Below, piece after piece: positions 1 to 64,000 of a stretch of DNA of 64,000 nucleotides. The notes below the pieces were generated by a model. The model was not told where the DNA came from, searched no databases, and was given only the letters and a program-made list of their open reading frames with translations. The translations under genes and the position numbers were made by a program. Within the stretch, counting starts at the first letter, position 1. Each line of letters starts with the position of its first letter. This DNA comes from Tissierellales bacterium (GTDB taxonomy: Bacteria; Bacillota; Clostridia; Tissierellales; Sedimentibacteraceae): contig JAHDQO010000004.1 of the NCBI GenBank assembly GCA_018433765.1, positions 1 to 64,000 on the forward strand, given 5' to 3'.

Positions 1-1
1 A

Positions 2-138
2 TTGACAAACCCGAATTTCATCGTTGTTGCCTCAATCGAGAATGCTCACGTATTTCTATATACGCTCCGCTTACTCGCTTTCGGCACGCCTCGAACTTCG
101 AGTTTCTCAAAAGCCTATCATCTTGTTGACTTTGTCAA
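2..138. repeat. 137-bp dispersed repeat, copy 1
   Basis: The segment runs from TTGACAAA (2-9) to TTTGTCAA (131-138), so its ends are inverted repeats. It is nearly identical to 4271-4407, with the same length and only a handful of substitutions. It ends in a small hairpin (TTGTTGAC/GTCAACAA) and is followed at once by a terminator. A reading frame crosses it in both copies but has no ribosome site or family resemblance, so I treat it as non-coding. Confidence 0.8.
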
Positions 139-145
139 CAATCTG

Positions 146-173
146 AATAAAAAAGCCAACAGGCTTTTTTATT
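146..173. terminator. Bidirectional terminator
   Basis: The stem AAAAAAGCC / GGCTTTTTT with loop AACA has A-rich and T-rich flanks, so it can end transcripts in both directions. On the minus strand it serves the metallopeptidase gene whose stop is at 184. It abuts the right end of repeat copy 1. Confidence 0.75.
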
Positions 174-183
174 TTGATCAATG

Positions 184-891
184 TTATAAATCCATACGAA
201 TACCGTAATTTTTAAGCCATTCTTTTCTCTTTTTATAATCTGGTATAATTTTTTCAACTAAACACCAAAAATCTTTAGAATGATTCATATGCACCATATG
301 ACACATTTCATGAACAACTATATAATCTAAAACCCAAACTGGAGCCATTATGCACCGCCAGTTAAACATAAGATTCCTTTTTGAGCTACAGCTAGCCCAT
401 CTTTTCTTCTGCTCTTTAGCTTTAATAGTGTTTGGCTTAACATTAAAATACCTTTGAAAATATTCTATACGCTCTACTACCTTTTCAAATGTTTTGTTTT
501 TATACCATTCTTTCATTGATGTTTTTATCTTTTCTTGGTCTCTGGTATTAGTATAGACAATAAATTTTTCTTGCTCAATCTTTGTAATTGGCTTTTTTAC
601 ACTGCTGTCATCAATTATTTGAAGTAAATAATCTGTTCCACAGTATAAAAATGATTCACCATTAATATATTCTTTTACTGGTTTTCTATAATCTATTTCT
701 TTAAAATATAATAACTTCTTAATGATCCATTTTGCTTTTGACATCACTATTTTCTTTATTTGATCTTCTGTTGCATGTTTAGGAACTTTTACTTTGATAG
801 TATCAGGTGGTTTTATGCCTATTTCATATGTCTTTCTATTTCTATATTCTACTGTAAATTCTATAGTTTGAGTTCCATATTTTATATTCAT
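184..891 (-). CDS. YgjP/DUF45-family zinc metallopeptidase
   Basis: This is a putative cytoplasmic zinc metalloprotease of the YgjP-like (DUF45, SprT-related) family, about 235 residues. The C-terminal third contains HEMCHMVHMNHSKDFW, which supplies the HExxH catalytic and zinc motif and the third ligand region; the preceding KKRWASCSS stretch is also typical of the family. The start is set at 891 because GGAAGTGAT lies just upstream of that ATG, although the frame stays open to 966. It is a single gene, convergent with the terminator at 146-173. The physiological substrate of the family is unknown. The family call is firm; the role is not. Confidence 0.88.
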   Translation of the reverse strand: MNIKYGTQTIEFTVEYRNRKTYEIGIKPPDTIKVKVPKHATEDQIKKIVMSKAKWIIKKLLYFKEIDYRKPVKEYINGESFLYCGTDYLLQIIDDSSVKKPITKIEQEKFIVYTNTRDQEKIKTSMKEWYKNKTFEKVVERIEYFQRYFNVKPNTIKAKEQKKRWASCSSKRNLMFNWRCIMAPVWVLDYIVVHEMCHMVHMNHSKDFWCLVEKIIPDYKKRKEWLKNYGIRMDL

Positions 892-1159
892 TTTATCACT
901 TCCAAGTTTATGAAAAATGCAGGTATTTTTATTATTAGTTTCCAAAAAATTATAACTTGTTTTCATTTTTATTTCAATATTAACATTACTTTCTCAAATC
1001 ATCTCATTTGATTTTATTGTAATATTTTCTATTTATTGTTATAATTACATTAACAATTTTAGGAAACAGTAAAATTAGAATACTATGTTAACACAAGTAA
1101 TATCAACAGTTATACATTTATCAAACATCTAGTAGTAATTTATTAATGGAGGTAGCAAA

Positions 1160-1705
1160 TTGAATGAAAAAAATATTGCTAATATAGCTTGTAAAGTTTT
1201 ATCTATTTATGTTATAGTTTTAGGAATTAAACAAATATCATATTTATTAAGTATATCTTTATCAGGATACTTAAGTTTAGGTTTCGATAGAGATATTATT
1301 ATACATGCTATTTTTATTTCTATACTGCCATCAATTATTCTTATTGCTATCGGATTAATATTATGGATAAAATCTAAAAAAATTAGCAGTTATATGATAT
1401 GTGAAAAAGAATCTATAGAAGCAAATGAGAAAAGAGTTAATGTATATAAACTTCAATCAGCTGCATTTTCAATTATTGGAATAGTTATATTGATTAATTT
1501 AATACCTGATATAGGAAACCTTATATCAAATTTAGCTGTTTTATCTGGTAAATCAATTCCTAAGGAAACTATTTTTAGATTTGAAATAAAGGTCTCATTA
1601 ACAGAAATAATAATACGATTTATTATTGGTTTACTTCTATTATTTAAATCAGAAGGTTTAACAGGATTCATTAGAAATTTTCAGCATGCTGATGTAGACG
1701 AATAA
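1160..1705 (+). CDS. Hypothetical integral membrane protein
   Basis: The product is 181 residues with about four hydrophobic segments (near 8-32, 48-70, 100-122 and 150-167) and a charged linker near 75-95. The start is a TTG at 1160, set by GGAGG at 1148-1152 with 7-nt spacing; the overlapping ATG at 1164 is in another frame. It is followed 35 bp later by the anchored protein at 1741 and then by a membrane protein at about 2718, so the three probably form one transcript. I do not recognise a family. Confidence 0.7.
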   Translation: MNEKNIANIACKVLSIYVIVLGIKQISYLLSISLSGYLSLGFDRDIIIHAIFISILPSIILIAIGLILWIKSKKISSYMICEKESIEANEKRVNVYKLQSAAFSIIGIVILINLIPDIGNLISNLAVLSGKSIPKETIFRFEIKVSLTEIIIRFIIGLLLLFKSEGLTGFIRNFQHADVDE

Positions 1706-1740
1706 CTTAAATTACTTAGAAAAAGGAGATTTTAAAATTA

Positions 1741-2682
1741 ATGAAGAAAATTAATGTTGTTATAGTTATATTATTGGTTATATCTTTATGGATGAATTAC
1801 TATAATAAAAAAGAAATTGATATGCTTAATAGAGATTTAAGAAATAATTATCAAATGATGCAAAATAATATCAATTCAATTGATTCAACAGTTAAAAATA
1901 CATTGGAAAACTTAAAAAAAGAATCAATGTGGGTGCAGAATAGTGATTATGAAATTATAAAATTTTCAGACGATTTGAAATATGCAGACTTAAAAGTATC
2001 TATATCTTTGAAAGAAAAGAAAAACAATGAAAAACTTTATGTATCAGCTATATCTCAAAATAGCAATGATAAGCAACAATTTGAAGTTCCTACATCAAAT
2101 GATTTAAATTACATTGTAGAAATTACTCTACCTACAGAAAATAATTATGAACTTCAAATAATAGGAGAAAACGCAGAATTTACTAGAAACAGTATGTTAG
2201 AAAGTATTTATCTAAGTAGATATATTGACAGCTTTGTAAATATAAACGGCGACCTTTTTGATTCTAAATATAACGAAAATAAAAATGAAGGTCATTTTAA
2301 ATTTTTTGTCTCTGTTGATAAATTAAATAAAAGTAAAAAATTTAATACAAATTTTATAAAAGATTTAGATATTACTGAGATTAAAGCAGATGTGTATTAT
2401 GGAGAAGAATATATAGATACAATTGATTTTATTAATGAAATTAACTATACACCTGTTGATATTAATAAACTTAGTAATTCTATACCTGAATTTAAGTTGG
2501 ATAGTCCATATGGAGAATATAAACAGCAATATTATTTCTCTGGAGAACATGAAATAAAAAATGTATCTAAACTTCCTAATGTTGTTATGGTTATTAAAGT
2601 AAAAGATAATAAAGGAAACACTTATCAAGAGATTATAGGTGAATATTATAATGATTATTGGATGAATAAAATTGAAAATTAA
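1741..2682 (+). CDS. Membrane-anchored hypothetical protein
   Basis: The product has 313 residues. An N-terminal hydrophobic anchor (about 5-19) is followed by an Asn/Gln-rich segment (20-60) that could be a coiled coil, then a mainly polar domain with many beta-type stretches. The topology suggests an extracytoplasmic domain tethered to the membrane. A strong AAAAGGAG site lies 14 bp upstream. It sits between two membrane proteins in an apparent three-gene operon. No family is recognised. Confidence 0.7.
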   Translation: MKKINVVIVILLVISLWMNYYNKKEIDMLNRDLRNNYQMMQNNINSIDSTVKNTLENLKKESMWVQNSDYEIIKFSDDLKYADLKVSISLKEKKNNEKLYVSAISQNSNDKQQFEVPTSNDLNYIVEITLPTENNYELQIIGENAEFTRNSMLESIYLSRYIDSFVNINGDLFDSKYNENKNEGHFKFFVSVDKLNKSKKFNTNFIKDLDITEIKADVYYGEEYIDTIDFINEINYTPVDINKLSNSIPEFKLDSPYGEYKQQYYFSGEHEIKNVSKLPNVVMVIKVKDNKGNTYQEIIGEYYNDYWMNKIEN

Positions 2683-2762
2683 TTTTATAATAAACAAAAA
2701 ATAAGGAGTGATGTATCATAGAAAAAAGCAGTATAAAGATTAATGATTATTTTTCAAATGCC

Positions 2763-3380
2763 ATGCTTTTATTTTTAGCTTTAAGTTTAGATGTTTTAGT
2801 GGTATTAGTTCTAAATAATATTATAGGTCAAAATGCTTTATACAAACATGTAGCTTGTAATACTGTTACATCAATAATATGGTGTACTACGGTAATTATA
2901 TCATTCAAATACATTAATAAAAACAATATTAAGGAAATATATAGTTTAAAAGTAGACACTCATTCAATTATTTTATTTTTTATTTTTTCGTGTTTATTAA
3001 TAATAATTAATTTGATTGTAAAGAACTCAACGGTTCCTAATTTTATAAATGAATTTTCAGTGTTATATTATAAATATAAAGAATTTGGACTCATTACATA
3101 TATAATGCGAAATTTATACTATCTATTAGAAAGTATGTTAATTACTCTTATTATTATATTTAGTCAAGAATGGGGAGAAAAAAAGTTTAGTAATAGAAAA
3201 CTACCATATGGCGGCATAGTATTGTGTTTATCATGGGGATTAATTCATATACTTACAAAAGGTTTAATGACAGGATTATATGCAGCAGCAATTTCTATAA
3301 TATTAGGAATTTCATTTGTATCATATAAGAAAAACATAATATTTACTTTCATACTAGTTCTTATTATATTTTTAATATAA
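2763..3380 (+). CDS. Multi-spanning membrane protein, possible degenerate CPBP protease
   Basis: From the ATG at 2763 the product is 205 residues with about six hydrophobic segments. The C-terminal half has an SQEWGEKKF stretch followed by LSWGLIHIL, which loosely recalls the E-x-x-R and H motifs of CPBP intramembrane proteases, but the ligands are not clearly conserved. The strong ribosome site AAGGAG at 2703-2708 points not to 2763 but to an ATA codon at 2718, which would add 15 residues (IEKSSIK...). No ATG, GTG or TTG occurs in between in frame. This is either a rare AUA start or a sequencing artefact. A terminator follows. Confidence 0.6.
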   Translation: MLLFLALSLDVLVVLVLNNIIGQNALYKHVACNTVTSIIWCTTVIISFKYINKNNIKEIYSLKVDTHSIILFFIFSCLLIIINLIVKNSTVPNFINEFSVLYYKYKEFGLITYIMRNLYYLLESMLITLIIIFSQEWGEKKFSNRKLPYGGIVLCLSWGLIHILTKGLMTGLYAAAISIILGISFVSYKKNIIFTFILVLIIFLI

Positions 3381-3391
3381 GTAAATCCAAT

Positions 3392-3427
3392 AAAAAAAAG
3401 TTAGGATAAATTACCTAACTTTTTTTA
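3392..3427 (+). terminator. Rho-independent terminator
   Basis: The stem AGTTAGG (3399-3405) / CCTAACT (3414-3420) is followed by a T run. It ends the 1160-3380 transcript ahead of the cotJ operon. Confidence 0.85.
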
Positions 3428-3470
3428 TATACAAGAAAATGTATTTAGATCAAAAAACTTTGTCATAATT

Positions 3471-3498
3471 GCACCTTTCGTAGGACAATGAATACATT
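3471..3498 (+). promoter_or_regulatory. Candidate sigma-E-type promoter of cotJ
   Basis: GCACCTT (3471-3477), a 13-nt spacer and AATACATT (3491-3498) resemble the mother-cell SigE pattern (KMATATT, 13-15 nt, CATACAAT), matching 5 of 7 and 6 of 8 positions. The start would lie about 25 nt upstream of the cotJA ATG. The cotJ operon is SigE-dependent in Bacillus. The match is partial, so the call is tentative. Confidence 0.35.
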
Positions 3499-3528
3499 AG
3501 AATAAAGAACTCTTTTTGAGGTGATAGT

Positions 3529-3729
3529 ATGAATATACAAAATTATAATAATAAATATGAACCATTAGTACCATATATGCCTAAAAATCCAATACCGGGT
3601 AATTCATATACTCCTTATCAAATTAACCCGAAGTATTTTGATGTTGATGAAGCATATAAAAATGGTACTTTATATCCTGCTTTAGCAAGACCTTATCCTG
3701 GCAAAAAAATAGGCAAAGAGGTGTATTAG
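3529..3729 (+). CDS. Spore coat associated protein CotJA
   Basis: A 66-residue, Pro- and Tyr-rich protein typical of CotJA. The segment DEAYKNGTLYPALARPY is the conserved family signature. GAGGTGAT at 3518-3525 sets the start. Its stop codon abuts the cotJB ATG, indicating translational coupling. CotJA is a small inner spore-coat component made in the mother cell together with CotJB and CotJC. It is intact; only cotJC is interrupted. Confidence 0.93.
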   Translation: MNIQNYNNKYEPLVPYMPKNPIPGNSYTPYQINPKYFDVDEAYKNGTLYPALARPYPGKKIGKEVY

Positions 3730-3981
3730 ATGAACCCTAATCAACAGATGCTTTTATATCAAATTATGAAATATCAATTTGCAGTGCTTGATTCTGCATT
3801 GTTTTTGGATACTCATCCAAATGATCCTACTGCATTATCATATCATAATAACTATAGTAACACTCTTAAGCAATTAAGAGCTGAATATGAAAGAAATTAT
3901 GGCCCATTAACAATCCAATACCCTGATAGATATTATTGGCGGTACATTAAGGGACCATGGCCGTGGGAAATAAATTACTAA
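3730..3981 (+). CDS. Spore coat protein CotJB
   Basis: An 83-residue CotJB-family protein. The N-terminal helix region (QMLLYQIMKYQFAVLDSALF) and the C-terminal GPWPWE motif are diagnostic. It starts directly after the cotJA stop, with AGAGGTG inside the end of cotJA as ribosome site, and is followed 12 bp later by cotJC. It is part of the CotJ complex of the spore coat. It appears intact. Confidence 0.93.
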   Translation: MNPNQQMLLYQIMKYQFAVLDSALFLDTHPNDPTALSYHNNYSNTLKQLRAEYERNYGPLTIQYPDRYYWRYIKGPWPWEINY

Positions 3982-3993
3982 GAGGTGTAAATT

Positions 3994-4191
3994 ATGTGGA
4001 TATATGAAAAAAAATTGCAATATCCTGTTAAGGTTAGTCATAGAGATGTAAGAATGGCAAGAAATGTTTTAACTCAGTACGGTGGAGCTGATGGTGAAGC
4101 CGGTGCAGCATTAAGATATTTAAATCAAAGGTACAGCATGCCTTTAAACGAAGCAAAAGGACTGCTCACTGATATAGGTACCGAAGAATAA
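3994..4191 (+). CDS. CotJC, N-terminal segment (gene split by the 13.4-kb element)
   Basis: These are the first 65 residues of CotJC, a di-manganese catalase-like spore coat protein. The start has GAGGTG upstream. The segment includes GGADGE (predicted ligand E35) and ends LLTDIGTEE, where the family continues with F/L-A-H. Here the next codon is a TAA supplied by the inserted element. The missing 125 codons lie in the same orientation from 17575. Deleting 4189-17574 gives 190 codons in frame, matching the family's usual length of about 190. Without excision this segment yields a truncated protein lacking three of five predicted metal ligands. Confidence 0.92.
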   Translation: MWIYEKKLQYPVKVSHRDVRMARNVLTQYGGADGEAGAALRYLNQRYSMPLNEAKGLLTDIGTEE

Positions 4192-4207
4192 GAACCAATA
4201 AGATGTC
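4170..4207. other. Inferred attL (left junction of the cotJC element)
   Basis: Host cotJC sequence runs up to the shared AAGAA at 4184-4188; element sequence starts at 4189 (TAAGAACC...). The element half (4189-4207) is an imperfect inverted repeat of the element half at attR (17553-17571), with 13 of 19 positions pairing around AAGAA. The crossover point was derived from restoration of the CotJC reading frame. Confidence 0.75.
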
Positions 4208-4242
4208 AACTAGTATTACTTATCTATTTGATTATTAAAAAA

Positions 4243-4433
4243 GATGGCACTTACACGCCATCTCAGGCTATTGACAAACCAGAATTTCATCGTTGTTGCC
4301 TCAATCGAGAATGCTCACGTATTTTTATATACGCTCCGCTTACTCTCTTTCGGCACGCCTCGAACTTCAAGTTTCTCAAAAACCTGTCATCTTGTTGACT
4401 TTGTCAACAATCTGATGGCGCTTACACGCCATC
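4243..4433. repeat. 137-bp repeat, copy 2, nested between two copies of a terminator stem
   Basis: GATGGC...GCCATC hairpins lie at 4243-4262 and 4414-4433; only the second is followed by a T run. Between them are CAGGCTA, the 137-bp repeat (4271-4407) and CAATCT. The layout looks like insertion into a terminator with duplication of its stem-loop. The last hairpin plus T run can end the transcript of the minus-strand anti-sigma gene. Confidence 0.8.
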
Positions 4434-4489
4434 TTTTTAATTCTTCTTATTCTTTTTAAACAAACTACTCTAGAAGACTATATAAATTA

Positions 4490-5566
4490 TTATTTTTTCA
4501 TATATGTCATAACTGTAATAACACCTTCTATGTCTCTTGAAAAAACAAGAATTTTATTATTATCTATATAGTAGTTATCAGAAAGACCAATTTGACCTTC
4601 TTTGAACATTATGTTGATATCTGCTTTTAAATTTTTACCATCAAATTTGTAAGTAATGATGCCCTTTTCATCTGGAATAACTTCTTGGACAGAATCTTGA
4701 ATAAGGGTTGATTCTGCTAGCAAATATTCTATATCTATTTGATCCTGTGATGTCTGCTGAGCAGTCAATTCTTTAAGATACTTTTCAGCTTTCTCATAGT
4801 TTCCCTTTGATGAATCAATAGGTAAATCAAACAATATATTGACACCCTCATAATCTGTGTTACGAGTAATTTCACCTGTTTCTGTATTAAAATTATACGC
4901 TTTGACATCATAAGATGTGCTAGAAATAATACTGAGATATAAACCTCTATCTGCAAAAACTTCTATATTATCACATTCTACAATACGATACATTATACCA
5001 TCTTTTACTATTTGACTGTAGCCTCCATTCATTTCAAATATGTTGAAATCTTTAGGATCTTGACCTTTTATCAGCGGTGAAACAAAAAATGATACTTTGC
5101 CATACTCCTCATCATGTAAGTCTGGCATTGGTTTACCAGCATCATTTTCAATAGCAACCACTGCATAAGTTCTACCAGGATATATATTTTCAACCGTGCT
5201 TTCAAAATCACTTATATTTTTGCCGGATACAATTCCAAGCAAGGTTACTTTATAGCCACAACTCTTTTGCGTCTGATTGATAATAACTGCGTCTTCTCCT
5301 TCAAACGCAATAGAAAGACTTTCATTACCTATATTTTCTGCAACCTGCTTTGATGTTAGTAAATGCCATATTGCAAATACTGATATAGATGTTGCTGCAA
5401 TGAGTATTGCAATTGCAACAGTTGATACTATCTTTCTATTTGGATATTTTTTTCTATTTCTTTTTTTTGCCTCATTTATAATTTTTTGATTCAATTTTTC
5501 ATCTGGTTCATTATTTGAAGAAATAGCTTCACACAGCAATTTGTCTATTTTTTCAAAATCTTTCAT
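4490..5566 (-). CDS. Membrane-anchored anti-sigma factor (DUF4179-like)
   Basis: About 358 residues: a short acidic cytoplasmic N-terminus (1-45), one transmembrane helix near 46-66, then a large extracytoplasmic domain. This is the usual layout of anti-ECF-sigma proteins of the DUF4179 type. The start at 5566 (second ATG of ATGGCTATG) is set by GGAGGA 8 nt upstream. The gene overlaps the end of the ECF sigma gene by 14 bp, so the two are translationally coupled. It should hold the sigma factor at the membrane until an envelope signal arrives; the signal is unknown. Confidence 0.75.
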   Translation of the reverse strand: MKDFEKIDKLLCEAISSNNEPDEKLNQKIINEAKKRNRKKYPNRKIVSTVAIAILIAATSISVFAIWHLLTSKQVAENIGNESLSIAFEGEDAVIINQTQKSCGYKVTLLGIVSGKNISDFESTVENIYPGRTYAVVAIENDAGKPMPDLHDEEYGKVSFFVSPLIKGQDPKDFNIFEMNGGYSQIVKDGIMYRIVECDNIEVFADRGLYLSIISSTSYDVKAYNFNTETGEITRNTDYEGVNILFDLPIDSSKGNYEKAEKYLKELTAQQTSQDQIDIEYLLAESTLIQDSVQEVIPDEKGIITYKFDGKNLKADINIMFKEGQIGLSDNYYIDNNKILVFSRDIEGVITVMTYMKK

Positions 5567-6086
5567 AGCCATTCTCCTCCATGTATTCTTTAATCATTTT
5601 TCTAGCTTTGTAAAGTCTACTCTTGACAGTCCCAGTTGGAACTTTAAGTACTAAAGCAATCTCATCAACTGATAATTCAGCGGTATAGTACATATACAGC
5701 GGTATCTTCAATTTGTCATTTAATGATGCTGATGCTGTATCAACAATTGTATAAAGTTCATTTTTTAAAGTAGAACCCTCGGGAGTATTTGTTTCAATCA
5801 TCTGAGGCTCATTATGTAAATCATCTTGAAATGATATCATCTTTGCAATCCTATGCCTCCAACTATATTTTCTCATCTGGTTTTTCCATGTCTTTGCTGC
5901 AATAGCAATTATAAATCCTTTAGGATTTTGAGCGTTATCTATCTTATGACACAGCTCAGTAGTTCTTAAAAAAGTTTCCTGATATAAATCATCAGCTTGA
6001 TGCTTGTTTCTCGTCAATTTAAAACAAAATCCATAGACGTCCTTACCATAGCTTTCAATTAACTGACTTAATTCTGCAACATCCAA
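5553..6086 (-). CDS. ECF-family RNA polymerase sigma factor
   Basis: A 177-residue sigma-70 ECF protein. Region 2 spans about residues 5-75 (YGFCFKLTRNKHQADDLYQETF, with the conserved D-D-L-x-Q-E-x-F). Region 4 spans about 120-170 (LSVDEIALVLKVPTGTVKSR). Overlap with the anti-sigma gene supports a sigma/anti-sigma pair. A possible promoter lies upstream on the minus strand (TTGAAC, 15 nt, TACAAT). Its location inside an element that would be lost in the mother cell means its regulon is available only in cells that keep the element. Confidence 0.9.
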   Translation of the reverse strand: MDVAELSQLIESYGKDVYGFCFKLTRNKHQADDLYQETFLRTTELCHKIDNAQNPKGFIIAIAAKTWKNQMRKYSWRHRIAKMISFQDDLHNEPQMIETNTPEGSTLKNELYTIVDTASASLNDKLKIPLYMYYTAELSVDEIALVLKVPTGTVKSRLYKARKMIKEYMEENGYERF

Positions 6087-6237
6087 TCTTTTGTTTCCTC
6101 CTTTTCCTCAGTTTGATGGCACCTTCAAACTTGAGAAGACTAATGTTTCAATTAGCCCCTCATCTATATATTGTAACAACTTCTAATCTGGTTCAAAAAA
6201 TTTAACAATTTTTTAATTCATTACATAAAAGCTTTTA

Positions 6238-6438
6238 TTAACATTTTTGTGTTATTTTAAAAGAGTTATCCACAATCTCTGCATCTAGTACACATTCCCA
6301 AGCTGTTTTGGCTACAATCTTATCAATCAATTCTAACTCATCAGATGTTTTATTTCTATAGTGATCATCACATATTTTTACAGTAGTATTTCCAAATCTA
6401 TACTGTTTTACAATATTACCATCTTTAATTTCTGACAT
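6238..6438 (-). CDS. Small acidic protein of unknown function
   Basis: A 66-residue protein with the motif YRFGNTTVKICDDHYRNKT. Small proteins of this look occur in Clostridia mobile elements, but I know no function. GGGGG lies 7-11 nt upstream of the ATG at 6438; the longer frame up to 6534 has no ribosome site. It is unlinked to the recombinase within the element. A recombination accessory role is possible but unsupported. Confidence 0.55.
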   Translation of the reverse strand: MSEIKDGNIVKQYRFGNTTVKICDDHYRNKTSDELELIDKIVAKTAWECVLDAEIVDNSFKITQKC

Positions 6439-6786
6439 TAGCATACCCCCTAAAGAATAATATGTGTAACTTAATATAAATACAAATAAAACTTCCAAAT
6501 TTATATTTGATTTCCTTTTTATGTTTACAGTCAATAGTTCGTATATTATAATTAAATATGCATGAAATCTATCTTTATAGCATTTATTTTTTTATATTAT
6601 AATGTACAAAAATTTGTTGTTATTATGAAAGTATTTCATCAAATAAAAATCAACTAGAAATGGGTAGACGGTGTTTTGTTTGAAAAACTAAATGAAAATC
6701 GAGCATAGTATGATAATTAAGTTGACTATAGAATTGGCTACATTTAATATATATTATAATAAATAAAATAAGGAGGCAAAAAAATT
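6439..6786. other. Intergenic region, 348 bp, no gene seen
   Basis: AT-rich spacer between the divergent small gene (minus) and the 6787 membrane protein (plus). I see no RNA gene or strong terminator. It must hold promoters for both directions, but no clear consensus stands out. Confidence 0.5.
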
Positions 6787-7299
6787 ATGAGACAAATAAA
6801 ATTATATAATTTAATCTTTCCTATTTGGTTTTTATTATTTTTTCCACCAGTAATATTTATAACTCTTATAGGAAATTTTATAATTGATTCGCTAGTAATA
6901 TTAGTCTGTTTTTTTGTATTTAAATTAGTAGAAATACAAAACATGAAAACATTTTATAAGAAAAGCATTTTGAAAGTTTGGCTATTTGGATTTTTATCGG
7001 ACATCATCGGTGCTGCTGTATTATTTATTATTACAGTTGGTGGTGATTATTTAGGATTACCATATAAGCTGAAATCAGCTATTGATTATGACCCATTCAG
7101 TCATCCAATAGCAGCTATCATTACAATATCTGCTATACTGTTATCTTCAGTATTCATATACTTATTTAATTATAATATTACTTTTAAAAATTTGATAACT
7201 GAAAAAAAGCTAAGGTTTAAAGTTGCTCTTACAATTGCAATAGTTACAGCACCGTGGACATTTTTACTACCTATAGAATGGACTTACTATGGATTTTAA
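6787..7299 (+). CDS. Hypothetical integral membrane protein
   Basis: 170 residues with about five hydrophobic segments (near 8-28, 30-48, 65-85, 108-128 and 145-162). AAGGAGG precedes the ATG. It is the first of a collinear run inside the element that continues with another membrane protein and two acetyltransferases. No family recognised. Confidence 0.7.
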   Translation: MRQIKLYNLIFPIWFLLFFPPVIFITLIGNFIIDSLVILVCFFVFKLVEIQNMKTFYKKSILKVWLFGFLSDIIGAAVLFIITVGGDYLGLPYKLKSAIDYDPFSHPIAAIITISAILLSSVFIYLFNYNITFKNLITEKKLRFKVALTIAIVTAPWTFLLPIEWTYYGF

Positions 7300-7353
7300 C
7301 TTTTGGGATTTATATTAGTAGTGGCTAAATATAGGTTGTAGGAGGAATTTTTT

Positions 7354-7815
7354 ATGAAGAAATTAAAATTATTATTATTTGCAGTATCACCTTTTATTAT
7401 AGGATATATACTTAACTATTTAATGATAAAATTTAATTGGTATGGCTTAATAATTTCAATTATTAGTATTGCATTTTGTGTATATTGGTTTTTTGTAGGT
7501 TACAAATCATATGATTATACAAAAACAAAAAAAGAATCTATTTTACTGGGTAATAGTTTTGCTATCTTAAGTATTATCGTATTCATGTTTCAAACGTTAG
7601 TAATGGAAAGGATCGGATTCGCACCTCAAATGTTCTACTTACCAGTATTAAGGGTAAGCTCGTGGATACAAAGAATTTTATTATTTTTTATTTCAACTCA
7701 TTCTATGTGGATTACTTTTATTTTGTCCTGCCTTTTAATGATTATAATATATTGTGCTGGCTACTCTATGAAATTTAAAAAAAGAGCAGGAGATAAAACA
7801 GCAGATTTTATATAA
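7354..7815 (+). CDS. Hypothetical integral membrane protein
   Basis: 153 residues with four hydrophobic helices (about 5-25, 30-50, 65-85 and 118-140). GGAGGAA lies upstream of the ATG. It is 54 bp after the previous membrane protein, so probably co-transcribed. Function unknown. Confidence 0.7.
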   Translation: MKKLKLLLFAVSPFIIGYILNYLMIKFNWYGLIISIISIAFCVYWFFVGYKSYDYTKTKKESILLGNSFAILSIIVFMFQTLVMERIGFAPQMFYLPVLRVSSWIQRILLFFISTHSMWITFILSCLLMIIIYCAGYSMKFKKRAGDKTADFI

Positions 7816-7858
7816 ATAAAAATAGATAACAATTATAATATAAAAGAGGTAAATATTA

Positions 7859-8296
7859 ATGGATATAATTAGAGTAAATAAAGATAATTTATATTATGCT
7901 AAACAATCTGCTGAGTTATTTTATTGGAATAATGACGCTAAACTTGCAAATGAATTAAATGAGAAATTTTTTGGAAACGATACAAACATAATGTATGTTG
8001 CAGTTGAAAATAGAAAAGTTATTGGAAGCATGTATGGATATGAATTAGAAAGATACGATATAAGAAAGAAGCAGCTGTTTATATATTCAATAGATGTTTT
8101 AGAAAATTACCGCAGAAAAGGTATTGGTAAAAAATTAATTAGAACATTTATTAGTGAATTAAAAAATGGTGAATACTATAATGCATTCGTAATTACTAAT
8201 AAAAAAAATTATGCAGCAGTTAATTTATATAAATCAACTGGGGCAAAACAAATTATTTCAGATGATGGTGATGATATATTATTTAAATGGATATAA
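7859..8296 (+). CDS. GNAT-family N-acetyltransferase
   Basis: 145 residues. The central part has the GNAT acetyl-CoA site: a beta strand followed by VLENYRRKGIGKKLI (R/Q-x-x-G-x-G/A type) near residues 80-95, and NLYKSTGAKQI near the C-terminus as usual in the fold. The overall pattern resembles aminoglycoside 3-N-acetyltransferase-like (AAC(3)-I) or unassigned GNATs. The substrate cannot be read from sequence. AGAGGTAA precedes the ATG. Confidence 0.82.
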   Translation: MDIIRVNKDNLYYAKQSAELFYWNNDAKLANELNEKFFGNDTNIMYVAVENRKVIGSMYGYELERYDIRKKQLFIYSIDVLENYRRKGIGKKLIRTFISELKNGEYYNAFVITNKKNYAAVNLYKSTGAKQIISDDGDDILFKWI

Positions 8297-8323
8297 AAAT
8301 ATATAAGCTGGAGGAAGTTTTAA

Positions 8324-8992
8324 TTGAAAATACTAAATAAAATATACACAAGAATGTTTGTAACTATTTTATTAATTATTACTTTATTAACTTTTAGTGG
8401 ATGTACAAAACATGATGAGGTTAAAAGTATAAAAGTTGATGACGAAATTAATGATATAAATCAAAGCAAAATAGTTAAAACAAAACTTACCAAAAATGAA
8501 AAATTATTAATAGAAGGAACAGGCTGCAAGCAATACTTCGTTTTTGATGCTGAACTAGAAGACAATTTTGAATGGTGTGAATTTTGGGTTGATGCATATG
8601 AATTTGGAGAAAATAAAAGAATAGTTGCTAAATTAGGTCGTTTAGGAAATAAAGACAATTCGGCTTTTCATATTATGCTAACAATACATGATGCTATGGA
8701 TAAACAAGAAAAATTAGTATTATATTCTGGAGGTTCTTCTTGTAGTACTATAGAAACTAATACTACTGAAGAAATGATAACTACACATAAGAGTGTAAAT
8801 AATGTAAATATTGTCGAAGGAGAGGAAATTCCTATTGCTGTCATACTACAAAAAGAAGGAAATGAAATTACCGAAATATCTCAAGACTTCTATACTAATA
8901 AAGAACAGTATTTAAAAGATTTAAAAACATATGATTATTCATATGTACTAAAATGTAGATTTTACAAAGAAAAACCGAATAAAAACGAATAG
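8324..8992 (+). CDS. Putative lipoprotein
   Basis: 222 residues with an N-terminal signal (about 8-26) and lipobox LTFSGC, so the mature protein should be lipid-anchored on the outer face of the membrane. TTG start with GGAGG upstream. The mature part is polar with two Cys near residues 67 and 140. No known family. Located 27 bp after the GNAT gene within the element cargo. Confidence 0.68.
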   Translation: MKILNKIYTRMFVTILLIITLLTFSGCTKHDEVKSIKVDDEINDINQSKIVKTKLTKNEKLLIEGTGCKQYFVFDAELEDNFEWCEFWVDAYEFGENKRIVAKLGRLGNKDNSAFHIMLTIHDAMDKQEKLVLYSGGSSCSTIETNTTEEMITTHKSVNNVNIVEGEEIPIAVILQKEGNEITEISQDFYTNKEQYLKDLKTYDYSYVLKCRFYKEKPNKNE

Positions 8993-9083
8993 CTAGACTG
9001 TGAATATTTTCGTAAAAGCTAAAAAATAAAAGAACACATATTAATCGAAATATAGTTTAACAAAAAAATAAAGGGGTTTAAAA

Positions 9084-9626
9084 ATGAGTATTGAAATAGA
9101 AACAGAAAGACTAGTTTTAAAAAACTATTGTAAAACTGATTTAGATAATCTCCATAAGCTTAAATCAGACAAGTTAGTATGGAAATACTCAACAAAACAG
9201 GTTGTAAATAATATTGAACAAACAAGAAATTGTCTTTTAACAATATTAAAAAACTATGATAAAGATAAGTTTGATTTTCAAGCATTATTCATAAAAGATA
9301 ATCTAGAATATATTGGAGAAGCAGGTATCTTATCTTTAAAACAAAATTACAGAGCCGTAATTGGCTATAATATAATTTCTGAATATTGGAATAATGGCTA
9401 TGCAACTGAAATAACTAATGCTTTGATTAAATACTTATTTGAAAAAATAAAGGTTGAAAGAATTGAAGCATTATCAGTTGAAGAAAATAAAGCATCTAGA
9501 AGAGTACTGCAAAAATCAGGTTTTAAAAATGAGGGGTTACTAAGAAATTTTGCTTATATTGATAGTAGATATTTAAACGTATGTTATTATGGTATGATAA
9601 AAAGTGACTATAATAAAAATTCTTAA
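9084..9626 (+). CDS. RimJ/RimL-type GNAT acetyltransferase
   Basis: 180 residues. The N-terminal IETERLVLKNYCKTD pattern, the middle GYNIISEYWNNGYATEITNALI (Q/R-x-x-G-x-A type acetyl-CoA loop) and RRVLQKSGFKNEG are the signature of GNATs related to ribosomal-protein Ala acetyltransferases, a group that also includes toxin and drug acetyltransferases. AAAGGGG ribosome site. Second acetyltransferase in the element. Substrate unknown. Confidence 0.85.
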   Translation: MSIEIETERLVLKNYCKTDLDNLHKLKSDKLVWKYSTKQVVNNIEQTRNCLLTILKNYDKDKFDFQALFIKDNLEYIGEAGILSLKQNYRAVIGYNIISEYWNNGYATEITNALIKYLFEKIKVERIEALSVEENKASRRVLQKSGFKNEGLLRNFAYIDSRYLNVCYYGMIKSDYNKNS

Positions 9627-9740
9627 ATTATTACTAATTTTAATATAATTGCGTTAATGTTAAGTTTGGTTGACAGATTTCCAAGAGTAGTTGGTAGAGG
9701 TTTAATCTATTTAAGAGTACAATAAAATGGAGGAGCTAAG

Positions 9741-10109
9741 ATGAGTTTTGGTCATAGGCTATTATTGTTAAGAAAAGAAAAAGGACTGTCTCAAGATGAA
9801 CTAGGCAGCCAGTTAAATGTATCAAGGCAAACAGTATCAAAATGGGAACTAGATGAAACAACTCCTGAAATGAATAAATTAATATCTATCAGTGATTTTT
9901 TTAATATATCACTTGATAAATTAGTAAAAGATACAACTACTCTAGATATTAATTCAAAGGATTCCGCTACTTTCGCAGTAAAAATAGATAAACCTAAAAA
10001 AGGAATCTATGATATTATTTTTTTAATAGTAAAGATATTCGGTGTCATAGTTTTAATTGATGTTATAGTTATGATAATATACTTTAGCTTAAATGGATTT
10101 CCTGATTGA
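9741..10109 (+). CDS. XRE-family transcriptional regulator with C-terminal membrane helix
   Basis: 122 residues. A Cro/C1-type helix-turn-helix covers residues 5-60 (LSQDELGSQLNVSRQTVSKWE is its recognition region), followed by a linker and one transmembrane helix near 92-115. This compact form is common in Clostridia next to membrane protease or transporter genes. GGAGG upstream. It lies 41 bp before the CPBP protease gene, a likely partner. Confidence 0.85.
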   Translation: MSFGHRLLLLRKEKGLSQDELGSQLNVSRQTVSKWELDETTPEMNKLISISDFFNISLDKLVKDTTTLDINSKDSATFAVKIDKPKKGIYDIIFLIVKIFGVIVLIDVIVMIIYFSLNGFPD

Positions 10110-10150
10110 TCAAAAAAGTCTTTCTCCAATAAACATTAAGGAGAAGAGAG

Positions 10151-11053
10151 ATGAATACATCACAAATCATGTCATTATATACAAAGCGTATAGTAAGTAT
10201 TCTAAAATCTATATTAGGATTTATAGGGATTTATTTTGTATCTGCAATTATAGGAGAACTTTTTGTAATTATTATTCTTACATGTAATGGTATTAATATT
10301 TTTGACTATAATATGTCTAATAATATTTTAACACAAACTATGCCGCTTTTTGGTTTTATTTTTTTCTTTATTATTACTATTATATACTGTAAATTTATCG
10401 AGAAAAGGTCTATTAAGACTATGGGCTTTATTAAAGAAGGTTTTATAATTAACTATTTAAAAGGTTCTATTATAGGTATCTTTCTTGTATCTATAGTAAT
10501 GTTAATTTCGCTTTCTGCAGGAGTTTTAACTTACAACGGTATTAGTAATAATATAAATGTATTATATGTACTTTTGTTTATAATTGGCTACATTATTCAA
10601 AGTATGGCTGAAGAAGTAATGTGCCGAGGCTATCTGTTGACTTCACTTCTTAAAAAGACATCAATATTTTGGGCTATTCTTATAAGCTCATTAGTCTTTG
10701 TATTCCCGCATTTATCATCTTTGTTTGCATATAGTATTAAATTTGGAGTAATTGGTTTTATTAATACACTGTTATTTTCTGTTTTTGTTTCTCTTTATAT
10801 GATAAAAGAAAACAATATATGGATAATATGTGCTATTCACGGCTCATGGAATTATATATTAGGAATATTTTATGGGATTAGTGTAAGTGGAGGAGTATCA
10901 AATGCATCAATCTTAACTTTTACTGCAAATAAGTTAACAGTAATTAATGGTGGAATATATGGATTAGAAGCTAGCATCATAACTACTTTGATACTAGTAA
11001 TTAGCATATTAATTGTAATATACAAAATGAAAAAAAGTAAAGTTATTATTTAA
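10151..11053 (+). CDS. CPBP-family intramembrane metalloprotease
   Basis: 300 residues, about eight hydrophobic segments. Motif 1 is EEVMCRG (residues about 156-162), motif 2 is FVFPHL, and motif 3 is HGSWNYI, matching the CPBP (Abi/CAAX protease) glutamate and histidine ligands. AAGGAGAAG precedes the ATG. In Gram-positives such proteins are often linked to bacteriocin immunity or peptide processing. The adjacent XRE regulator suggests a regulated unit. Substrate unknown. Confidence 0.85.
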   Translation: MNTSQIMSLYTKRIVSILKSILGFIGIYFVSAIIGELFVIIILTCNGINIFDYNMSNNILTQTMPLFGFIFFFIITIIYCKFIEKRSIKTMGFIKEGFIINYLKGSIIGIFLVSIVMLISLSAGVLTYNGISNNINVLYVLLFIIGYIIQSMAEEVMCRGYLLTSLLKKTSIFWAILISSLVFVFPHLSSLFAYSIKFGVIGFINTLLFSVFVSLYMIKENNIWIICAIHGSWNYILGIFYGISVSGGVSNASILTFTANKLTVINGGIYGLEASIITTLILVISILIVIYKMKKSKVII

Positions 11054-11119
11054 TGTAATTTCTTTATTTACAATAATGATACTATGCTATACTATTGAAA
11101 CTATTTGATAGTATACCTT

Positions 11120-12112
11120 TTATCGTCTTGAAAAATTTCGATACTCCATAGGGCGTATGCCAAAATTTTTTTTAAAAAGCTCTGCAAAACGACTTGCACT
11201 TTTATATCCAACTATATTAGCTACTTGTCCTATTGTCATATCAGTATTAGTTAAAAATTGTGTAGATTCTTCCATACGACGATATTGAATGTACTCCGTA
11301 ATTGTACATTTATAAACATCTTTAAATGTTTTTTTTAATTTAGTTAAACCCATGCAAGCTATTTTAGATAACTTATCTAAAGTAAGATTCAAAGCATAGT
11401 TAGAGTTTATATAAGTTGCTACATTTTTCAGATGTTGTATATCATCTTTTGATACCTTTGAGCACTTGAGTAATTTCTCATTCTCATATCGTTCATAAAT
11501 AAGAGACATAGATTCTGATACTTTTCCTTCGTAAAATAATTTCGCTGACATACCTGTACCTCTATAATGGTAAAGTTGATATAGCAATAAAACCATTTCT
11601 GGAAAATCTCTTGTTACATTAATGCTAATCAGTGCTGTTCTTGGATTTACATAGTAATCATAATACCTTTGTGCTAAAAAGTCATTACAATACTTAGGCA
11701 TAAACTCTATACCTATTGTACGAATTGGTATATTCTTATGAAATATAGCACGATATTTATTATGACTACACCAATAACTCTTTATACATCCTGGATTTAA
11801 TCTATGATAAGGATTTAATTCTTCTCCTGAAACAGACTCATAATAAGTAACACTATAATATTCTAATTCGGGACTTTCATAAAAGTAGTCATCATGAAAA
11901 TAAAAATCATGTATTACTATAGAAAAAAGATTTTCATGAGTATAAATCCAATAATATCCATTACCTATTGAAGGATCTAATTTATAGCATGTACCCATAT
12001 TATTAAATTTTGAATTTTTCTGCTGCTTGACAAACCCATTTTCAAATAAAAAAGGTTGATGAATGTTTTGATTCTTATCTATGACGCTTACCTCCTTGCC
12101 ACGATTAGACAC
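11120..12112 (-). CDS. AraC-family transcriptional regulator
   Basis: 330 residues from the GTG at 12112. Two helix-turn-helix motifs occupy the last 100 residues (NLTLDKLSKIACMGLTKLKK, then IGQVANIVGYKSASRFAELF with GIRP). The N-terminal ligand domain is of unknown specificity. The only strong ribosome site, AAGGAGG at 12091-12097, points to an ATA codon at 12082 (320 residues) rather than to the GTG. It is divergent from the ABC pair and has a Fur-like box upstream, as in YbtA-type regulators of iron-chelate transport. Confidence 0.8.
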   Translation of the reverse strand: MSNRGKEVSVIDKNQNIHQPFLFENGFVKQQKNSKFNNMGTCYKLDPSIGNGYYWIYTHENLFSIVIHDFYFHDDYFYESPELEYYSVTYYESVSGEELNPYHRLNPGCIKSYWCSHNKYRAIFHKNIPIRTIGIEFMPKYCNDFLAQRYYDYYVNPRTALISINVTRDFPEMVLLLYQLYHYRGTGMSAKLFYEGKVSESMSLIYERYENEKLLKCSKVSKDDIQHLKNVATYINSNYALNLTLDKLSKIACMGLTKLKKTFKDVYKCTITEYIQYRRMEESTQFLTNTDMTIGQVANIVGYKSASRFAELFKKNFGIRPMEYRNFSRR

Positions 12113-12140
12113 ATAAATACCACGAAAAGGCGAACCTTTA

Positions 12141-12155
12141 TGATAAAGATTATCA
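12141..12155. promoter_or_regulatory. Fur-like box
   Basis: TGATAAAGATTATCA matches the Bacillus 7-1-7 Fur box (TGATAATnATTATCA) at 13 of 14 defined positions. It lies between the divergent araC-type gene and the ABC transporter pair and could control either. It supports, but does not prove, iron regulation. Confidence 0.55.
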
Positions 12156-12359
12156 TTTTCAAAAAAATGTAGTATAATATCCTTAAAGTCAATCTTATAT
12201 AACTAGTGCTAATTATAAACTATTATTAATTATACGTCAATTTATGATAAATGACTATTTTAGTAATGTGTTAATTTACAGTTTATAAGAAGGCTGATAA
12301 TTATTTTTTAAATAATAATTTTTATAAAACTTAAATAGTCATAAGGATGGTGAATTAAA

Positions 12360-14156
12360 ATGTATTCAAAACAAAAATCAATTCTTTCAAGATTGTTAGA
12401 ATTTGCAGGAAGTTACCGTATTTTAATTATACTTGCCTGCTGTTTATCTGCAATTAGTGCAGTTTTATCATTATTTCCATTTATCTGTATATGGTTTGTT
12501 ATAAGAGATGTTTTTTCAGCTTTACCTGATATATCTCAAGCTACAGAAACAGTCAAATATGGTTGGATGGCAGTAGGATTCGCAGCTTTAAGTATTGCAT
12601 TATATTTTGCAGGCTTAATGTGTTCACATTTAGCAGCTTTTCGAGTTGAAAAAAACATGCGTAAAGAAGCAATGCATAAAATTGTAACTCTTCCTTTAGG
12701 TTTCTTTACACAAAATACTAGTGGTAAACTTAGAAAAATAATTGATGATAATGCAAGCTTAACTCACAGCTTTTTGGCACATCAACTGCCAGATTTATCA
12801 GGGGTAGTTATAATGCCGATTGCAATATTGATTATATTATTTATATTTGATTGGCGTCTAGGACTTGTTTGTTTAGTACCAATGTTCGTTAGTTTATTGT
12901 TTCTAAGAAAGATGATGGGTGAAGTGACTGCAAAATTTATGGAAAAATATATGGATGCATTAGAAGATATGAATACTTCTGCTGTAGAATATGTTCGTGG
13001 AATTCCAGTAGTGAAAGTTTTTCAACAAACAGTTTATTCTTTTAAAAACTTTCATGAATCTATTAAGAAATATAGCAGCTTTGCTTCAGACTATGCTTTA
13101 TCATGTCGTGTTCCTATGATTGGTTTTACTATTACTATTAACATACCATCACTATTGCTAATACCTATTGGTATCCTTTTAATATTAAATGTATCTAACT
13201 ATAATACCTTTTTGCTAGACCTTATTTTTTACATGTTATTTTTTCCGCTTTGTATAACAATGATGACCAAAATCATGTTTGCCAGTGAAAATGTTATGTC
13301 TGCAAAAGAAGCATTAAAACGTATTGATCAGATATTAGAAGCAAATCCACTACCAAAATCAAATGTAAGTAAAATTAGACAAGCAAATGAAAATACTGTT
13401 AGTTTTAAAAATGTTGTTTTTACATATCCAGAAAATAATTTACCTGCAATTAATAATATAAGTTTTACTATTCCTCAAGGTAAAACTTATGCATTAGCTG
13501 GACCTTCTGGTGGAGGAAAGAGTACTATAGCAAGCCTCATACCAAGGTTTTGGGATGTAGATAATGGCAGTATTGAAATTGGTGGTATTGATGTAAGAGA
13601 TTTTGACGAAAAGGAATTAATGGAGAAAATTGCTTTTGTATTTCAAAATAGTAAGCTCTTTAAAACAAGCTTGTTAGAAAATATACGTACAGGGAATCCA
13701 AATGCAAGTCGTAAAGATATTCTAAGAGCTGCACATTTAGCTCAGTGCGACGATATAATTAATAAAATGCCTCAAGGTATTGATACTGTAATAGGTACTG
13801 AAGGTGTTTATCTTTCTGGGGGTGAACAGCAAAGAATTGCTTTAGCTAGAGCTATTTTGAAAGATGCACCAATAATTATTTTAGATGAAGCAACAGCTTT
13901 TGCAGATCCTGAAAATGAATATCAGATACAAAAAGCGTTCGAAACTTTAATACAAAATAAGACTGTACTAATAATTGCTCATAGACTGTCTTCTATAAAA
14001 AATGTTGATTCTATTCTAGTAATAAAAAATGGGACAATTGTTGAAAATGGCAGTCATGAACAACTTCTAAGATGTAATGGAGTTTATGCTAACATGTGGA
14101 GAGAATACCAGACTTCTATATCATGGAAAATTGGAAAGGAGAAGAATTATGCTTAA
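12360..14156 (+). CDS. ABC transporter, fused permease/ATPase half-transporter (subunit 1)
   Basis: 598 residues: a six-helix type IV exporter-fold membrane domain (about 15-310) and a nucleotide-binding domain (about 345-585) with Walker A GPSGGGKST, signature LSGGEQQR and Walker B IIILDEATAF. The next gene overlaps by 8 bp and encodes a second half-transporter, so they should form a heterodimer. The AraC neighbour and Fur-like box recall the YbtPQ and IrtAB siderophore importers, which share this fold. A drug or peptide exporter is the alternative. AAGGATGG ribosome site. Confidence 0.88.
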   Translation: MYSKQKSILSRLLEFAGSYRILIILACCLSAISAVLSLFPFICIWFVIRDVFSALPDISQATETVKYGWMAVGFAALSIALYFAGLMCSHLAAFRVEKNMRKEAMHKIVTLPLGFFTQNTSGKLRKIIDDNASLTHSFLAHQLPDLSGVVIMPIAILIILFIFDWRLGLVCLVPMFVSLLFLRKMMGEVTAKFMEKYMDALEDMNTSAVEYVRGIPVVKVFQQTVYSFKNFHESIKKYSSFASDYALSCRVPMIGFTITINIPSLLLIPIGILLILNVSNYNTFLLDLIFYMLFFPLCITMMTKIMFASENVMSAKEALKRIDQILEANPLPKSNVSKIRQANENTVSFKNVVFTYPENNLPAINNISFTIPQGKTYALAGPSGGGKSTIASLIPRFWDVDNGSIEIGGIDVRDFDEKELMEKIAFVFQNSKLFKTSLLENIRTGNPNASRKDILRAAHLAQCDDIINKMPQGIDTVIGTEGVYLSGGEQQRIALARAILKDAPIIILDEATAFADPENEYQIQKAFETLIQNKTVLIIAHRLSSIKNVDSILVIKNGTIVENGSHEQLLRCNGVYANMWREYQTSISWKIGKEKNYA

Positions 14157-15891
14157 TTATCTTCAATATAAATTTGTACTTAGCAAACAAGGAGCAAAAG
14201 ACCTGGTTAAAGGAAGTATATATAGCGCTCTTGTAAATTTGAGCATGATGCTTCCTGTAGGACTTTTTATTCTTATGCTAAATGAGTTATTAAATCCTCT
14301 TTTAGGAAATGAATTTAACGTACCAAATATATTGCAATATATAGTATTTATAGTAGTAGCAGTAGCTATTATTTACCTTGTACACTACTTACAATATTCA
14401 AGTGTTTATCTTTCAACTTATAGAGAAAGTGCAACAAGGCGAATTTCTTTAGCTGAAAAGTTGAGACAGCTGCCGTTATCATATTTTGGAAATAAAGATT
14501 TATCAGATTTAACTAACACAGTTATGGCAGACTGTACAACATTAGAACATGCATTTTCTCATTCTATACCTCAACTATTAGGATCTATTATTTCTACTAC
14601 AATTATTGTTATATGTTTACTAGTAATGGATTGGCGTATGGGATTATCTGTACTTTGGGTTGTTCCAGTATCATTTATAATGATTTTTGCTTCTAAGCAT
14701 CTACAGAATAAATCAAAAATTAAACATTATAATGCAAAACGTGTTTGTGCAGATGGTATTCAAGAATGTCTTGAAAATATTCAAGATATTAAAGCCTACC
14801 GTATGGAAGCGCCTTATATAGAAGACTTAGATAGGAAGCTTGATAATGCAGAAAAAGCACAAATCAAATCAGAGCTTACCATGGGGTCGTTTGTCACAAG
14901 TGCACAAGCAGTTTTAAGGTTAGGATTAGCTACAGTTGTTCTTGTTGGAAGTACTCTTCTAATAAAAGGACAGACTGATTTACTAACTTATCTAGTGTTT
15001 TTAATTACAGCATCAAGACTTTATGATCCTCTTTCTGGAAATCTTTCTAATATTGCTGAGATTTTTAGTATACAAATACCTATACAGCGAATGAGAGAAA
15101 TGGAAGATCAGCCTATACAAAGAGGACTTAAAGATTATAAACTTAACAGCTATAATATAGAATTTAATCACGTTGCTTTTTCTTATAATGAAAATGAACC
15201 TGTTTTAAAAGATGTTTCTTTTACAGCAAAACAGGGAGAAGTCACAGCTCTAGTAGGGCCATCGGGAAGTGGTAAAAGTACTGCTGCAAAACTAGCTGCT
15301 AGGTTTTGGGATGTAAACAGCGGACATATAACACTTGGAGATACTAAAATAGCAAATATTGATCCAGAAATTTTACTTAACAATTATACTATTGTCTTCC
15401 AAGATGTCACATTGTTTAATGACACAGTAATGGAAAACATTAGATTAGGGAAAAGAGAAGCAAGTGATGAAGAAGTGTTAAAAGCTGCAAAGATTGCCAT
15501 GTGTGATGATTTTGTATCTAATATGCCTAAAGGATATCAAACTGTTATAGGAGAAAATGGTTCAACTCTGTCTGGAGGTGAACGTCAGCGAATTTCAATT
15601 GCAAGAGCAATACTAAAAGATGCTCCTGTTATTTTATTGGATGAAGCAACTGCATCTCTTGATGTTGAAAATGAAACTAAAATTCAAAGTGCACTTTCTG
15701 AACTGATAAAAAATAAAACTGTACTAGTAGTTGCACATCGTATGAGAACAATTGAAAATGCAGATAAAGTTGTTGTTCTAGCAGATGGTTATGTAGCTGA
15801 ACAAGGAAAACCAAAAGATTTATTGAAACAAAAAGGTCTATATAATCACATGGTTAATCTTCAAACACAAAGTTTAGATTGGTCATTATAA
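14149..15891 (+). CDS. ABC transporter, fused permease/ATPase half-transporter (subunit 2)
   Basis: 580 residues, same architecture as subunit 1: transmembrane domain about 15-320, ATPase domain with Walker A GPSGSGKST, signature LSGGERQR and Walker B VILLDEATASLD. The start at 14149 is set by AAAGGAGAAG just upstream; the frame is open further up but lies inside the previous gene. Both ATP sites look catalytically complete. The 8-bp overlap with subunit 1 indicates coupled translation of a heterodimer. Confidence 0.88.
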   Translation: MLNYLQYKFVLSKQGAKDLVKGSIYSALVNLSMMLPVGLFILMLNELLNPLLGNEFNVPNILQYIVFIVVAVAIIYLVHYLQYSSVYLSTYRESATRRISLAEKLRQLPLSYFGNKDLSDLTNTVMADCTTLEHAFSHSIPQLLGSIISTTIIVICLLVMDWRMGLSVLWVVPVSFIMIFASKHLQNKSKIKHYNAKRVCADGIQECLENIQDIKAYRMEAPYIEDLDRKLDNAEKAQIKSELTMGSFVTSAQAVLRLGLATVVLVGSTLLIKGQTDLLTYLVFLITASRLYDPLSGNLSNIAEIFSIQIPIQRMREMEDQPIQRGLKDYKLNSYNIEFNHVAFSYNENEPVLKDVSFTAKQGEVTALVGPSGSGKSTAAKLAARFWDVNSGHITLGDTKIANIDPEILLNNYTIVFQDVTLFNDTVMENIRLGKREASDEEVLKAAKIAMCDDFVSNMPKGYQTVIGENGSTLSGGERQRISIARAILKDAPVILLDEATASLDVENETKIQSALSELIKNKTVLVVAHRMRTIENADKVVVLADGYVAEQGKPKDLLKQKGLYNHMVNLQTQSLDWSL

Positions 15892-15955
15892 ATTATTAAA
15901 TATTTTATTGTCATAATAATCCTCTGTTATAGTAGTTTAATAAAGAGGGGATAAT

Positions 15956-17554
15956 ATGCAGTATTGTATTTATTTAAGAAAGTCAAGAAAAGATATAGAA
16001 GCTGAAACTCATGGTGAAGGTGAAACTCTAGCGAGGCATGAAAAAGCTTTGCTTAATCTTGCTAAAACACATAATTTAAATATAACAGAAGTTTACAAAG
16101 AGATAGTTTCTGGTGAAACTATTTCTTCTAGACCTGTTATGCAGCATCTTTTGAATGAAGTAGAACAGGATATATGGAATGGTGTTCTAGTTATGGAGGT
16201 TGAAAGACTTGCTAGAGGTGACACAATAGACCAAGGAATAGTAGCTCAAGCTTTTAAAATTTCTAATACTAAAATTATTACTCCAGCTAAGATTTATGAT
16301 CCAAGCAATGAATTTGATGAAGAATACTTTGAATTTGGCTTGTTTATGTCTAGAAGAGAATATAAAGCTATAAATAGGCGTTTGCAGCGTGGAAGAATAG
16401 CAAGCGTTAAAGAAGGCAAATGGCTTGGAGCAATAGCGCCTTATGGATATAAAAAAATAAAGCTTAAAAGTGAAAAGGGATATTCTTTACAAATTGTAAA
16501 AGAGCAAGCTGATATTGTAAAGACGATTTTTGAACTTTTTACAATAGGAGAAAATCAACCTGATGGAAATTATAAAAGGCTTGGAGTATCTTCTATAGTT
16601 AGACGTTTAAATAATTGGAAAATACGAACTATAAAAAGTGATGTTTGGACTCCATCTACAGTTAGAACCATATTAACAAATCCTGTTTATGTCGGTAAAA
16701 TACGATGGAATTCGAGACCTCGTGTAAAAAAAATAATTGACGGAGAAGTAAAGTATTCAAGACCTAGAGCAGATGAAAAGGATTGGATTCTTGTAGAAGG
16801 TTTACATGAAGCTATAATTGATAAAGAAACATGGAATCTAACTCAATTTTATATAAAAACTAATAAAGATAACCCTATACCGCATGAAAAAACTATTAAA
16901 AACCCTCTATCCGGATTAATTGTATGCGGTGTATGCGGTCGTAAAATGGTTCGCAAGCCATATAATAATTCTTATCCTGACACTATTATATGCCCGTCTA
17001 CTGCTTGTAATAATGTAAGTTCACTCCTACAATATGTTGAAGATAAACTCTTAAAATCCCTTGAAAAATGGTTTCATGAATATGAAATAAAATGGACTTA
17101 TAATGATATTAAAAAATCACATGTTTCACAAAATAACTTTAAAAAAAGAGCTGTTAAAAATATAGACATTGAATTAAATAGTTTGAAGAAACAATCTAAT
17201 AATATACATGATTTATTGGAAAAGGGTGTTTATTCAATAGATAAATTTTTAGATAGATTGAATATTATTAACACCAAAATTGAAGGATTAAAAAAGACTA
17301 AGAACTTATTGATAAAAGAATTAGAAAATAATAATCAAATAAAAAATAATCCCCAGTATATAACTCCTAAAGCTGAAAATATAAATATTATATCGCTGTA
17401 TCATAATACAAATAGTATTAAATTTAAAAATGAACTTCTTAAATCTATAATTGATAAAGTGATTTATACTAAGAAAACTAACGGACGCTGGAATAATAAA
17501 CCTGATAATTTTGAGATTATTATTTATCCAAAAATCCCAAATAAATATAACTGA
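15956..17554 (+). CDS. Large serine recombinase (site-specific integrase/excisionase)
   Basis: 532 residues. The N-terminal resolvase domain (1-150) has catalytic Ser10 in YLRKSRKD and the conserved ERLARG. The recombinase domain follows (about 160-290; APYGYKK and WTPSTVRTILTNPVYVGKIR). A zinc ribbon with CGVCG and CPSTAC is near 322-350, and a coiled coil near 395-460. All domains are present and the frame is intact. The stop codon lies at the edge of the attR arm, the usual place for an integrase. AGAGGGG precedes the ATG. I could not find a convincing SigE, SigK or SigA promoter in the 64 bp upstream, so timing is unresolved. It should excise 4189-17574 and rebuild cotJC. Confidence 0.93.
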   Translation: MQYCIYLRKSRKDIEAETHGEGETLARHEKALLNLAKTHNLNITEVYKEIVSGETISSRPVMQHLLNEVEQDIWNGVLVMEVERLARGDTIDQGIVAQAFKISNTKIITPAKIYDPSNEFDEEYFEFGLFMSRREYKAINRRLQRGRIASVKEGKWLGAIAPYGYKKIKLKSEKGYSLQIVKEQADIVKTIFELFTIGENQPDGNYKRLGVSSIVRRLNNWKIRTIKSDVWTPSTVRTILTNPVYVGKIRWNSRPRVKKIIDGEVKYSRPRADEKDWILVEGLHEAIIDKETWNLTQFYIKTNKDNPIPHEKTIKNPLSGLIVCGVCGRKMVRKPYNNSYPDTIICPSTACNNVSSLLQYVEDKLLKSLEKWFHEYEIKWTYNDIKKSHVSQNNFKKRAVKNIDIELNSLKKQSNNIHDLLEKGVYSIDKFLDRLNIINTKIEGLKKTKNLLIKELENNNQIKNNPQYITPKAENINIISLYHNTNSIKFKNELLKSIIDKVIYTKKTNGRWNNKPDNFEIIIYPKIPNKYN

Positions 17555-17592
17555 TATCTTAACGGTCTTAAGAACTAGCACATATGGAAATG
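17553..17592. other. Inferred attR (right junction of the cotJC element)
   Basis: The element arm GATATCTTAACGGTCTT (17553-17569) leads to AAGAA (17570-17574), then host cotJC codons CTA GCA CAT (L-A-H) from 17575. The arm overlaps the recombinase stop codon. It mirrors the element arm at attL, as expected for the two halves of attP. Confidence 0.75.
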
Positions 17593-17952
17593 GTTGCAAC
17601 TCTATTTAAAAAATTAATAAAAGGAGCTACTAAGGATGAATTAATAAAGGCTGGTTTTGACGGTTATTATGTTGAGCATGATTTTAATCCATTCTATGTA
17701 GATACTTCTGGCAATCCATGGACTGCATCTTATATACAGGCAAAGGGAGACCCAGTTGCTGATTTATATGAAGATATGGCTGCCGAACAAAAGGCAAGAG
17801 TAACTTATGAAAACTTAATAAACATGACAGATGACCCGCTAGTAAAAGATACCCTAAGATATTTAAGAGAAAGAGAAGTTGTTCATTTTCAAAGATTTGG
17901 TGAAACATTAAGACTTGTAGACGAATACAAAAACACAAAAAGATTTTATTAA
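17575..17952 (+). CDS. CotJC, C-terminal segment (gene split by the 13.4-kb element)
   Basis: Codons 66-190 of CotJC. The segment begins L-A-H-M-E-M, completing the ExxH motif whose Glu (E65) lies 13.4 kb away. It continues with the signature YIQAKGDPVADLYEDMAAEQ (E136) and REREVVHFQRF (E166-x-x-H169). The family's ligand pattern predicts E35, E65, H68, E136 and H169 in the rebuilt protein. No ribosome site precedes the internal ATG at 17584, so the segment should be silent until excision joins it to 4188. A terminator follows. Confidence 0.92.
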   Translation, partial: LAHMEMVATLFKKLIKGATKDELIKAGFDGYYVEHDFNPFYVDTSGNPWTASYIQAKGDPVADLYEDMAAEQKARVTYENLINMTDDPLVKDTLRYLREREVVHFQRFGETLRLVDEYKNTKRFY

Positions 17953-17963
17953 TTATTTTTTTA

Positions 17964-18005
17964 AACGGAGGCGGAGGAATTGTTTTTTCGTCACCGTTAT
18001 TTTTT
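17964..18005 (+). terminator. Terminator of the cotJ operon
   Basis: An imperfect 10-bp stem AACGGAGGCG (17964-17973) / CGTCACCGTT (17989-17998), with one mismatch and one G-T pair, is followed by a T run. Confidence 0.7.
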
Positions 18006-18023
18006 TAATAAAGGAGTTTTACT

Positions 18024-18677
18024 ATGATAAAAATTTTAGGAGATTTATTTTTAGATTCAACAGGAGAAGTGAATATATCATTTATTCTATCCATAATCGC
18101 TACTACTATTAGTTTAGCTTCTATTTATATTCATTATTCAAATTATATAGAAAAGAAAGCTAAGATTAAATTCGAACTTTTACCTATAAAAAACATAAAC
18201 AGACAGATTTGTTTCTCTTTGTACTCAAGTAGTAATAATGATAATACATCTTTAATTTGTGATAAAAATAAGTATTCAGCTATATTACATACTAGAATAA
18301 TTAATAAATCTGAAAAACCTATTTATATTATTGAGTTTATTTTTAGAATTTCCTCAAAGGAGATATATTTGTTTAATAAAAATTCATATAATGAAGTTTT
18401 TATGATAACTAAATCTACCAACAAAAATAATGAAAATGATAGTAATTTATCTAAATACAATGATTTAAGAATAGCTAATACTGAATTATTAAAACCTATA
18501 ATAAAACTAAATCCTTATGAAGTGATTGAGGGATATATTAAGTTTGCACCGTTACCTGAATTTGACATGATAAGTCCTACTATCATTATGAAAACTTCAA
18601 GAAAAAATATCAAAGTACGTATTGGCAGTATAGATTTTAACAGTCATTATATAAGTTTGTTAGACCTTTGCAAATAG
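18024..18677 (+). CDS. Hypothetical protein with N-terminal membrane segment
   Basis: 217 residues with one clear hydrophobic helix near 15-37 followed by a lysine-rich turn and a polar domain. AAAGGAG ribosome site. It is collinear with the next two small genes. No family recognised. Confidence 0.65.
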   Translation: MIKILGDLFLDSTGEVNISFILSIIATTISLASIYIHYSNYIEKKAKIKFELLPIKNINRQICFSLYSSSNNDNTSLICDKNKYSAILHTRIINKSEKPIYIIEFIFRISSKEIYLFNKNSYNEVFMITKSTNKNNENDSNLSKYNDLRIANTELLKPIIKLNPYEVIEGYIKFAPLPEFDMISPTIIMKTSRKNIKVRIGSIDFNSHYISLLDLCK

Positions 18678-18729
18678 TTTTAATAATGATATAATTACAT
18701 GATTAAATACTGAGTTAAGGGAGAAATAC

Positions 18730-19284
18730 ATGGAAATTGGCATGTTAAGAGAGTTAAGGAAGAAACAATTTATTGTTGATAATTGTGTTTGTATAATTGG
18801 CTTGGCACTCTTTTTTTTATTATTATATGTTGGCGTGGCATTAAATAAAATTATTATTTTTTTGGGTATTGTAATTTTGCTCTTACAAATATTCGAAAAT
18901 AAATACAATGATTTTATTTATAAAATTTTCCCATATATGAAAAAACTATCTTTATACGAAGAAAACAAACTAGGCAGAAAATGGAATATATTAACTACTA
19001 TAACAACTGTGTCTTTCGGAATTATGACTTTATTACTAGGCATTACATTTGATGATATGGTTTATAGTTATGATTTAAAAACCACAACTATTAGATTTTC
19101 ATTATTGCTTATACTGATTAATGTTAAAACTTATTTAGATATCAAAAAAATGGACGATGAAGGCAGCTCATTAAATAAATATATTAAAAGAAAATTTATA
19201 TCAGGTATATTTTTTTGTATATTCTGTATTGTAATTAATATTTGCTTAATATTTATTTTATTTAATAAAAATCTATATATATAA
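18730..19284 (+). CDS. Hypothetical integral membrane protein
   Basis: 184 residues. Hydrophobic segments near 20-55 (two helices), 90-115, 120-140 and 158-182. GGGAG precedes the ATG. It is 52 bp after the previous gene and 11 bp before the next, so probably in one transcript. Unknown function. Confidence 0.65.
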   Translation: MEIGMLRELRKKQFIVDNCVCIIGLALFFLLLYVGVALNKIIIFLGIVILLLQIFENKYNDFIYKIFPYMKKLSLYEENKLGRKWNILTTITTVSFGIMTLLLGITFDDMVYSYDLKTTTIRFSLLLILINVKTYLDIKKMDDEGSSLNKYIKRKFISGIFFCIFCIVINICLIFILFNKNLYI

Positions 19285-19295
19285 AGGAGTTTTTC

Positions 19296-19532
19296 ATGAA
19301 TTCAAAAATCAAACTAGACAAAGAAGAAAAAGAACACATTGTATCTCAAATTATAGAATATTTTGAGAAAGAGAAAAATGAAGAAATAGGTAATTTAGCA
19401 GCAACTTTGTACTTAGATTTTATAACCGAAAATATAGCACCTTATTTTTACAATCAAGGAGTTAAAGACAGCATCGCTTTTATGAGTGATAAAATAGATG
19501 ATATGTATAGTTTAGAATTTATAACTAAATAG
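19296..19532 (+). CDS. Small hypothetical acidic protein
   Basis: 78 residues, soluble, mostly helical, rich in Glu and Lys at the start (KEEKEHIVSQIIEYFEKEKN). AAAGGAG ribosome site, 11 bp after the preceding membrane-protein gene. The pattern resembles small uncharacterised DUF6809-like proteins of Clostridia, but I cannot assign it. Confidence 0.6.
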   Translation: MNSKIKLDKEEKEHIVSQIIEYFEKEKNEEIGNLAATLYLDFITENIAPYFYNQGVKDSIAFMSDKIDDMYSLEFITK

Positions 19533-19540
19533 AAATCATA

Positions 19541-19578
19541 GAAGCGTAGAATATTCTACGCTTCAGGCTGTTGACAAA
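19541..19578. repeat. Terminator palindrome followed by a truncated end of the 137-bp repeat
   Basis: The 24-bp perfect palindrome at 19541-19564 is followed not by a T run but by AGGCTGTTGACAAA, the left end of the repeat family seen at 2 and 4271. This looks like a remnant or minimal copy, again placed against a terminator stem. Confidence 0.6.
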
Positions 19579-19583
19579 CTTAA

Positions 19584-20597
19584 TTATTCTCCAAATATAT
19601 TAATGGTATCTTCTAACATTTTTCTAATAGGTAATTTATATGGACATCTTTCTTCACATGCTCCGCATTTTATACAGTCAGATGCATGTGCTGACATAGC
19701 AGCATATCTTTCTTTAGCCCAATCTTTTAAATTATATCTTTCATAATAAGCTTTAAAATTAAATACAAAAGGTATGTTTATATTTTGAGGACATGGTAGG
19801 CAGTATCCACATCTTCTGCAAAATTCATCACCAAGTTCTTTAACTTCTTGAGCTATTTTTTCATTTTCTTTATTAGTCAACTTAGTTATCTCTTTTCCAG
19901 CTAATGCATTTTCATTAACTTGGTCTATACTTTCCATTCCCGGTATAGCAACATCAACAATATTACTATTGATAATATATTTAAGCGAAAGTGCAACATT
20001 TCTTATTGCTCCTCCAGCTACTGGCTTCATTGCAATAACACCAATATTTTTTTCTCTTGCTTTCTTAAACATTTCAATACCTTGACTTTCAATTGGATTG
20101 AAAGGAAATTGAACTGTTTCTATTTCTTCAAAATCTAAAGCCTTTTCTAATATTGTATGGCTATGACTAGTTATTCCTATGTGATGTATTAAACCATCTT
20201 TTTTAGCTTCTATAAGTGCTTTCAAAGCTCCATTTTCTGAGAATGATTTGTTATATTTTTCTTCTGTATCTGCATTATGTATTTGATAAAGATCAATATA
20301 TTCTACATCTAAAGAATTTAAGCTCTTTTTGATAGATTCTTTCATTTCATCATAGGTATATGATGGGGATTTAGTTGCTATAAAAAAATTTTTTCTTCCT
20401 GCTTCCTTTAATCCTTTACCTATAAATTTTTCACTTACTCCATAACCCGTTGCTGTATCAATAAAGTTAATGCCTTGTTTTTTACATTCTTTAATTATTT
20501 CTACAGCGTGTGCTTCATCTACTCTTTGTATTGGTATTCCACCAAGACCTATAACTGATACTTCTAGATTTGTTTTTCCAAGTTTTCTTTTTAACAT
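19584..20597 (-). CDS. Aldo/keto reductase with C-terminal 4Fe-4S binding domain
   Basis: 337 residues. The N-terminal 270 residues are an AKR barrel (GLGGIPIQRV start; DTATGYGVSE with the Asp/Tyr catalytic pair; IHN region). The C-terminus carries CRRCGYCLPCP and CIKCGACEERCPY, together a ferredoxin-like iron-sulfur module. This fused type is common in anaerobes. Substrate unknown. It lies 10 bp downstream of a GntR regulator gene, so the two probably share an operon. Confidence 0.9.
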   Translation of the reverse strand: MLKRKLGKTNLEVSVIGLGGIPIQRVDEAHAVEIIKECKKQGINFIDTATGYGVSEKFIGKGLKEAGRKNFFIATKSPSYTYDEMKESIKKSLNSLDVEYIDLYQIHNADTEEKYNKSFSENGALKALIEAKKDGLIHHIGITSHSHTILEKALDFEEIETVQFPFNPIESQGIEMFKKAREKNIGVIAMKPVAGGAIRNVALSLKYIINSNIVDVAIPGMESIDQVNENALAGKEITKLTNKENEKIAQEVKELGDEFCRRCGYCLPCPQNINIPFVFNFKAYYERYNLKDWAKERYAAMSAHASDCIKCGACEERCPYKLPIRKMLEDTINIFGE

Positions 20598-20607
20598 TTA
20601 TACCTCC

Positions 20608-21249
20608 TTAACCAAAATACGTATTAAATAATTTTTTCACATATACAGCAATAAAGTATTCCGTCTCTTTAGATGCAGTTTCTGCATCATTATTATTTAT
20701 ATACTGTGCAATATCTGTCAAATATTGAATGTGCCATTTTGGATTTTCATTTACATATTGTATATATCTTAAAAATCTTGCAGTTATATTATTTAAATCG
20801 TCTAGTATTTCTACTAACTTTTCATTTCTTGTAGAATTTCTTACTATTTTAAAAAACTTATAATCATCATCTATATATTTTTCGTAATCTTGATTTCCTT
20901 TATATGTTTCCATTCTTTTCGGTATATCCATCAGCTCTTTAATATCACTATCTGATATATTAACTGAAGCTAACTCCACAGCAAAAGCTTCTAATCGCTT
21001 TCTAACTTGATAAGCATTTTTAACTGTTTTTATATCTATTTGTGAAACATAAGTTCCTATTCTAGGTATCATTTCAATCATAGAGCAGCTCGATAATCTA
21101 AGCAAAGCTTCTCTTACAGGAGTTCTACTAACATTAAATTCATCAGCAATTTTTTTCTCTTCTATAATTTGCCCTGGTTTATATTCTAATGTAACTATTT
21201 TCTTTAATATTGATTGATAAATTTCATAATTAATTTTTTTTAAATCCAT
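20608..21249 (-). CDS. GntR-family (FadR/FCD type) transcriptional regulator
   Basis: 213 residues. The winged helix at about 10-75 contains KKIADEFNVSRTPVREALLR. An all-helical FCD ligand domain follows (about 85-205). It is first in a two-gene unit with the aldo/keto reductase and divergent from the aroF leader. Ligand unknown, likely a small carboxylate. Confidence 0.88.
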   Translation of the reverse strand: MDLKKINYEIYQSILKKIVTLEYKPGQIIEEKKIADEFNVSRTPVREALLRLSSCSMIEMIPRIGTYVSQIDIKTVKNAYQVRKRLEAFAVELASVNISDSDIKELMDIPKRMETYKGNQDYEKYIDDDYKFFKIVRNSTRNEKLVEILDDLNNITARFLRYIQYVNENPKWHIQYLTDIAQYINNNDAETASKETEYFIAVYVKKLFNTYFG

Positions 21250-21377
21250 CTTATTCCCTCCATTGATAATTTTTCAGAGAAATTTCATTGCTGCATTAAT
21301 ATATTAATATTTTCTTATATTATATCTTATTTTATAAAATAATGCCAATGATTGTCAAAACTTTTTAAAAGTTTTTC

Positions 21378-21405
21378 TTGACAAATTAAATCCTTGTGTT
21401 ATAAT
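21378..21405 (+). promoter_or_regulatory. Consensus SigA promoter of the aroF-tyrA operon
   Basis: TTGACA (21378-21383), 16-nt spacer, TATAAT (21400-21405): perfect hexamers. Transcription should start near 21412, about 24 nt before the leader-peptide ATG. Confidence 0.85.
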
Positions 21406-21435
21406 TTATCTAATTTAAAAACGGAGGCTTTTTTA

Positions 21436-21525
21436 ATGGTTAATTCATCTTTTAATAACTTGAATTGCATATATTATTATTACCTTGGCTATTACTATAG
21501 CAAAGGGAATTTATTATGCAATTGA
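21436..21525 (+). CDS. Tyrosine-rich leader peptide (probable attenuator)
   Basis: A 29-codon frame with GGAGG (21423-21427) 8 nt upstream. Codons 12-23 read I-Y-Y-Y-Y-L-G-Y-Y-Y-S-K: seven tyrosines in nine positions. A terminator hairpin lies 60 nt after its stop, and the next genes make DAHP and tyrosine. This is the classic layout of leader-peptide attenuation: ribosomes stalled for Tyr-tRNA would favour an alternative RNA fold. I could not define the competing antiterminator, though the Tyr codons themselves lie in a small hairpin (GCTAT/ATAGC). Confidence 0.78.
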   Translation: MVNSSFNNLNCIYYYYLGYYYSKGNLLCN

Positions 21526-21584
21526 ATATGTTATTAAATAATAATGGGTTAATTTTAAGAAAAGATTTATAAAGCTAATTATAG

Positions 21585-21612
21585 AGGACTCATTAGGAGT
21601 CCTTTTTTTATA
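21585..21612 (+). terminator. Attenuator terminator in the aroF leader
   Basis: Perfect 7-bp stem AGGACTC (21585-21591) / GAGTCCT (21597-21603), five-base loop, then seven T. It lies between the leader peptide and aroF, where it can act as a conditional terminator. Confidence 0.85.
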
Positions 21613-21665
21613 TATAAAAACAATTTTTAAAAATAGAAATAAAAAAAACTGAGGAGGAATTAAAA

Positions 21666-22682
21666 ATGATTGTAGTTTTTAAAGAACAAACACCAAAAAA
21701 TGAAATTGAAAAATTTGAAGCAAAAATGAAAGAATTAGGAGTAGAACTTCACGAGTCACAAGGTAGTAAATACTTTATTTTAGGATTAGTAGGTGATACA
21801 AGTAATATTGATCCTTCAAGAATTCAATCTAATAGAAATGTAGAAAAATTAGTCTTTGTTCAAGAGCCTTACAAAAAAGCAAACAGAATGTTTAAACCAG
21901 AAGATACTGTAATAGATGTTGAAGGCAGAAAAATAGGTAAAGGGTTTTTCAATGTAATTGCAGGTCCTTGTTCTGTTGAAACAGAAGAACAAGTTGTAGG
22001 CATTGCAAAGAGTGTTAAGAAATCAGGTGCATCATTTCTAAGAGGAGGAGCTTTTAAGCCTAGAACTTCACCTTATAGTTTCCAAGGTTTAGGTGAAAAA
22101 GGTCTTGAGTTTCTTATTACAGCAAAAAAAGAAACCGGTCTTCCAATAGTTTCTGAACTTATGTCACCTCAACAAGTTGAAAAATACGCAGACAAAATTG
22201 ATATTGTTCAAATTGGTGCACGTAATATGCAAAACTTTGACTTGCTAAAAGTAGTAGGACAGATTAACAAACCTATATTACTTAAAAGAGGTATGTCTGC
22301 AACCATTGAAGATTTGCTTATGGCTGCTGAATATATTATGTCAAGAGGTAATGACAATATAATTCTATGTGAAAGAGGAATTAGAAGTTTTCAAAAAGTA
22401 ACTAGAAACGTTCTTGATTTAAGTGCTATACCAGTAATAAAGAAAAAAAGTCACCTCCCTGTAATTGTTGATCCAAGTCATGCCTCAGGCTTATGGTGGC
22501 TTGTTGAACCAATGGCTAAAGCCGCTGTTGCTGCAGGTGCAGATGGTGTAATGGTCGAAGTTCATAATGATCCAGATAATGCATTGTGTGATGGACAGCA
22601 GTCAATTAAACCTCAAAGATTTGATAATCTTATGAATATACTTAAAAAATATATAGAAATTGAAAACAGACAATTAAGTTAA
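21666..22682 (+). CDS. aroF: 3-deoxy-7-phosphoheptulonate synthase (DAHP synthase, type I-beta)
   Basis: 338 residues. Catalyses condensation of phosphoenolpyruvate and erythrose 4-phosphate, the first step of aromatic amino acid synthesis. An N-terminal ferredoxin-like regulatory domain (1-70) is followed by the barrel with IAGPCSVE, LRGGAFKPRTSPYSFQG, LLKRGMS and VDPSHASG, all characteristic. The N-terminal domain is the feedback site in this subtype, so control may act at both enzyme and attenuator level. GAGGAG ribosome site. It is followed by tyrA in the same operon. Confidence 0.96.
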   Translation: MIVVFKEQTPKNEIEKFEAKMKELGVELHESQGSKYFILGLVGDTSNIDPSRIQSNRNVEKLVFVQEPYKKANRMFKPEDTVIDVEGRKIGKGFFNVIAGPCSVETEEQVVGIAKSVKKSGASFLRGGAFKPRTSPYSFQGLGEKGLEFLITAKKETGLPIVSELMSPQQVEKYADKIDIVQIGARNMQNFDLLKVVGQINKPILLKRGMSATIEDLLMAAEYIMSRGNDNIILCERGIRSFQKVTRNVLDLSAIPVIKKKSHLPVIVDPSHASGLWWLVEPMAKAAVAAGADGVMVEVHNDPDNALCDGQQSIKPQRFDNLMNILKKYIEIENRQLS

Positions 22683-22738
22683 CCATAAATGTAAATATAT
22701 GAAATGTAGCATAATTTAAATAAAGGACTTTGATTATT

Positions 22739-23611
22739 ATGAGAAAACTTAAAGACTTAAAAATTACTGTAGTGGGATTAGGAATGGAAGGTGGTTCGTA
22801 TGCAATAGCATTGCGCCATTACATTAATCCTAAAAATTTATGGGGTATAGACATAGATGATAACACATTGATAGCTGCCGAAAAATTAGGAGTTATTGAT
22901 AAAGGATTTACTAACCCTATAGAACCATTGAAAAATTCAGATTTGGTGATTATGTGTATTTATCCTAGTGGAATTATAAATTTTATTAAGGAAAATAATA
23001 ATTATTTTAAACAAAATTGTGTTATCACAGATGTAGCAGGTGTAAAAGAAAGATTGGTTAATGATATTAATTCTTTTTTAAGAGATGATATAGACTACAT
23101 AGCAGGTCATCCAATGGCAGGAAATGAATATAAAGGTTTTCTATATGCTTCTAAAGATATTTTTGTCGGAGCAAATTATTTAATAACTCCTTCTAAAAAA
23201 AATAAAGAAGAAAATTTAAAACTTGTTGAAGAAATAGCTTATAAGATAGGCTGTTCTAATGTAATGAGAATTGATCATATAACACACGATAAAATGATAG
23301 CTTATGCCAGTCAATTAATTCATGTAATAGCTACATCCATTGTCAACAATGAACATTTTTCAGACGACATAAATTTATTTTCTGGCGGTAGTTTTAAAAA
23401 TGCAACAAGAGTTGCAAATATAAATTCTGACTTGTGGACTGATGCTTTTATAGAAAATAAAAAATACTTAATTGAAGAATTAGAGAAATTTGAAAATAAT
23501 ATTTCATTAGTCAAAGATTCTTTAATTAATGGTAACAGGGAAATATTATATAATTTCTTACAAGAAAGTTATGTGAAAAGAAACAATAATAGAAAAATAT
23601 TTCAAAATTAA
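22739..23611 (+). CDS. tyrA: Prephenate dehydrogenase
   Basis: About 290 residues. N-terminal Rossmann fold VVGLGMEGGSYAIAL binds NAD(P); AGHPMAGNEYKGF is the family active-site motif, and the helical dimerisation domain has THDKMIAYASQLIHV with the conserved His. It converts prephenate to 4-hydroxyphenylpyruvate, the committed step to tyrosine. ATG at 22739 is preferred over TTG at 22730 because AAAGGA ends only 2 nt before the TTG. No C-terminal ACT domain. Being second in an operon with a Tyr leader fits its product. Confidence 0.93.
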   Translation: MRKLKDLKITVVGLGMEGGSYAIALRHYINPKNLWGIDIDDNTLIAAEKLGVIDKGFTNPIEPLKNSDLVIMCIYPSGIINFIKENNNYFKQNCVITDVAGVKERLVNDINSFLRDDIDYIAGHPMAGNEYKGFLYASKDIFVGANYLITPSKKNKEENLKLVEEIAYKIGCSNVMRIDHITHDKMIAYASQLIHVIATSIVNNEHFSDDINLFSGGSFKNATRVANINSDLWTDAFIENKKYLIEELEKFENNISLVKDSLINGNREILYNFLQESYVKRNNNRKIFQN

Positions 23612-23640
23612 GAAGAAACTCAAAAGAGTTTCTTCATTTA
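23612..23640 (+). terminator. Terminator of aroF-tyrA
   Basis: Perfect 10-bp stem GAAGAAACTC (23612-23621) / GAGTTTCTTC (23626-23635) with AAAA loop, directly after the tyrA stop. It can also serve the converging hesB-like gene. Confidence 0.85.
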
Positions 23641-23654
23641 TTAATTATAATTAT

Positions 23655-23957
23655 TTAACAGCCTCTTCCCTGATTTGCTAAAGGTTCAACTACAAAACCT
23701 TTTCTTAACCAGTTACTAGAGTAATCAATTTTAAAGCCTTCATAGTTTGAAATTAATCCATTATCAACAATAAAATTCAAACCCTTTACTTCAAATTTCT
23801 TATCTTCATTATTTTGTTCATCCAGAACGAGTCCTAATCTTGGACCGCCTCAGCCAAAGCCTGCAACATTTATCCTAATAGCTTTTTGTTCTTGAGACTC
23901 TTCGTTTACTATTTTTTTTAATTCTTGTTCTGCTGAATCAGTAATAACTACACTCAT
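23655..23957 (-). CDS. HesB/IscA-like selenoprotein (in-frame TGA at codon 36)
   Basis: The 101-codon frame is broken only by TGA at 23852-23850, inside VAGFG-[TGA]-GGPRLGL. This matches the HesB-like (seleno)protein family, in which selenocysteine replaces the first IscA-type cysteine; the rest of the domain continues cleanly to a C-terminal GRGC. AGGGAGG precedes the ATG. A small hairpin follows the TGA (GGTCC/GGACT, 23846-23830) and could be part of a bacterial SECIS, though I cannot score it. The family is probably iron-sulfur related; its exact role is unknown. A nonsense mutation is the alternative, made unlikely by the position. Confidence 0.85.
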
Positions 23958-23994
23958 TTAAAACCCTCCCTTTTTTCTTATACTGTTAGTCTCT

Positions 23995-24145
23995 GTTAGT
24001 TTTAGATAAAAGTGAAAAGATAAAAGATAATAGTTATGGTAAAATTTTTTATACAAAAATTTACTTTTTATTTTTATTTATAAAGTTTACGAAGTTATGA
24101 GTAAACTATCCTTAACTTTTCACTTTTAACTTTTAGTTTTTATCT
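23995..24145. repeat. Imperfect palindromic AT-rich intergenic repeat (family B, copy 1)
   Basis: The left arm near 24000-24035 (TTTTAGATAAAAGTGAAAAG...) is roughly complementary to the right arm near 24112-24145 (CTTTTCACTTTTAACTTTTAG...). The centre contains TTTACGAA and ATGAGTAAA. Related copies lie at 33270-33502 and 38535-38935. The right arm supplies the last codons and stop of the thioredoxin-like gene. Confidence 0.65.
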
Positions 24146-24678
24146 TCAAATCGGCTGTACATTGATTCCATATCTTCATAAGTAATCATTCCTATTTTTG
24201 CTACTACAACTATTCCTTCTTCATTTACTGCTATTGTAGTAGGAAATGATCTTATACCGTAATTTCTTGCTGTCTGTGAATCAGTATCTAAAAGAATAGG
24301 AAAATCAATGTTTATATCATCTACAAATTTTTGAACTTTACTTTTAGATTCACCAACATCTACTCCTAGCAATATAAACCCTTCGTCTTTATATTTGTCA
24401 TAAAACTTTTGAAAATCTGGCATTTCTTTTTCACAGTATGTACACCATGTAGCCCAAAAATTTATAAAAACTTTTTTACCTTTTAAATCACTAAGTTTTA
24501 TGGTTTCTCCTTCTAAAGTTTCAAGCTCAAAATCCTGTGCATAAATAACTTCGTTTTCTGTTTGGTCTTGTTGCTGTTCTTCTTGTTGGTCTTCCTGTAT
24601 TTTACTACATCCTGTAAATATCAGAAATATAACTGTTATAATGGAAATTAATACTTTTACTTTGTTAAATTTTTTCAT
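24133..24678 (-). CDS. TlpA/ResA-like thiol-disulfide oxidoreductase, lipoprotein
   Basis: 181 residues. Signal peptide with lipobox LIFTGC, a Gln/Glu-rich linker (28-45), then a thioredoxin fold with WATWCTYCEKEMP (active site C-T-Y-C) and the FPTT cis-Pro loop. Membrane-anchored and extracytoplasmic, it should reduce disulfides outside the membrane using electrons passed by CcdA, whose gene lies 32 bp upstream. The C-terminal codons lie in a palindromic repeat. Confidence 0.9.
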   Translation of the reverse strand: MKKFNKVKVLISIITVIFLIFTGCSKIQEDQQEEQQQDQTENEVIYAQDFELETLEGETIKLSDLKGKKVFINFWATWCTYCEKEMPDFQKFYDKYKDEGFILLGVDVGESKSKVQKFVDDINIDFPILLDTDSQTARNYGIRSFPTTIAVNEEGIVVVAKIGMITYEDMESMYSRFEDKN

Positions 24679-24710
24679 AATAATTACCTTTCTTAATTAT
24701 ATTATTAAAT

Positions 24711-25382
24711 TTAAAAAAATCTCAATTTATCCATTGTTACAAGTATCCCCAGCAGAACTATTATTATGCCGCCAATTTTTGATATATATACACTTGCTTT
24801 TTCAAATTTACTAATATTTTTATTAAATTTTTCAAGTAAAAATGAAACAATTATAAATGGGATAGCTAACCCTACTGAATAAGCTGACAGCATAAGTATG
24901 CCTTGATACATAGTATTTTGGGTTGAAGCCAAAAACAATATTGAACCTAGAACTACACCAACACATGGTGACCATCCTATTGAAAAAGCCATTCCCATTA
25001 ATAATGAACTAGTAAATCCTTTTATTTTTGGAGCTTTTACTTTGAAACTTTTATTCAAGAATTTCAAATCTATGATGTTAAGCATATACAATCCAAATAA
25101 AATAATAAAAATTCCACTTATTTTTCTAAAAATTACTAAATTTTTATTTATATAACTTCCTAATGCTGTAGCTGCTGCACCTAATAAAATAAAAACAATG
25201 CTAAATCCAATTACAAAACCTAATGTTCGTATAACAGTATTTTTTTTGTTCTTATATACTTCCTCTTCTGACATAGAACCTGAGATATACATGATATATG
25301 CAGGTATTAAAGGTAAGACACAAGGTGAAAAAAATGACACTAATCCAGTATAAAAAGCTACAGGTATTGAAATATTGTCCAT
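24711..25382 (-). CDS. ccdA: Cytochrome c biogenesis/thiol transporter protein CcdA
   Basis: 223 residues, six hydrophobic helices. The two reactive cysteines sit in FFSPCVLPLIPAY (helix 1) and GWSPCVGVVLGS (helix 4), the CcdA signature. It carries reductant from cytoplasmic thioredoxin across the membrane to partners such as the TlpA-like protein encoded next. The promoter has a CsoR-family-like palindrome in its spacer. No cytochrome c maturation genes are nearby, so a general thiol-redox role is likely. Confidence 0.92.
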   Translation of the reverse strand: MDNISIPVAFYTGLVSFFSPCVLPLIPAYIMYISGSMSEEEVYKNKKNTVIRTLGFVIGFSIVFILLGAAATALGSYINKNLVIFRKISGIFIILFGLYMLNIIDLKFLNKSFKVKAPKIKGFTSSLLMGMAFSIGWSPCVGVVLGSILFLASTQNTMYQGILMLSAYSVGLAIPFIIVSFLLEKFNKNISKFEKASVYISKIGGIIIVLLGILVTMDKLRFF

Positions 25383-25411
25383 ATTTACCTTCCTTATTTT
25401 AAATTAATAAA

Positions 25412-25441
25412 ATAATAACATACCCCCTACAGGTATGTCAA
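25412..25441 (-). promoter_or_regulatory. ccdA-tlpA promoter with CsoR/CstR-like operator
   Basis: On the minus strand TTGACA (25441-25436) and TATTAT (25417-25412) are separated by 18 nt. The spacer holds a perfect 7-bp inverted repeat, ACATACC / GGTATGT (25418-25438), around a G/C tract, the form bound by CsoR-family repressors (CsoR, CstR, RcnR). Occlusion of the promoter by a copper- or sulfide-sensing repressor is inferred. Confidence 0.6.
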
Positions 25442-25475
25442 TATATTTCTTTATTATATTATTTGAATTTATGTT

Positions 25476-26174
25476 CTATATATTCTTATTTTTAAAATTA
25501 ACATTATAAAATTTAAGGAAATTTCCCATATCGCTATTAATTTCTTGAAGATGATTTCTCATTGCATCAGCTGCTTTGTTAACATTTCTATTTCTTATTG
25601 CTTCTATTATCTCTTCATGTTGTTTTACTATGCTTTCAGATGAAATAAATTCATAATAATAAATCATTCTAAATCTGCTCAATACTTCATTTAAGCTTTC
25701 CATTATTGATATAAGCCTATTATTTTTAGATAATATATATATTTTTTTATGTATTTCAAAATCAAAATTAATAATCTTTTTTATGTCTTTTTTCTTACAT
25801 GCTTCAGCAAATTTGTCTTGAATTTCTTCAATTTCTTTTATATCTTTGTCAGTAAAATTATTAAAAGCTAAGGTTATAGCCAATACTTCTAAAGACTCTC
25901 TGACTTCAAATGTTTCCATAATTTCTTCTAAGCTTAATTCTGACACATATGCTCCTTTTCTAGGAATCATAGTTACTAAACCTTCTAGTTCAAGTTTACG
26001 TATCGCCTCTCTTACTGGAGTTCTGCTGACACCTAATTTTTCAGCTAGTTGTGTTTCCATAAGCCTCTCATTAGGTTTTAATTGACCTGACAGTATAGCA
26101 TTTCTTATTGTTTCAAAAACAACATCTCTCAATGGTTTATAGTCATTAAAATTAGAATTATTAAAATTCTTCAT
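25476..26174 (-). CDS. GntR-family (FadR/FCD type) transcriptional regulator
   Basis: About 232 residues. Winged helix at about 15-75 (ETQLAEKLGVSRTPVREAIRKLELEG read in parts) and FCD domain to the end. The start is uncertain: ATG at 26186 sits directly against the ribosome site AAAGGA, so ATG at 26174 is preferred. It lies downstream of ispE, a linkage common in Clostridia. Ligand unknown; an AT-rich 100-bp gap separates it from ispE. Confidence 0.86.
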   Translation of the reverse strand: MKNFNNSNFNDYKPLRDVVFETIRNAILSGQLKPNERLMETQLAEKLGVSRTPVREAIRKLELEGLVTMIPRKGAYVSELSLEEIMETFEVRESLEVLAITLAFNNFTDKDIKEIEEIQDKFAEACKKKDIKKIINFDFEIHKKIYILSKNNRLISIMESLNEVLSRFRMIYYYEFISSESIVKQHEEIIEAIRNRNVNKAADAMRNHLQEINSDMGNFLKFYNVNFKNKNI

Positions 26175-26312
26175 GAATGTATTCATTCCTTTCCATAAAA
26201 CTAATGATATCCACTAGTTTATTATCATATTTTTTAACCTTCGAATTATATCTTTTGCTTTACATTAGTAAAGCTTCATTTAATTCTCCATTCTTCATTC
26301 TCATTTCTAAAT

Positions 26313-27167
26313 TCATATTGTTTCTGCTTTATATATACTGCTGTATTTTTTGCTTAATTTTTTTTCTGCGTTTACTAAATCTTCTTTATTTCTAAAAAGG
26401 CCAAAAACAACAGACCCACTTCCCGTCATAATACTTGAGCAAGCATTTAATTCTATCATCTTATTTTTTATGTCATTTATTTCAGGATGTATTTCTTCTA
26501 CAACATACTCAAGAGTATTAGCTATATTCAACGCAGCCTTTTTGTAACTACCACTGTTAATGTACTCAACAATTTTATTCCCATTATACAGATTAAAATA
26601 TTTGTTTTGCATTTTATTATAAACTAAAGCTGTTGACATATTAAATTCTGGTTTTACTATTAAAATGTTTTCCCATTTAAAGGGCTTAAGCTTAGTTATT
26701 TTCTCACCAATTCCCTCTACTAATGCTGTTCCTCCTGTTAAGCAAAACGGTACATCTGCTCCTATTTTTAAGCCCAATTCAAGCATCTCATCTTCAGTCA
26801 TCATTAAATCCCATAATTTATTTAGCCCTTTTATTACTGATGCAGCATTACTGCTTCCACCTGCCATACCACTTTCTATTGGTATATTTTTATTTATATA
26901 AATTATTGCCCCCTTATTTATTTTATATTTATGTTTTATAAGTATCACTGCTTTATATGCAGTATTTGTATGATCAAGTGGTATATCTTTATTATTGCAA
27001 TTAATAATTATATCTTTATTATTTTCATTATCTTTTATTGTTATTTCATCTTTTAAATTTATTTCCTGCATTACAGATTTTATATTATGGTAACCATCTT
27101 GTCTTTTTCCTATGATATCTAAAAATAAATTGATCTTTGCATAAGAAAATAATTTAATCTCTTTCAT
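26313..27167 (-). CDS. ispE: 4-diphosphocytidyl-2-C-methyl-D-erythritol kinase
   Basis: 284 residues, GHMP kinase family. FSYAKINLFLDI at the N-terminus, the ATP-binding loop ESGMAGGSSNAASV and the C-terminal MTGSGSVVFGLF are diagnostic. It phosphorylates CDP-methylerythritol in the MEP isoprenoid pathway in the cytoplasm. Length is standard. AGGTG-type ribosome site upstream. Confidence 0.95.
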   Translation of the reverse strand: MKEIKLFSYAKINLFLDIIGKRQDGYHNIKSVMQEINLKDEITIKDNENNKDIIINCNNKDIPLDHTNTAYKAVILIKHKYKINKGAIIYINKNIPIESGMAGGSSNAASVIKGLNKLWDLMMTEDEMLELGLKIGADVPFCLTGGTALVEGIGEKITKLKPFKWENILIVKPEFNMSTALVYNKMQNKYFNLYNGNKIVEYINSGSYKKAALNIANTLEYVVEEIHPEINDIKNKMIELNACSSIMTGSGSVVFGLFRNKEDLVNAEKKLSKKYSSIYKAETI

Positions 27168-27298
27168 ATTTACACCTTACTCAATTCTAATTATTAATTT
27201 AATTTAATTATATTGCATACAATATACTATTATATTTTATAATTTTGTTAAATATTTTTCAAATCAAATTTTAAATTTATCTAGATTTTATGTAAAAT

Positions 27299-27350
27299 AA
27301 AATCATAGCACCTGACAAATATATGCAATATAAATCAGATGCTATGATTT
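27299..27350 (-). terminator. Large terminator hairpin downstream of the DUF1893 gene
   Basis: A long stem of about 16 bp pairs 27299-27314 with 27335-27350 (AATCATAGCACCTGA against TCAGATGCTATGATT, one mismatch). A T-rich tract follows on the minus strand. Confidence 0.75.
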
Positions 27351-27773
27351 TTAGTTGTTTTCTAGTATAAATTTATTTATTTTCTTTAATAACATTTCAA
27401 ATTCTGTTTCATCTTTTGCTAATTTCTCAACAGGACACATATCATCTTTTTGTCTGTTTTTTATATATTCAACTTTTAAGTTGCTACTTACATTGATTCT
27501 CTTATTTTTTAATAATACTGATCCCTTTTCTGCTATAACATTACAATGCAGTTCTTTTATATCTGCATTGGCATACAACCATGCAGCTGCTGTTCCAACA
27601 ACTTTATCTGCCGCTGAACAACCTCTCATCTCATTTTTCATAGTTGTATATGCTTTATAAAGAGGCTTAATACCTCTTTCTTTACTCTTAAAGAAAACTT
27701 CTCCTTTTTTAACCAATACTATAGTCAAGTTTTCTTCTACTAGTAGGTTTTTTGCTGTCTCAATATCTTTCAT
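27351..27773 (-). CDS. DUF1893 domain protein
   Basis: 140 residues. The DUF1893 signature is seen in KGEVFFKSKERGIKPLY and GCSAADKVVGTAAAWLYANA, a cytidine-deaminase-fold-like domain. A CxxAD-type motif is present, but catalytic activity is unproven for the family. The C-terminal extension (110-140) is helical. It lies 8 bp downstream of the L,D-transpeptidase gene and is probably co-transcribed. Confidence 0.85.
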   Translation of the reverse strand: MKDIETAKNLLVEENLTIVLVKKGEVFFKSKERGIKPLYKAYTTMKNEMRGCSAADKVVGTAAAWLYANADIKELHCNVIAEKGSVLLKNKRINVSSNLKVEYIKNRQKDDMCPVEKLAKDETEFEMLLKKINKFILENN

Positions 27774-27781
27774 CTTATCTC

Positions 27782-28555
27782 CTAATATATTAGTACGTAA
27801 GAACCAACTGGAATATTATCATAGATATATTTTGCAATTTCTACAGGTAATCTTATACAGCCGTGACTTGCTGGTTGTCCTAATTTATCTGCTTCTTCTT
27901 GTATTAGATTTCCGTCTCTATCAAAAACTACTGAATGGAAAAGATATATCCATCTAAAACCAACCCAGTATTTAAAACCAGAATCAAATCTTTCTATATA
28001 AGTCCATTCACCTTTTCTTCCATCTTCTATTTGAAATATACCTTTTGGAGTGAAATAGTCCCATAATCCACTTGAACCTAAAGATTCTTTCACTACCTCA
28101 CCATCTTTATATATCTTTAATGTTTGGTCATCTTGAGTAAATATTAACACATACTCACTGCTGTCTTTATTATATTCGTGAGGCGGTATTTCTTTAGTTC
28201 TTATACTAATCGCTTCCGCATATCCCTCAGTACCATCTTCTAATCTTATTTTAAACCAGCCATAAGGTACTGTTTCTAGCAATTCTACTTTATCATAATT
28301 CTTAATAGTACATAAAACATTCCCATCATAGCTATTTGTATCATATACTTCTACTATACCATCACTTTCATTTGTATTAAGCACTTCTCCTGTATACACT
28401 TTTGGCTCTACTTCCACAGGAGATGGTGTAGTTACTGCTTGATTTGTAGTATTCGAATCATCTACTTGTCCTTGAGTATCTTTAGCATCTGTTGATTTAC
28501 AGCCGGTAATTAACAACGCTGTTAACATTGCAATAATTAATATTTTTTTCTTCAT
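27782..28555 (-). CDS. L,D-transpeptidase (YkuD) lipoprotein with SH3-like domain
   Basis: 257 residues. Lipobox LLITGC, a Thr/Gln-rich linker, a bacterial SH3-like domain (about 65-120) and a YkuD catalytic domain (about 135-257) ending with ASHGCIRLP (catalytic Cys, with His and Arg). It cross-links peptidoglycan outside the membrane. The start at 28555 is chosen because GGAGG lies 10 nt upstream and a signal peptide begins there; the frame is open to 28624. Confidence 0.9.
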   Translation of the reverse strand: MKKKILIIAMLTALLITGCKSTDAKDTQGQVDDSNTTNQAVTTPSPVEVEPKVYTGEVLNTNESDGIVEVYDTNSYDGNVLCTIKNYDKVELLETVPYGWFKIRLEDGTEGYAEAISIRTKEIPPHEYNKDSSEYVLIFTQDDQTLKIYKDGEVVKESLGSSGLWDYFTPKGIFQIEDGRKGEWTYIERFDSGFKYWVGFRWIYLFHSVVFDRDGNLIQEEADKLGQPASHGCIRLPVEIAKYIYDNIPVGSYVLIY

Positions 28556-28706
28556 AATGTAATATCCTCCGTCATTTCTATATTTGTTTGTAAGTAATGG
28601 TTTTTGTTTTAATGATATAGCCATGTAATTATACCAAAATATTGTCTGTTTAACAACATGTTTTGGTCATGTTAAAATACAAATAATTCCATTAATAAGC
28701 ATAATC

Positions 28707-29642
28707 TCAAAACATTTTCTTTTTAGCTAGGAATATACCTGCTAGTAAAGAAGCCACTCCTGATATTAAAATAATAACCCAAAATGCATTTGGACTATTT
28801 GAAAGCGGAAGTTTTGATAAGTTCATGCCGTAAAAACTAGCTATCATGGTCGGTATAGCCATTACTATTGTAATTGAAGTTAATATTTTCATTACTATAT
28901 TTAAATTGTTTGAAATTACTGATGCAAATGCATCCATCATACCACTTAATATACCACTATATATATTTGACATCTCAATAGCTTGCTTATTTTCAATTAT
29001 AACATCTTCTAATAAATCTTCGTCTTCTGGATAAAGTTTTACTGTTTCCAGTTTCAAGAGCTTTTCTAATACTATTTGATTTGCCCTAAGAGAAGTTGTA
29101 AAGTATACAAGTGACTTCTCTAAATCAAGCAATTGTATAAGCTCTCTATTTTTCATAGATTTATGAAGCTGTCTTTCTACTTGACTGCTCATCTTATCAA
29201 CTTGCTTCAAATATAGTAAATATCTTTTTGCTACTTTATATAATATTTGAAGTACAAATCTATATCTCTTAAATGTCGCAAAAGATTTTACACTGTTCTT
29301 TTCAAATTGATCTATTACTACAGAATCTTTTAGACATACTGTAATAATATTTTTACCAATTAGTATAATTCCAAAGGGGATTGTTTCATAAACTATGTGT
29401 TCATCTTCTTTTTCTACTACAGGTATATCTACTAATATTAGCAGCTGATCATCTTCTATTTCTATACGAGAACTTTCCTCATCATCCAAAGCTGCTTTTA
29501 AAAAGTCATTTTCAACTTTTAAACTCTCTTCAACAAATTTAAGCTCTTTTTCACTTGGATTAATAAGATTAATCCAAGCACCATCTTCAATTTCTTCAAG
29601 CTTAAATAAAGTCTCATCAATTGTTTTATAAATATTTAACAT
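28707..29642 (-). CDS. corA: CorA-family magnesium transporter
   Basis: 311 residues. Cytoplasmic alpha/beta and helical domain (1-250), two C-terminal transmembrane helices, and the FYGMNL signature between them (GMN filter). The start at 29642 has GAGGTGG 6 nt upstream; a GTG 9 nt earlier lies within that site. Expression is controlled by the M-box leader upstream. Pentameric Mg2+ channel by family knowledge. Confidence 0.93.
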   Translation of the reverse strand: MLNIYKTIDETLFKLEEIEDGAWINLINPSEKELKFVEESLKVENDFLKAALDDEESSRIEIEDDQLLILVDIPVVEKEDEHIVYETIPFGIILIGKNIITVCLKDSVVIDQFEKNSVKSFATFKRYRFVLQILYKVAKRYLLYLKQVDKMSSQVERQLHKSMKNRELIQLLDLEKSLVYFTTSLRANQIVLEKLLKLETVKLYPEDEDLLEDVIIENKQAIEMSNIYSGILSGMMDAFASVISNNLNIVMKILTSITIVMAIPTMIASFYGMNLSKLPLSNSPNAFWVIILISGVASLLAGIFLAKKKMF

Positions 29643-29821
29643 GCTTTCCACCTCAATTCTTGATATTGAAATATTTCTACATTATCAAAAATAGGTTACT
29701 AATAAGAAACATGATGATAATAGAGAAATATTCTTTTTACTAAATAAAACTTATATAGATTAGGCCCGTCATCCACTATTTCATCACATCCTTTTATATT
29801 GTTATATTTATAATTACCAAA

Positions 29822-30012
29822 AATAAAAAAACTTACACCAAAAGATGTAAGATTTGATAACCTATACACCTGTTGGGTTTTAGCACTATATAGCTTTGGC
29901 ACAGCCAGCCGCATTAAATATAACCTTATCGATTATATTTGCTGACCCATTGGCATCTCTAGATGTTTCTGGGCATCGGCATATATCTTATATAGGAACC
30001 TCTCCTAACCAG
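29822..30012 (-). ncRNA. M-box (ykoK) magnesium riboswitch with terminator
   Basis: On the minus strand the leader begins GTTAGGAGAGGTTCCTATAT and continues with TATATGCCGATGCCC, GAAACATCTAGAGATGCC and AATGGGTCAGCAAA, which are the conserved M-box blocks. The distal paired segment runs through 29925-29855. A terminator stem CTTACA/TGTAAG (29851-29832) with a T run (to 29822) follows. High Mg2+ should fold the aptamer and stop transcription before corA; low Mg2+ allows antitermination. Confidence 0.93.
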
Positions 30013-30159
30013 GTTTTTATATTGCTTTTAATATCATATTCTAAATTTAAAAATTATGCAAGTAAAATTTATTAATTTTATAAAAATTGTATAAAATTAA
30101 TAAAAAAAGGTAAAATATTAGTATAAATATTAAATTTTAATTAAATTCGGTGCCATATT

Positions 30160-30188
30160 TTGACTATTTTATAATTTTATGATAAAAT
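30160..30188 (+). promoter_or_regulatory. SigA promoter of veg
   Basis: TTGACT (30160-30165), 17-nt spacer, TAAAAT (30183-30188), about 30 nt before the veg start. Confidence 0.7.
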
Positions 30189-30218
30189 GGATTATGTATA
30201 TATAGAAAGGGTGATTCA

Positions 30219-30479
30219 TTGACAAAAACCACTATCAATTCACTAAGAGAAAATGTTAAAGGTTGCATTGGCCATAAAGTTAAGATTAGAACTAGCAGAA
30301 GTAGAAAAAAAACTTCTGTTAAAGAAGGTATCTTAGAAGGTGCTTATCCCTCAGTTTTTACAGTACGAGTAAAGAACAGTATGGGTTCTGATAGAGCAGT
30401 ATCTTATAGTTACATAGATCTACTCACAAATACTGTAGAAATGACTTTATGTGACGAGAAAGAGACAAAAATAAGTTAA
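30219..30479 (+). CDS. veg: Veg protein
   Basis: 86 residues, matching the Veg family (SLRENVKGCIGHKVKIR; KEGILEGAYPSVFTVRV; VSYSYIDLLT). The TTG start is set by AAAGGGTG. In Bacillus subtilis Veg is abundant and stimulates biofilm matrix genes, apparently through SinR. Small, basic, SH3-like beta fold. Monocistronic between a good promoter and a terminator. Confidence 0.94.
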   Translation: MTKTTINSLRENVKGCIGHKVKIRTSRSRKKTSVKEGILEGAYPSVFTVRVKNSMGSDRAVSYSYIDLLTNTVEMTLCDEKETKIS

Positions 30480-30484
30480 TTATA

Positions 30485-30512
30485 TAAGGCCCTGTTTTAA
30501 ACAGGGCTTTTA
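30485..30512. terminator. Bidirectional terminator between veg and the formyl-THF cyclo-ligase gene
   Basis: Stem GCCCTGT (30489-30495) / ACAGGGC (30500-30506) with a T run. The convergent minus-strand gene ends inside the hairpin, so its last codons overlap it. Confidence 0.85.
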
Positions 30513-31072
30513 TATATGCTTTCTTCTGTTATAATCATATCCATTTTTATATCATGCTTCTTTGCAGGTATCATATTAGCAACTTGGAATTCGTAAGCTA
30601 AAGCTATTATGAAAGTATCTTTTCTTCTATTTACTAGAAGTTTATCATAATAACCCTTTCCAAAACCTATCCTGTTACAATTCTTATCAAAAACAACTCC
30701 AGGTACAAGTATTAAATCTATTTCTTTTATATCAACAGGTTTAATAATCTCTTTTTTTGGTTCTAAATATCCATATCTGCTGTATGTGAGATTGTCTTCT
30801 ATATCTTTAATCTCTACTGGAATTATTTCTACTTTATTTATATCAGTATATGGTACGATTACCTTCTTATTTTCATCAAGCATCTTCTCTATAAGATTAA
30901 ATGTATCTACTTCATTCTTAAAACTCATATAAGACATAATAGTATCACTTTTTTTATATTCGTCTAAACAAGTAAGTTTATTGATTACTTCTTCACTATA
31001 AGAAATAACAAAATTTTTATCTAACTTGTTTCTTTTATTTAAAATCTTTCTACGAATTATATTTTTGTCTTC
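30497..31072 (-). CDS. 5-formyltetrahydrofolate cyclo-ligase
   Basis: About 191 residues. RRKILNKRNKL at the N-terminus, LVPGVVFDKNCNRIGFGKGYYDKLL (the ATP-binding G-x-G-K-G-Y-Y-D motif) and an IALAYEFQ C-terminal motif are characteristic. It converts 5-formyl-THF to methenyl-THF using ATP in the cytoplasm. The start at 31072 is chosen for an AGAGGATAGAG site upstream; the frame opens 30 nt earlier. Confidence 0.92.
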   Translation of the reverse strand, partial: EDKNIIRRKILNKRNKLDKNFVISYSEEVINKLTCLDEYKKSDTIMSYMSFKNEVDTFNLIEKMLDENKKVIVPYTDINKVEIIPVEIKDIEDNLTYSRYGYLEPKKEIIKPVDIKEIDLILVPGVVFDKNCNRIGFGKGYYDKLLVNRRKDTFIIALAYEFQVANMIPAKKHDIKMDMIITEESIYKSPV

Positions 31073-31144
31073 CATAGTTTTAATCTCTATCCTCTTTAAC
31101 AATTTCTGCTTTACAATAATAACATTACATATAACTTTACACTT

Positions 31145-32344
31145 TTATCTTTTAACTTTTAACTTATTTAGTGCTTCTTCCATTCTATTCATACCTTTTT
31201 CTATATTTTCCATAGAATTTGAATATGATATTCTAATATTATCTGGTGATTCAAAGGCTGCACCGGGAACAACAGCTATTCTAGCTTCTTTTAACAAGAA
31301 ATCTGCAACACCAAATGAATCTTTTAATTTTTCTCCATCGTATTCTTTTTCAAACAACGATTTTACATTTGGCATAGTATAGAAAGCTCCTTTTGGTTCC
31401 GCACAGCTTATACCATCCATATTGTTTAACCTTTTAATTATATATTGTCTTCTTCTATCAAATTCCATTCTCATTTTTTCAACATCTTGTTCTGCTTCTT
31501 TTAGAGCAATTACACCTGCTTTTTGAGCTATAGAATTTGCATTAGAAGTTGTATGTCCTTGTAAAGCTACCATTCCTTTTACTATATCTGCAGGTCCTGC
31601 TGCATATCCAATTCTCCATCCTGTCATAGAATAAGCTTTTGATAGTCCATTTATAGTTATAGTCCATTCTTTAATTTCATCTGATAATGATGCTGTACAA
31701 ATATGTTTTTCTCCATCATAAATAAGTTTTTCATATATTTCATCAGAAATGATAAAAAACTCTTTTTGGACTGCAAGTTTACCTAAAGCCTCAATGTGTT
31801 CCTTTTTATATACTGCTCCTGTAGGATTATTAGGAGTATTTATTATTATTGCCTTAGTTTTATCTGTCACTGCTTTTTCTATTTTTTCAACATCTAAAGC
31901 AAAACCTTTTTCTTCTTCCATAGGAACTATAACAGGAATCCCCTCTGCAAGTTTAACCATTTCTATATAGCTTACCCAGCATGGAGTAGGTAAAATAACC
32001 TCATCTCCCTTATTAACTATAGTAAAAATAGAGTTTATAAGAGATTGTTTAGCTCCTGACGAAACAATTATTTGTGATGGTGTATATTTTACATTGTTAT
32101 CTCTTAATAACTTGTTACAAATTTCTTCTTTAAAATCTAAAGCACCTGAAGCAGGAGTATATTTAGTAAATCCATCATCAATAGCTTTCTTTGCTTCAAC
32201 GTTAATAACATCAGGTGTATTAAAATCAGGTTCTCCTACATTAAAACCTATTACATCTATTCCGTTCTTTCTCATTTCTGCAACTTTCGCTGTCAAAGTA
32301 ACTGTAGCTGAAGGTTTCATTTTTTTAATTCTTTCACTTAACAT
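31145..32344 (-). CDS. Class I/II pyridoxal-phosphate aminotransferase (aspartate/aromatic type)
   Basis: 399 residues, fold type I aminotransferase (AspC/PatA group). NTPNNPTGAVY binds the cofactor ring region, NGLSKAYSMTGWRIGYAAGP carries the PLP lysine, and RISYSNS near the end has the substrate-carboxylate Arg. Probably aspartate aminotransferase; an aromatic or prephenate aminotransferase is possible given the nearby aro genes. The last codons (KLKVKR) fall in sequence resembling an arm of the AT-rich repeat family. Confidence 0.9.
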   Translation of the reverse strand: MLSERIKKMKPSATVTLTAKVAEMRKNGIDVIGFNVGEPDFNTPDVINVEAKKAIDDGFTKYTPASGALDFKEEICNKLLRDNNVKYTPSQIIVSSGAKQSLINSIFTIVNKGDEVILPTPCWVSYIEMVKLAEGIPVIVPMEEEKGFALDVEKIEKAVTDKTKAIIINTPNNPTGAVYKKEHIEALGKLAVQKEFFIISDEIYEKLIYDGEKHICTASLSDEIKEWTITINGLSKAYSMTGWRIGYAAGPADIVKGMVALQGHTTSNANSIAQKAGVIALKEAEQDVEKMRMEFDRRRQYIIKRLNNMDGISCAEPKGAFYTMPNVKSLFEKEYDGEKLKDSFGVADFLLKEARIAVVPGAAFESPDNIRISYSNSMENIEKGMNRMEEALNKLKVKR

Positions 32345-32465
32345 TATTAGTTATCACCTCACTATAATATTGTTTTACAAGGCAATATTAACACTTACAA
32401 TTTTATTTTTCAATATTAAATTGAAATTAGTTATTTTTTTAAGTTTATATAATCTAATCCTTTTT

Positions 32466-33107
32466 TTAAAAAAGAAAAACAAGATTAAACAATAGACCAA
32501 ATATAAAATCCACTATTGGAGATATTATTCTACCAATAATGCCAGTAAATATTAGTAATAATAGAACTATTCTTATTTGCTGATAATATTTATTATAAAA
32601 ATTAGCAACTTTAAAACCACCTATATTAGCTAAAATATGATGACCATCTAACGGCGGTATTGGAATTAGATTAAAAACCATAAGTACTATGTTTATATAT
32701 GCAATGTATTGAATTATTGTTAATACATAACCATTTTGCAAAAACATATATGGATTTACAGACATTAATATCCTCATTATTATTAATGAAATAATTGCTA
32801 CTACTAAGTTCATTAAAGGGCCTGCCAAAGACACAATAGTATCATCTCTTCTAGTGTTTTTAAAGTTTCTTGGATTTATCATAACTGGTTTTGCCCATCC
32901 AAATCTAAAAAACAGCAAACATATAAAACCTACTGGATCTAAATGTTTAAAAGGATCTAAAGTTAGCCTCCCTTGATATTTTGGAGTATCATCTCCAAGT
33001 TTTACAGCTGCATATGCATGTGCAAATTCATGAAATGAAAGTCCTATTATAATACCAGGTAATGTTAACAGCATGCTTAATATATCAAAGTTAAAAAATC
33101 TTCCCAT
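32466..33107 (-). CDS. Site-2-protease-family membrane zinc protease (M50)
   Basis: 213 residues, about five hydrophobic segments. GLSFHEFAHAYAA supplies the HExxH zinc motif, and NLIPIPPLDGHHI supplies the third ligand (L-D-G). This short, PDZ-less form is the common YwhC/FpaP-like type in Firmicutes. It cleaves within the membrane; substrates unknown. AGGAGG-type ribosome site at the start. Confidence 0.92.
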   Translation of the reverse strand: MGRFFNFDILSMLLTLPGIIIGLSFHEFAHAYAAVKLGDDTPKYQGRLTLDPFKHLDPVGFICLLFFRFGWAKPVMINPRNFKNTRRDDTIVSLAGPLMNLVVAIISLIIMRILMSVNPYMFLQNGYVLTIIQYIAYINIVLMVFNLIPIPPLDGHHILANIGGFKVANFYNKYYQQIRIVLLLLIFTGIIGRIISPIVDFIFGLLFNLVFLF

Positions 33108-33269
33108 TTATTCCTCCTGTATTAAAAGTTAATAGCCAAAAATTAATGATTTATATTAATTGAAAAATATTTTAACACAAAAACATTTCTTATCATATAA
33201 TAATATATTTAAAATATGTAATTTGCAATAATAATTTATAATCTTTATAATAATATTAATAAACAGTAA

Positions 33270-33502
33270 AACGAGTAATAAGTAAAAGATAAAAGTATAA
33301 AAATAAATGATAAAAGATAAATACAAGTTTAAAGATAAAAGTTATGGAAGATTTACTTTCGTAAAGCATTAAATAATAATATATAAATTTACGAATCATT
33401 ATGACTAAATTAACCATAACTTAAGTAGTGAACAGAAATGTTTGATTTCTTGTGAATCACTTACACAGAGTGCTTAACTATTAGTTTTTAGTTTTTATCT
33501 TA
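33270..33502. repeat. Imperfect palindromic intergenic repeat (family B, copy 2)
   Basis: The left arm (33275-33340, runs of AAAAGATAAAAGT type) is roughly complementary to the right arm (33480-33502, TAGTTTTTAGTTTTTATCTT). The centre carries TTTACTTTCGTAAAG and ATTTACGAATCATTATGAC, as in copies 1 and 3. It fills most of the 400-bp gap before mogA. No gene is seen there. Confidence 0.6.
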
Positions 33503-33526
33503 ACAATCATTGTGAGGAGTGAATAT

Positions 33527-34018
33527 ATGTTTACAGTAGGAATTATAATATCTAGCGATAAAGGTTCAAGAGGTGAAAGAGAAGATTTAAGCGGTAAAAT
33601 AATTAAAAATAAAATGGAACAGAATGGCTATGAAGTTATTGATTACATAATTGTTCCCGATGAAAAGTTAATGCTTGAAGAAGCTATGATATCTATGTGT
33701 GATAAGAAAAAAATTGATTTGATACTAACTTCTGGTGGAACTGGATTTTCTAAAAGAGATGTTACTCCGGAAGCTACCATGAATGTTATAGATAGGCAAA
33801 CTCCCGGTATATCTGAAGCAATAAGGTATTACAGTCTTCAAATAACACCTAAAGCTATGCTTTCAAGAGCTGTTTCGGGAATAAGAAAAGATTCTTTAAT
33901 TATTAATCTTCCAGGAAGTCCTAAAGCAGTAGAAGAATCAATTGATTTTTTACTTCCTGTACTTGATCACGGTTTAGAAATTCTTAAGGGTACTGCCAGT
34001 GAATGTGCAAGAAAGTAA
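33527..34018 (+). CDS. MogA/MoaB-family molybdenum cofactor biosynthesis protein
   Basis: 163 residues. GIIISSDKGSRGEREDLSG at the N-terminus, TSGGTGFSKRDVTPEAT and NLPGSPKAVEES are the MogA/MoaB signature that binds molybdopterin. It adenylates molybdopterin. The start at 33527 follows GAGGAG; a GTG at 33512 overlaps that site. It stands alone here, without other moa or moe genes. Confidence 0.92.
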   Translation: MFTVGIIISSDKGSRGEREDLSGKIIKNKMEQNGYEVIDYIIVPDEKLMLEEAMISMCDKKKIDLILTSGGTGFSKRDVTPEATMNVIDRQTPGISEAIRYYSLQITPKAMLSRAVSGIRKDSLIINLPGSPKAVEESIDFLLPVLDHGLEILKGTASECARK

Positions 34019-34028
34019 TATATATTAA

Positions 34029-34796
34029 TTAATCTATTAAGTTTATAAATGATCTTAATAGATTAATTGGTATTTGACCGGGAGCTGATACATCTTTTCC
34101 AACTGCAAATGTCATATCTGAACCAAATAGTCCTCCTGTCACTCTAGTCATTCTACCTAAATCACCCATTGAAATTGCTATAATTGGTATGTTTACTTTC
34201 TTTGTTCTTGCATTATGTGAAGCATTTATTAGTTTTAATACATCTCCATTGTTTTTTGGCATAACAGTAACCTTAGTAATATCTCCACCTAATTTTTCTC
34301 CTTCTACTATCTTATTATAGATAAACTCTTGTTCAGGAGTTTCTTTAAAATTATGATAAGACAATATAAGCTTCGCATTGTTATCTTCAACTATATCTTT
34401 AATTTTGCTTATAAATGAGGATTCATTAGACATTTCTATATCTACAATATCTATGCAGCCAGTTTCTAAAGCATTTCTAATTATTTCAATTCTTTTTTCT
34501 TGTGGTATATATTTTAGACCGCCCTCATCTGTATGCCTACATGTAAATATTAATGGTATATTATTTATTACTTCTGATAAATTACTTAAACTATCAACTA
34601 CTGAGGCAATATTTTCTACATTATTAAAGGAATCAACTCTCCACTCTATAACATCAGGGTTAAATTTGCATATTTCTTCAGCATCATTTATTAAAGAATT
34701 ATTATCTTTAGATACTAAAGGAATGCATACTAATGTTTTTTCTCCACCAAAGATTTTATTTTTTATGTTATACTTTATTTTACTTTGTATTTTCAT
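34029..34796 (-). CDS. aroD: 3-dehydroquinate dehydratase, type I
   Basis: 255 residues, class I (Schiff base) enzyme. VIEWRVDSFNN, LIFTCRHTDEGG (Arg, His), ILSYHNFKETP with the catalytic His region, and KVTVMPKNNGD with the Schiff-base Lys are present; FGSDMTFA and APGQIPI close the barrel. Third step of the shikimate path. Upstream of it on the minus strand lies aroK, with a repeat between them. Confidence 0.94.
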   Translation of the reverse strand: MKIQSKIKYNIKNKIFGGEKTLVCIPLVSKDNNSLINDAEEICKFNPDVIEWRVDSFNNVENIASVVDSLSNLSEVINNIPLIFTCRHTDEGGLKYIPQEKRIEIIRNALETGCIDIVDIEMSNESSFISKIKDIVEDNNAKLILSYHNFKETPEQEFIYNKIVEGEKLGGDITKVTVMPKNNGDVLKLINASHNARTKKVNIPIIAISMGDLGRMTRVTGGLFGSDMTFAVGKDVSAPGQIPINLLRSFINLID

Positions 34797-34830
34797 CTTT
34801 CACTCCTTTTAACTAGTAAAACTACCATAA

Positions 34831-34880
34831 TTTAACCACGGAACTACACGGAAGAACACTGAATTGCGCTTCGCACGTTT
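34831..34880 (+). repeat. Dispersed CCACGG-type repeat, copy 1
   Basis: TTTAACCACGG-A-CTACACGG is followed by GAAGAACACTGAATTGCGC and TTCGCA. Copies lie at 38811-38858 (opposite strand) and 60387-60440. It sits between aroK and aroD. Confidence 0.65.
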
Positions 34881-34882
34881 TA

Positions 34883-35380
34883 TTATAAGTTGATAACTAA
34901 TTTTAATATTTGTTCTAAAGCTTTGTCTAGTAAGTCATTGTTTTGAATTGTATAGTTGCTGTATTCTTTATAAAGGCTTTCACGTTCTTTATAAATATTG
35001 TACAGTTTATTTATATTATCTCTTATTAAGGGTCTATTTTCTTGTTCAATAGTTTCAACGATTTTATTTATATCTCTTTCTATAAAAATTATAATAAAAT
35101 TATTTTCTATTAAAATATCAATATTATTTTTATTTTTTATAATGCCGCCGCCCGTTGATAATATTATATTATCTTTTTTTGATAATTCTTCTATTGCTTT
35201 ATTTTCAACTTTTCTAAAATATTCTTCACTTTTATCTTTAAATATATCATTAATACTTTTATTTTCAGTTTTCTCTATATATTCATCAGTATCAGTAAAC
35301 TCTATATTTAGTCTTTCAGATAATTTTTCACCTATAGTAGACTTTCCACATCCCATCATTCCAATTAGTGCTATCTTCAT
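34883..35380 (-). CDS. aroK: Shikimate kinase
   Basis: 165 residues. P-loop GMMGCGKSTIGE (7-18), DTDEYIE (substrate Asp), the R in EEYFRKVE, and STGGGII are conserved. Phosphorylates shikimate using ATP. Slightly short but complete. It lies 86 bp upstream of aroD. Confidence 0.94.
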   Translation of the reverse strand: MKIALIGMMGCGKSTIGEKLSERLNIEFTDTDEYIEKTENKSINDIFKDKSEEYFRKVENKAIEELSKKDNIILSTGGGIIKNKNNIDILIENNFIIIFIERDINKIVETIEQENRPLIRDNINKLYNIYKERESLYKEYSNYTIQNNDLLDKALEQILKLVINL

Positions 35381-35470
35381 ATTAAATTTCCTTTCATTGG
35401 GTACTCCACTGTCATAATTTTTGAATATTATATCAATAATTTATAATTTTGCATTTTAAATTTTGAATTT

Positions 35471-35728
35471 TCAAAGTTTATCAATAATATTTATAACTTC
35501 ATCAATTTTTTCTTCACCTTGTCCAGTCTCAAAGGCTTCTTTTATACAGCATTTCATATGAGATTTCAATATTTCATTATTTGCCTTTCTCAGCAATGAC
35601 TGAACTGCAAGTATCTGATTGGAAATATCAACACAATATCTATCATCTTCTACCATTTTAAGTATACCTTCAACTTGTCCTTTTGCTGTTTTTAGTAAGT
35701 TTGAAACTTTCTTTTCATCTGCTTTCAT
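35471..35728 (-). CDS. csoR: Copper-sensing repressor CsoR
   Basis: 85 residues, all helical. Cys32, His57 and Cys61 have the same spacing (25 and 4) as the Cu(I) ligands of CsoR, with an extra Cys60. The position just downstream of copA, and the CsoR-type operator at the copA promoter, support copper sensing. Cu(I) binding would release DNA and open copA. A CstR-type sulfide sensor lacks the His, so CsoR fits better. Confidence 0.9.
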   Translation of the reverse strand: MKADEKKVSNLLKTAKGQVEGILKMVEDDRYCVDISNQILAVQSLLRKANNEILKSHMKCCIKEAFETGQGEEKIDEVINIIDKL

Positions 35729-35804
35729 TACAATACCTCTATTCCTAATAGTTTTGTATACCTAGATAGAGCTTAAAAACTCTATCTAGATATATTTACT
35801 TGAT

Positions 35805-36044
35805 TTACTCAAAATCTATAGTTCCATCTTTAAGCAGATTTACTATATCAGTTACTTTGTATCCTGCATCTTTAATTGTTCTCTTAATTATATCATCGTC
35901 AACTTCTTTATCAAACCTTATATCTGCTTTTTTTTCATCAAGATGCACTTTAGTACTTCTTACTCCATCTAATTCATTCAATGCTTTTTCAACTCTTGCA
36001 GAGCAGTGTCCACAACTCATTCCTTCAATAAAAACAGTTTTCAT
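35805..36044 (-). CDS. CopZ-like domain with its own ribosome site inside copA
   Basis: The last 79 codons of the copA frame form a complete heavy-metal-associated domain ([20 protein letters not shown]). The internal ATG at 36044 has AAGGAGGA at 36061-36054, 9 nt upstream, as strong as any ribosome site in the window. A free CopZ-like copper chaperone may therefore be made in addition to the fused protein. No stop separates the two. Confidence 0.5.
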
Positions 36045-38366
36045 TCTTAAATTTCCTCCTTCTTTACTTTTATTTATTTTCGTAAATTTTTCTACTTCAA
36101 AATTATATTTTGGTTTAAAAGTTTTTAGTCTTAATGCATTTGCTACTACTGATACAGAGCTAAAGCTCATAGCTGCAGCTGCAAACATTGGATTTAGCTT
36201 CCATCCTAAAATGCTGTAAAATACTCCTGCAGCTAAAGGAATTCCTATTGTATTATAAAAGAATGCCCAAAATAAGTTTTGTTTAATATTTTTTATAACT
36301 GCTTTGCTTAGCTGTATTGATGAAGCTGCATCTAATAAGTCATTTTTCATTAAAACAATATCTGCTGATTCTATTGCTACATCTGTTCCTGCACCTATTG
36401 CTATACCTATGTCTGCTCTGGCTAGAGCTGGTGCATCATTTATACCATCTCCAATCATAGCAACTTTATTACCTGCATCTTGAATTTTTCTTATCTCTCT
36501 TTCCTTATCTTGTGGAAGTACTTCTGCAATGGCTTTAGTAATATTAATCTCATTTTTTATAGCTTCAGCAGTTTTTTTATTGTCTCCTGTAAGCATCACA
36601 ACTTCTATACCCATTTCTTTAAAAGCCTTAATGGCATTTTTACTTGTTGGTTTTATAGTATCTGCAACAGCTATAATACCTAATACTTCATGATTGTCAG
36701 CAAAATATAAAATTGTTTTTCCCTTAAGAGCTAGCTTTTCTGCTTCTTCTTCAAAATGATGAGTCTTTATATTTTTGTTTTTAATAAGTTTTATGTTACC
36801 TAATAATACTTTCTTATTATTAACTACCGCTTCAAGTCCGTGTCCAAGCACAGCTTCAAACTCATTAACTTCATAAAGCTGTATTTTTCTTTTCTCGGCT
36901 TCTTCTACAACAGCATCAGCTAATGGATGTTCAGATACTTTCTCAGCTGATGCAGCGATTTTTAATAATTCTTCCTCTGTTATTTTTTCACTAACTATTA
37001 TATCAGTAACTTTTGGTTTACCTTCTGTTATTGTACCTGTTTTATCGAGTACAACAGTATTTAGCTGATGTGCTGTTTCTAGTGCTTCACCCGATTTTAC
37101 TAATATACCGTTTTCTGCTCCTTTTCCTGTCCCTACCATTATAGCCGTTGGTGTAGCTAATCCTAAAGCACATGGACAAGAAATTACTAGTACTGCTATA
37201 CCAATAGATAAAGCAAATTCAAATGAATATCCTGCCACTGCCCACAATATTGTTGAAACTAAAGCAATTATTAATACAGTTGGAACAAATATATTGCTAA
37301 TTTTATCAGCTAATTTTGCTATTGGTGCCTTAGTTGATTGTGCTTCTTCAACCAATGCTATTATTTGAGCTAAAGTAGTATCCTTACCAACTCTTGATGC
37401 TTTAAATTTTATAAACCCTGTTTTGTTTGTACTTGCTCCTATAACTTTGTCTCCTATTTGCTTTTCTACAGGTATGCTTTCACCTGTAAGCATTGATTCA
37501 TCTATAGAAGTTTTACCTACGGTAACTATTCCATCAACAGGTATATTCTGCCCCGGTTTAACTATTATTATGTCACCTACTACAACATCTTCTACAGATA
37601 TTTCTTTTTCTATACCATCTCTTTCTACTAAAGCAGTTTTTGGAGCTAAATTAATCAGTTTTTTTATAGCTTCAGAAGTTCTCCCTTTTGCTCTAGCTTC
37701 TAGAAATTTTCCTAACGTTATTAGTGTAAGAATAACTCCAGCTGATTCAAAGTATAAATCATGGGTGTAATGTTTAACAACATCTAGTTCTCCATGTCCT
37801 AACCCATAACCTATTTTATATATTGCAAATATTCCATATAATAATGCTGCTGATGTTCCTACTGCTATTAATGAATCCATATTAGGAGATCTTTTTATTA
37901 ATGTCTTAAATCCTATTTTATAAAACTTATTGTTTATTATTACTACAGGTAAAACTAAAAGAAACTGTGTAAATGCAAAATTTATAGAATTCTCAATACC
38001 ATCAAAAAATGCTGGCAACGGCATTCCTGCCATATGTCCCATTGATATATAAAACAAAGGTATAGTAAATATTAATGATATAATCAGCCTTTTTCTCATG
38101 TTTGAAAACTCATCATTTATTTCATTTTTTTCTTTTTTTGATATCCTTTTAGTTTCTGATAAATTTGCTCCATATCCTGCATCTTCAACAGCCTTAATAA
38201 TATCTTCTTCACTTAATTTACTATCGTCATATTTTATATTCATATTATTATTAAGTAAATTTACATTTATATCCTCAACACCGTCTAGCTTTTTAACATT
38301 CTTTTCAACTGCTAATGAACAAGCAGAACAAGTCATTCCTGTAACATCAAACTTTTCTTTTTTCAT
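35805..38366 (-). CDS. copA: Copper-transporting P1B-type ATPase with C-terminal CopZ-like domain
   Basis: 853 residues. N-terminal HMA domain (GMTCSACS), eight membrane helices, actuator TGES, SCPCALG ion-binding motif in helix 6, phosphorylation DKTGT, HP-locus SEHPLADAV and hinge [11 protein letters not shown] final HMA domain (about 775-853; [10 protein letters not shown]) follows MKT after a basic linker; C-terminal placement is unusual because CopZ is normally a separate gene. Exports Cu(I) from the cytoplasm. Controlled by the operator at 38389-38408 and probably co-transcribed with csoR. Confidence 0.95.
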
Positions 38367-38388
38367 GCTAGAATTCCTCCTTATTTTT

Positions 38389-38442
38389 AACCCCTCTACG
38401 GGGGGGTGGTGTAATTATACTTGCTAAATATATTTTTGTCAA
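38389..38442 (-). promoter_or_regulatory. copA promoter and CsoR operator
   Basis: On the minus strand TTGACA (38442-38437), 17-nt spacer and TATAAT (38419-38414) are perfect. Just downstream lies a C-tract/TAC/G-tract motif (38408-38389; CCCCCCCGTAGAGGGGT), the usual GC-rich CsoR operator, placed over the transcription start. Confidence 0.8.
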
Positions 38443-38534
38443 TAGTTATCTATTTTATTATAAAATTAACCTACTATACTAGATATTTAAAAAATTATAA
38501 TTTATAATATAGGTGAGCACAGAAACAAATAAGA

Positions 38535-38935
38535 TAAAAATAAAAATAAACGAGTGACAAGGAACTAGTAACTAAGAACATGGTAGCTTTACAAATGAAA
38601 ATATAAAAAAACGATTGACGAGTAACTAATAACTAGAAACATGGTAGCTTTACTAATGTAAAATATAAAAAAACGATTGACGAGTAACTAATAACTAGAA
38701 ACATGGTAGCTTTACTAATGTAAAGCCTTTATAAAATAAATAAATTTACGAATTAATATGAGAAAATTAACATTGTTACTCGTTACTAGTTACTCATTCC
38801 TCGTTAAAATAGTGCGGATCACTATTCAGTGTCCTTCCGTGTATTTCCGTGGTTAAATAACAAAAAAGATTTACGAAGCATGAGTAAATCAACATTGTTA
38901 CTCGTTGCTACTTACTCATTCCTCGTTAAAATTAT
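38535..38935. repeat. Composite intergenic repeat: 62-bp tandem units and palindromic arms
   Basis: Two nearly identical 62-bp units (38598-38659, 38660-38721) follow a diverged unit (about 38535-38597). Each contains GAGTAACTAATAACTAG and CATGGTAGCTTTAC. The right side has two inverted versions of GAGTAACTAGTAAC (38775-38805; 38897-38927), so the whole can fold into long hairpins. A CCACGG-type repeat (38811-38858) is embedded. No gene is seen in 38443-38990. Confidence 0.75.
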
Positions 38936-38990
38936 ATGGAGGTGAAAACCGTTATTTACTGATATATTTAATCAGCAAAACGGCAGTAAT

Positions 38991-39842
38991 ATGAAAACTA
39001 ATAATATAGGTCTAGTTCTTGAAGGAGGAGGTTTTAGAGGAATTTACTCGGCAGGAATTTTAGACTTTTTTTTAGAAAAAAATATACATTTTCCATACGT
39101 TATAGGTGTTTCTATGGGAGCATGCAATGGTGCTAATTATATTTCAAGACAGCATGGAAGGAATATAAGAATACCTTACAAATATATAAATGATAATAGA
39201 TACATAAGCTTCTCTAATTTAATTAAAACAGGAGATCTTTTTGGAATGGACTTCATTTTTAAAGATATCCCTGAAAAAATGGACTTATTTGATAATAAAA
39301 CATTTAACAATTCAAATCAAAAATTTGTAGTAGTAACTACTGACTGTAAAACAGGTAATGCAAGATATTTCTATAAAGATGAAATTAAAGAATTAAGTGA
39401 AGTTTTAACTGCTTCTAGCAGTCTTCCCTTTATTTCTAAGATGGTTAATATAGATGGTAATTTTTATCTTGATGGGGGAATTTCTGATTCTATACCTGCA
39501 AAAAAAGCTGTAAAAGACAGATGTGAAAAACTAGTAATAATATTAACTAGACCAAAAGGTTATAAGAAAGACCCATTAAAGCTAAAACTACTAGGAAAAT
39601 ATAGATATAGAAAATACCCAAAAGTTATGGAATGTATGAAAAATAGATATATTCAATATAATGATTCACTAAAATATGTTGATGAATTAGAAGCACAAAA
39701 CAAAGCTTTTGTCATAAGACCAAAGGATAACTTAGATATGGGACGAGTTGAAAGAGATAAGAAAAAACTAAAAGCCACATATGACCTTGGATATAATGAT
39801 GCTGTAAAATTGAAAGACAGGCTTTTAGAATTTTTGAGTTAG
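38991..39842 (+). CDS. Patatin-like phospholipase
   Basis: 283 residues. GLVLEGGGFRGIYSAGILD gives the oxyanion loop, GVSMGACNGAN the nucleophile G-x-S-x-G (Ser near 43), and DGGISDSIP the catalytic Asp. This short YjjU-like form hydrolyses acyl esters of lipids in the cytoplasm or at the membrane. The N-terminus fits the family, yet the ribosome site GGAGGTG (38938-38944) is 46 nt from the ATG; a hairpin (38949-38983) lies between and could bring them to about 11 nt. Confidence 0.9.
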   Translation: MKTNNIGLVLEGGGFRGIYSAGILDFFLEKNIHFPYVIGVSMGACNGANYISRQHGRNIRIPYKYINDNRYISFSNLIKTGDLFGMDFIFKDIPEKMDLFDNKTFNNSNQKFVVVTTDCKTGNARYFYKDEIKELSEVLTASSSLPFISKMVNIDGNFYLDGGISDSIPAKKAVKDRCEKLVIILTRPKGYKKDPLKLKLLGKYRYRKYPKVMECMKNRYIQYNDSLKYVDELEAQNKAFVIRPKDNLDMGRVERDKKKLKATYDLGYNDAVKLKDRLLEFLS

Positions 39843-40342
39843 TTAGAATGGGAATGCATATGATTAAGATAAATACAGTAAAATTTAGCTATCTATAATA
39901 GATAAAAATCAATACAATTTATGTATAAATGATTAACTCTATAAAAAATCATTAACTAAACATGCTTCTATCTTATTACTTTCTGTTAAAATCAATTAAA
40001 GACTTTAATAACCCTTGCAAAAAATTTTTTATTTACAATGATAATTTTGAAAATTAATATTAATTATTGAATAAATTAAAAAATAATTTTAATAATTTAG
40101 GATATTCACAACCATACATTTTAAATTATTAAAAACTAATATTAACATTTACAACATATTTTGTATATCATCAAATATTATGAAATAAAATTCTATCCCT
40201 ATATTTTGTTAATATTAATAGTATTTTTAAACGTTAAAAAGTATATATCCTTCTATTATTTTATTTTTATGATATAATTAAATAAATATAGGTAACGGAG
40301 GTAATATTTTATTAAATAGTATAGTAAAATAAATTTAAAATT
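39843..40342. other. Intergenic region, 500 bp, no gene seen
   Basis: Very AT-rich spacer with stops in all frames. No RNA gene or clear terminator recognised. A candidate -10 (TATAAT, 40273-40278) lies near the end, followed by GGAGG (40297-40301) and a hairpin (40305-40331) ahead of the leucine-rich repeat gene. Confidence 0.5.
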
Positions 40343-41374
40343 ATGAAAAACAAATTATGTATTTTAGTAATAATCTTCTTAGCAATATCACTTATTGCTT
40401 TTATCATAATAAAGAATTCCACTATATTTTATAAACTTATGATACCTGATGAAAATCTATACAATGCTTTATTGGAAATATCAAATAAAGACACTATAAG
40501 TAAAGATGATTTTATTGAATGTGAGAAACTTAACTTTATAAATAAAAATATTACTAATCTTAAAGGGTTAGATTATTTAGATTTACCAAAACTTAAAACA
40601 TTAAGAATTACAGATAATCATATAAAAACATTTAAAAATATTGATTTTTCAAAATTTGAGAATTTAGAAAACTTATATATAAAAGATAACACTCTTAAAA
40701 ATATTAATTTTAGCAAATTGTATAAATTAAAAAAACTTAAAAATATTAGTGTCTCTGATGTTAAATTGTATTCAATAGAAATAAAATCTATAGAAAATTT
40801 ACAAAATTTAACCATTGATGGAGGTCATACTTTAACATTAGATAATATTCATTTAATAAATTTACCTAATTTAAATGAATTAGATTTAAGTTATGTTGAT
40901 ATAGTAGAAAACGAAAAATTAGATTTAGTCAATACTAATAATATAAAAAAACTGCATTTTTCTGATGGCATTATTCCAAGTTCTTCTATAAACAATTTTG
41001 AAAATATAAAAAACTTAGAATTACTAAACTTTCGTAATATTATCCTTGATAATTATACACTTCACGAAAATTTTATTTCTAATTTAAATAATCTTAAAGA
41101 ATTACACATTACTGTCAGTAGAATAAATAAAATTGACTACAATGCTTTTTATAATTTGAATAATTTGAAAGAATTGGATTTAGAAACTAATAGTTTGAAG
41201 AAATTATATATTAATAAAATAGAAAGCCTAGAAATACTAAATCTAAAAAGAAATTTTTTTGATGATATTACTAACCTAGACTTAGATTCCTTTCCTAATT
41301 TAAGAGAGTTAAACTTAGAGAGAAATCTAATAAAAAGCATTCCTAATGATTATGAATATAATATTATTTATTAA
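40343..41374 (+). CDS. Membrane-anchored leucine-rich repeat protein
   Basis: 343 residues. N-terminal membrane anchor (6-26), a short helical region, then about ten leucine-rich repeats of 21-26 residues from about residue 70 to the end (LPKLKTLRITDNHIKTFKNI; LNNLKELDLETNSLKKL). The repeats probably face outward and bind protein or polysaccharide. GGAGG is 41 nt before the ATG, separated by a 10-bp hairpin. Neighbouring patatin and C39-like genes suggest an envelope cluster. Confidence 0.8.
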   Translation: MKNKLCILVIIFLAISLIAFIIIKNSTIFYKLMIPDENLYNALLEISNKDTISKDDFIECEKLNFINKNITNLKGLDYLDLPKLKTLRITDNHIKTFKNIDFSKFENLENLYIKDNTLKNINFSKLYKLKKLKNISVSDVKLYSIEIKSIENLQNLTIDGGHTLTLDNIHLINLPNLNELDLSYVDIVENEKLDLVNTNNIKKLHFSDGIIPSSSINNFENIKNLELLNFRNIILDNYTLHENFISNLNNLKELHITVSRINKIDYNAFYNLNNLKELDLETNSLKKLYINKIESLEILNLKRNFFDDITNLDLDSFPNLRELNLERNLIKSIPNDYEYNIIY

Positions 41375-41465
41375 ATAATTAAAATATGGTTGTTTTTTTA
41401 AAAATAAATCCCTCTTATTATATATAAGATTAATCTTAAATTGATATAGAAAGGAGGGACTTTTA

Positions 41466-42023
41466 ATGGGTTATAAATATATTGATGTTACTGTTTGTAA
41501 TAATCATTATACACAAAAGGATTCCAGATGGGGAGAACTAGAATTAGATGGTGGCAGCTATATAAAAGATGTTGGTTGTGCATTAACATGTGCAGCTATG
41601 ATCGAAGGAATAACTCCTAAGTCATTATATTTAGATTATGACATGACTGATGAATTAGTTGATTGGAGTAAACTTCCAACATATAGAATTGTTCACGAAT
41701 CAACTTCAGATAGTGGATTATTTAGTGATTTGTTTGAATACGCTATTCAGCCAAGTAATCCAGATATAGACCCAAAACCAATCATACTTTATGGAGATGA
41801 TGGCAAAGGAAATGACAATAGTACGCACTTTGTAGTTGTCTCAGGATTTAGAGGAACTGTAGCTGTAGATACTGACGGAGGATTTATGTATGCAAAAGAT
41901 CCAACAGATTTTTCTCAATTTATAATAAACGATCCTGCAAACAATCATAAGAATTTAGAGAAATTTCTAGAAGTGTATACTCCTGTAGAAGATGAAGAAT
42001 ATAGAGTTCCTTATAAAAAATAG
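41466..42023 (+). CDS. C39-like (papain-fold) cysteine peptidase-type protein
   Basis: 185 residues. Pattern of the peptidase C39-like family: YTQKDSRWGE (Gln17), GCALTCAAM (Cys38), HFVVVSGF (His121) and IINDPANN (Asp156). No signal peptide, so cytoplasmic or released by another route. AAGGAGGG ribosome site; an upstream TCCCTC could pair with it and mask it. A role in peptide or peptidoglycan cleavage is possible; a non-catalytic role is not excluded. Confidence 0.72.
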   Translation: MGYKYIDVTVCNNHYTQKDSRWGELELDGGSYIKDVGCALTCAAMIEGITPKSLYLDYDMTDELVDWSKLPTYRIVHESTSDSGLFSDLFEYAIQPSNPDIDPKPIILYGDDGKGNDNSTHFVVVSGFRGTVAVDTDGGFMYAKDPTDFSQFIINDPANNHKNLEKFLEVYTPVEDEEYRVPYKK

Positions 42024-42075
42024 AAACCATTATGAGTAACAATGTCATTAAGTTAAGATATTTAAACCAAAATTT

Positions 42076-42115
42076 AAGAACAGAGTATGTTAAAGATGCA
42101 TACCCTGTTCTTTTT
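42076..42115. terminator. Bidirectional terminator
   Basis: Stem AAGAACAGAGTATG (42076-42089) / CATACCCTGTTCTT (42099-42112), nearly perfect, with T and A runs on the two sides. It ends both the C39-like gene and the converging lipoprotein gene. Confidence 0.85.
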
Positions 42116-42116
42116 A

Positions 42117-42545
42117 TTATGTAATTTTTTTCAAAAAAACTTGACAAATAAAACAAAAAGCGTGGCGAAGATGTTCTAATATATTTATTATTTGGTCATC
42201 AGGTGTTACCAATACACACTTAAAACTACCTTTTTCTAATTCAGAATTTAACTCAATAGTTATACAACTTTCATTACTATCTGCACTGATATCAAAAATT
42301 CTATGTACTCTAACAAAAGATTCAAACTCTAAATTTACACCTATCAATTTTTCTGTTAATACACTATATTCATTTGCTTTTATTATTTTCTCATCATCAT
42401 CATAAATAGTGTTAGCCAAATTAAAATCAAATCCAAATAAACAACTGCTAAGAAACAACGGACATATTAATAACATTATTAAAATAAATAATTTCGTTTT
42501 ATATCTTCTTAGCAATATAAAAGTATACTCTAATCCATATAACAC
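42117..42545 (-). CDS. Putative lipoprotein downstream of the ABC-2 permease genes
   Basis: 142 residues. Basic RRYKTK, a hydrophobic run and lipobox LFLSSC near residues 29-34, then an acidic mature domain. The frame overlaps the preceding permease gene by 47 bp and no good ribosome site exists, so the true start may be a TTG a few codons inward. The hydrophobic C-terminus (FCFICQVF) is odd for a lipoprotein and could reflect a frameshift. Function unknown. Confidence 0.5.
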   Translation of the reverse strand: MLYGLEYTFILLRRYKTKLFILIMLLICPLFLSSCLFGFDFNLANTIYDDDEKIIKANEYSVLTEKLIGVNLEFESFVRVHRIFDISADSNESCITIELNSELEKGSFKCVLVTPDDQIINILEHLRHAFCFICQVFLKKIT

Positions 42546-43491
42546 AATGTAAAATTAGTACTATAAAATTCATTATTACTGATGATGAATTACTACTCAT
42601 TATTTTCATTAATCCATCAAAGACTGTATATGATGGGATTACATTAAACAATAGTCTTAAATTATTATCTGAAAAAAATAAATACACTACTAATGGAATA
42701 GCAATAAAAATAATCATTGCAATTTTAATATACACTATAGCTAACATCAAATTTTCTGACATTCTTGATATAAATAGCCCAATAATTGATGCCATAAATG
42801 AAGATAGAGCAATAAGCATCACATTTCCCAGGAAATTTTTTGACATGTTGAGACAAATAAAAGCAGTTATTATAGATACAGTAAAACTACATATAAATCC
42901 AAGAGATGTTTTCTGAAAAATGTATTTGCTAAAACTCATAGGTAAAATTTGATTAATATAGTCAATACCATTCTCTTTCTCCGACACAATATTCATGATA
43001 TTAAAAGTACAACCAATAAATAAAGCAGTTACCATAACTAATGCAGTCAGCAAATATCTAAATTCCATAATAGCATTAGGTTTCGGTAAAAAAGTAACAT
43101 TAAAAGGAAAAGCTGGTTCATCTAATACTAGCGGTATATACTTTGCTGACTCTTTTATGTTTGATGTTTCATCACCTGAAAGTATAGTTTTAATCTCATC
43201 ATTTTCTTTACTATAAATAACCCCTACAGTTTCATCTGCTGGGTTAATAACTATTTTATTTAATTCATTATTAGAACTGCATTTGATAACAGTTCCATAA
43301 TTCTCTAAACAATCTTCTATTTTTACAGGTAGATTATTTTGGACTACTGCAAAACGTAAATTAACTGCCTCTATTATACTTCCTGTAGATAGCAAATTTA
43401 TTAAAACAGCCATAACTATAGGTAGAAAGAATGAAAGCAAAGACATTTTATCTTTTGAAATACTTTTTAATTGATATTTTAATCCTTCCAT
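42499..43491 (-). CDS. ABC-2 type transporter permease subunit
   Basis: 330 residues. One N-terminal helix (about 18-38), an extracytoplasmic segment (40-150) and five further helices (150-325), as in DrrB/NatB-like ABC-2 permeases with an external domain. The next upstream gene is a similar permease and the one before it an ATPase, so the three form one exporter. Confidence 0.8.
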   Translation of the reverse strand: MEGLKYQLKSISKDKMSLLSFFLPIVMAVLINLLSTGSIIEAVNLRFAVVQNNLPVKIEDCLENYGTVIKCSSNNELNKIVINPADETVGVIYSKENDEIKTILSGDETSNIKESAKYIPLVLDEPAFPFNVTFLPKPNAIMEFRYLLTALVMVTALFIGCTFNIMNIVSEKENGIDYINQILPMSFSKYIFQKTSLGFICSFTVSIITAFICLNMSKNFLGNVMLIALSSFMASIIGLFISRMSENLMLAIVYIKIAMIIFIAIPLVVYLFFSDNNLRLLFNVIPSYTVFDGLMKIMSSNSSSVIMNFIVLILHCVIWIRVYFYIAKKI

Positions 43492-43495
43492 CCAA

Positions 43496-44485
43496 TCACC
43501 CCTCTGTCAATTCTTTTTTCATCATTTTATTGTCAATTTTGAAAAGAATTACAATAGCTGCAATACAAATAAGAAAGTAAAATAGACTATTTGAATTTAT
43601 ACCAAAAAAAGCATTTTTCATAAACATAAATAAGTGATAAATGGGATAATAATTTATCCAATTCCATGTAATAGGCGTATTAGCTGCTAAATATATTGGA
43701 GAAGTCATTAAGATAATAATAAATGCATAGGCAAAACCAAACTGTTTAAAATTCTTATAAAGCATTACAAAAAAGAATCCTAATAGTATCATGATTATTG
43801 ACAAAACAGTTATATGCGGCAGAACTTTAAAAAATATGGATACCGTTTGACTAATACCAATATTAATTAATATTAAACCAAACGCAAAAATTATATCTGA
43901 CATTAAAAAAACGAACAGTTTTGAAATGATAAATAAGTCTCTTTTTATCGGCATTACTCCATAAACATGCATTACCCCCATTTGTTTTTCTTTGAATAAT
44001 ATAGAAGCAATCCCTATAAAGCCCACTGCAACTATTTCAAAAAACATAACTTCGCAAGCCATTTCTTTTCTCAGTTTGAATTCATGATTATTTGAACCAA
44101 TGAGTTCAGATTCATAAATGTTATTTTCCGAAAACTGGGCTAAAGTTAAATAAACTTTAAAATTATCTACACCTTTGTTTCCTGTTTCATATAGAATGAT
44201 TTCTGCTGTACTTTTACTGTAATCAACAGCTATATTGTTTTCTTCATCTATGACTTCCATCAGACTATCTTTTGAATATACATCGTAAACATTGTAAGAT
44301 TTATCATTAACTATATCCATAGGGTCATATAAATAAATCTTATAGGGTTCATTATCCGTCTTAGCATAAATAAAGTTAATATAACAAGAATATAATATCA
44401 AGGAACACAGCACCATAATAAAGAATTTACATGATATCATTAATTTTATATCCTTTTTAACCAATAAACAAAATTGTTTAACCAT
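43496..44485 (-). CDS. ABC-2 type transporter permease subunit
   Basis: 329 residues. Same topology as the neighbour: N-terminal helix (about 15-35), external region, then six helices from about 155. It starts 1 bp into the ATPase stop region, indicating coupling. GCs and length fit ABC-2 family permeases linked to peptide resistance. Confidence 0.8.
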   Translation of the reverse strand: MVKQFCLLVKKDIKLMISCKFFIMVLCSLILYSCYINFIYAKTDNEPYKIYLYDPMDIVNDKSYNVYDVYSKDSLMEVIDEENNIAVDYSKSTAEIILYETGNKGVDNFKVYLTLAQFSENNIYESELIGSNNHEFKLRKEMACEVMFFEIVAVGFIGIASILFKEKQMGVMHVYGVMPIKRDLFIISKLFVFLMSDIIFAFGLILINIGISQTVSIFFKVLPHITVLSIIMILLGFFFVMLYKNFKQFGFAYAFIIILMTSPIYLAANTPITWNWINYYPIYHLFMFMKNAFFGINSNSLFYFLICIAAIVILFKIDNKMMKKELTEG

Positions 44486-45330
44486 TAGTCAAGACTCCTC
44501 CCTGTAAGCTTTATAAACACATCTTCTAGGGTAGGTTCTTGAGAATGCATACTAATAATCTCGTCATATTTGAAAGGAATTCCATGTTCTATCTCTTTAG
44601 CTAATACAAATTTACTCTTCTGTACTCCTTCATAAGTAAATTCAATGTTTATTTGTTTATTGCTGTTTTTAGTTCTCAAATTATGGGGTGTATCAATTAC
44701 TATAATATCTCCATTAGTTATAAACACAACTCTGTCGCATAAAATTTCTGCATCAAACATATTATGAGTTGTTAAAAATATAGTATGCCCTTTCTTTTTT
44801 TCATCTTTTATAATTTGTCTAAATAAAACAGCTCCAGAAGGATCAAGTCCACTAGTTGGCTCATCTAAAAATAGGAGTTTAGGATTATTAATAAAAGCTC
44901 TTGCTATGTTTGTACGTTGTTTCATACCTTTTGAGTATAAAGATACAGGTTTTTTTATAAAATCTGTTTTTAACTGCAGTTTATTTAGCAATTCATATAT
45001 ATCATTTCTATTTTCTTTTGGATAAAAGCTTGAAAAGTATTTTAAATTATCAACAGCATTAAGATTAGTATAAAGATAAGGAAATTCAAATAATACACCT
45101 ATATTTTTGTAAAAATCTTCTCCACAGTTTCTAACTTCTTTCCCAAAGATATTAACTGATCCACCATAACTTTTAAGAATACCTGTAAGAATTTTTTGTG
45201 TTGTCGATTTTCCAGACCCATTTGGACCTAAAAAACCAAATACTTCTCCTTCTTTAACTTCAAAAGTTATCCCTTTTAAAGCTTTTTTATTCTTATCATA
45301 ATTGAATGACAAATCTTTTACTTTAATCAT
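44485..45330 (-). CDS. ABC transporter ATP-binding protein
   Basis: 281 residues. Walker A GPNGSGKST, Q-loop region, signature LYSKGMKQR (S-K-G-M-K-Q variant common in ABC-2 exporters), Walker B LLFLDEPTSGLDPSG and H-loop TTHNMFD. Energises the two permeases downstream. It overlaps a 41-residue membrane peptide gene upstream by 4 bp. The two-component system 240 bp away is its likely regulator. Confidence 0.9.
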   Translation of the reverse strand: MIKVKDLSFNYDKNKKALKGITFEVKEGEVFGFLGPNGSGKSTTQKILTGILKSYGGSVNIFGKEVRNCGEDFYKNIGVLFEFPYLYTNLNAVDNLKYFSSFYPKENRNDIYELLNKLQLKTDFIKKPVSLYSKGMKQRTNIARAFINNPKLLFLDEPTSGLDPSGAVLFRQIIKDEKKKGHTIFLTTHNMFDAEILCDRVVFITNGDIIVIDTPHNLRTKNSNKQINIEFTYEGVQKSKFVLAKEIEHGIPFKYDEIISMHSQEPTLEDVFIKLTGRSLD

Positions 45331-45452
45331 TTATCATCACCATTTTTACTACTATTTTCTTTTTGTCTTTTACTATACCATTTCATAAATTTTATTTTAA
45401 AAGGTATAGAAACAATTATTACAGCAATAAAAAACCACCAATACCATTCCAT
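45327..45452 (-). CDS. 41-residue membrane peptide
   Basis: A short frame with AAGGAG upstream; one transmembrane helix (EWYWWFFIAVIIVSIPFKIKF) and a charged, Lys/Asp-rich tail ending NGDDK. Its TGA overlaps the ATG of the ABC ATPase (ATGA), so it is translationally coupled to the exporter and probably a subunit or regulator of it. No family recognised. Confidence 0.65.
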   Translation of the reverse strand: MEWYWWFFIAVIIVSIPFKIKFMKWYSKRQKENSSKNGDDK

Positions 45453-45572
45453 AATATCCACTCCTTCCATTTAATCACCAAATATTAATCATTAACTATC
45501 AATTGTTTAGTGTTATATTATAAAATTGTATTGAAATTCAAGTGCAGTATATGTGAAATTAATGTGAATTAT

Positions 45573-46664
45573 TTAATTATCTAAAGGTATAAAGAAATAA
45601 AATTCAACTCCCTCGTTTTTGTTTAAAACTCCATATTTCATATCCTGCATATCAAATATTTGAGCTGCAATAGCTAAACCTAATCCTGAACCGCTTTTAT
45701 TTTTAGTTTCGCCTCGCCTATAAAACTTTGTCCATAACTTTGGTAAATCATCCTCAGATATCTGCGAGCCATGATTATAAATACTAAATCTTGCAGTTTG
45801 TCCTTCTTGTTTTATAGACAATTTTAATTCTCCATTAAGAGTTACATACTTCTTAGCATTACTAATAAGATTATTTAAAACCTGCTTTATACGTTCTTTA
45901 TCCGCATTTACAAAAAACTTTTTTTCAGGTAAATCATAAGACAAATGAAAATTTACATCTGGACTGTCAATAAGCATTCTTCCAGCTACTGTTTCTACTA
46001 ACTCTACAATGTCAAAACGCTGCTTTGACAATTTTACTGCTCCAGCTTCAAGTACAGATAATTCTAACAATGAATTTATCATTTTATTCATCTTTTCTGC
46101 TTCTTCAATTATAATATTTGTATAATTAGTTCTTTTCACGCTGTCAGTTTCATCTAAAATTCCCTCAGCATATGCACGAACAACCCCTAGAGGTGTTTTC
46201 ATTTCATGGGATAAATTATCTACAAGTTCCTTTCTCTGTGTTAATAATATATGCTCACGCTGTATGTCTTTTTCAAGTTGGTTATTTACCTTTTCTAAAT
46301 TATTAAGTGCTTGTTGGAGATTTGACGACATTGTATTTAGACTATTAGAAAGTGTTTCAAATTCATCGTTAGTTTGTACATTACACGTTTTAGAAAAATC
46401 TAATTTAGCCATTTTCTTAGCTGTATCATTAATATGTACAATAGGCTTTGTAACAATTTTACCTAATAGATAATCAATTAATAATACTACTACGATAACA
46501 AGGGTAAGCAGTAATACTATACTTGCAGTTGAATTTGACGGCTGTTCTGAAATAACAATATAAAATACTATAATTACTACTGCTATAATTTTAGAAATGA
46601 TCATAATCTTTTTACTTAATGAATGAAAATTAAATTGTTTTTTAATCCATTCTAATTTACTCAT
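45573..46664 (-). CDS. Sensor histidine kinase
   Basis: 363 residues. Two transmembrane helices (about 20-42 and 50-70) with almost no external loop, HAMP (70-125), coiled coil, HisKA with LSHEMKTPLG (His about 154) and HATPase with NLISNAKKY and GSGLGLAIAA. Small-loop kinases often sense through the membrane or an accompanying ABC transporter. It starts within the end of the response regulator gene (8-bp overlap). Confidence 0.92.
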   Translation of the reverse strand: MSKLEWIKKQFNFHSLSKKIMIISKIIAVVIIVFYIVISEQPSNSTASIVLLLTLVIVVVLLIDYLLGKIVTKPIVHINDTAKKMAKLDFSKTCNVQTNDEFETLSNSLNTMSSNLQQALNNLEKVNNQLEKDIQREHILLTQRKELVDNLSHEMKTPLGVVRAYAEGILDETDSVKRTNYTNIIIEEAEKMNKMINSLLELSVLEAGAVKLSKQRFDIVELVETVAGRMLIDSPDVNFHLSYDLPEKKFFVNADKERIKQVLNNLISNAKKYVTLNGELKLSIKQEGQTARFSIYNHGSQISEDDLPKLWTKFYRRGETKNKSGSGLGLAIAAQIFDMQDMKYGVLNKNEGVEFYFFIPLDN

Positions 46665-47331
46665 TTTTCACCTCAAATTTGTAGCCTGAACGTATAAGCG
46701 TTACTATGCTGCTGCCTTCTGTTCCCAACTTTTGCCGTAATGTCTTTATATGTGTATCCACAGTACGTGTATTTCCTCCAAAGTCATATCCCCAAATACG
46801 GTTTAGTAACTGCTCTCGTGAAAAAACTTGTTCTTGATTTATCATAAAAAAATAAAGTAATTCAAATTCTTTATGGGTTAGTTCTATTTTCATACCATCA
46901 ACAAAGACTGTTCTTGCTGTTGGCATCAGTGCTATCTTACCTGCTTTTACTGCGTTCTGTAAAGTAATAGAGTGAGCACGGCGCAATAGAGCTTGTACTT
47001 TTGCTGATAAAACTTTGGGGCTAAATGGCTTTGTCATATAATCATCTGCACCAAATCTATAGCCTTTCAATTTATCTACTTCATCATTTTTAGCTGTAAG
47101 AATAATGATAGGTATATTACTCATTTCACGAGCAATTTTGCAAACTGAAAATCCATCAATATGAGGCATCATAATATCTAATATCATAATATCAACAGGA
47201 TTATTTTTTAATATAGTAAGTGCATCTACTCCATCTTCAGCAGTTAAACATTTATGTCCATCTTTTAACAAATAATCTACCACTATATTACGTATACGTT
47301 CTTCATCTTCTGCAACTAATACTTTAGCCAT
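46657..47331 (-). CDS. OmpR-family response regulator
   Basis: 224 residues. Receiver domain with acidic pocket (AEDEE), phosphorylated Asp in MILDIMMP, Thr in ILTAKND and Lys in TKPFSP; C-terminal winged helix ending DTHIKTLRQKLG. The start at 47331 has GAGGTG 9 nt upstream. Paired with the kinase; probably activates the adjacent exporter. Confidence 0.93.
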   Translation of the reverse strand: MAKVLVAEDEERIRNIVVDYLLKDGHKCLTAEDGVDALTILKNNPVDIMILDIMMPHIDGFSVCKIAREMSNIPIIILTAKNDEVDKLKGYRFGADDYMTKPFSPKVLSAKVQALLRRAHSITLQNAVKAGKIALMPTARTVFVDGMKIELTHKEFELLYFFMINQEQVFSREQLLNRIWGYDFGGNTRTVDTHIKTLRQKLGTEGSSIVTLIRSGYKFEVKNE

Positions 47332-47358
47332 AAAGGAATTCACCTCTTTACAAAATTT

Positions 47359-47515
47359 AACTATTGAATTATTATATCATAATTTTATTAATATTTTATA
47401 GTGTGATATTATTAGTACAAAGAAGATTCAACTTCAAGTTTACAGCTAACTAAATTTTTATAATACAAAAAAATAAATGCTTGTATTTCATTAATAAAAC
47501 TCAAGCATTTATTCA
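47359..47515. repeat. Duplicated intergenic block A with terminator
   Basis: The outer parts are shared with 50129-50262: ATTATTATATCATA near 47367 and TTTATAATA-AAAAAATAAATGCT near 47457. The right end forms a terminator, AAATAAATGCTTG (47471-47483) / CAAGCATTTATT (47502-47513), followed by a T run. The left end includes the promoter zone of the response regulator. Confidence 0.6.
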
Positions 47516-47597
47516 ATTTTTTTACTTTATATTTATATAGTCATTTTCAAATAATTTAAAACTTAAAATATAGATATCTGAAACAATTTTTAATAGA

Positions 47598-48518
47598 TTA
47601 TCTATCATTCAGTTTAATAAAACTCATATTTTTCATTCGCATAAAAAGGGCAACTGCTCCGAGAAACAATACACTCATACCTATAACCCCAGTTGGATTT
47701 GGACCAAAAAGAGGACTTTGTGTTGATAACGAAACGAAAATTGCCGTTTCTCCAATCACATCGACAGAGCCATGAATAATTGCTGCATACATACAGTTTT
47801 CTGTCTTTAGCGTTACATATGATAGCCAAATCCCCAGAACAATGCAGACCAAAACCATCATAAAAATCCCGGCAAAGGGAGCACCTGCATAATCCGTCCC
47901 ATAATTCAAGCCAAAATAAATAAGAGGAGCATGTCCCATACCCCATAAAGTCCCATTAAGTAGAACAGCACCTTGTACAGGCAGTTTTTTACACAGCAAG
48001 GGCAGCAGGTATCCTTGCCAACCAATATCCTCTCCTAAAGCAATAAACCAAATGGGAATAGCTACAGCCGAAATAATCAAAATTATGAGACCCATCAGCA
48101 ACATAGAACCAACGGATAGAGAAATATCTGTCGGGGCGCCGAACTTTGCATAGTTCTGCGTGATATATGTGCCACTGAAGTCCAAGTCATTTGGAAAAAC
48201 TAAATAGAATATAACAGCGCCCAAAAAAATTGCAGTAGCAGGAATAACAGCAGAAAATAAAAGCATTCTCCAATTTCTCCATACTTTGATGTCGATATTC
48301 CAAGGTGATTTGTCATTCGTAATTTTTCTTGTAATAGCTGTTGCCAAGGCAGGCGTTCCCATAAAAACTGGAGTAGACCTCAAAAAAGCTTTAATACTTG
48401 TTCCGCTTTCCCCAGGTAATATTACGGCTAATAACCATGTGAAAAAGTAAAAGCCTAACACAATTGCAAGGTAAATAACAATTCTCTTAGTATCCATTCG
48501 CTTATGTTTAGCAATCAT
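47598..48518 (-). CDS. CPBP-family intramembrane metalloprotease
   Basis: About 306 residues, eight hydrophobic helices. EDIGWQGYLLP supplies the E-x-x-W/R motif, WGMGHAPL the second and IIHGSVDVIGE the third. It is visibly richer in G and C than its neighbours, so probably acquired. The start at 48518 has GGAG upstream. It lies between the two-component/ABC cluster and pepA; membership in a peptide-resistance group is plausible. Confidence 0.87.
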   Translation of the reverse strand: MIAKHKRMDTKRIVIYLAIVLGFYFFTWLLAVILPGESGTSIKAFLRSTPVFMGTPALATAITRKITNDKSPWNIDIKVWRNWRMLLFSAVIPATAIFLGAVIFYLVFPNDLDFSGTYITQNYAKFGAPTDISLSVGSMLLMGLIILIISAVAIPIWFIALGEDIGWQGYLLPLLCKKLPVQGAVLLNGTLWGMGHAPLIYFGLNYGTDYAGAPFAGIFMMVLVCIVLGIWLSYVTLKTENCMYAAIIHGSVDVIGETAIFVSLSTQSPLFGPNPTGVIGMSVLFLGAVALFMRMKNMSFIKLNDR

Positions 48519-48559
48519 TATCTCCGGTAACCTCCTCATAACCTTTTCCGATTTGTTCT

Positions 48560-50035
48560 TTATTTCCTCATATTTTTTACAAAATGGTATAACAGCCTTA
48601 CGCCTACACCAGTTCCTCCTTCAATACCACAATAATATTTTTTATCAGCCCATGATGTAGCAGCTATATCTATATGCACCCATGGTTTATCTTGGACAAA
48701 TTCCCTAATGAACATACCAGCTGTCATTACACCTGGATGACCTCCTGAATTTGTTAGGTCAGCCACGTTTGATTTTATCTGTTCTTTATACTCTTCAAAG
48801 CAAGGCATTCTCCAAATCTTTTCACCACTTATTTCTGAAGCTTTTCGCATATTATTATATAATTTATCGTCATTTGAAAGTACTGGTGACGCTGCATTAC
48901 CTAGTGCTGCTCCTGCTGCTCCTGTAAGGGTTGCAATATCAACTACTTTTGTTGCATTTTCTTTTTCAATAAGATAGTGAACTGCATCTATAAGAGTTAG
49001 CCTACCCTCAGCATCTGTACTGCCTACAAAGATAGTTTTACCTGCCATAGACCCTATAATATCTCCTGTTCTATATCCTTTTCCTGAAATTAGATTTTCA
49101 CAAGCTGCTATAACTCCTACAACATTAGCTTTAATTTTAAATTCAGAAATAGAAGACATAGCACCTATTAACGCTGCTGCTCCTCCCATATCTGCTCTCA
49201 TATTTAACATACCATTTTTAGATTTTATGCACAAACCGCCACTGTCATATGTAAGTCCTTTACCTGCAATACCCAGTATATCTTCCTTATTTTCATTGTC
49301 ACCAAAATATTTCATAACTATCAATCTAGGAGGATTCTCTGAAGCTTTTGCAACTTGCATATATGCTTCCATTCCTAACTCTTTGATTTTTTCTTCATCA
49401 TATATTTCAACATCAAATCCATATTTTTCTCCTGCTTCTTTCGCTCTATTAGCCAGTTCAGTGGGAAGTAAAACATTGGCTGGTTCATTTACAAGTTCTC
49501 TAGCATAGACGGTATTTCTTGCTAGTGTACTTCCTTCTCTACAAGCGGAAACCATAATATCCCAATCTTTTTCGTTTTTGCATAATATCTTTATTTCGCT
49601 AACTGTAGTTTCTTTTTTTTCTTCTTGATACTTATCAAATCTATAGTTCACAAGTATAGGAATTTCTGATATTATTCTTGTAGCATTTCCTATTGAAATA
49701 CCTTCATTTATACCCATAGGTTCTAGTACCATGAACTTTGATTTAATCTTATTACCTTCGTTTACTACTTTAGCAACTGATTTCCTCAGTTTTTCATCAT
49801 TAAATTTATCCTTATGTCCAAGACCTATGAATATAAATTTATTAGGTTTTTCTTTTGTAGGTAATATTATTGATTTAATTTGATTAAATTTACCTTTAAA
49901 TTCCTCTTCATTAACTAAATAGTTAATACTATCTTGAAGTATTTTTTCTGTAGTTGATAATAACTCATTTTCAAAAACTCCTAATACCATTGTATCATAG
50001 GTATTATCTAAACTTTTAACAACACTTATATTCAT
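48560..50035 (-). CDS. pepA: Leucyl aminopeptidase (M17)
   Basis: 491 residues. The N-terminal macro-like domain is followed by the catalytic domain with GKGLTYDSGGLCIK (metal Lys/Asp), STDAEGRLTLIDA (the N-T-D-A-E-G-R-L motif, here S-T-D) and GAAGAALG. Two-zinc or manganese hexameric cytosolic aminopeptidase. Length standard. Confidence 0.94.
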   Translation of the reverse strand: MNISVVKSLDNTYDTMVLGVFENELLSTTEKILQDSINYLVNEEEFKGKFNQIKSIILPTKEKPNKFIFIGLGHKDKFNDEKLRKSVAKVVNEGNKIKSKFMVLEPMGINEGISIGNATRIISEIPILVNYRFDKYQEEKKETTVSEIKILCKNEKDWDIMVSACREGSTLARNTVYARELVNEPANVLLPTELANRAKEAGEKYGFDVEIYDEEKIKELGMEAYMQVAKASENPPRLIVMKYFGDNENKEDILGIAGKGLTYDSGGLCIKSKNGMLNMRADMGGAAALIGAMSSISEFKIKANVVGVIAACENLISGKGYRTGDIIGSMAGKTIFVGSTDAEGRLTLIDAVHYLIEKENATKVVDIATLTGAAGAALGNAASPVLSNDDKLYNNMRKASEISGEKIWRMPCFEEYKEQIKSNVADLTNSGGHPGVMTAGMFIREFVQDKPWVHIDIAATSWADKKYYCGIEGGTGVGVRLLYHFVKNMRK

Positions 50036-50128
50036 TAATATTCCTCCTAATTTAATATAACCATATAAAAAGCTATGTAATTTTATTAGTTAATAAATTA
50101 TAAATATTACTAAGTTATTAGCAATATT

Positions 50129-50262
50129 TAACTATTAAATTATTATATCATATTTTTATTTAAATAAAGCCTCCACTTTGAATATTTGCTATCTATGTAT
50201 TTATAATATAAAAAAATAAATGCTACTTTTCATTTAATTTGAAATTCAAGCATTTATTGTTT
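50129..50262. repeat. Duplicated intergenic block B with terminator-like stem
   Basis: Direct-repeat partner of 47359-47515; the central parts differ. The stem AATAAATGCT (50215-50224) / AGCATTTATT region (50249-50258) repeats the terminator of block A. The remaining gap, to 50484, shows no gene or RNA that I recognise. Confidence 0.55.
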
Positions 50263-50484
50263 TGTTTTAGTATTTTTAATGCACAAATTTTATAGATTAA
50301 TTTATATTTTAAATATAAAGATGTATATTATTAAAAAGGTTTTTTATTCTAAAAAGTTATTAACATTTTTTTATTATAATTAAATTATTATCAACAATTT
50401 ATAAACTTTTATTAATACTTAGTTAAAACCAAAATTATCATCCGGTAACCTCCATAAAAACAAAATATTTTAATTATGATTTTT

Positions 50485-51114
50485 TTAATATACAAAACTT
50501 TGTAATTGTTTTATTGTCATACAATCACCATATCTAGAATCTTTGTTTACATAATTAATTAATCTTTTCATATCTTCTTGACTATTGGGATTAATAGAAT
50601 TTGTACTCATATAATCTAAAAAATTTCTAGTCAATATAACTAAACTGCGGCTAACTTCAGATATTGCCATTCCATATTTCTTTAATATGATTTCATCATA
50701 TTTATGACTTTTTTTGTACATAAACTTTTCACACATCATCTTTCTAATTATTCCATCTGAATAATGGCTTGCTGCGACCGTAAATTTATCATTAAGTACT
50801 TTAATATGTATTTTTTTATGTTCATCAGTTAGTTCTGCATTTTCAATACTTAATTTAAATTCTGCATATTTCTTAAAAGCTGTTTCTAATGGATTTGTAC
50901 TATTATTTTCTAAACTAGATGCAAAATCATTAAAGCTGTAAAGCGCATTTGCTTCACTCCAAACTTTACTATTAAGATTTAAGTAATCAGAGATTGTTTC
51001 TAAATTTTTCGAGTCAAGTTTTTCTCTTTTTATTAATACTTGTCTGCCTTTTGTTAAACAATATGGATTATAATATTTATTTCTATTGATATTAATATTA
51101 TTTATTGTATTCAT
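50485..51114 (-). CDS. Hypothetical protein
   Basis: 209 residues, soluble, mostly helical, Asn-rich N-terminus. No signal peptide or membrane segment. Two basic clusters (KKSHKYDEIILKK region). AAGGAG-type site upstream. It is downstream of nothing obvious; the following gene on the same strand begins about 1.7 kb upstream. No family recognised. Confidence 0.6.
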   Translation of the reverse strand: MNTINNININRNKYYNPYCLTKGRQVLIKREKLDSKNLETISDYLNLNSKVWSEANALYSFNDFASSLENNSTNPLETAFKKYAEFKLSIENAELTDEHKKIHIKVLNDKFTVAASHYSDGIIRKMMCEKFMYKKSHKYDEIILKKYGMAISEVSRSLVILTRNFLDYMSTNSINPNSQEDMKRLINYVNKDSRYGDCMTIKQLQSFVY

Positions 51115-51210
51115 AGTATTAAATCTCCTTATATTAAAACAAATTTAACAGCAAAGTTTGAAACTCTTATTTTGTCATTTGAAAAATTAAAAGTATAAAT
51201 TTTAATATTA

Positions 51211-51239
51211 TCTTTTTTGGGGAGCGTTTCAGCTCCCCA
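51211..51239 (-). terminator. Terminator of the PPC-domain protein gene
   Basis: Perfect 7-bp GC-rich stem GGGGAGC (51219-51225) / GCTCCCC (51232-51238), followed by a T run on the minus strand. Confidence 0.9.
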
Positions 51240-51249
51240 TATTATAAAG

Positions 51250-52791
51250 CTACTTTATTTCAATTAATTCTCCTCTATCAAATGCAAGGAATGGATATGT
51301 ATAATATAAACTGTAATAATTGTCAACAACTTTTGCAGTATCTAAATCAATATATACTGGTATGTTTGGCACAGTGATACTTATTTCAGGCATTACTGGT
51401 GTAGGGTCAGTAGTAAAATAATAACTATTGTAACCATATGTAGCATTACTATAAAAAGCATGATAAAATCCATCATTTATATAAACAACAGCAATATTAT
51501 GAGAAGCATTTGGTATGTCTTCTTTCCAATATTCATATTGATAAACTGAACCTACAAGAGACAAAGAATTATTAAAAATATGAAGTGATTCTTTAACATG
51601 TTTGTAAGCAGTCTGGTCATAATCCCAATCATATTGATAATATGTGCCCGCTACTTCAACATTCTTACCATCTATAGATACTTGACTTCCGTTACACTGT
51701 ATAACATTACCAGTTGGTGCTGCAAATACTGCTCCTCCAAGATAATTACAAACATTAAAATTATATTCATTATTTGTAAATTCACCTGTATAGCTTAAAA
51801 TTCTGAAATAATAATCGCCTTCTGATAAATTAAAACCTTTTATATTAGAATCTATTAAATAGTTTCCTAAACTTGATAAATTACTATCATATAAAAACAA
51901 TGCATATTGTTTATCTAGTTCAGTCTTAACTGATATGCAGTAATTTCCTGCATGTCCACTATCTACTGTTAATTTAAACCAATCTTCATCATATGCATTA
52001 TCAATAGTTCCTGTTGTTTTAATTGTATTAGTATAAGAAATTGCTTCATTGTAATTATCATTTACTTCATTTTGATCATAGTTTTCAATTACATCTACTA
52101 AAAAAGTATAATTATAGCTTGTAGTGGCTGCTTCATATGGTGATATACACAAAAAGTAATAACCATCATCACCTATATAATTAATTTTTTCAAAGCCTCC
52201 AACATTTGCTGAATAATCAACTAAATTTAAAGTAGTATCATCAAGTTTATAAAGATATATGTTATAATCACCTTCGCCATCTTGATTTAAAATAGAACAT
52301 AATTTATTTGTTCCTATGTTTTCGAAAAAATACCACCTGTCATTTGCATCAGCAGTATCAGCCAAAGGCACTCCATAATACGTGCTATTTATAAAAAGTG
52401 CATTGTTAGGATCAGTATTAGTAGTTCCAGTAGGTGTACTTTCCATAACTTTAGGTATATCTAATATGTTATCTATTTGAATAGATGATCTGCTTTCATC
52501 TATTTTTCTATCTTCAAATAGTTCTTTCCCATCTAGCTCTTTACCCATATTTTCAACTTGAGTTTCTGTAATTTCTTTTCCATCTATAGGAGTAACCTTT
52601 ACTCTTTCACTACTTTTATTTATATCCGCTGTATTTGACTGTATTTCTGCTCCTTCAGGTATACCAGCATTAGCTCTTGTTTCCTCTTCAATTTTTAAGA
52701 CATTCTCATCTATAATATCGGCATATACTACACTCGACATTAATACTAAAATTACTAAAACACATAAAAATTTACTTTTCTTAAAAATCAT
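51250..52791 (-). CDS. Secreted protein with pre-peptidase C-terminal (PPC) domains
   Basis: 513 residues. Signal peptide 1-24 (cleavage after VYA), a Thr/Ser-rich linker, then two PPC-like beta domains (about 140-240 and 250-350; DANDRWYFFENIG and DEDWFKLTVDSGHAGNY patterns) and a C-terminal beta-rich region. No protease domain is attached. Probably exported and surface or medium located. It is divergent from the C39-like gene at 53085, which also carries a PPC domain. Confidence 0.75.
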   Translation of the reverse strand: MIFKKSKFLCVLVILVLMSSVVYADIIDENVLKIEEETRANAGIPEGAEIQSNTADINKSSERVKVTPIDGKEITETQVENMGKELDGKELFEDRKIDESRSSIQIDNILDIPKVMESTPTGTTNTDPNNALFINSTYYGVPLADTADANDRWYFFENIGTNKLCSILNQDGEGDYNIYLYKLDDTTLNLVDYSANVGGFEKINYIGDDGYYFLCISPYEAATTSYNYTFLVDVIENYDQNEVNDNYNEAISYTNTIKTTGTIDNAYDEDWFKLTVDSGHAGNYCISVKTELDKQYALFLYDSNLSSLGNYLIDSNIKGFNLSEGDYYFRILSYTGEFTNNEYNFNVCNYLGGAVFAAPTGNVIQCNGSQVSIDGKNVEVAGTYYQYDWDYDQTAYKHVKESLHIFNNSLSLVGSVYQYEYWKEDIPNASHNIAVVYINDGFYHAFYSNATYGYNSYYFTTDPTPVMPEISITVPNIPVYIDLDTAKVVDNYYSLYYTYPFLAFDRGELIEIK

Positions 52792-53084
52792 TTATATCCT
52801 CCTATATTACTATTTTTAATTTAAAGCAACAAAACATATCATTCCGGAATTTGATTTATATTGCTTTCACTTATATTTTATCAAATTAGGTAATAATTTA
52901 CAATATTGTTATGTTAAATATATGAAAAATTTGTATAATATTTTATTATTTTACTGATTTAATTACAAAATAGAAAAAAGTCATAGTAAAAGGTTGTTAT
53001 TCTTGTCATATATATCATGTTGTATTGTGTAATCAAAAGTTGATCAACAATTGATGAAATTTAATTAATGAAAGGTGATTTTAG

Positions 53085-54572
53085 ATGAATAACTTTATAA
53101 AAAGTAAAACAAATAAAGATGATGTAACCTACGAAGTATATGAAACTGATAAAAATAATTCTACAATGTCGAGAGCTCAAGAAATTGAAGATGATCAAGA
53201 TGTTCTAGGAGAAGTTAATGAGAAATATGACATAGACTTTTATAAAATTAAGTGGCCTCATTTAGGTACAGCAAACTTTTACTTGAATCCTATTGGTGAC
53301 CATGATGTAGACCTTAGAGTATATGATGAATCAGGCAAATTACTAGATTCATCATCTAAAATGACAGAATATGATTTAGTTACACTAGATGTGGAAGCTG
53401 ATACTTATTATTATATTAGAGTCAGACATCCAGGTCCAAATATTAAACCAGGTGAAAATGTAGAATATCATTTAAGATGTAAAAATTATTGGGAAAGTGA
53501 CTTGGGAATTATTAGTATAACCGCAGATAAGTCTGAACCTTTTAAAATTGGAGAAGAAGTAAAATTTTCTATAAAAGTCAAGAATTATTTAAGTACTCAA
53601 AGCCCTAAATTTGCAGTTCGCACTTATGGAGCAGATGATGGTATTTTAAAACATTATAAAAATCCTTTAGATGGTTATGAAACAACTTATACTAAATCTT
53701 ATGTAATTATGAATTCACCAGGAAAACATACTCTTACTTTTAAAATAGAACAAGATTGGGTAGATCAAAAACCATACAATAATACTAAGAGTAAAACTTT
53801 TACATGGATTGATGATTCACAGCAACCAATAGACCATGTATGGTATAGTCAACTAAATCCTGGTCCTAAAGACATTGAGGGAAAAGTTAAAACATGGGAT
53901 GATAGTAATTTACACAAAGTATTTTTTACTAACTGTAAAAACAATAAAGGAAATTTAATACATAAAAATCAACCATTAGCATTATATAATAGTAATAGAA
54001 ATGAAAGAGGTATAATAAATAAAGAAGGCTGTGTTATGTGTTCAATTGCTATGCTTCTTAAAAATCTTAATAAAAAAACTATAACTAAACATAAAGATAT
54101 AAGAACTGGATTAACAAATTATCTAGATGCTGACCCGTTTACTGTTACAATGTCAAATATAAATTGGATAAATATACCATACGCTAATGACAAAGGCAAT
54201 CATATAGTTACTCAATTAGTAAGTGATCCAATCTACTTATATAGTAATGATAATATTGAAAAACATTTTGGAGTAAAATTTAAAAGTCAGGAACTAATAA
54301 ACAAGACTAATAAACAAAAAGCTGAAATACTAATGGAAGTTTTAGACAAACATCCTGAAGGAGTAACTGCTAGTTTCAATGGACCTCATACTATAATTAT
54401 AACAAAATATGAAAATAAAAATAATAGTAATTATGATACATATTTTACCGTATGTGATCCTGGAACAACTCAGTCACGAAAAGGAAATAATGTTAACTTT
54501 ACATCTTCCTTTACTTATATAGATTATAAAGATACATTATCAGATTTACTTAGTATACAATATATAGAATAA
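53085..54572 (+). CDS. PPC + CARDB-like + C39-like multidomain protein
   Basis: 495 residues. A PPC-like domain (35-132; DVDLRVYDESGKLL), a CARDB-like domain (145-245; FKIGEEVKFSIKVKN) and a C39-like peptidase region (300-470) with Cys316 (EGCVMCSIAM), His435 (GPHTIIITKY) and Asp458 (VCDPGT). No signal peptide although the first two domains are normally extracellular. GAAAGGTG ribosome site. It could be a self-acting or cell-lysis-released protease; function unproven. Confidence 0.7.
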   Translation: MNNFIKSKTNKDDVTYEVYETDKNNSTMSRAQEIEDDQDVLGEVNEKYDIDFYKIKWPHLGTANFYLNPIGDHDVDLRVYDESGKLLDSSSKMTEYDLVTLDVEADTYYYIRVRHPGPNIKPGENVEYHLRCKNYWESDLGIISITADKSEPFKIGEEVKFSIKVKNYLSTQSPKFAVRTYGADDGILKHYKNPLDGYETTYTKSYVIMNSPGKHTLTFKIEQDWVDQKPYNNTKSKTFTWIDDSQQPIDHVWYSQLNPGPKDIEGKVKTWDDSNLHKVFFTNCKNNKGNLIHKNQPLALYNSNRNERGIINKEGCVMCSIAMLLKNLNKKTITKHKDIRTGLTNYLDADPFTVTMSNINWINIPYANDKGNHIVTQLVSDPIYLYSNDNIEKHFGVKFKSQELINKTNKQKAEILMEVLDKHPEGVTASFNGPHTIIITKYENKNNSNYDTYFTVCDPGTTQSRKGNNVNFTSSFTYIDYKDTLSDLLSIQYIE

Positions 54573-54613
54573 AAAAATGTCCCCTACAAATAAAATTTGT
54601 AAGGGACATTTTC
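54573..54613. terminator. Bidirectional terminator
   Basis: Stem AAAATGTCCC (54574-54583) / GGGACATTTT (54603-54612), with an inner ACAAAT/ATTTGT pairing. It separates converging genes. Confidence 0.88.
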
Positions 54614-56275
54614 TTATCGTCCTCCTTTATCATAATATAAAAAAGAATCTATTTTCCAATCTCCACTTTCTTTTATTATTGTTAATATATAATCAACGTT
54701 ACAAAAACATCTTACAACTTCTTGCCCTGTCTTACCAGTACATTTTGCTAATATATATGATTTTCCATAATCATCTCCTATCAATATATTCCTATTTTTT
54801 ATTGTTCTGTTATACCACCATTCTGTATCTCCTGGATAAAAAATAAATGGAACTATATTATAAATCACCTTATTATCATCAATTTTTTCTAATATAACTC
54901 TATAACTATCCCAATTTATAAATATATAACTTCCCCAAAAAGCTAAATAAGTATTTCCATTAACATTTAAAATATCTGCTTCATTTAATAATCTATTTAC
55001 AAATTGTTTTGAAATTGTACTTTGTAAATACTTCTTAAAATCATCAAAGTTTTGTAACTTTTCATCAGATATTAAATAAAACTCAATATTATTTTTATTT
55101 ATTACATTATCATGATTTATAATTTTATCTCTATCTAATATATTTGTCACAATATTAATACCATCATTAGTCAATTTTTCTAATTCATCATATTTCAATA
55201 CTTCTAAATCGTTCATTTTTAAGTGTTCTGCATTTATGTACTCTTGATCTTCTTTTTTTAGTATTTTACCATCTAAATTAATATCACTTACTTTTGTATA
55301 TTCTCTTTTACCTATTTTAACTAAAAATTGTTTTTTTATATTAACATTATTAAAGGTAATATTTCCTTTTTTAATTGTCTTTGCTATTGCTAAATTGCCT
55401 TCTATATTTACATTTTTTAGTGTAATATTTCCTCCTGTTATTGTTGCATTTCCTTTTATAGTCATGTCTTTTATTGTTTTAGTTTCATCTTCTTCGTTGT
55501 ATATTATCAATCCAAATGCATTATCTAGTAATTTTAGCATTTCTAGTCTTGTAATATTTTCTTTAGGTCTTAGATATCCGTCTTTTATATCTATAAGGTC
55601 TTTTTCAACTACGACACATAATTCATCTATGCTCCAACTTGATATATCTTCTTTATCTTTTATTTTTTCTAAACATTTATATTCTTCTTCAGGAAACTCA
55701 AATTCGTATAATATATTATAAAGCATTTGGCATGCTTTTTCTCTTGTTAAATTATCTGTAGGTTCTATTGGGGGCAGTATATCTGCTTCTTTATATTTTT
55801 TATGTAATTCCAATGTTTCTACAACAGTACCATAATTATACCATTCTCTAAATAAAAATAATTCTGTCTTATCATCATCTACTTTTAATAAATAATTAAT
55901 TAACTCAAGAAATTCTAATCTAGTTGCAAAATCACTATTTTCAGTAATTCCTAACTCATTAGTCCAATACTCTAGCATATCTTTGTTTAATATTTCTTTT
56001 TCTTTTTTAACTGTATTAGTTTCTTTTTCTTCTAATTTATCTTTATTAATATCTAAATCTACTTTAGTCAAAACTACTGCTTCACTTTCTAGTTTTGCAG
56101 ATGGACTAATATTAGCTTTTTCTAATGATGTCTTTGACGAATTATTTTTATTTGTAACTTCATAACTAGTATCAATTTTATTATTTCTTCTATTGTTATT
56201 GCTTTCTAAGTATATACTCCCCCCAAATAACATTGTTAAAATAATTATTATAGAAATAATTAATTTATTTTTCAT
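54614..56275 (-). CDS. Exported protein with S-layer-homology-like region
   Basis: About 553 residues. Signal/anchor (5-22), a Lys/Ser-rich linker, then two SLH-like segments (DNLTREKACQMLYNILYEF and ENITRLEMLKLLDNAFG, about 165-260), a short beta-repeat stretch (ITGGNITLKNVNIEGNLAI) and a mixed C-terminal domain. SLH domains attach proteins to pyruvylated wall polymers. The start at 56275 follows GGAGGAAG. Possibly a surface protein. Confidence 0.72.
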   Translation of the reverse strand: MKNKLIISIIIILTMLFGGSIYLESNNNRRNNKIDTSYEVTNKNNSSKTSLEKANISPSAKLESEAVVLTKVDLDINKDKLEEKETNTVKKEKEILNKDMLEYWTNELGITENSDFATRLEFLELINYLLKVDDDKTELFLFREWYNYGTVVETLELHKKYKEADILPPIEPTDNLTREKACQMLYNILYEFEFPEEEYKCLEKIKDKEDISSWSIDELCVVVEKDLIDIKDGYLRPKENITRLEMLKLLDNAFGLIIYNEEDETKTIKDMTIKGNATITGGNITLKNVNIEGNLAIAKTIKKGNITFNNVNIKKQFLVKIGKREYTKVSDINLDGKILKKEDQEYINAEHLKMNDLEVLKYDELEKLTNDGINIVTNILDRDKIINHDNVINKNNIEFYLISDEKLQNFDDFKKYLQSTISKQFVNRLLNEADILNVNGNTYLAFWGSYIFINWDSYRVILEKIDDNKVIYNIVPFIFYPGDTEWWYNRTIKNRNILIGDDYGKSYILAKCTGKTGQEVVRCFCNVDYILTIIKESGDWKIDSFLYYDKGGR

Positions 56276-56404
56276 AATATCTTCCTCCATACTATTAAAA
56301 ATTACCTTTTTAATTTAAAGTTTAAATAATATTTAGCAATATACAAATCATATTATATACTTAATAAATAATTTATCAACACTATTGTGGAAAATTTTAC
56401 TATA

Positions 56405-56440
56405 AAATAAGAGCTGCTTTTTATAACAGCTCTTATTTAT
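56405..56440. terminator. Terminator of the methyltransferase gene
   Basis: Stem ATAAGAGCTG (56407-56416) / CAGCTCTTAT (56427-56436) with T-rich flanks. Confidence 0.85.
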
Positions 56441-56450
56441 TACTTTCAAT

Positions 56451-57065
56451 CTAATTATTCTTCTGAACTATATAATCTATATACCCCTGTTTTATTTTTT
56501 CTCCTTCAAAGATTCTTTCTAAAATCCTATTTTCTTTAAACAATATTTTCATATCTTTAAAATGTTTTTCCGCCTCTTCAACATCATAATAGGTATGAAT
56601 AACTTTATTGTCTCCTTCACTTTGTAAAAATTCTCCTTCTCCTACTTTTTCACCTTGACCATAATCATCATCATATATAGAGAGAAAATTTATAAAACAA
56701 ATTCCACGCGGTTTTAACACTCTTCTTATTTCTTTTACAGCTTTTGAAATATCTTTTTTCTTCATATGAAAGATGGTATTATAAGAATAAATATAGCTAA
56801 TTGATTTATCTTTGAATGGAAGTTCTCTCATATCCCCTTTTGAAATATTTATTTCCACATTATGTTCTTTACAGAAATTTTGAGCCTTTTCTATTTGTAA
56901 ATCATTTAGTTCAATTCCATATGTCTTATAACCGTACTGCTGAAAAAGTGCAAGTGGTGGGCAGTTTCCTCCTGCTCCACAATCTAATATAGTTTTTTCT
57001 AAATTAATCTTATTACAGTAACTTAAGAATTTGTATAACTGTGTTTGTCTAAATATTAACTCCAT
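56451..57065 (-). CDS. Class I SAM-dependent methyltransferase
   Basis: About 204 residues. TILDCGAGGNCPP is motif I, YGIELND motif II, and ELPFKDKSISYIYSYNTIFHM and LKPRGICFINFL are the later motifs of the Methyltransf_11-type fold. Substrate unknown. The start at 57065 follows GAGGAG, a few nt upstream. Confidence 0.86.
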   Translation of the reverse strand: MELIFRQTQLYKFLSYCNKINLEKTILDCGAGGNCPPLALFQQYGYKTYGIELNDLQIEKAQNFCKEHNVEINISKGDMRELPFKDKSISYIYSYNTIFHMKKKDISKAVKEIRRVLKPRGICFINFLSIYDDDYGQGEKVGEGEFLQSEGDNKVIHTYYDVEEAEKHFKDMKILFKENRILERIFEGEKIKQGYIDYIVQKNN

Positions 57066-57176
57066 ACATCTCCTCATTTCTTATATATTTAAAAATTTTA
57101 TCTATATATAATAGTATCATTTGTACATGAAATTAACAGACTATAGAAAAATTATTTTTTATGATATAATATATGT

Positions 57177-57218
57177 ATAAAAAAATAAGAACTGTTTCTT
57201 TAGTAACAGTTCTTAGCT
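57177..57218. terminator. Terminator after the RsoA-like gene
   Basis: Stem TAAGAACTGTT (57186-57196) / AACAGTTCTTA (57205-57215) with A- and T-runs; it ends the sigma module transcript on the minus strand. Confidence 0.85.
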
Positions 57219-57222
57219 TAAA

Positions 57223-57474
57223 TTATTTTTTATGTTTACTAAGATATTTTTTAATATATTCTGAATAATCTTTGTCTACATAAATAAATTTTCTTGCACA
57301 TATAATTAATCTCATCATCTGTTCTTGGTAGCAATCTTCATTAAATACCCCATCAATATAACTTTTTTTTCTAGCCAAATATATAAATCTATTTAATAAT
57401 TCTAATGATGCTTCATTATTTTTTTTCTTTATAAAAAAGCATAAATCTTTAAACTCCAAATCATCATACTCCAT
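57223..57474 (-). CDS. Sigma region-2-like protein (RsoA-like partner)
   Basis: 83 residues. LLNRFIYLARKKSY and EDCYQEQMMRLIICARKF resemble the N-terminal region-2 helices of the TcdR/UviA/BotR and RsoA type. It lacks any region 4. AGGAGG precedes the ATG. Third gene of a three-gene unit; in Bacillus subtilis RsoA (about 79 residues) works with SigO as a split sigma factor. The similarity is by pattern and context, so moderate. Confidence 0.6.
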   Translation of the reverse strand: MEYDDLEFKDLCFFIKKKNNEASLELLNRFIYLARKKSYIDGVFNEDCYQEQMMRLIICARKFIYVDKDYSEYIKKYLSKHKK

Positions 57475-57499
57475 TAATTTCCTCCTGCGTTTATAAAAA

Positions 57500-57646
57500 C
57501 TATTTCTCTCTTACAATCAACTTCATTAGGTCAATTAAATTTTGATTAATCTTATTTAATCTGTTTTCTATTCTTATTAGTAAAAATGCAGATACTACTA
57601 TTGGAAATCCAAAATTACCAATTAACTCTATAAAATTATCCATCAT
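57500..57646 (-). CDS. yvrJ: YvrJ-family small membrane protein
   Basis: 47-48 residues (adjacent ATGs at 57646 and 57643). FIELIGNFGFPIVVSAFLLI and RIENRLNKI match the YvrJ family: one transmembrane helix then a short coiled tail. GAGGTG lies inside the end of the sigma-like gene, which it overlaps by 8-11 bp. Too short to be noticed by many gene callers. Role unknown; the family recurs beside split sigma factors. Confidence 0.75.
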   Translation of the reverse strand: MMDNFIELIGNFGFPIVVSAFLLIRIENRLNKINQNLIDLMKLIVREK

Positions 57647-58160
57647 TTTTCACCTCTAGTTCTTTTCTAAGCTTGTTCAATATCTTTTTTCTAGCTTTAC
57701 TTACTGCTTGTTGTGTTATATTTAAGTCTTCTGCTACCGCTGTATCGGTTTTTTCTTCAATTACGCATTTGTATAGTATTTGTTTTTGCCTTTTTGTAAG
57801 TTTCATAATTTCTTCTAAAAGAAAATAATTATTAACTATTTCTTCAAAATCTATAGTTTCATTAAGATTATAAACTTCTTTTATTAAATCAAATGACTTA
57901 TCTTCAATATTGTACATATATTCTGTACTACCTTCTCCTATGCAATCATTTAATATCAATTTCTCATTTCTATTAGTATTGTATAGTTTTCTTTTATATT
58001 CTTTATTTGTATAGTTTAGAGTTTTATTAATATAATTAAGAAATTTAATATTAAAAATGTAATTATTTAAGTCTTTATTTATTTCTTTTACAGGTATATT
58101 ATCTATATTTTTATTTGAATTTTTGTACTTTAACATAAGCATTGACAATAAATCTTCCAT
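57636..58160 (-). CDS. Sigma-70 region-4 protein (SigO-like)
   Basis: About 174 residues. The C-terminal region 4 is clear: LTKRQKQILYKCVIEEKT, then AVAEDLNITQQAVSKARKKI. The N-terminal part (FLNYINKTLNYTNKEYKRKL) resembles the domain in SigO-type and phage-like sigma factors rather than region 2. The start at 58160 has AAGGGG 8 nt upstream; the frame opens to 58217. First gene of the module with yvrJ and a region-2 partner. Confidence 0.75.
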   Translation of the reverse strand: MEDLLSMLMLKYKNSNKNIDNIPVKEINKDLNNYIFNIKFLNYINKTLNYTNKEYKRKLYNTNRNEKLILNDCIGEGSTEYMYNIEDKSFDLIKEVYNLNETIDFEEIVNNYFLLEEIMKLTKRQKQILYKCVIEEKTDTAVAEDLNITQQAVSKARKKILNKLRKELEVKNDG

Positions 58161-58549
58161 TAATTCATCCCCTTTGCATTTTTTATTAATAAATACAATA
58201 TGCGTAATTTTTATCATATTTTGTCTTATATTTAATAATATGTAATTAGATAAATAAAAAACAACCCTTTAGACAATTTTTATTTTTTAACTAAATAAAA
58301 TTGCTTCTACTATATAAGAACGATTTTTAAATAAAAAATGTAAAGCGAAATTAATAATTTCTTGTTTAATTCTAAAAAAAATTGAAGTTACTATATCTTA
58401 CAAAATAATTTAAGAAGAATGTTTTACAATTAAAGTATTTATTACTTATTTTATTTAATAAGAATTGTAAAATAAAAAGACTGTAAATATCAGTAATTTT
58501 GATATTATACAGTCTGATTTGTTTTGTAAATCATAAAAAGGATAGGAAG
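58161..58549. other. Intergenic region with a terminator
   Basis: 389 bp, AT-rich. At 58478-58515 a terminator for the kinase gene is seen: AGACTGTA / TACAGTCT with an inner AATATCA/TGATATT, then T-rich on the minus strand. The rest must hold the promoter of the sigma module; no clear consensus found. Confidence 0.65.
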
Positions 58550-59425
58550 TTATTCTATAAGTTCACAATTGCCTACGATAACAGGCATTTTTAAATTTTC
58601 TAAAACTCTTTCCAATAACACTCCTTCTCTTCTCGGGTAATCAAATCCATAGCTTGCTCTAATAGCTGATGTAACAAATTGAACACTTCTATCTAATGCT
58701 ATAGGCAAACTATCACCTTGTAAAAGACTGCCCACTAGTACACTTGTAAATACGTCTCCTGTGCCCGGAAAATTTGCAGGTATATAAAGACAGCTTACTT
58801 TCCAAAACTTTTTATTTTGTTTATCATATGCGACAACACTTGTATTTTTAGTTGCTGCTTGTTCTGGCACACTCGTAATAATAACTATTTCAGGACCCAT
58901 TTTTGATAGCTCTACTGCCCAATTTTTTATATTATTTATTGATATATCTTTTGTATAAGGTTTGTTTAATAAATATGCTGCTTCAGTAAAGTTTGGTGTA
59001 ATAATGTCTGCCTTTTGTATTAATCTTTTCATATGAATTATCATTTCTGAATTCATTGTAGCATAAAGCTTTCCATTATCAGCCATAACAGGATCAACTA
59101 CTTTTAAATTTTGATCATTCCCAAAGATGTCTATGAATTTTGAAACAATATCTATTTGTCTGGTTGAGCCTAAAAAACCGCTGTATATGCAGTCGAATTC
59201 TATACCAATTTTTCTCCAATGATCTATATAATCTTCCATTGAATCTGTTAAATCAACAAAACTAAAGTCTTTGAATCCTCCAGTATGAGTTGACAAAATA
59301 GCTGTTGGAACAGGACAAACTTGCACTTTCATAGTTGATAAAACAGGTACTATGGAAGATAGCGATGCTCTACCAAAACCTGATAAATCATGAATTGCAG
59401 CAACTCTCTTAACTAATCTTTCCAT
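58550..59425 (-). CDS. Pyridoxamine/pyridoxal kinase
   Basis: 291 residues, ribokinase-like fold. HDLSGFGRASLSSIVPVLS at the N-terminus, VVDPVMADNGKLY, and the anion-hole and catalytic NFPGTGDVFTSVLVG (G-T-G-D) are the PdxK/PdxY signature. It makes pyridoxal phosphate in salvage. No thiamine genes nearby, so the vitamin B6 assignment is preferred. Confidence 0.9.
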   Translation of the reverse strand: MERLVKRVAAIHDLSGFGRASLSSIVPVLSTMKVQVCPVPTAILSTHTGGFKDFSFVDLTDSMEDYIDHWRKIGIEFDCIYSGFLGSTRQIDIVSKFIDIFGNDQNLKVVDPVMADNGKLYATMNSEMIIHMKRLIQKADIITPNFTEAAYLLNKPYTKDISINNIKNWAVELSKMGPEIVIITSVPEQAATKNTSVVAYDKQNKKFWKVSCLYIPANFPGTGDVFTSVLVGSLLQGDSLPIALDRSVQFVTSAIRASYGFDYPRREGVLLERVLENLKMPVIVGNCELIE

Positions 59426-59444
59426 TTGTATTAAGCTCCTTTCT

Positions 59445-60371
59445 CTATCTTAAACGATAAGTATTATATCCTTTGTAATTTACTATTTCTACATTGCTAT
59501 TTAGAGATAATTTTTGAAATATTTCATCTATATTATTACAATTTCTTGTGTTAAGAAAACTGTTTATTTCAAATTGATTCATAGGATGTCTTCTTATAAT
59601 ACTTAGAATGGCATCATAATCGTTTTCTTCTTCACTATAGAAACCCTCTGATTTAAGCATTTCTATAGAGATTCCGTTCAATGTTTTAACAGCAAGTTGT
59701 ATTGTTTTATCTGAAACTTGTTCAACCCAATCTTCTGCTGGAGGTCTTACAGGTGTATTTATATATAATCTATCATAATTAATGTTTCTAAATGTTTCTT
59801 TCATTTTTTTCAATGCTTCTTCACTATCATTTATGTCTTTTATAATCATAGTTTCTAACCATAACTGTCCTTTATATTCATTAGAAAACATAATTAATCC
59901 ATCTAAAATTTCTTTAAATTTAATTTTGCCATAAGGTCTATTAATTTTCTTAAAGGTTTCTTCATCATATGCATCTAATGAGGGTAATACAATATCAGCA
60001 TAAGTTAATGCATTTCTTACCTCTTTTTCATATAGTAGTGAACCGTTTGTAATTACTGCAACAGGTTTTGAAGTTTTTTCTTTAAGTCCTATTATAAGTT
60101 CTTTTATATCCTTATATAATGTAGGCTCACCTTCACCCACGATTGTTATTACATCAAATTTTATATTTTCTTTTAAGTAATCTTCAAATTCTTTAAGTAT
60201 TTCTGAATTATCATAAAATGTTTCTCGGTTATTTGTTAAATTGTTTGTTCTACCAAGTTGGCAGTAAATACATGAGTAGTTACAATATTTCTTAGGTATA
60301 GGACTAACCCCTAATGATAACCCCATCCTTCTTGAAGGTACTGGTCCATACAAATATTTATATTTTTTCAT
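59445..60371 (-). CDS. Radical SAM protein
   Basis: 308 residues. CNYSCIYCQLG gives the C-x3-C-x2-C cluster site; VGEGEPTLY and TNGSLLY are further SAM-barrel motifs. The YGPVPSRRMGLSLGV N-terminus marks a radical SAM family widespread in anaerobes and close to the MoaA/TYW1-like group, of unknown substrate. A C-terminal winged-helix-like region (about 225-300) follows. 19 bp upstream of the kinase gene. Confidence 0.87.
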   Translation of the reverse strand: MKKYKYLYGPVPSRRMGLSLGVSPIPKKYCNYSCIYCQLGRTNNLTNNRETFYDNSEILKEFEDYLKENIKFDVITIVGEGEPTLYKDIKELIIGLKEKTSKPVAVITNGSLLYEKEVRNALTYADIVLPSLDAYDEETFKKINRPYGKIKFKEILDGLIMFSNEYKGQLWLETMIIKDINDSEEALKKMKETFRNINYDRLYINTPVRPPAEDWVEQVSDKTIQLAVKTLNGISIEMLKSEGFYSEEENDYDAILSIIRRHPMNQFEINSFLNTRNCNNIDEIFQKLSLNSNVEIVNYKGYNTYRLR

Positions 60372-60386
60372 TTTTAAAACCTCCTA

Positions 60387-60500
60387 TTTAACCACGGAAA
60401 TACACTAAATAATACTAAAAAATTGTGCTCCGCATTTTTTAAGTTAAGAGTTAAAGTTAAAAACTAAAAGTTGTTTAATTTACTCAAATTAATTAGTTAA
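60387..60500. repeat. Dispersed CCACGG-type repeat, copy 3, plus AT-rich arm
   Basis: TTTAACCACGGAAATACAC (60387 on) and TGCTCCGCA near 60425-60433 match the copies at 34831 and 38811. The following TTAAAGTTAAAAACTAAAAG resembles family B arms. It lies just upstream of the radical SAM gene. Confidence 0.6.
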
Positions 60501-60551
60501 TTGTTTTATATTTAACTTTTGTTATTATATCACTTTATTATAATTTAGTAC

Positions 60552-60598
60552 AAAAAAACTAGTAAAAATGATTTATGATTTTTTACTAGTTTTTATTA
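60552..60598. terminator. Terminator-like hairpin
   Basis: Stem AAAAACTAGTAAAAA / TTTTTACTAGTTTTT region with an ATGATTTATGA loop, strongly T-rich on either side. Confidence 0.7.
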
Positions 60599-60670
60599 TT
60601 TAGTATCTTTCCGTAATTAATAATTTGCTTTGCATTATTAAAGCTCTTATAATTTTTATCTTTTATCTTC

Positions 60671-62356
60671 CTAATCTTCTATTTCTACAAATCTTTTTTC
60701 TATCCTAGTTAATAATATTCTATAAAGTATTATAGATAATACAGTAATTATTATAAGATTAACAACAGCAATTATTATATAATTTAAATTTGAATTAAAC
60801 ATAAAATAAGTTACTAATCCAAGTATTAATGTTATTAATAATCCTACTGCCATAGCTACTAATACATTAAGATTTTGTTTTACTGCTCTTTGTGGATTTG
60901 TCCATTTAAGTTTTGGTTTTTGTATATCTATAAGTATACCTGATAATATTATTGGTACTGAACCAGCTAAGCCAAGTCCCCCTCCAATAATAATTGTACT
61001 AACTTCTATAGGTACTATGAAGTTTATGCCTACTAATAAAATAATTACTAATAATGCTTGTAATATTAAGGGACTTAATGATCTTCCAATAATCTGATCT
61101 TTTGGACTTACAGGTATTATTCTTGACAACCACAAATATCTACCTTCTCTTGAAAATGTTGTTACAGCAGTTGGATTCATTGCACCAAATAACATTAAAA
61201 CTCCAGCTATACCATAATTAATATACTGTATATTCGGTTCATATAACTCTTTTAAAGCACCTAAACTACTACTAAAATCTCCAACTATTATTGGCATTAT
61301 TATTAAGATAAATGGAATAAGTATTACCGTACTTACACAATTAAGAAGATATATTGGAGTTTTTATTAAAATTGTCCAATCAGTTTTAAAAATAGACATA
61401 TAAGGTTTATTTATCTTACTTACTTTTTTATCAAATTCATTTTTTGTCAGCTGTTTTTTCTTTGATATTACTTCATTTCCTCCTATTATTCCTCCAAGAT
61501 ATACTTTTTCTCCTGTAAAAACAAATAATCCAAAGAATAATATGTTTGCAAGTATGAATATAATAAAATTAATTACACTACCTACATTTTCAAGCATTAA
61601 AGATGTTCCAAGCCACTTTGCCAGTGGATTAGTATATCCAAGCTTATTTATAAGCATTTTATTATCGGTCAAAAGTTTTAGGAAGAAATCTTCCTGTCCA
61701 ACATCTATATTTGTAAATTGTTTTTGTATAATAATTTGAATTCCTAAAATTATAAATAGGGATAGAAACATACTTATAACTCTAATAAGATCTTTCTTTC
61801 CTCCTATATTTGTATATTTCATAATTAACATCATTACGATAGCACTTAATGCAAGTGGTGCTATTGGAATAATTAATAATGAAATTAATGACATTATATA
61901 ATATGCCACATTTGCTCCAGTATTTATACCATTTATAAGGAATACAGGTATCAAAAATATAAAATCTATAATATATTCATATACTAGTATTACAATAAAC
62001 TTTGATATTACTATATTTCTTTGTTTTACTGGCAGCGGCAGAAATATTTCTGTTTCTCTTGAAAAATAAAAATAAGCCATTATATATGTAAGTCCAAAGA
62101 TAAATATTAACAAACTAATAACATTATATGATAATGCTATAAAATAACCGCTTTGATTTAATTTAATAAATGAAACATTAACTGTTTCAAGAAAATTCAA
62201 ATACAACAAATATGCTGGAATCAATGCCGCTATTACAAAAATAAAAATTATAGGTTTCCAAATTTGCTTTATTTGCTTTAAATTTTTAAAACTCAATCCA
62301 TGTAAATTGAAACCATTTATTAAGCTTATTTTCGTTAATGCTATTATTTCTCTCAT
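60671..62356 (-). CDS. ABC transporter permease (ABC-2 exporter type)
   Basis: 561 residues with about twelve to fourteen hydrophobic helices, the size of large ABC-2 permeases. Its ATG overlaps the ATPase stop by 4 bp, so the two make an exporter. FSREGRYLWLSRIIPVSP is a family-like cytoplasmic loop. Substrate unknown. Confidence 0.82.
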   Translation of the reverse strand: MREIIALTKISLINGFNLHGLSFKNLKQIKQIWKPIIFIFVIAALIPAYLLYLNFLETVNVSFIKLNQSGYFIALSYNVISLLIFIFGLTYIMAYFYFSRETEIFLPLPVKQRNIVISKFIVILVYEYIIDFIFLIPVFLINGINTGANVAYYIMSLISLLIIPIAPLALSAIVMMLIMKYTNIGGKKDLIRVISMFLSLFIILGIQIIIQKQFTNIDVGQEDFFLKLLTDNKMLINKLGYTNPLAKWLGTSLMLENVGSVINFIIFILANILFFGLFVFTGEKVYLGGIIGGNEVISKKKQLTKNEFDKKVSKINKPYMSIFKTDWTILIKTPIYLLNCVSTVILIPFILIIMPIIVGDFSSSLGALKELYEPNIQYINYGIAGVLMLFGAMNPTAVTTFSREGRYLWLSRIIPVSPKDQIIGRSLSPLILQALLVIILLVGINFIVPIEVSTIIIGGGLGLAGSVPIILSGILIDIQKPKLKWTNPQRAVKQNLNVLVAMAVGLLITLILGLVTYFMFNSNLNYIIIAVVNLIIITVLSIILYRILLTRIEKRFVEIED

Positions 62357-63078
62357 TGTTCTGTCAACTCCAAGAATATCTGTTCTAATGACTGCTCCTG
62401 TCCTTCAAGTGCTCTAAGTTGTTCCATAGTTCCTTGAGCTATAATTTTACCTTTGTTAATAATGGCTATCCTATCACATAATTTTTCAGCTACTTCAAGT
62501 ACATGTGTTGAGAAAAAAACTGATTTGCCTTCACTACATCTCTTTCTCATAATTTCTTTTAAGTTAAATGATGATTTTGGATCAAGTCCTACCATAGGTT
62601 CATCTAATATGAAAAGGTCAGGTTCATGAATCAAAGCACCTATTAACACAATTTTCTGCTTCATACCATGAGAATAACTACTTATTAAATCATTAACTGC
62701 TTTATCAAGTGAAAAAACTTCTAAGTAATGATTTATTCTTTCCTTTCTATCTTCTGCATTAACTCCATAAACATCAGCAATAAAGTTTAAATATTCTATT
62801 CCTTTTAATTTTTCAAATACTTCTGGGTTATCTGGCACATAACTTATTTGTTTTTTTGCTTCAATCATCTCTTCTTGATTGTCAATGTCCTTTATAAGTA
62901 TCTTACCACTATCTGGCCTTAATAGTCCTACTATCATTTTTATCGTTGTTGTTTTTCCTGCACCGTTTGGTCCTAAAAAACCAAATATTTCTCCCGGTCT
63001 TACTTCAAAATTTATATTGTCCACGGCTTTTATACTTCCGTTTGAATATGTTTTTGAAAGGTTTTGTATTTTCAGCAT
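62353..63078 (-). CDS. ABC transporter ATP-binding protein
   Basis: About 241 residues. Walker A GPNGAGKTT, signature SYSHGMKQK, Walker B LFILDEPMVGLDPKSS, H-loop STHVLEV. The start at 63078 follows AAAGGAG. Pairs with the permease downstream. Confidence 0.9.
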   Translation of the reverse strand: MLKIQNLSKTYSNGSIKAVDNINFEVRPGEIFGFLGPNGAGKTTTIKMIVGLLRPDSGKILIKDIDNQEEMIEAKKQISYVPDNPEVFEKLKGIEYLNFIADVYGVNAEDRKERINHYLEVFSLDKAVNDLISSYSHGMKQKIVLIGALIHEPDLFILDEPMVGLDPKSSFNLKEIMRKRCSEGKSVFFSTHVLEVAEKLCDRIAIINKGKIIAQGTMEQLRALEGQEQSLEQIFLELTEQ

Positions 63079-63135
63079 ATAATTTCTCCTTTTATATTTT
63101 ATCAATTCATTATAATAATATCTGAATTCTTAAAA

Positions 63136-63174
63136 CAAGATCCTTCGACTCCGTGATACTACGTTCAGAATGAC
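63136..63174. repeat. Dispersed CTTCGACTCCG...TTCAGAATGAC repeat
   Basis: A 39-bp G/C-richer island in an AT-rich gap (CAAGATCCTTCGACTCCG, then ACTACGTTCAGAATGAC). Such sequences recur as dispersed intergenic repeats in many Clostridia. Only one copy here. Confidence 0.5.
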
Positions 63175-63222
63175 GCAAACTTCTATTAATACTTCATCAT
63201 CGTTTAAATTGATATTATCAAT

Positions 63223-64000
63223 TTACTTAATCCACTTAGCAATATCATCTATAACTTTCTGTTCGACTCTATTTAAAACTTGATATTCATCTGGTGTTGC
63301 CTTTCCTACTCCCGGCATCATGAGATGATTTAGTTTAGGATAAGTTATAAAGCTCCAGTTTGAGTCATTTTCGAAAGCTTCCTTCCACATATTATATTCT
63401 TTCATTGTTACTTGATAATCTCTTTCGCCTTGAAGAACAAGTACAGGTTTTTCTATTTTGGTTGCTGTCTCTATAGTGTCATATGACAGCATATCCTGCC
63501 AGTACGCCTTATATGCTCCAATTATTATTTCATCCTCAGGTAGTTCATCAAGTTTTTCAAGTTTTTCTAATTCTGCTTTTAAGTTATCTATCTGCTCTTG
63601 CTCTTCTTGACTTATTATTCCATCTATATTAGCTATATATTCAAATTGTTCAGGCAATAATTTATCTATGCTTCTTACACATCCAGCCATGATTACAAAC
63701 CCTGCTGCTTCCTTACTGTTTTCTGCTATACGAGGTATTGCATATCCTCCTAAGCTATGCCCTAATATATATACTTTATCCTTGTTAATTTCATCTAATG
63801 ACTGAATCATTTTTGCTATTTCAACTGCATCATCTATTGTTTCGTCATATAAAGTAAAATCATAATCATCTACAGCTCCTTCAGGATATACATAAATTCT
63901 TTTATCATATCTATATACTGCTATTCCCTTCTGTGCAAGACCCCATGCAATATCTCTAAAAGGTTTGTTTTGATATATTGATTCATCTCTATTATTTGGA
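63223..64000 (-). CDS. Alpha/beta hydrolase, 5' end beyond the window
   Basis: The frame is open to the window edge, so the N-terminus is missing. At least 258 residues are visible. WGLAQKGIAVYRYDKR is a typical hydrolase strand, GHSLGG the nucleophile elbow (Ser), VLVLQGERDYQVT the acid region, and LNHLMMPG the catalytic His. This resembles serine hydrolases of the dienelactone-hydrolase/peptidase S9-like group. Substrate unknown. Confidence 0.85.
   Translation of the reverse strand, partial: PNNRDESIYQNKPFRDIAWGLAQKGIAVYRYDKRIYVYPEGAVDDYDFTLYDETIDDAVEIAKMIQSLDEINKDKVYILGHSLGGYAIPRIAENSKEAAGFVIMAGCVRSIDKLLPEQFEYIANIDGIISQEEQEQIDNLKAELEKLEKLDELPEDEIIIGAYKAYWQDMLSYDTIETATKIEKPVLVLQGERDYQVTMKEYNMWKEAFENDSNWSFITYPKLNHLMMPGVGKATPDEYQVLNRVEQKVIDDIAKWIK

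Follow-up and report, generated by a model that had tools for sequence, protein, structure and literature searches.

Three small open reading frames that overlap or adjoin on the minus strand of a 64,000-nt stretch of DNA from a Tissierellales bacterium (the whole stretch analysed, below called the window) raise the question whether one sigma factor is encoded there in two halves, with a YvrJ-family peptide gene between them, and which genes such a factor would control. The three frames named in an earlier sequence-only reading are all present, and the unit has the following composition.

57636 to 58160, minus strand: sigO-like gene, 174 aa, regions 2.3/2.4 to 4, Sigma70_r4 match.
57500 to 57646, minus strand: yvrJ, 48 aa, PF12841 match.
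57223 to 57474, minus strand: rsoA-like gene, 83 aa, regions 2.1–2.2, assigned by a profile match and the conserved partner gene.
57179 to 57217, minus strand: hairpin and T run directly 3' of rsoA, probable transcript end, read from the sequence.

The sigO-like gene shares its last 11 bases with yvrJ, and 25 bases separate the end of yvrJ from the start of rsoA. Ribosome-binding sites are found upstream of all three genes: AAAGGGG 5' of position 58160, GAGGTG before yvrJ, and GCAGGAGG (AGGAGG) before the rsoA-like gene. The sigO-like frame is also open from an alternative upstream start at 58217, the start of the 174-aa product being the one with a good ribosome-binding site. As the hairpin and T run end the unit, the methyltransferase gene at 56451–57077 is separate from it. 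No oxalate decarboxylase was seen among the open reading frames read at 38.5–64 kb, only a subset of which was scanned against Pfam, and neither RsiO (YvrL) nor oxdC was recognized among the frames read in the window, which were read without reference sequences for comparison.

Profile searches, proposed in the earlier reading, place the SigO-like and YvrJ products above threshold. The 174-aa protein matches the Pfam profile Sigma70_r4 with E = 2.4e-7, and the YvrJ peptide, a single hydrophobic segment followed by a charged helix, belongs to the YvrJ family by its match to PF12841 (E = 5.2e-14; 52 bits versus the curated cut-off of 29.5). The 83-aa protein taken alone yields sub-threshold matches only, to HTH_16 in Pfam (E = 0.008) and to SigH region 2 (E = 0.011). 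The RsoA profile, built from twelve RsoA-like proteins, matches SigF (E = 3.1e-4) and SigW (E = 6e-4) from PDB, and also single-chain sigma factors, in region 2; for the SigO profile the match is to region 4, in FliA, SigF and SigB. In three single-chain sigma factors the match to the SigO profile takes up at the end of the RsoA match: RsoA at residues 13–76 and SigO at 65–190 in L025, 12–74 and 62–193 in L034, and 9–82 and 75–193 in L042. As the two profiles lie end to end in these proteins, the break falls inside region 2. The profiles thus predict the SigO/RsoA pair to be a single sigma factor divided near the 2.2/2.3 boundary, given the region limits that we assume, which supports the suggestion of a split sigma factor.

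Regions 4 and 2 reside on separate, linked genes, as in SigO–RsoA, and not in one chain, as sigma2 and sigma4 do in Group V sigma factors (TcdR, BotR, UviA); the gene order sigO...rsoA is reversed relative to the order of sigma domains. The SigO model resembles structures of sigma region 4. Structure prediction of the small protein had been named in the earlier reading as the refuting test; the AlphaFold model of the RsoA-like protein is helical (pLDDT 84), and Foldseek and VIA-align with this model gave no sigma domain among the matches listed, a result uninformative in either direction.

The gene order SigO–YvrJ–RsoA is also observed in five other genomes (G050, G041, G514, G270 and G625), each from another family, making six families with the window; G625 belongs to a different class from the window's genome. 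The relatives of the 83-aa protein, which keep this order and whose profile matches region 2, identify it as a probable RsoA-like protein, and given the recurring gene order its place beside the SigO-like protein is beyond chance. RsoA matches in two further genomes, G805 and G764 (L184, L185), come without a recognized YvrJ and without the upstream motif described below, and a search of three genomes in the class of G625 gave no additions.

Several related loci have been observed besides these. On contig 13 of the window's own genome there is a second split sigma pair (L059:8199–9689; 145 aa and 65 aa); the product of the next gene, 285 aa long, belongs to DUF4367, has a single apparent membrane segment and may be the anti-sigma factor of the pair, and similar GGTTGATAAAA elements are located before the sigma gene, before the gene of a 171-aa secreted protein, and at a third place. 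In G067 (L054:8167–14734) a split pair is found amid repeated S-layer-homology genes and fragments, with two candidate target genes for proteins without signal peptides in between. A region-4 gene with an RsoA-like gene immediately after it is widespread in Lachnospiraceae, Oscillospiraceae and Enterococcus (L066, L069–L124), and RsoA-like genes are present on conjugative E. faecium plasmids (H1–H11), with no annotation beyond that of a helix-turn-helix protein. These genes may likewise encode split sigma factors.

Upstream regions of the sigO genes of split modules have common elements resembling GGTTGA-20-TCTTA. The pattern GGTTG-N20..22-T[CTA]TTA was sought within 300 bases upstream of 12 sigO genes and of 178 other genes from the same loci. 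GGTTG-21 nt-T[ACT]TTA is present upstream of sigO in 8 of the 12 split modules, compared to five of the 178 other genes. The binomial probability of 7e-10 is optimistic, as the pattern was chosen after seeing these sequences; fairer tests are the permuted patterns (n = 360), which match at most one of the 12 sigO genes, and the spacing, which equals 21 in all eight sigO matches and never 20 or 22. Candidate promoters and targets in the window are as follows.

58236 to 58266, minus strand: candidate operon promoter GGTTG-21 nt-TATTA, best match of a matrix trained on other genomes, with spacing equal to that of seven other sigO genes.
58310 to 58345, minus strand: second candidate promoter CTTTACA...CGTTCTTATATAG, –10 part identical to that of G050, –35 part off consensus.
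41388 to 41418, plus strand: candidate promoter GGTTG-20 nt-TCTTA of the gene at 41466–42023, motif match.
41466 to 42023, plus strand: candidate target, 185-aa protein without a signal peptide, N-terminal hydrophobic segment absent.
52992 to 53031, plus strand: weak candidate promoter GGTTGTTATT of the gene at 53085–54572, –10 part poor.
53085 to 54572, plus strand: possible target, 495-aa protein without a signal peptide, C-terminal part weakly C39-peptidase-like.

When the matrix was built from nine sites with G625 left out, its two best matches in G625 fell about 80 bases before two genes for proteins without signal peptides. In the window alone, matrix scores are within the range of shuffled sequence, and relaxed motif searches of the whole genome gave no excess over a reversed-pattern control. 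A stricter pattern, GGTTGTT-N17..19-TMTTAT, matches at four places in the 4.19-Mb genome; two lie in the window, before sigO and before the gene at 41466, and are the sites from which the pattern was derived.

Besides sigO, five genes bear the motif: the window's gene at 41466, one of 144 aa from L052, one of 135 aa from L055 and two from L183; in L054, two genes for signal-less proteins have a related element upstream. Their products are uncharacterized and lack signal peptides, none having a strongly hydrophobic N-terminal segment, and searches of PDB, PHROG and NCBIfam with the candidate cargo proteins gave no family, save one weak PHROG match. The product of 41466–42023 has a weak likeness to C39 peptidases (Peptidase_C39_2, E = 0.16, below the cut-off), and BLASTP found no significant similarity between it and the product of 53085–54572. 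L183 also holds a second rsoA-like copy of G625 (4072–4263) without sigO or yvrJ, followed by the motif and a gene for a signal-less protein. In the window, the gene directly upstream of the candidate target at 41466 (40343–41374) encodes a protein with leucine-rich repeats and a membrane segment at its N terminus.

The sequence-only reading had proposed the adjacent surface proteins as candidate targets and, as a check, a look for common promoter motifs upstream of the 51–58 kb genes. The guess does not hold for the surface proteins with signal peptides (51250–52791 and 54614–56290), upstream of which the motif was looked for and is absent. It is right in part: a weak motif precedes the neighbouring 53085–54572, whose product has no signal peptide, and a better element, outside that region, precedes 41466–42023.

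Homology, the split point, the conserved gene order, the common motif of fixed spacing and its presence before genes for signal-less proteins are best explained by a SigO/RsoA-type sigma factor of two subunits under its own control, which probably drives its own operon and a few genes for proteins without signal peptides. The RsoA-like protein would supply regions 2.1–2.2, docking on core RNA polymerase, and the SigO-like protein would supply regions 2.3/2.4 to 4 and read the promoter; both halves would be needed for activity, either one alone being inactive. The complex is expected to recognize the GGTTG-21-T[ACT]TTA motif. As judged from yvrJ lying in the operon and the common motif upstream, it most likely transcribes its own operon, including yvrJ, and it would also transcribe a few genes for small signal-less proteins, here 41466–42023 and perhaps 53085–54572, which YvrJ may serve.

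What YvrJ does is where other explanations arise. One of them adds a single export step to the two-subunit sigma explanation: the module would be a sigma–holin–cargo unit like TcdR–TcdE or UviA–UviB–Bcn5, in which YvrJ permeabilises the membrane and the co-regulated signal-less proteins leave the cell. We consider this possible, but rather doubtful. It agrees with the match of the window's YvrJ to phage holin family PHROG 4898, a weak one (E = 2.1e-5; among YvrJ peptides, E is 2e-5 to 1.5e-6 for three and 0.0026 for one), and with the lack of signal peptides in the products of motif-bearing neighbours. Moreover, modules that lack YvrJ often have a gene of the BhlA holin family as a neighbour: it adjoins the pairs of G067 and Alkaliphilus pronyensis (PF10960, E = 1.7e-35 and 1.3e-28), and a gene similar to the BhlA holin adjoins the split pair of G451. 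Clostridia encode a sigma factor, a holin and signal-less cargo together (PMC9527704, where YvrJ is not mentioned), and OxdC, the product of a SigO–RsoA target gene, is translocated to the cell wall (PMC8254039). However, profile comparison shows no homology of YvrJ to BhlA/UviB (PF10960), with no BhlA match in Pfam and an hhalign probability of 0.3%, and most YvrJ genes belong to a different operon, with DUF1659 and DUF2922 genes close by. Should YvrJ be the export partner of signal-less proteins, the split sigma factor would switch on carrier and cargo together, so that SigO–RsoA–YvrJ–OxdC and the clostridial toxin and bacteriocin loci would be versions of one sigma–holin–cargo scheme, an idea that we put forward tentatively.

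YvrJ could instead be a membrane sensor or anchor that keeps the sigma subunits inactive, that is, a tiny anti-sigma factor with no role in export. The location of yvrJ between both sigma genes fits this, as does the charged helix after the membrane segment, which could bind a sigma factor; further, 24 of the 30 best-scoring YvrJ loci of the order (L190–L219) encode a sigma factor, usually a single-chain one, no more than about 1.5 kb away, so that proximity to a sigma factor gene, whether split or intact, is usual for YvrJ genes. We nevertheless regard it as unlikely. The known anti-sigma factor of the B. subtilis SigO–RsoA system is YvrL, and a different role is suggested both by the holin-family matches and by BhlA holin genes taking the place of YvrJ. 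Among the targets of SigO–RsoA in B. subtilis is yvrJ itself (PMC8103513).

A decayed sigma factor, or a mobile-element remnant, without a regulatory role is a very improbable reading of the trio. Two-gene pairs related to it are frequent among other Firmicutes, one of them (L066) beside conjugative-looking genes, and occur on conjugative enterococcal plasmids, but no match was found in 50,697 phage records, with two weak viral-contig relatives only, and the reading frames and gene order are kept in six families, the upstream motif in most.

Two-subunit sigma factors are already known, being described for one B. subtilis system within the literature searched, while the SigO–YvrJ–RsoA layout, the motif and the link to cargo are found nowhere in the open-access literature searched. 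The trio with its common promoter signature in distant Firmicutes suggests a self-regulated unit making, and perhaps exporting, small signal-less proteins. A conserved operon with its own promoter signature yields testable targets for two-subunit sigma factors and for the role of YvrJ, and the link to signal-less proteins offers a concrete idea for the route of OxdC to the cell wall.

The preferred reading, a two-subunit sigma factor controlling its own operon, has a close counterpart in SigO–RsoA (YvrI–YvrHa) of Bacillus subtilis, where the sigma4 and sigma2 parts are likewise on separate proteins linked to yvrJ. In contrast to that system, yvrJ lies here inside the sigma operon, no oxdC is seen nearby, and the candidate targets are other signal-less proteins. 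The HTH_16/region-4 pairs, e.g., those of enterococcal plasmids, likewise have an RsoA-like gene immediately after a region-4 gene, but no YvrJ is detected in them by profile search, and the L066 pair is flanked by conjugation-like genes.

The UviA–UviB–Bcn5 and TcdR–TcdE loci resemble the module in that genes for signal-less products stand together with those for a holin-like small protein and a dedicated sigma factor (PMC9527704). They have a single-chain sigma factor with the holin BhlA or TcdE, whereas the module has a split sigma factor, its YvrJ shows no demonstrable homology to BhlA, and its candidate products are, as far as searches show, unrelated to toxins.

In most YvrJ loci (also L048 and L063), small genes that by eye are DUF1659- and DUF2922-like are located between the sigma gene and yvrJ; at L001:1750–2112, in the same genome as the window, an opposite-strand 120-aa gene, whose product has by eye only a four-helix-bundle likeness, lies between the DUF2922-like gene and YvrJ. 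This sigma factor–DUF1659–DUF2922–YvrJ operon of Clostridia differs from the module in its unsplit sigma factor and in its small proteins, assigned by eye to DUF1659 and DUF2922, and agrees with it in placing YvrJ near a sigma gene, together with small proteins.
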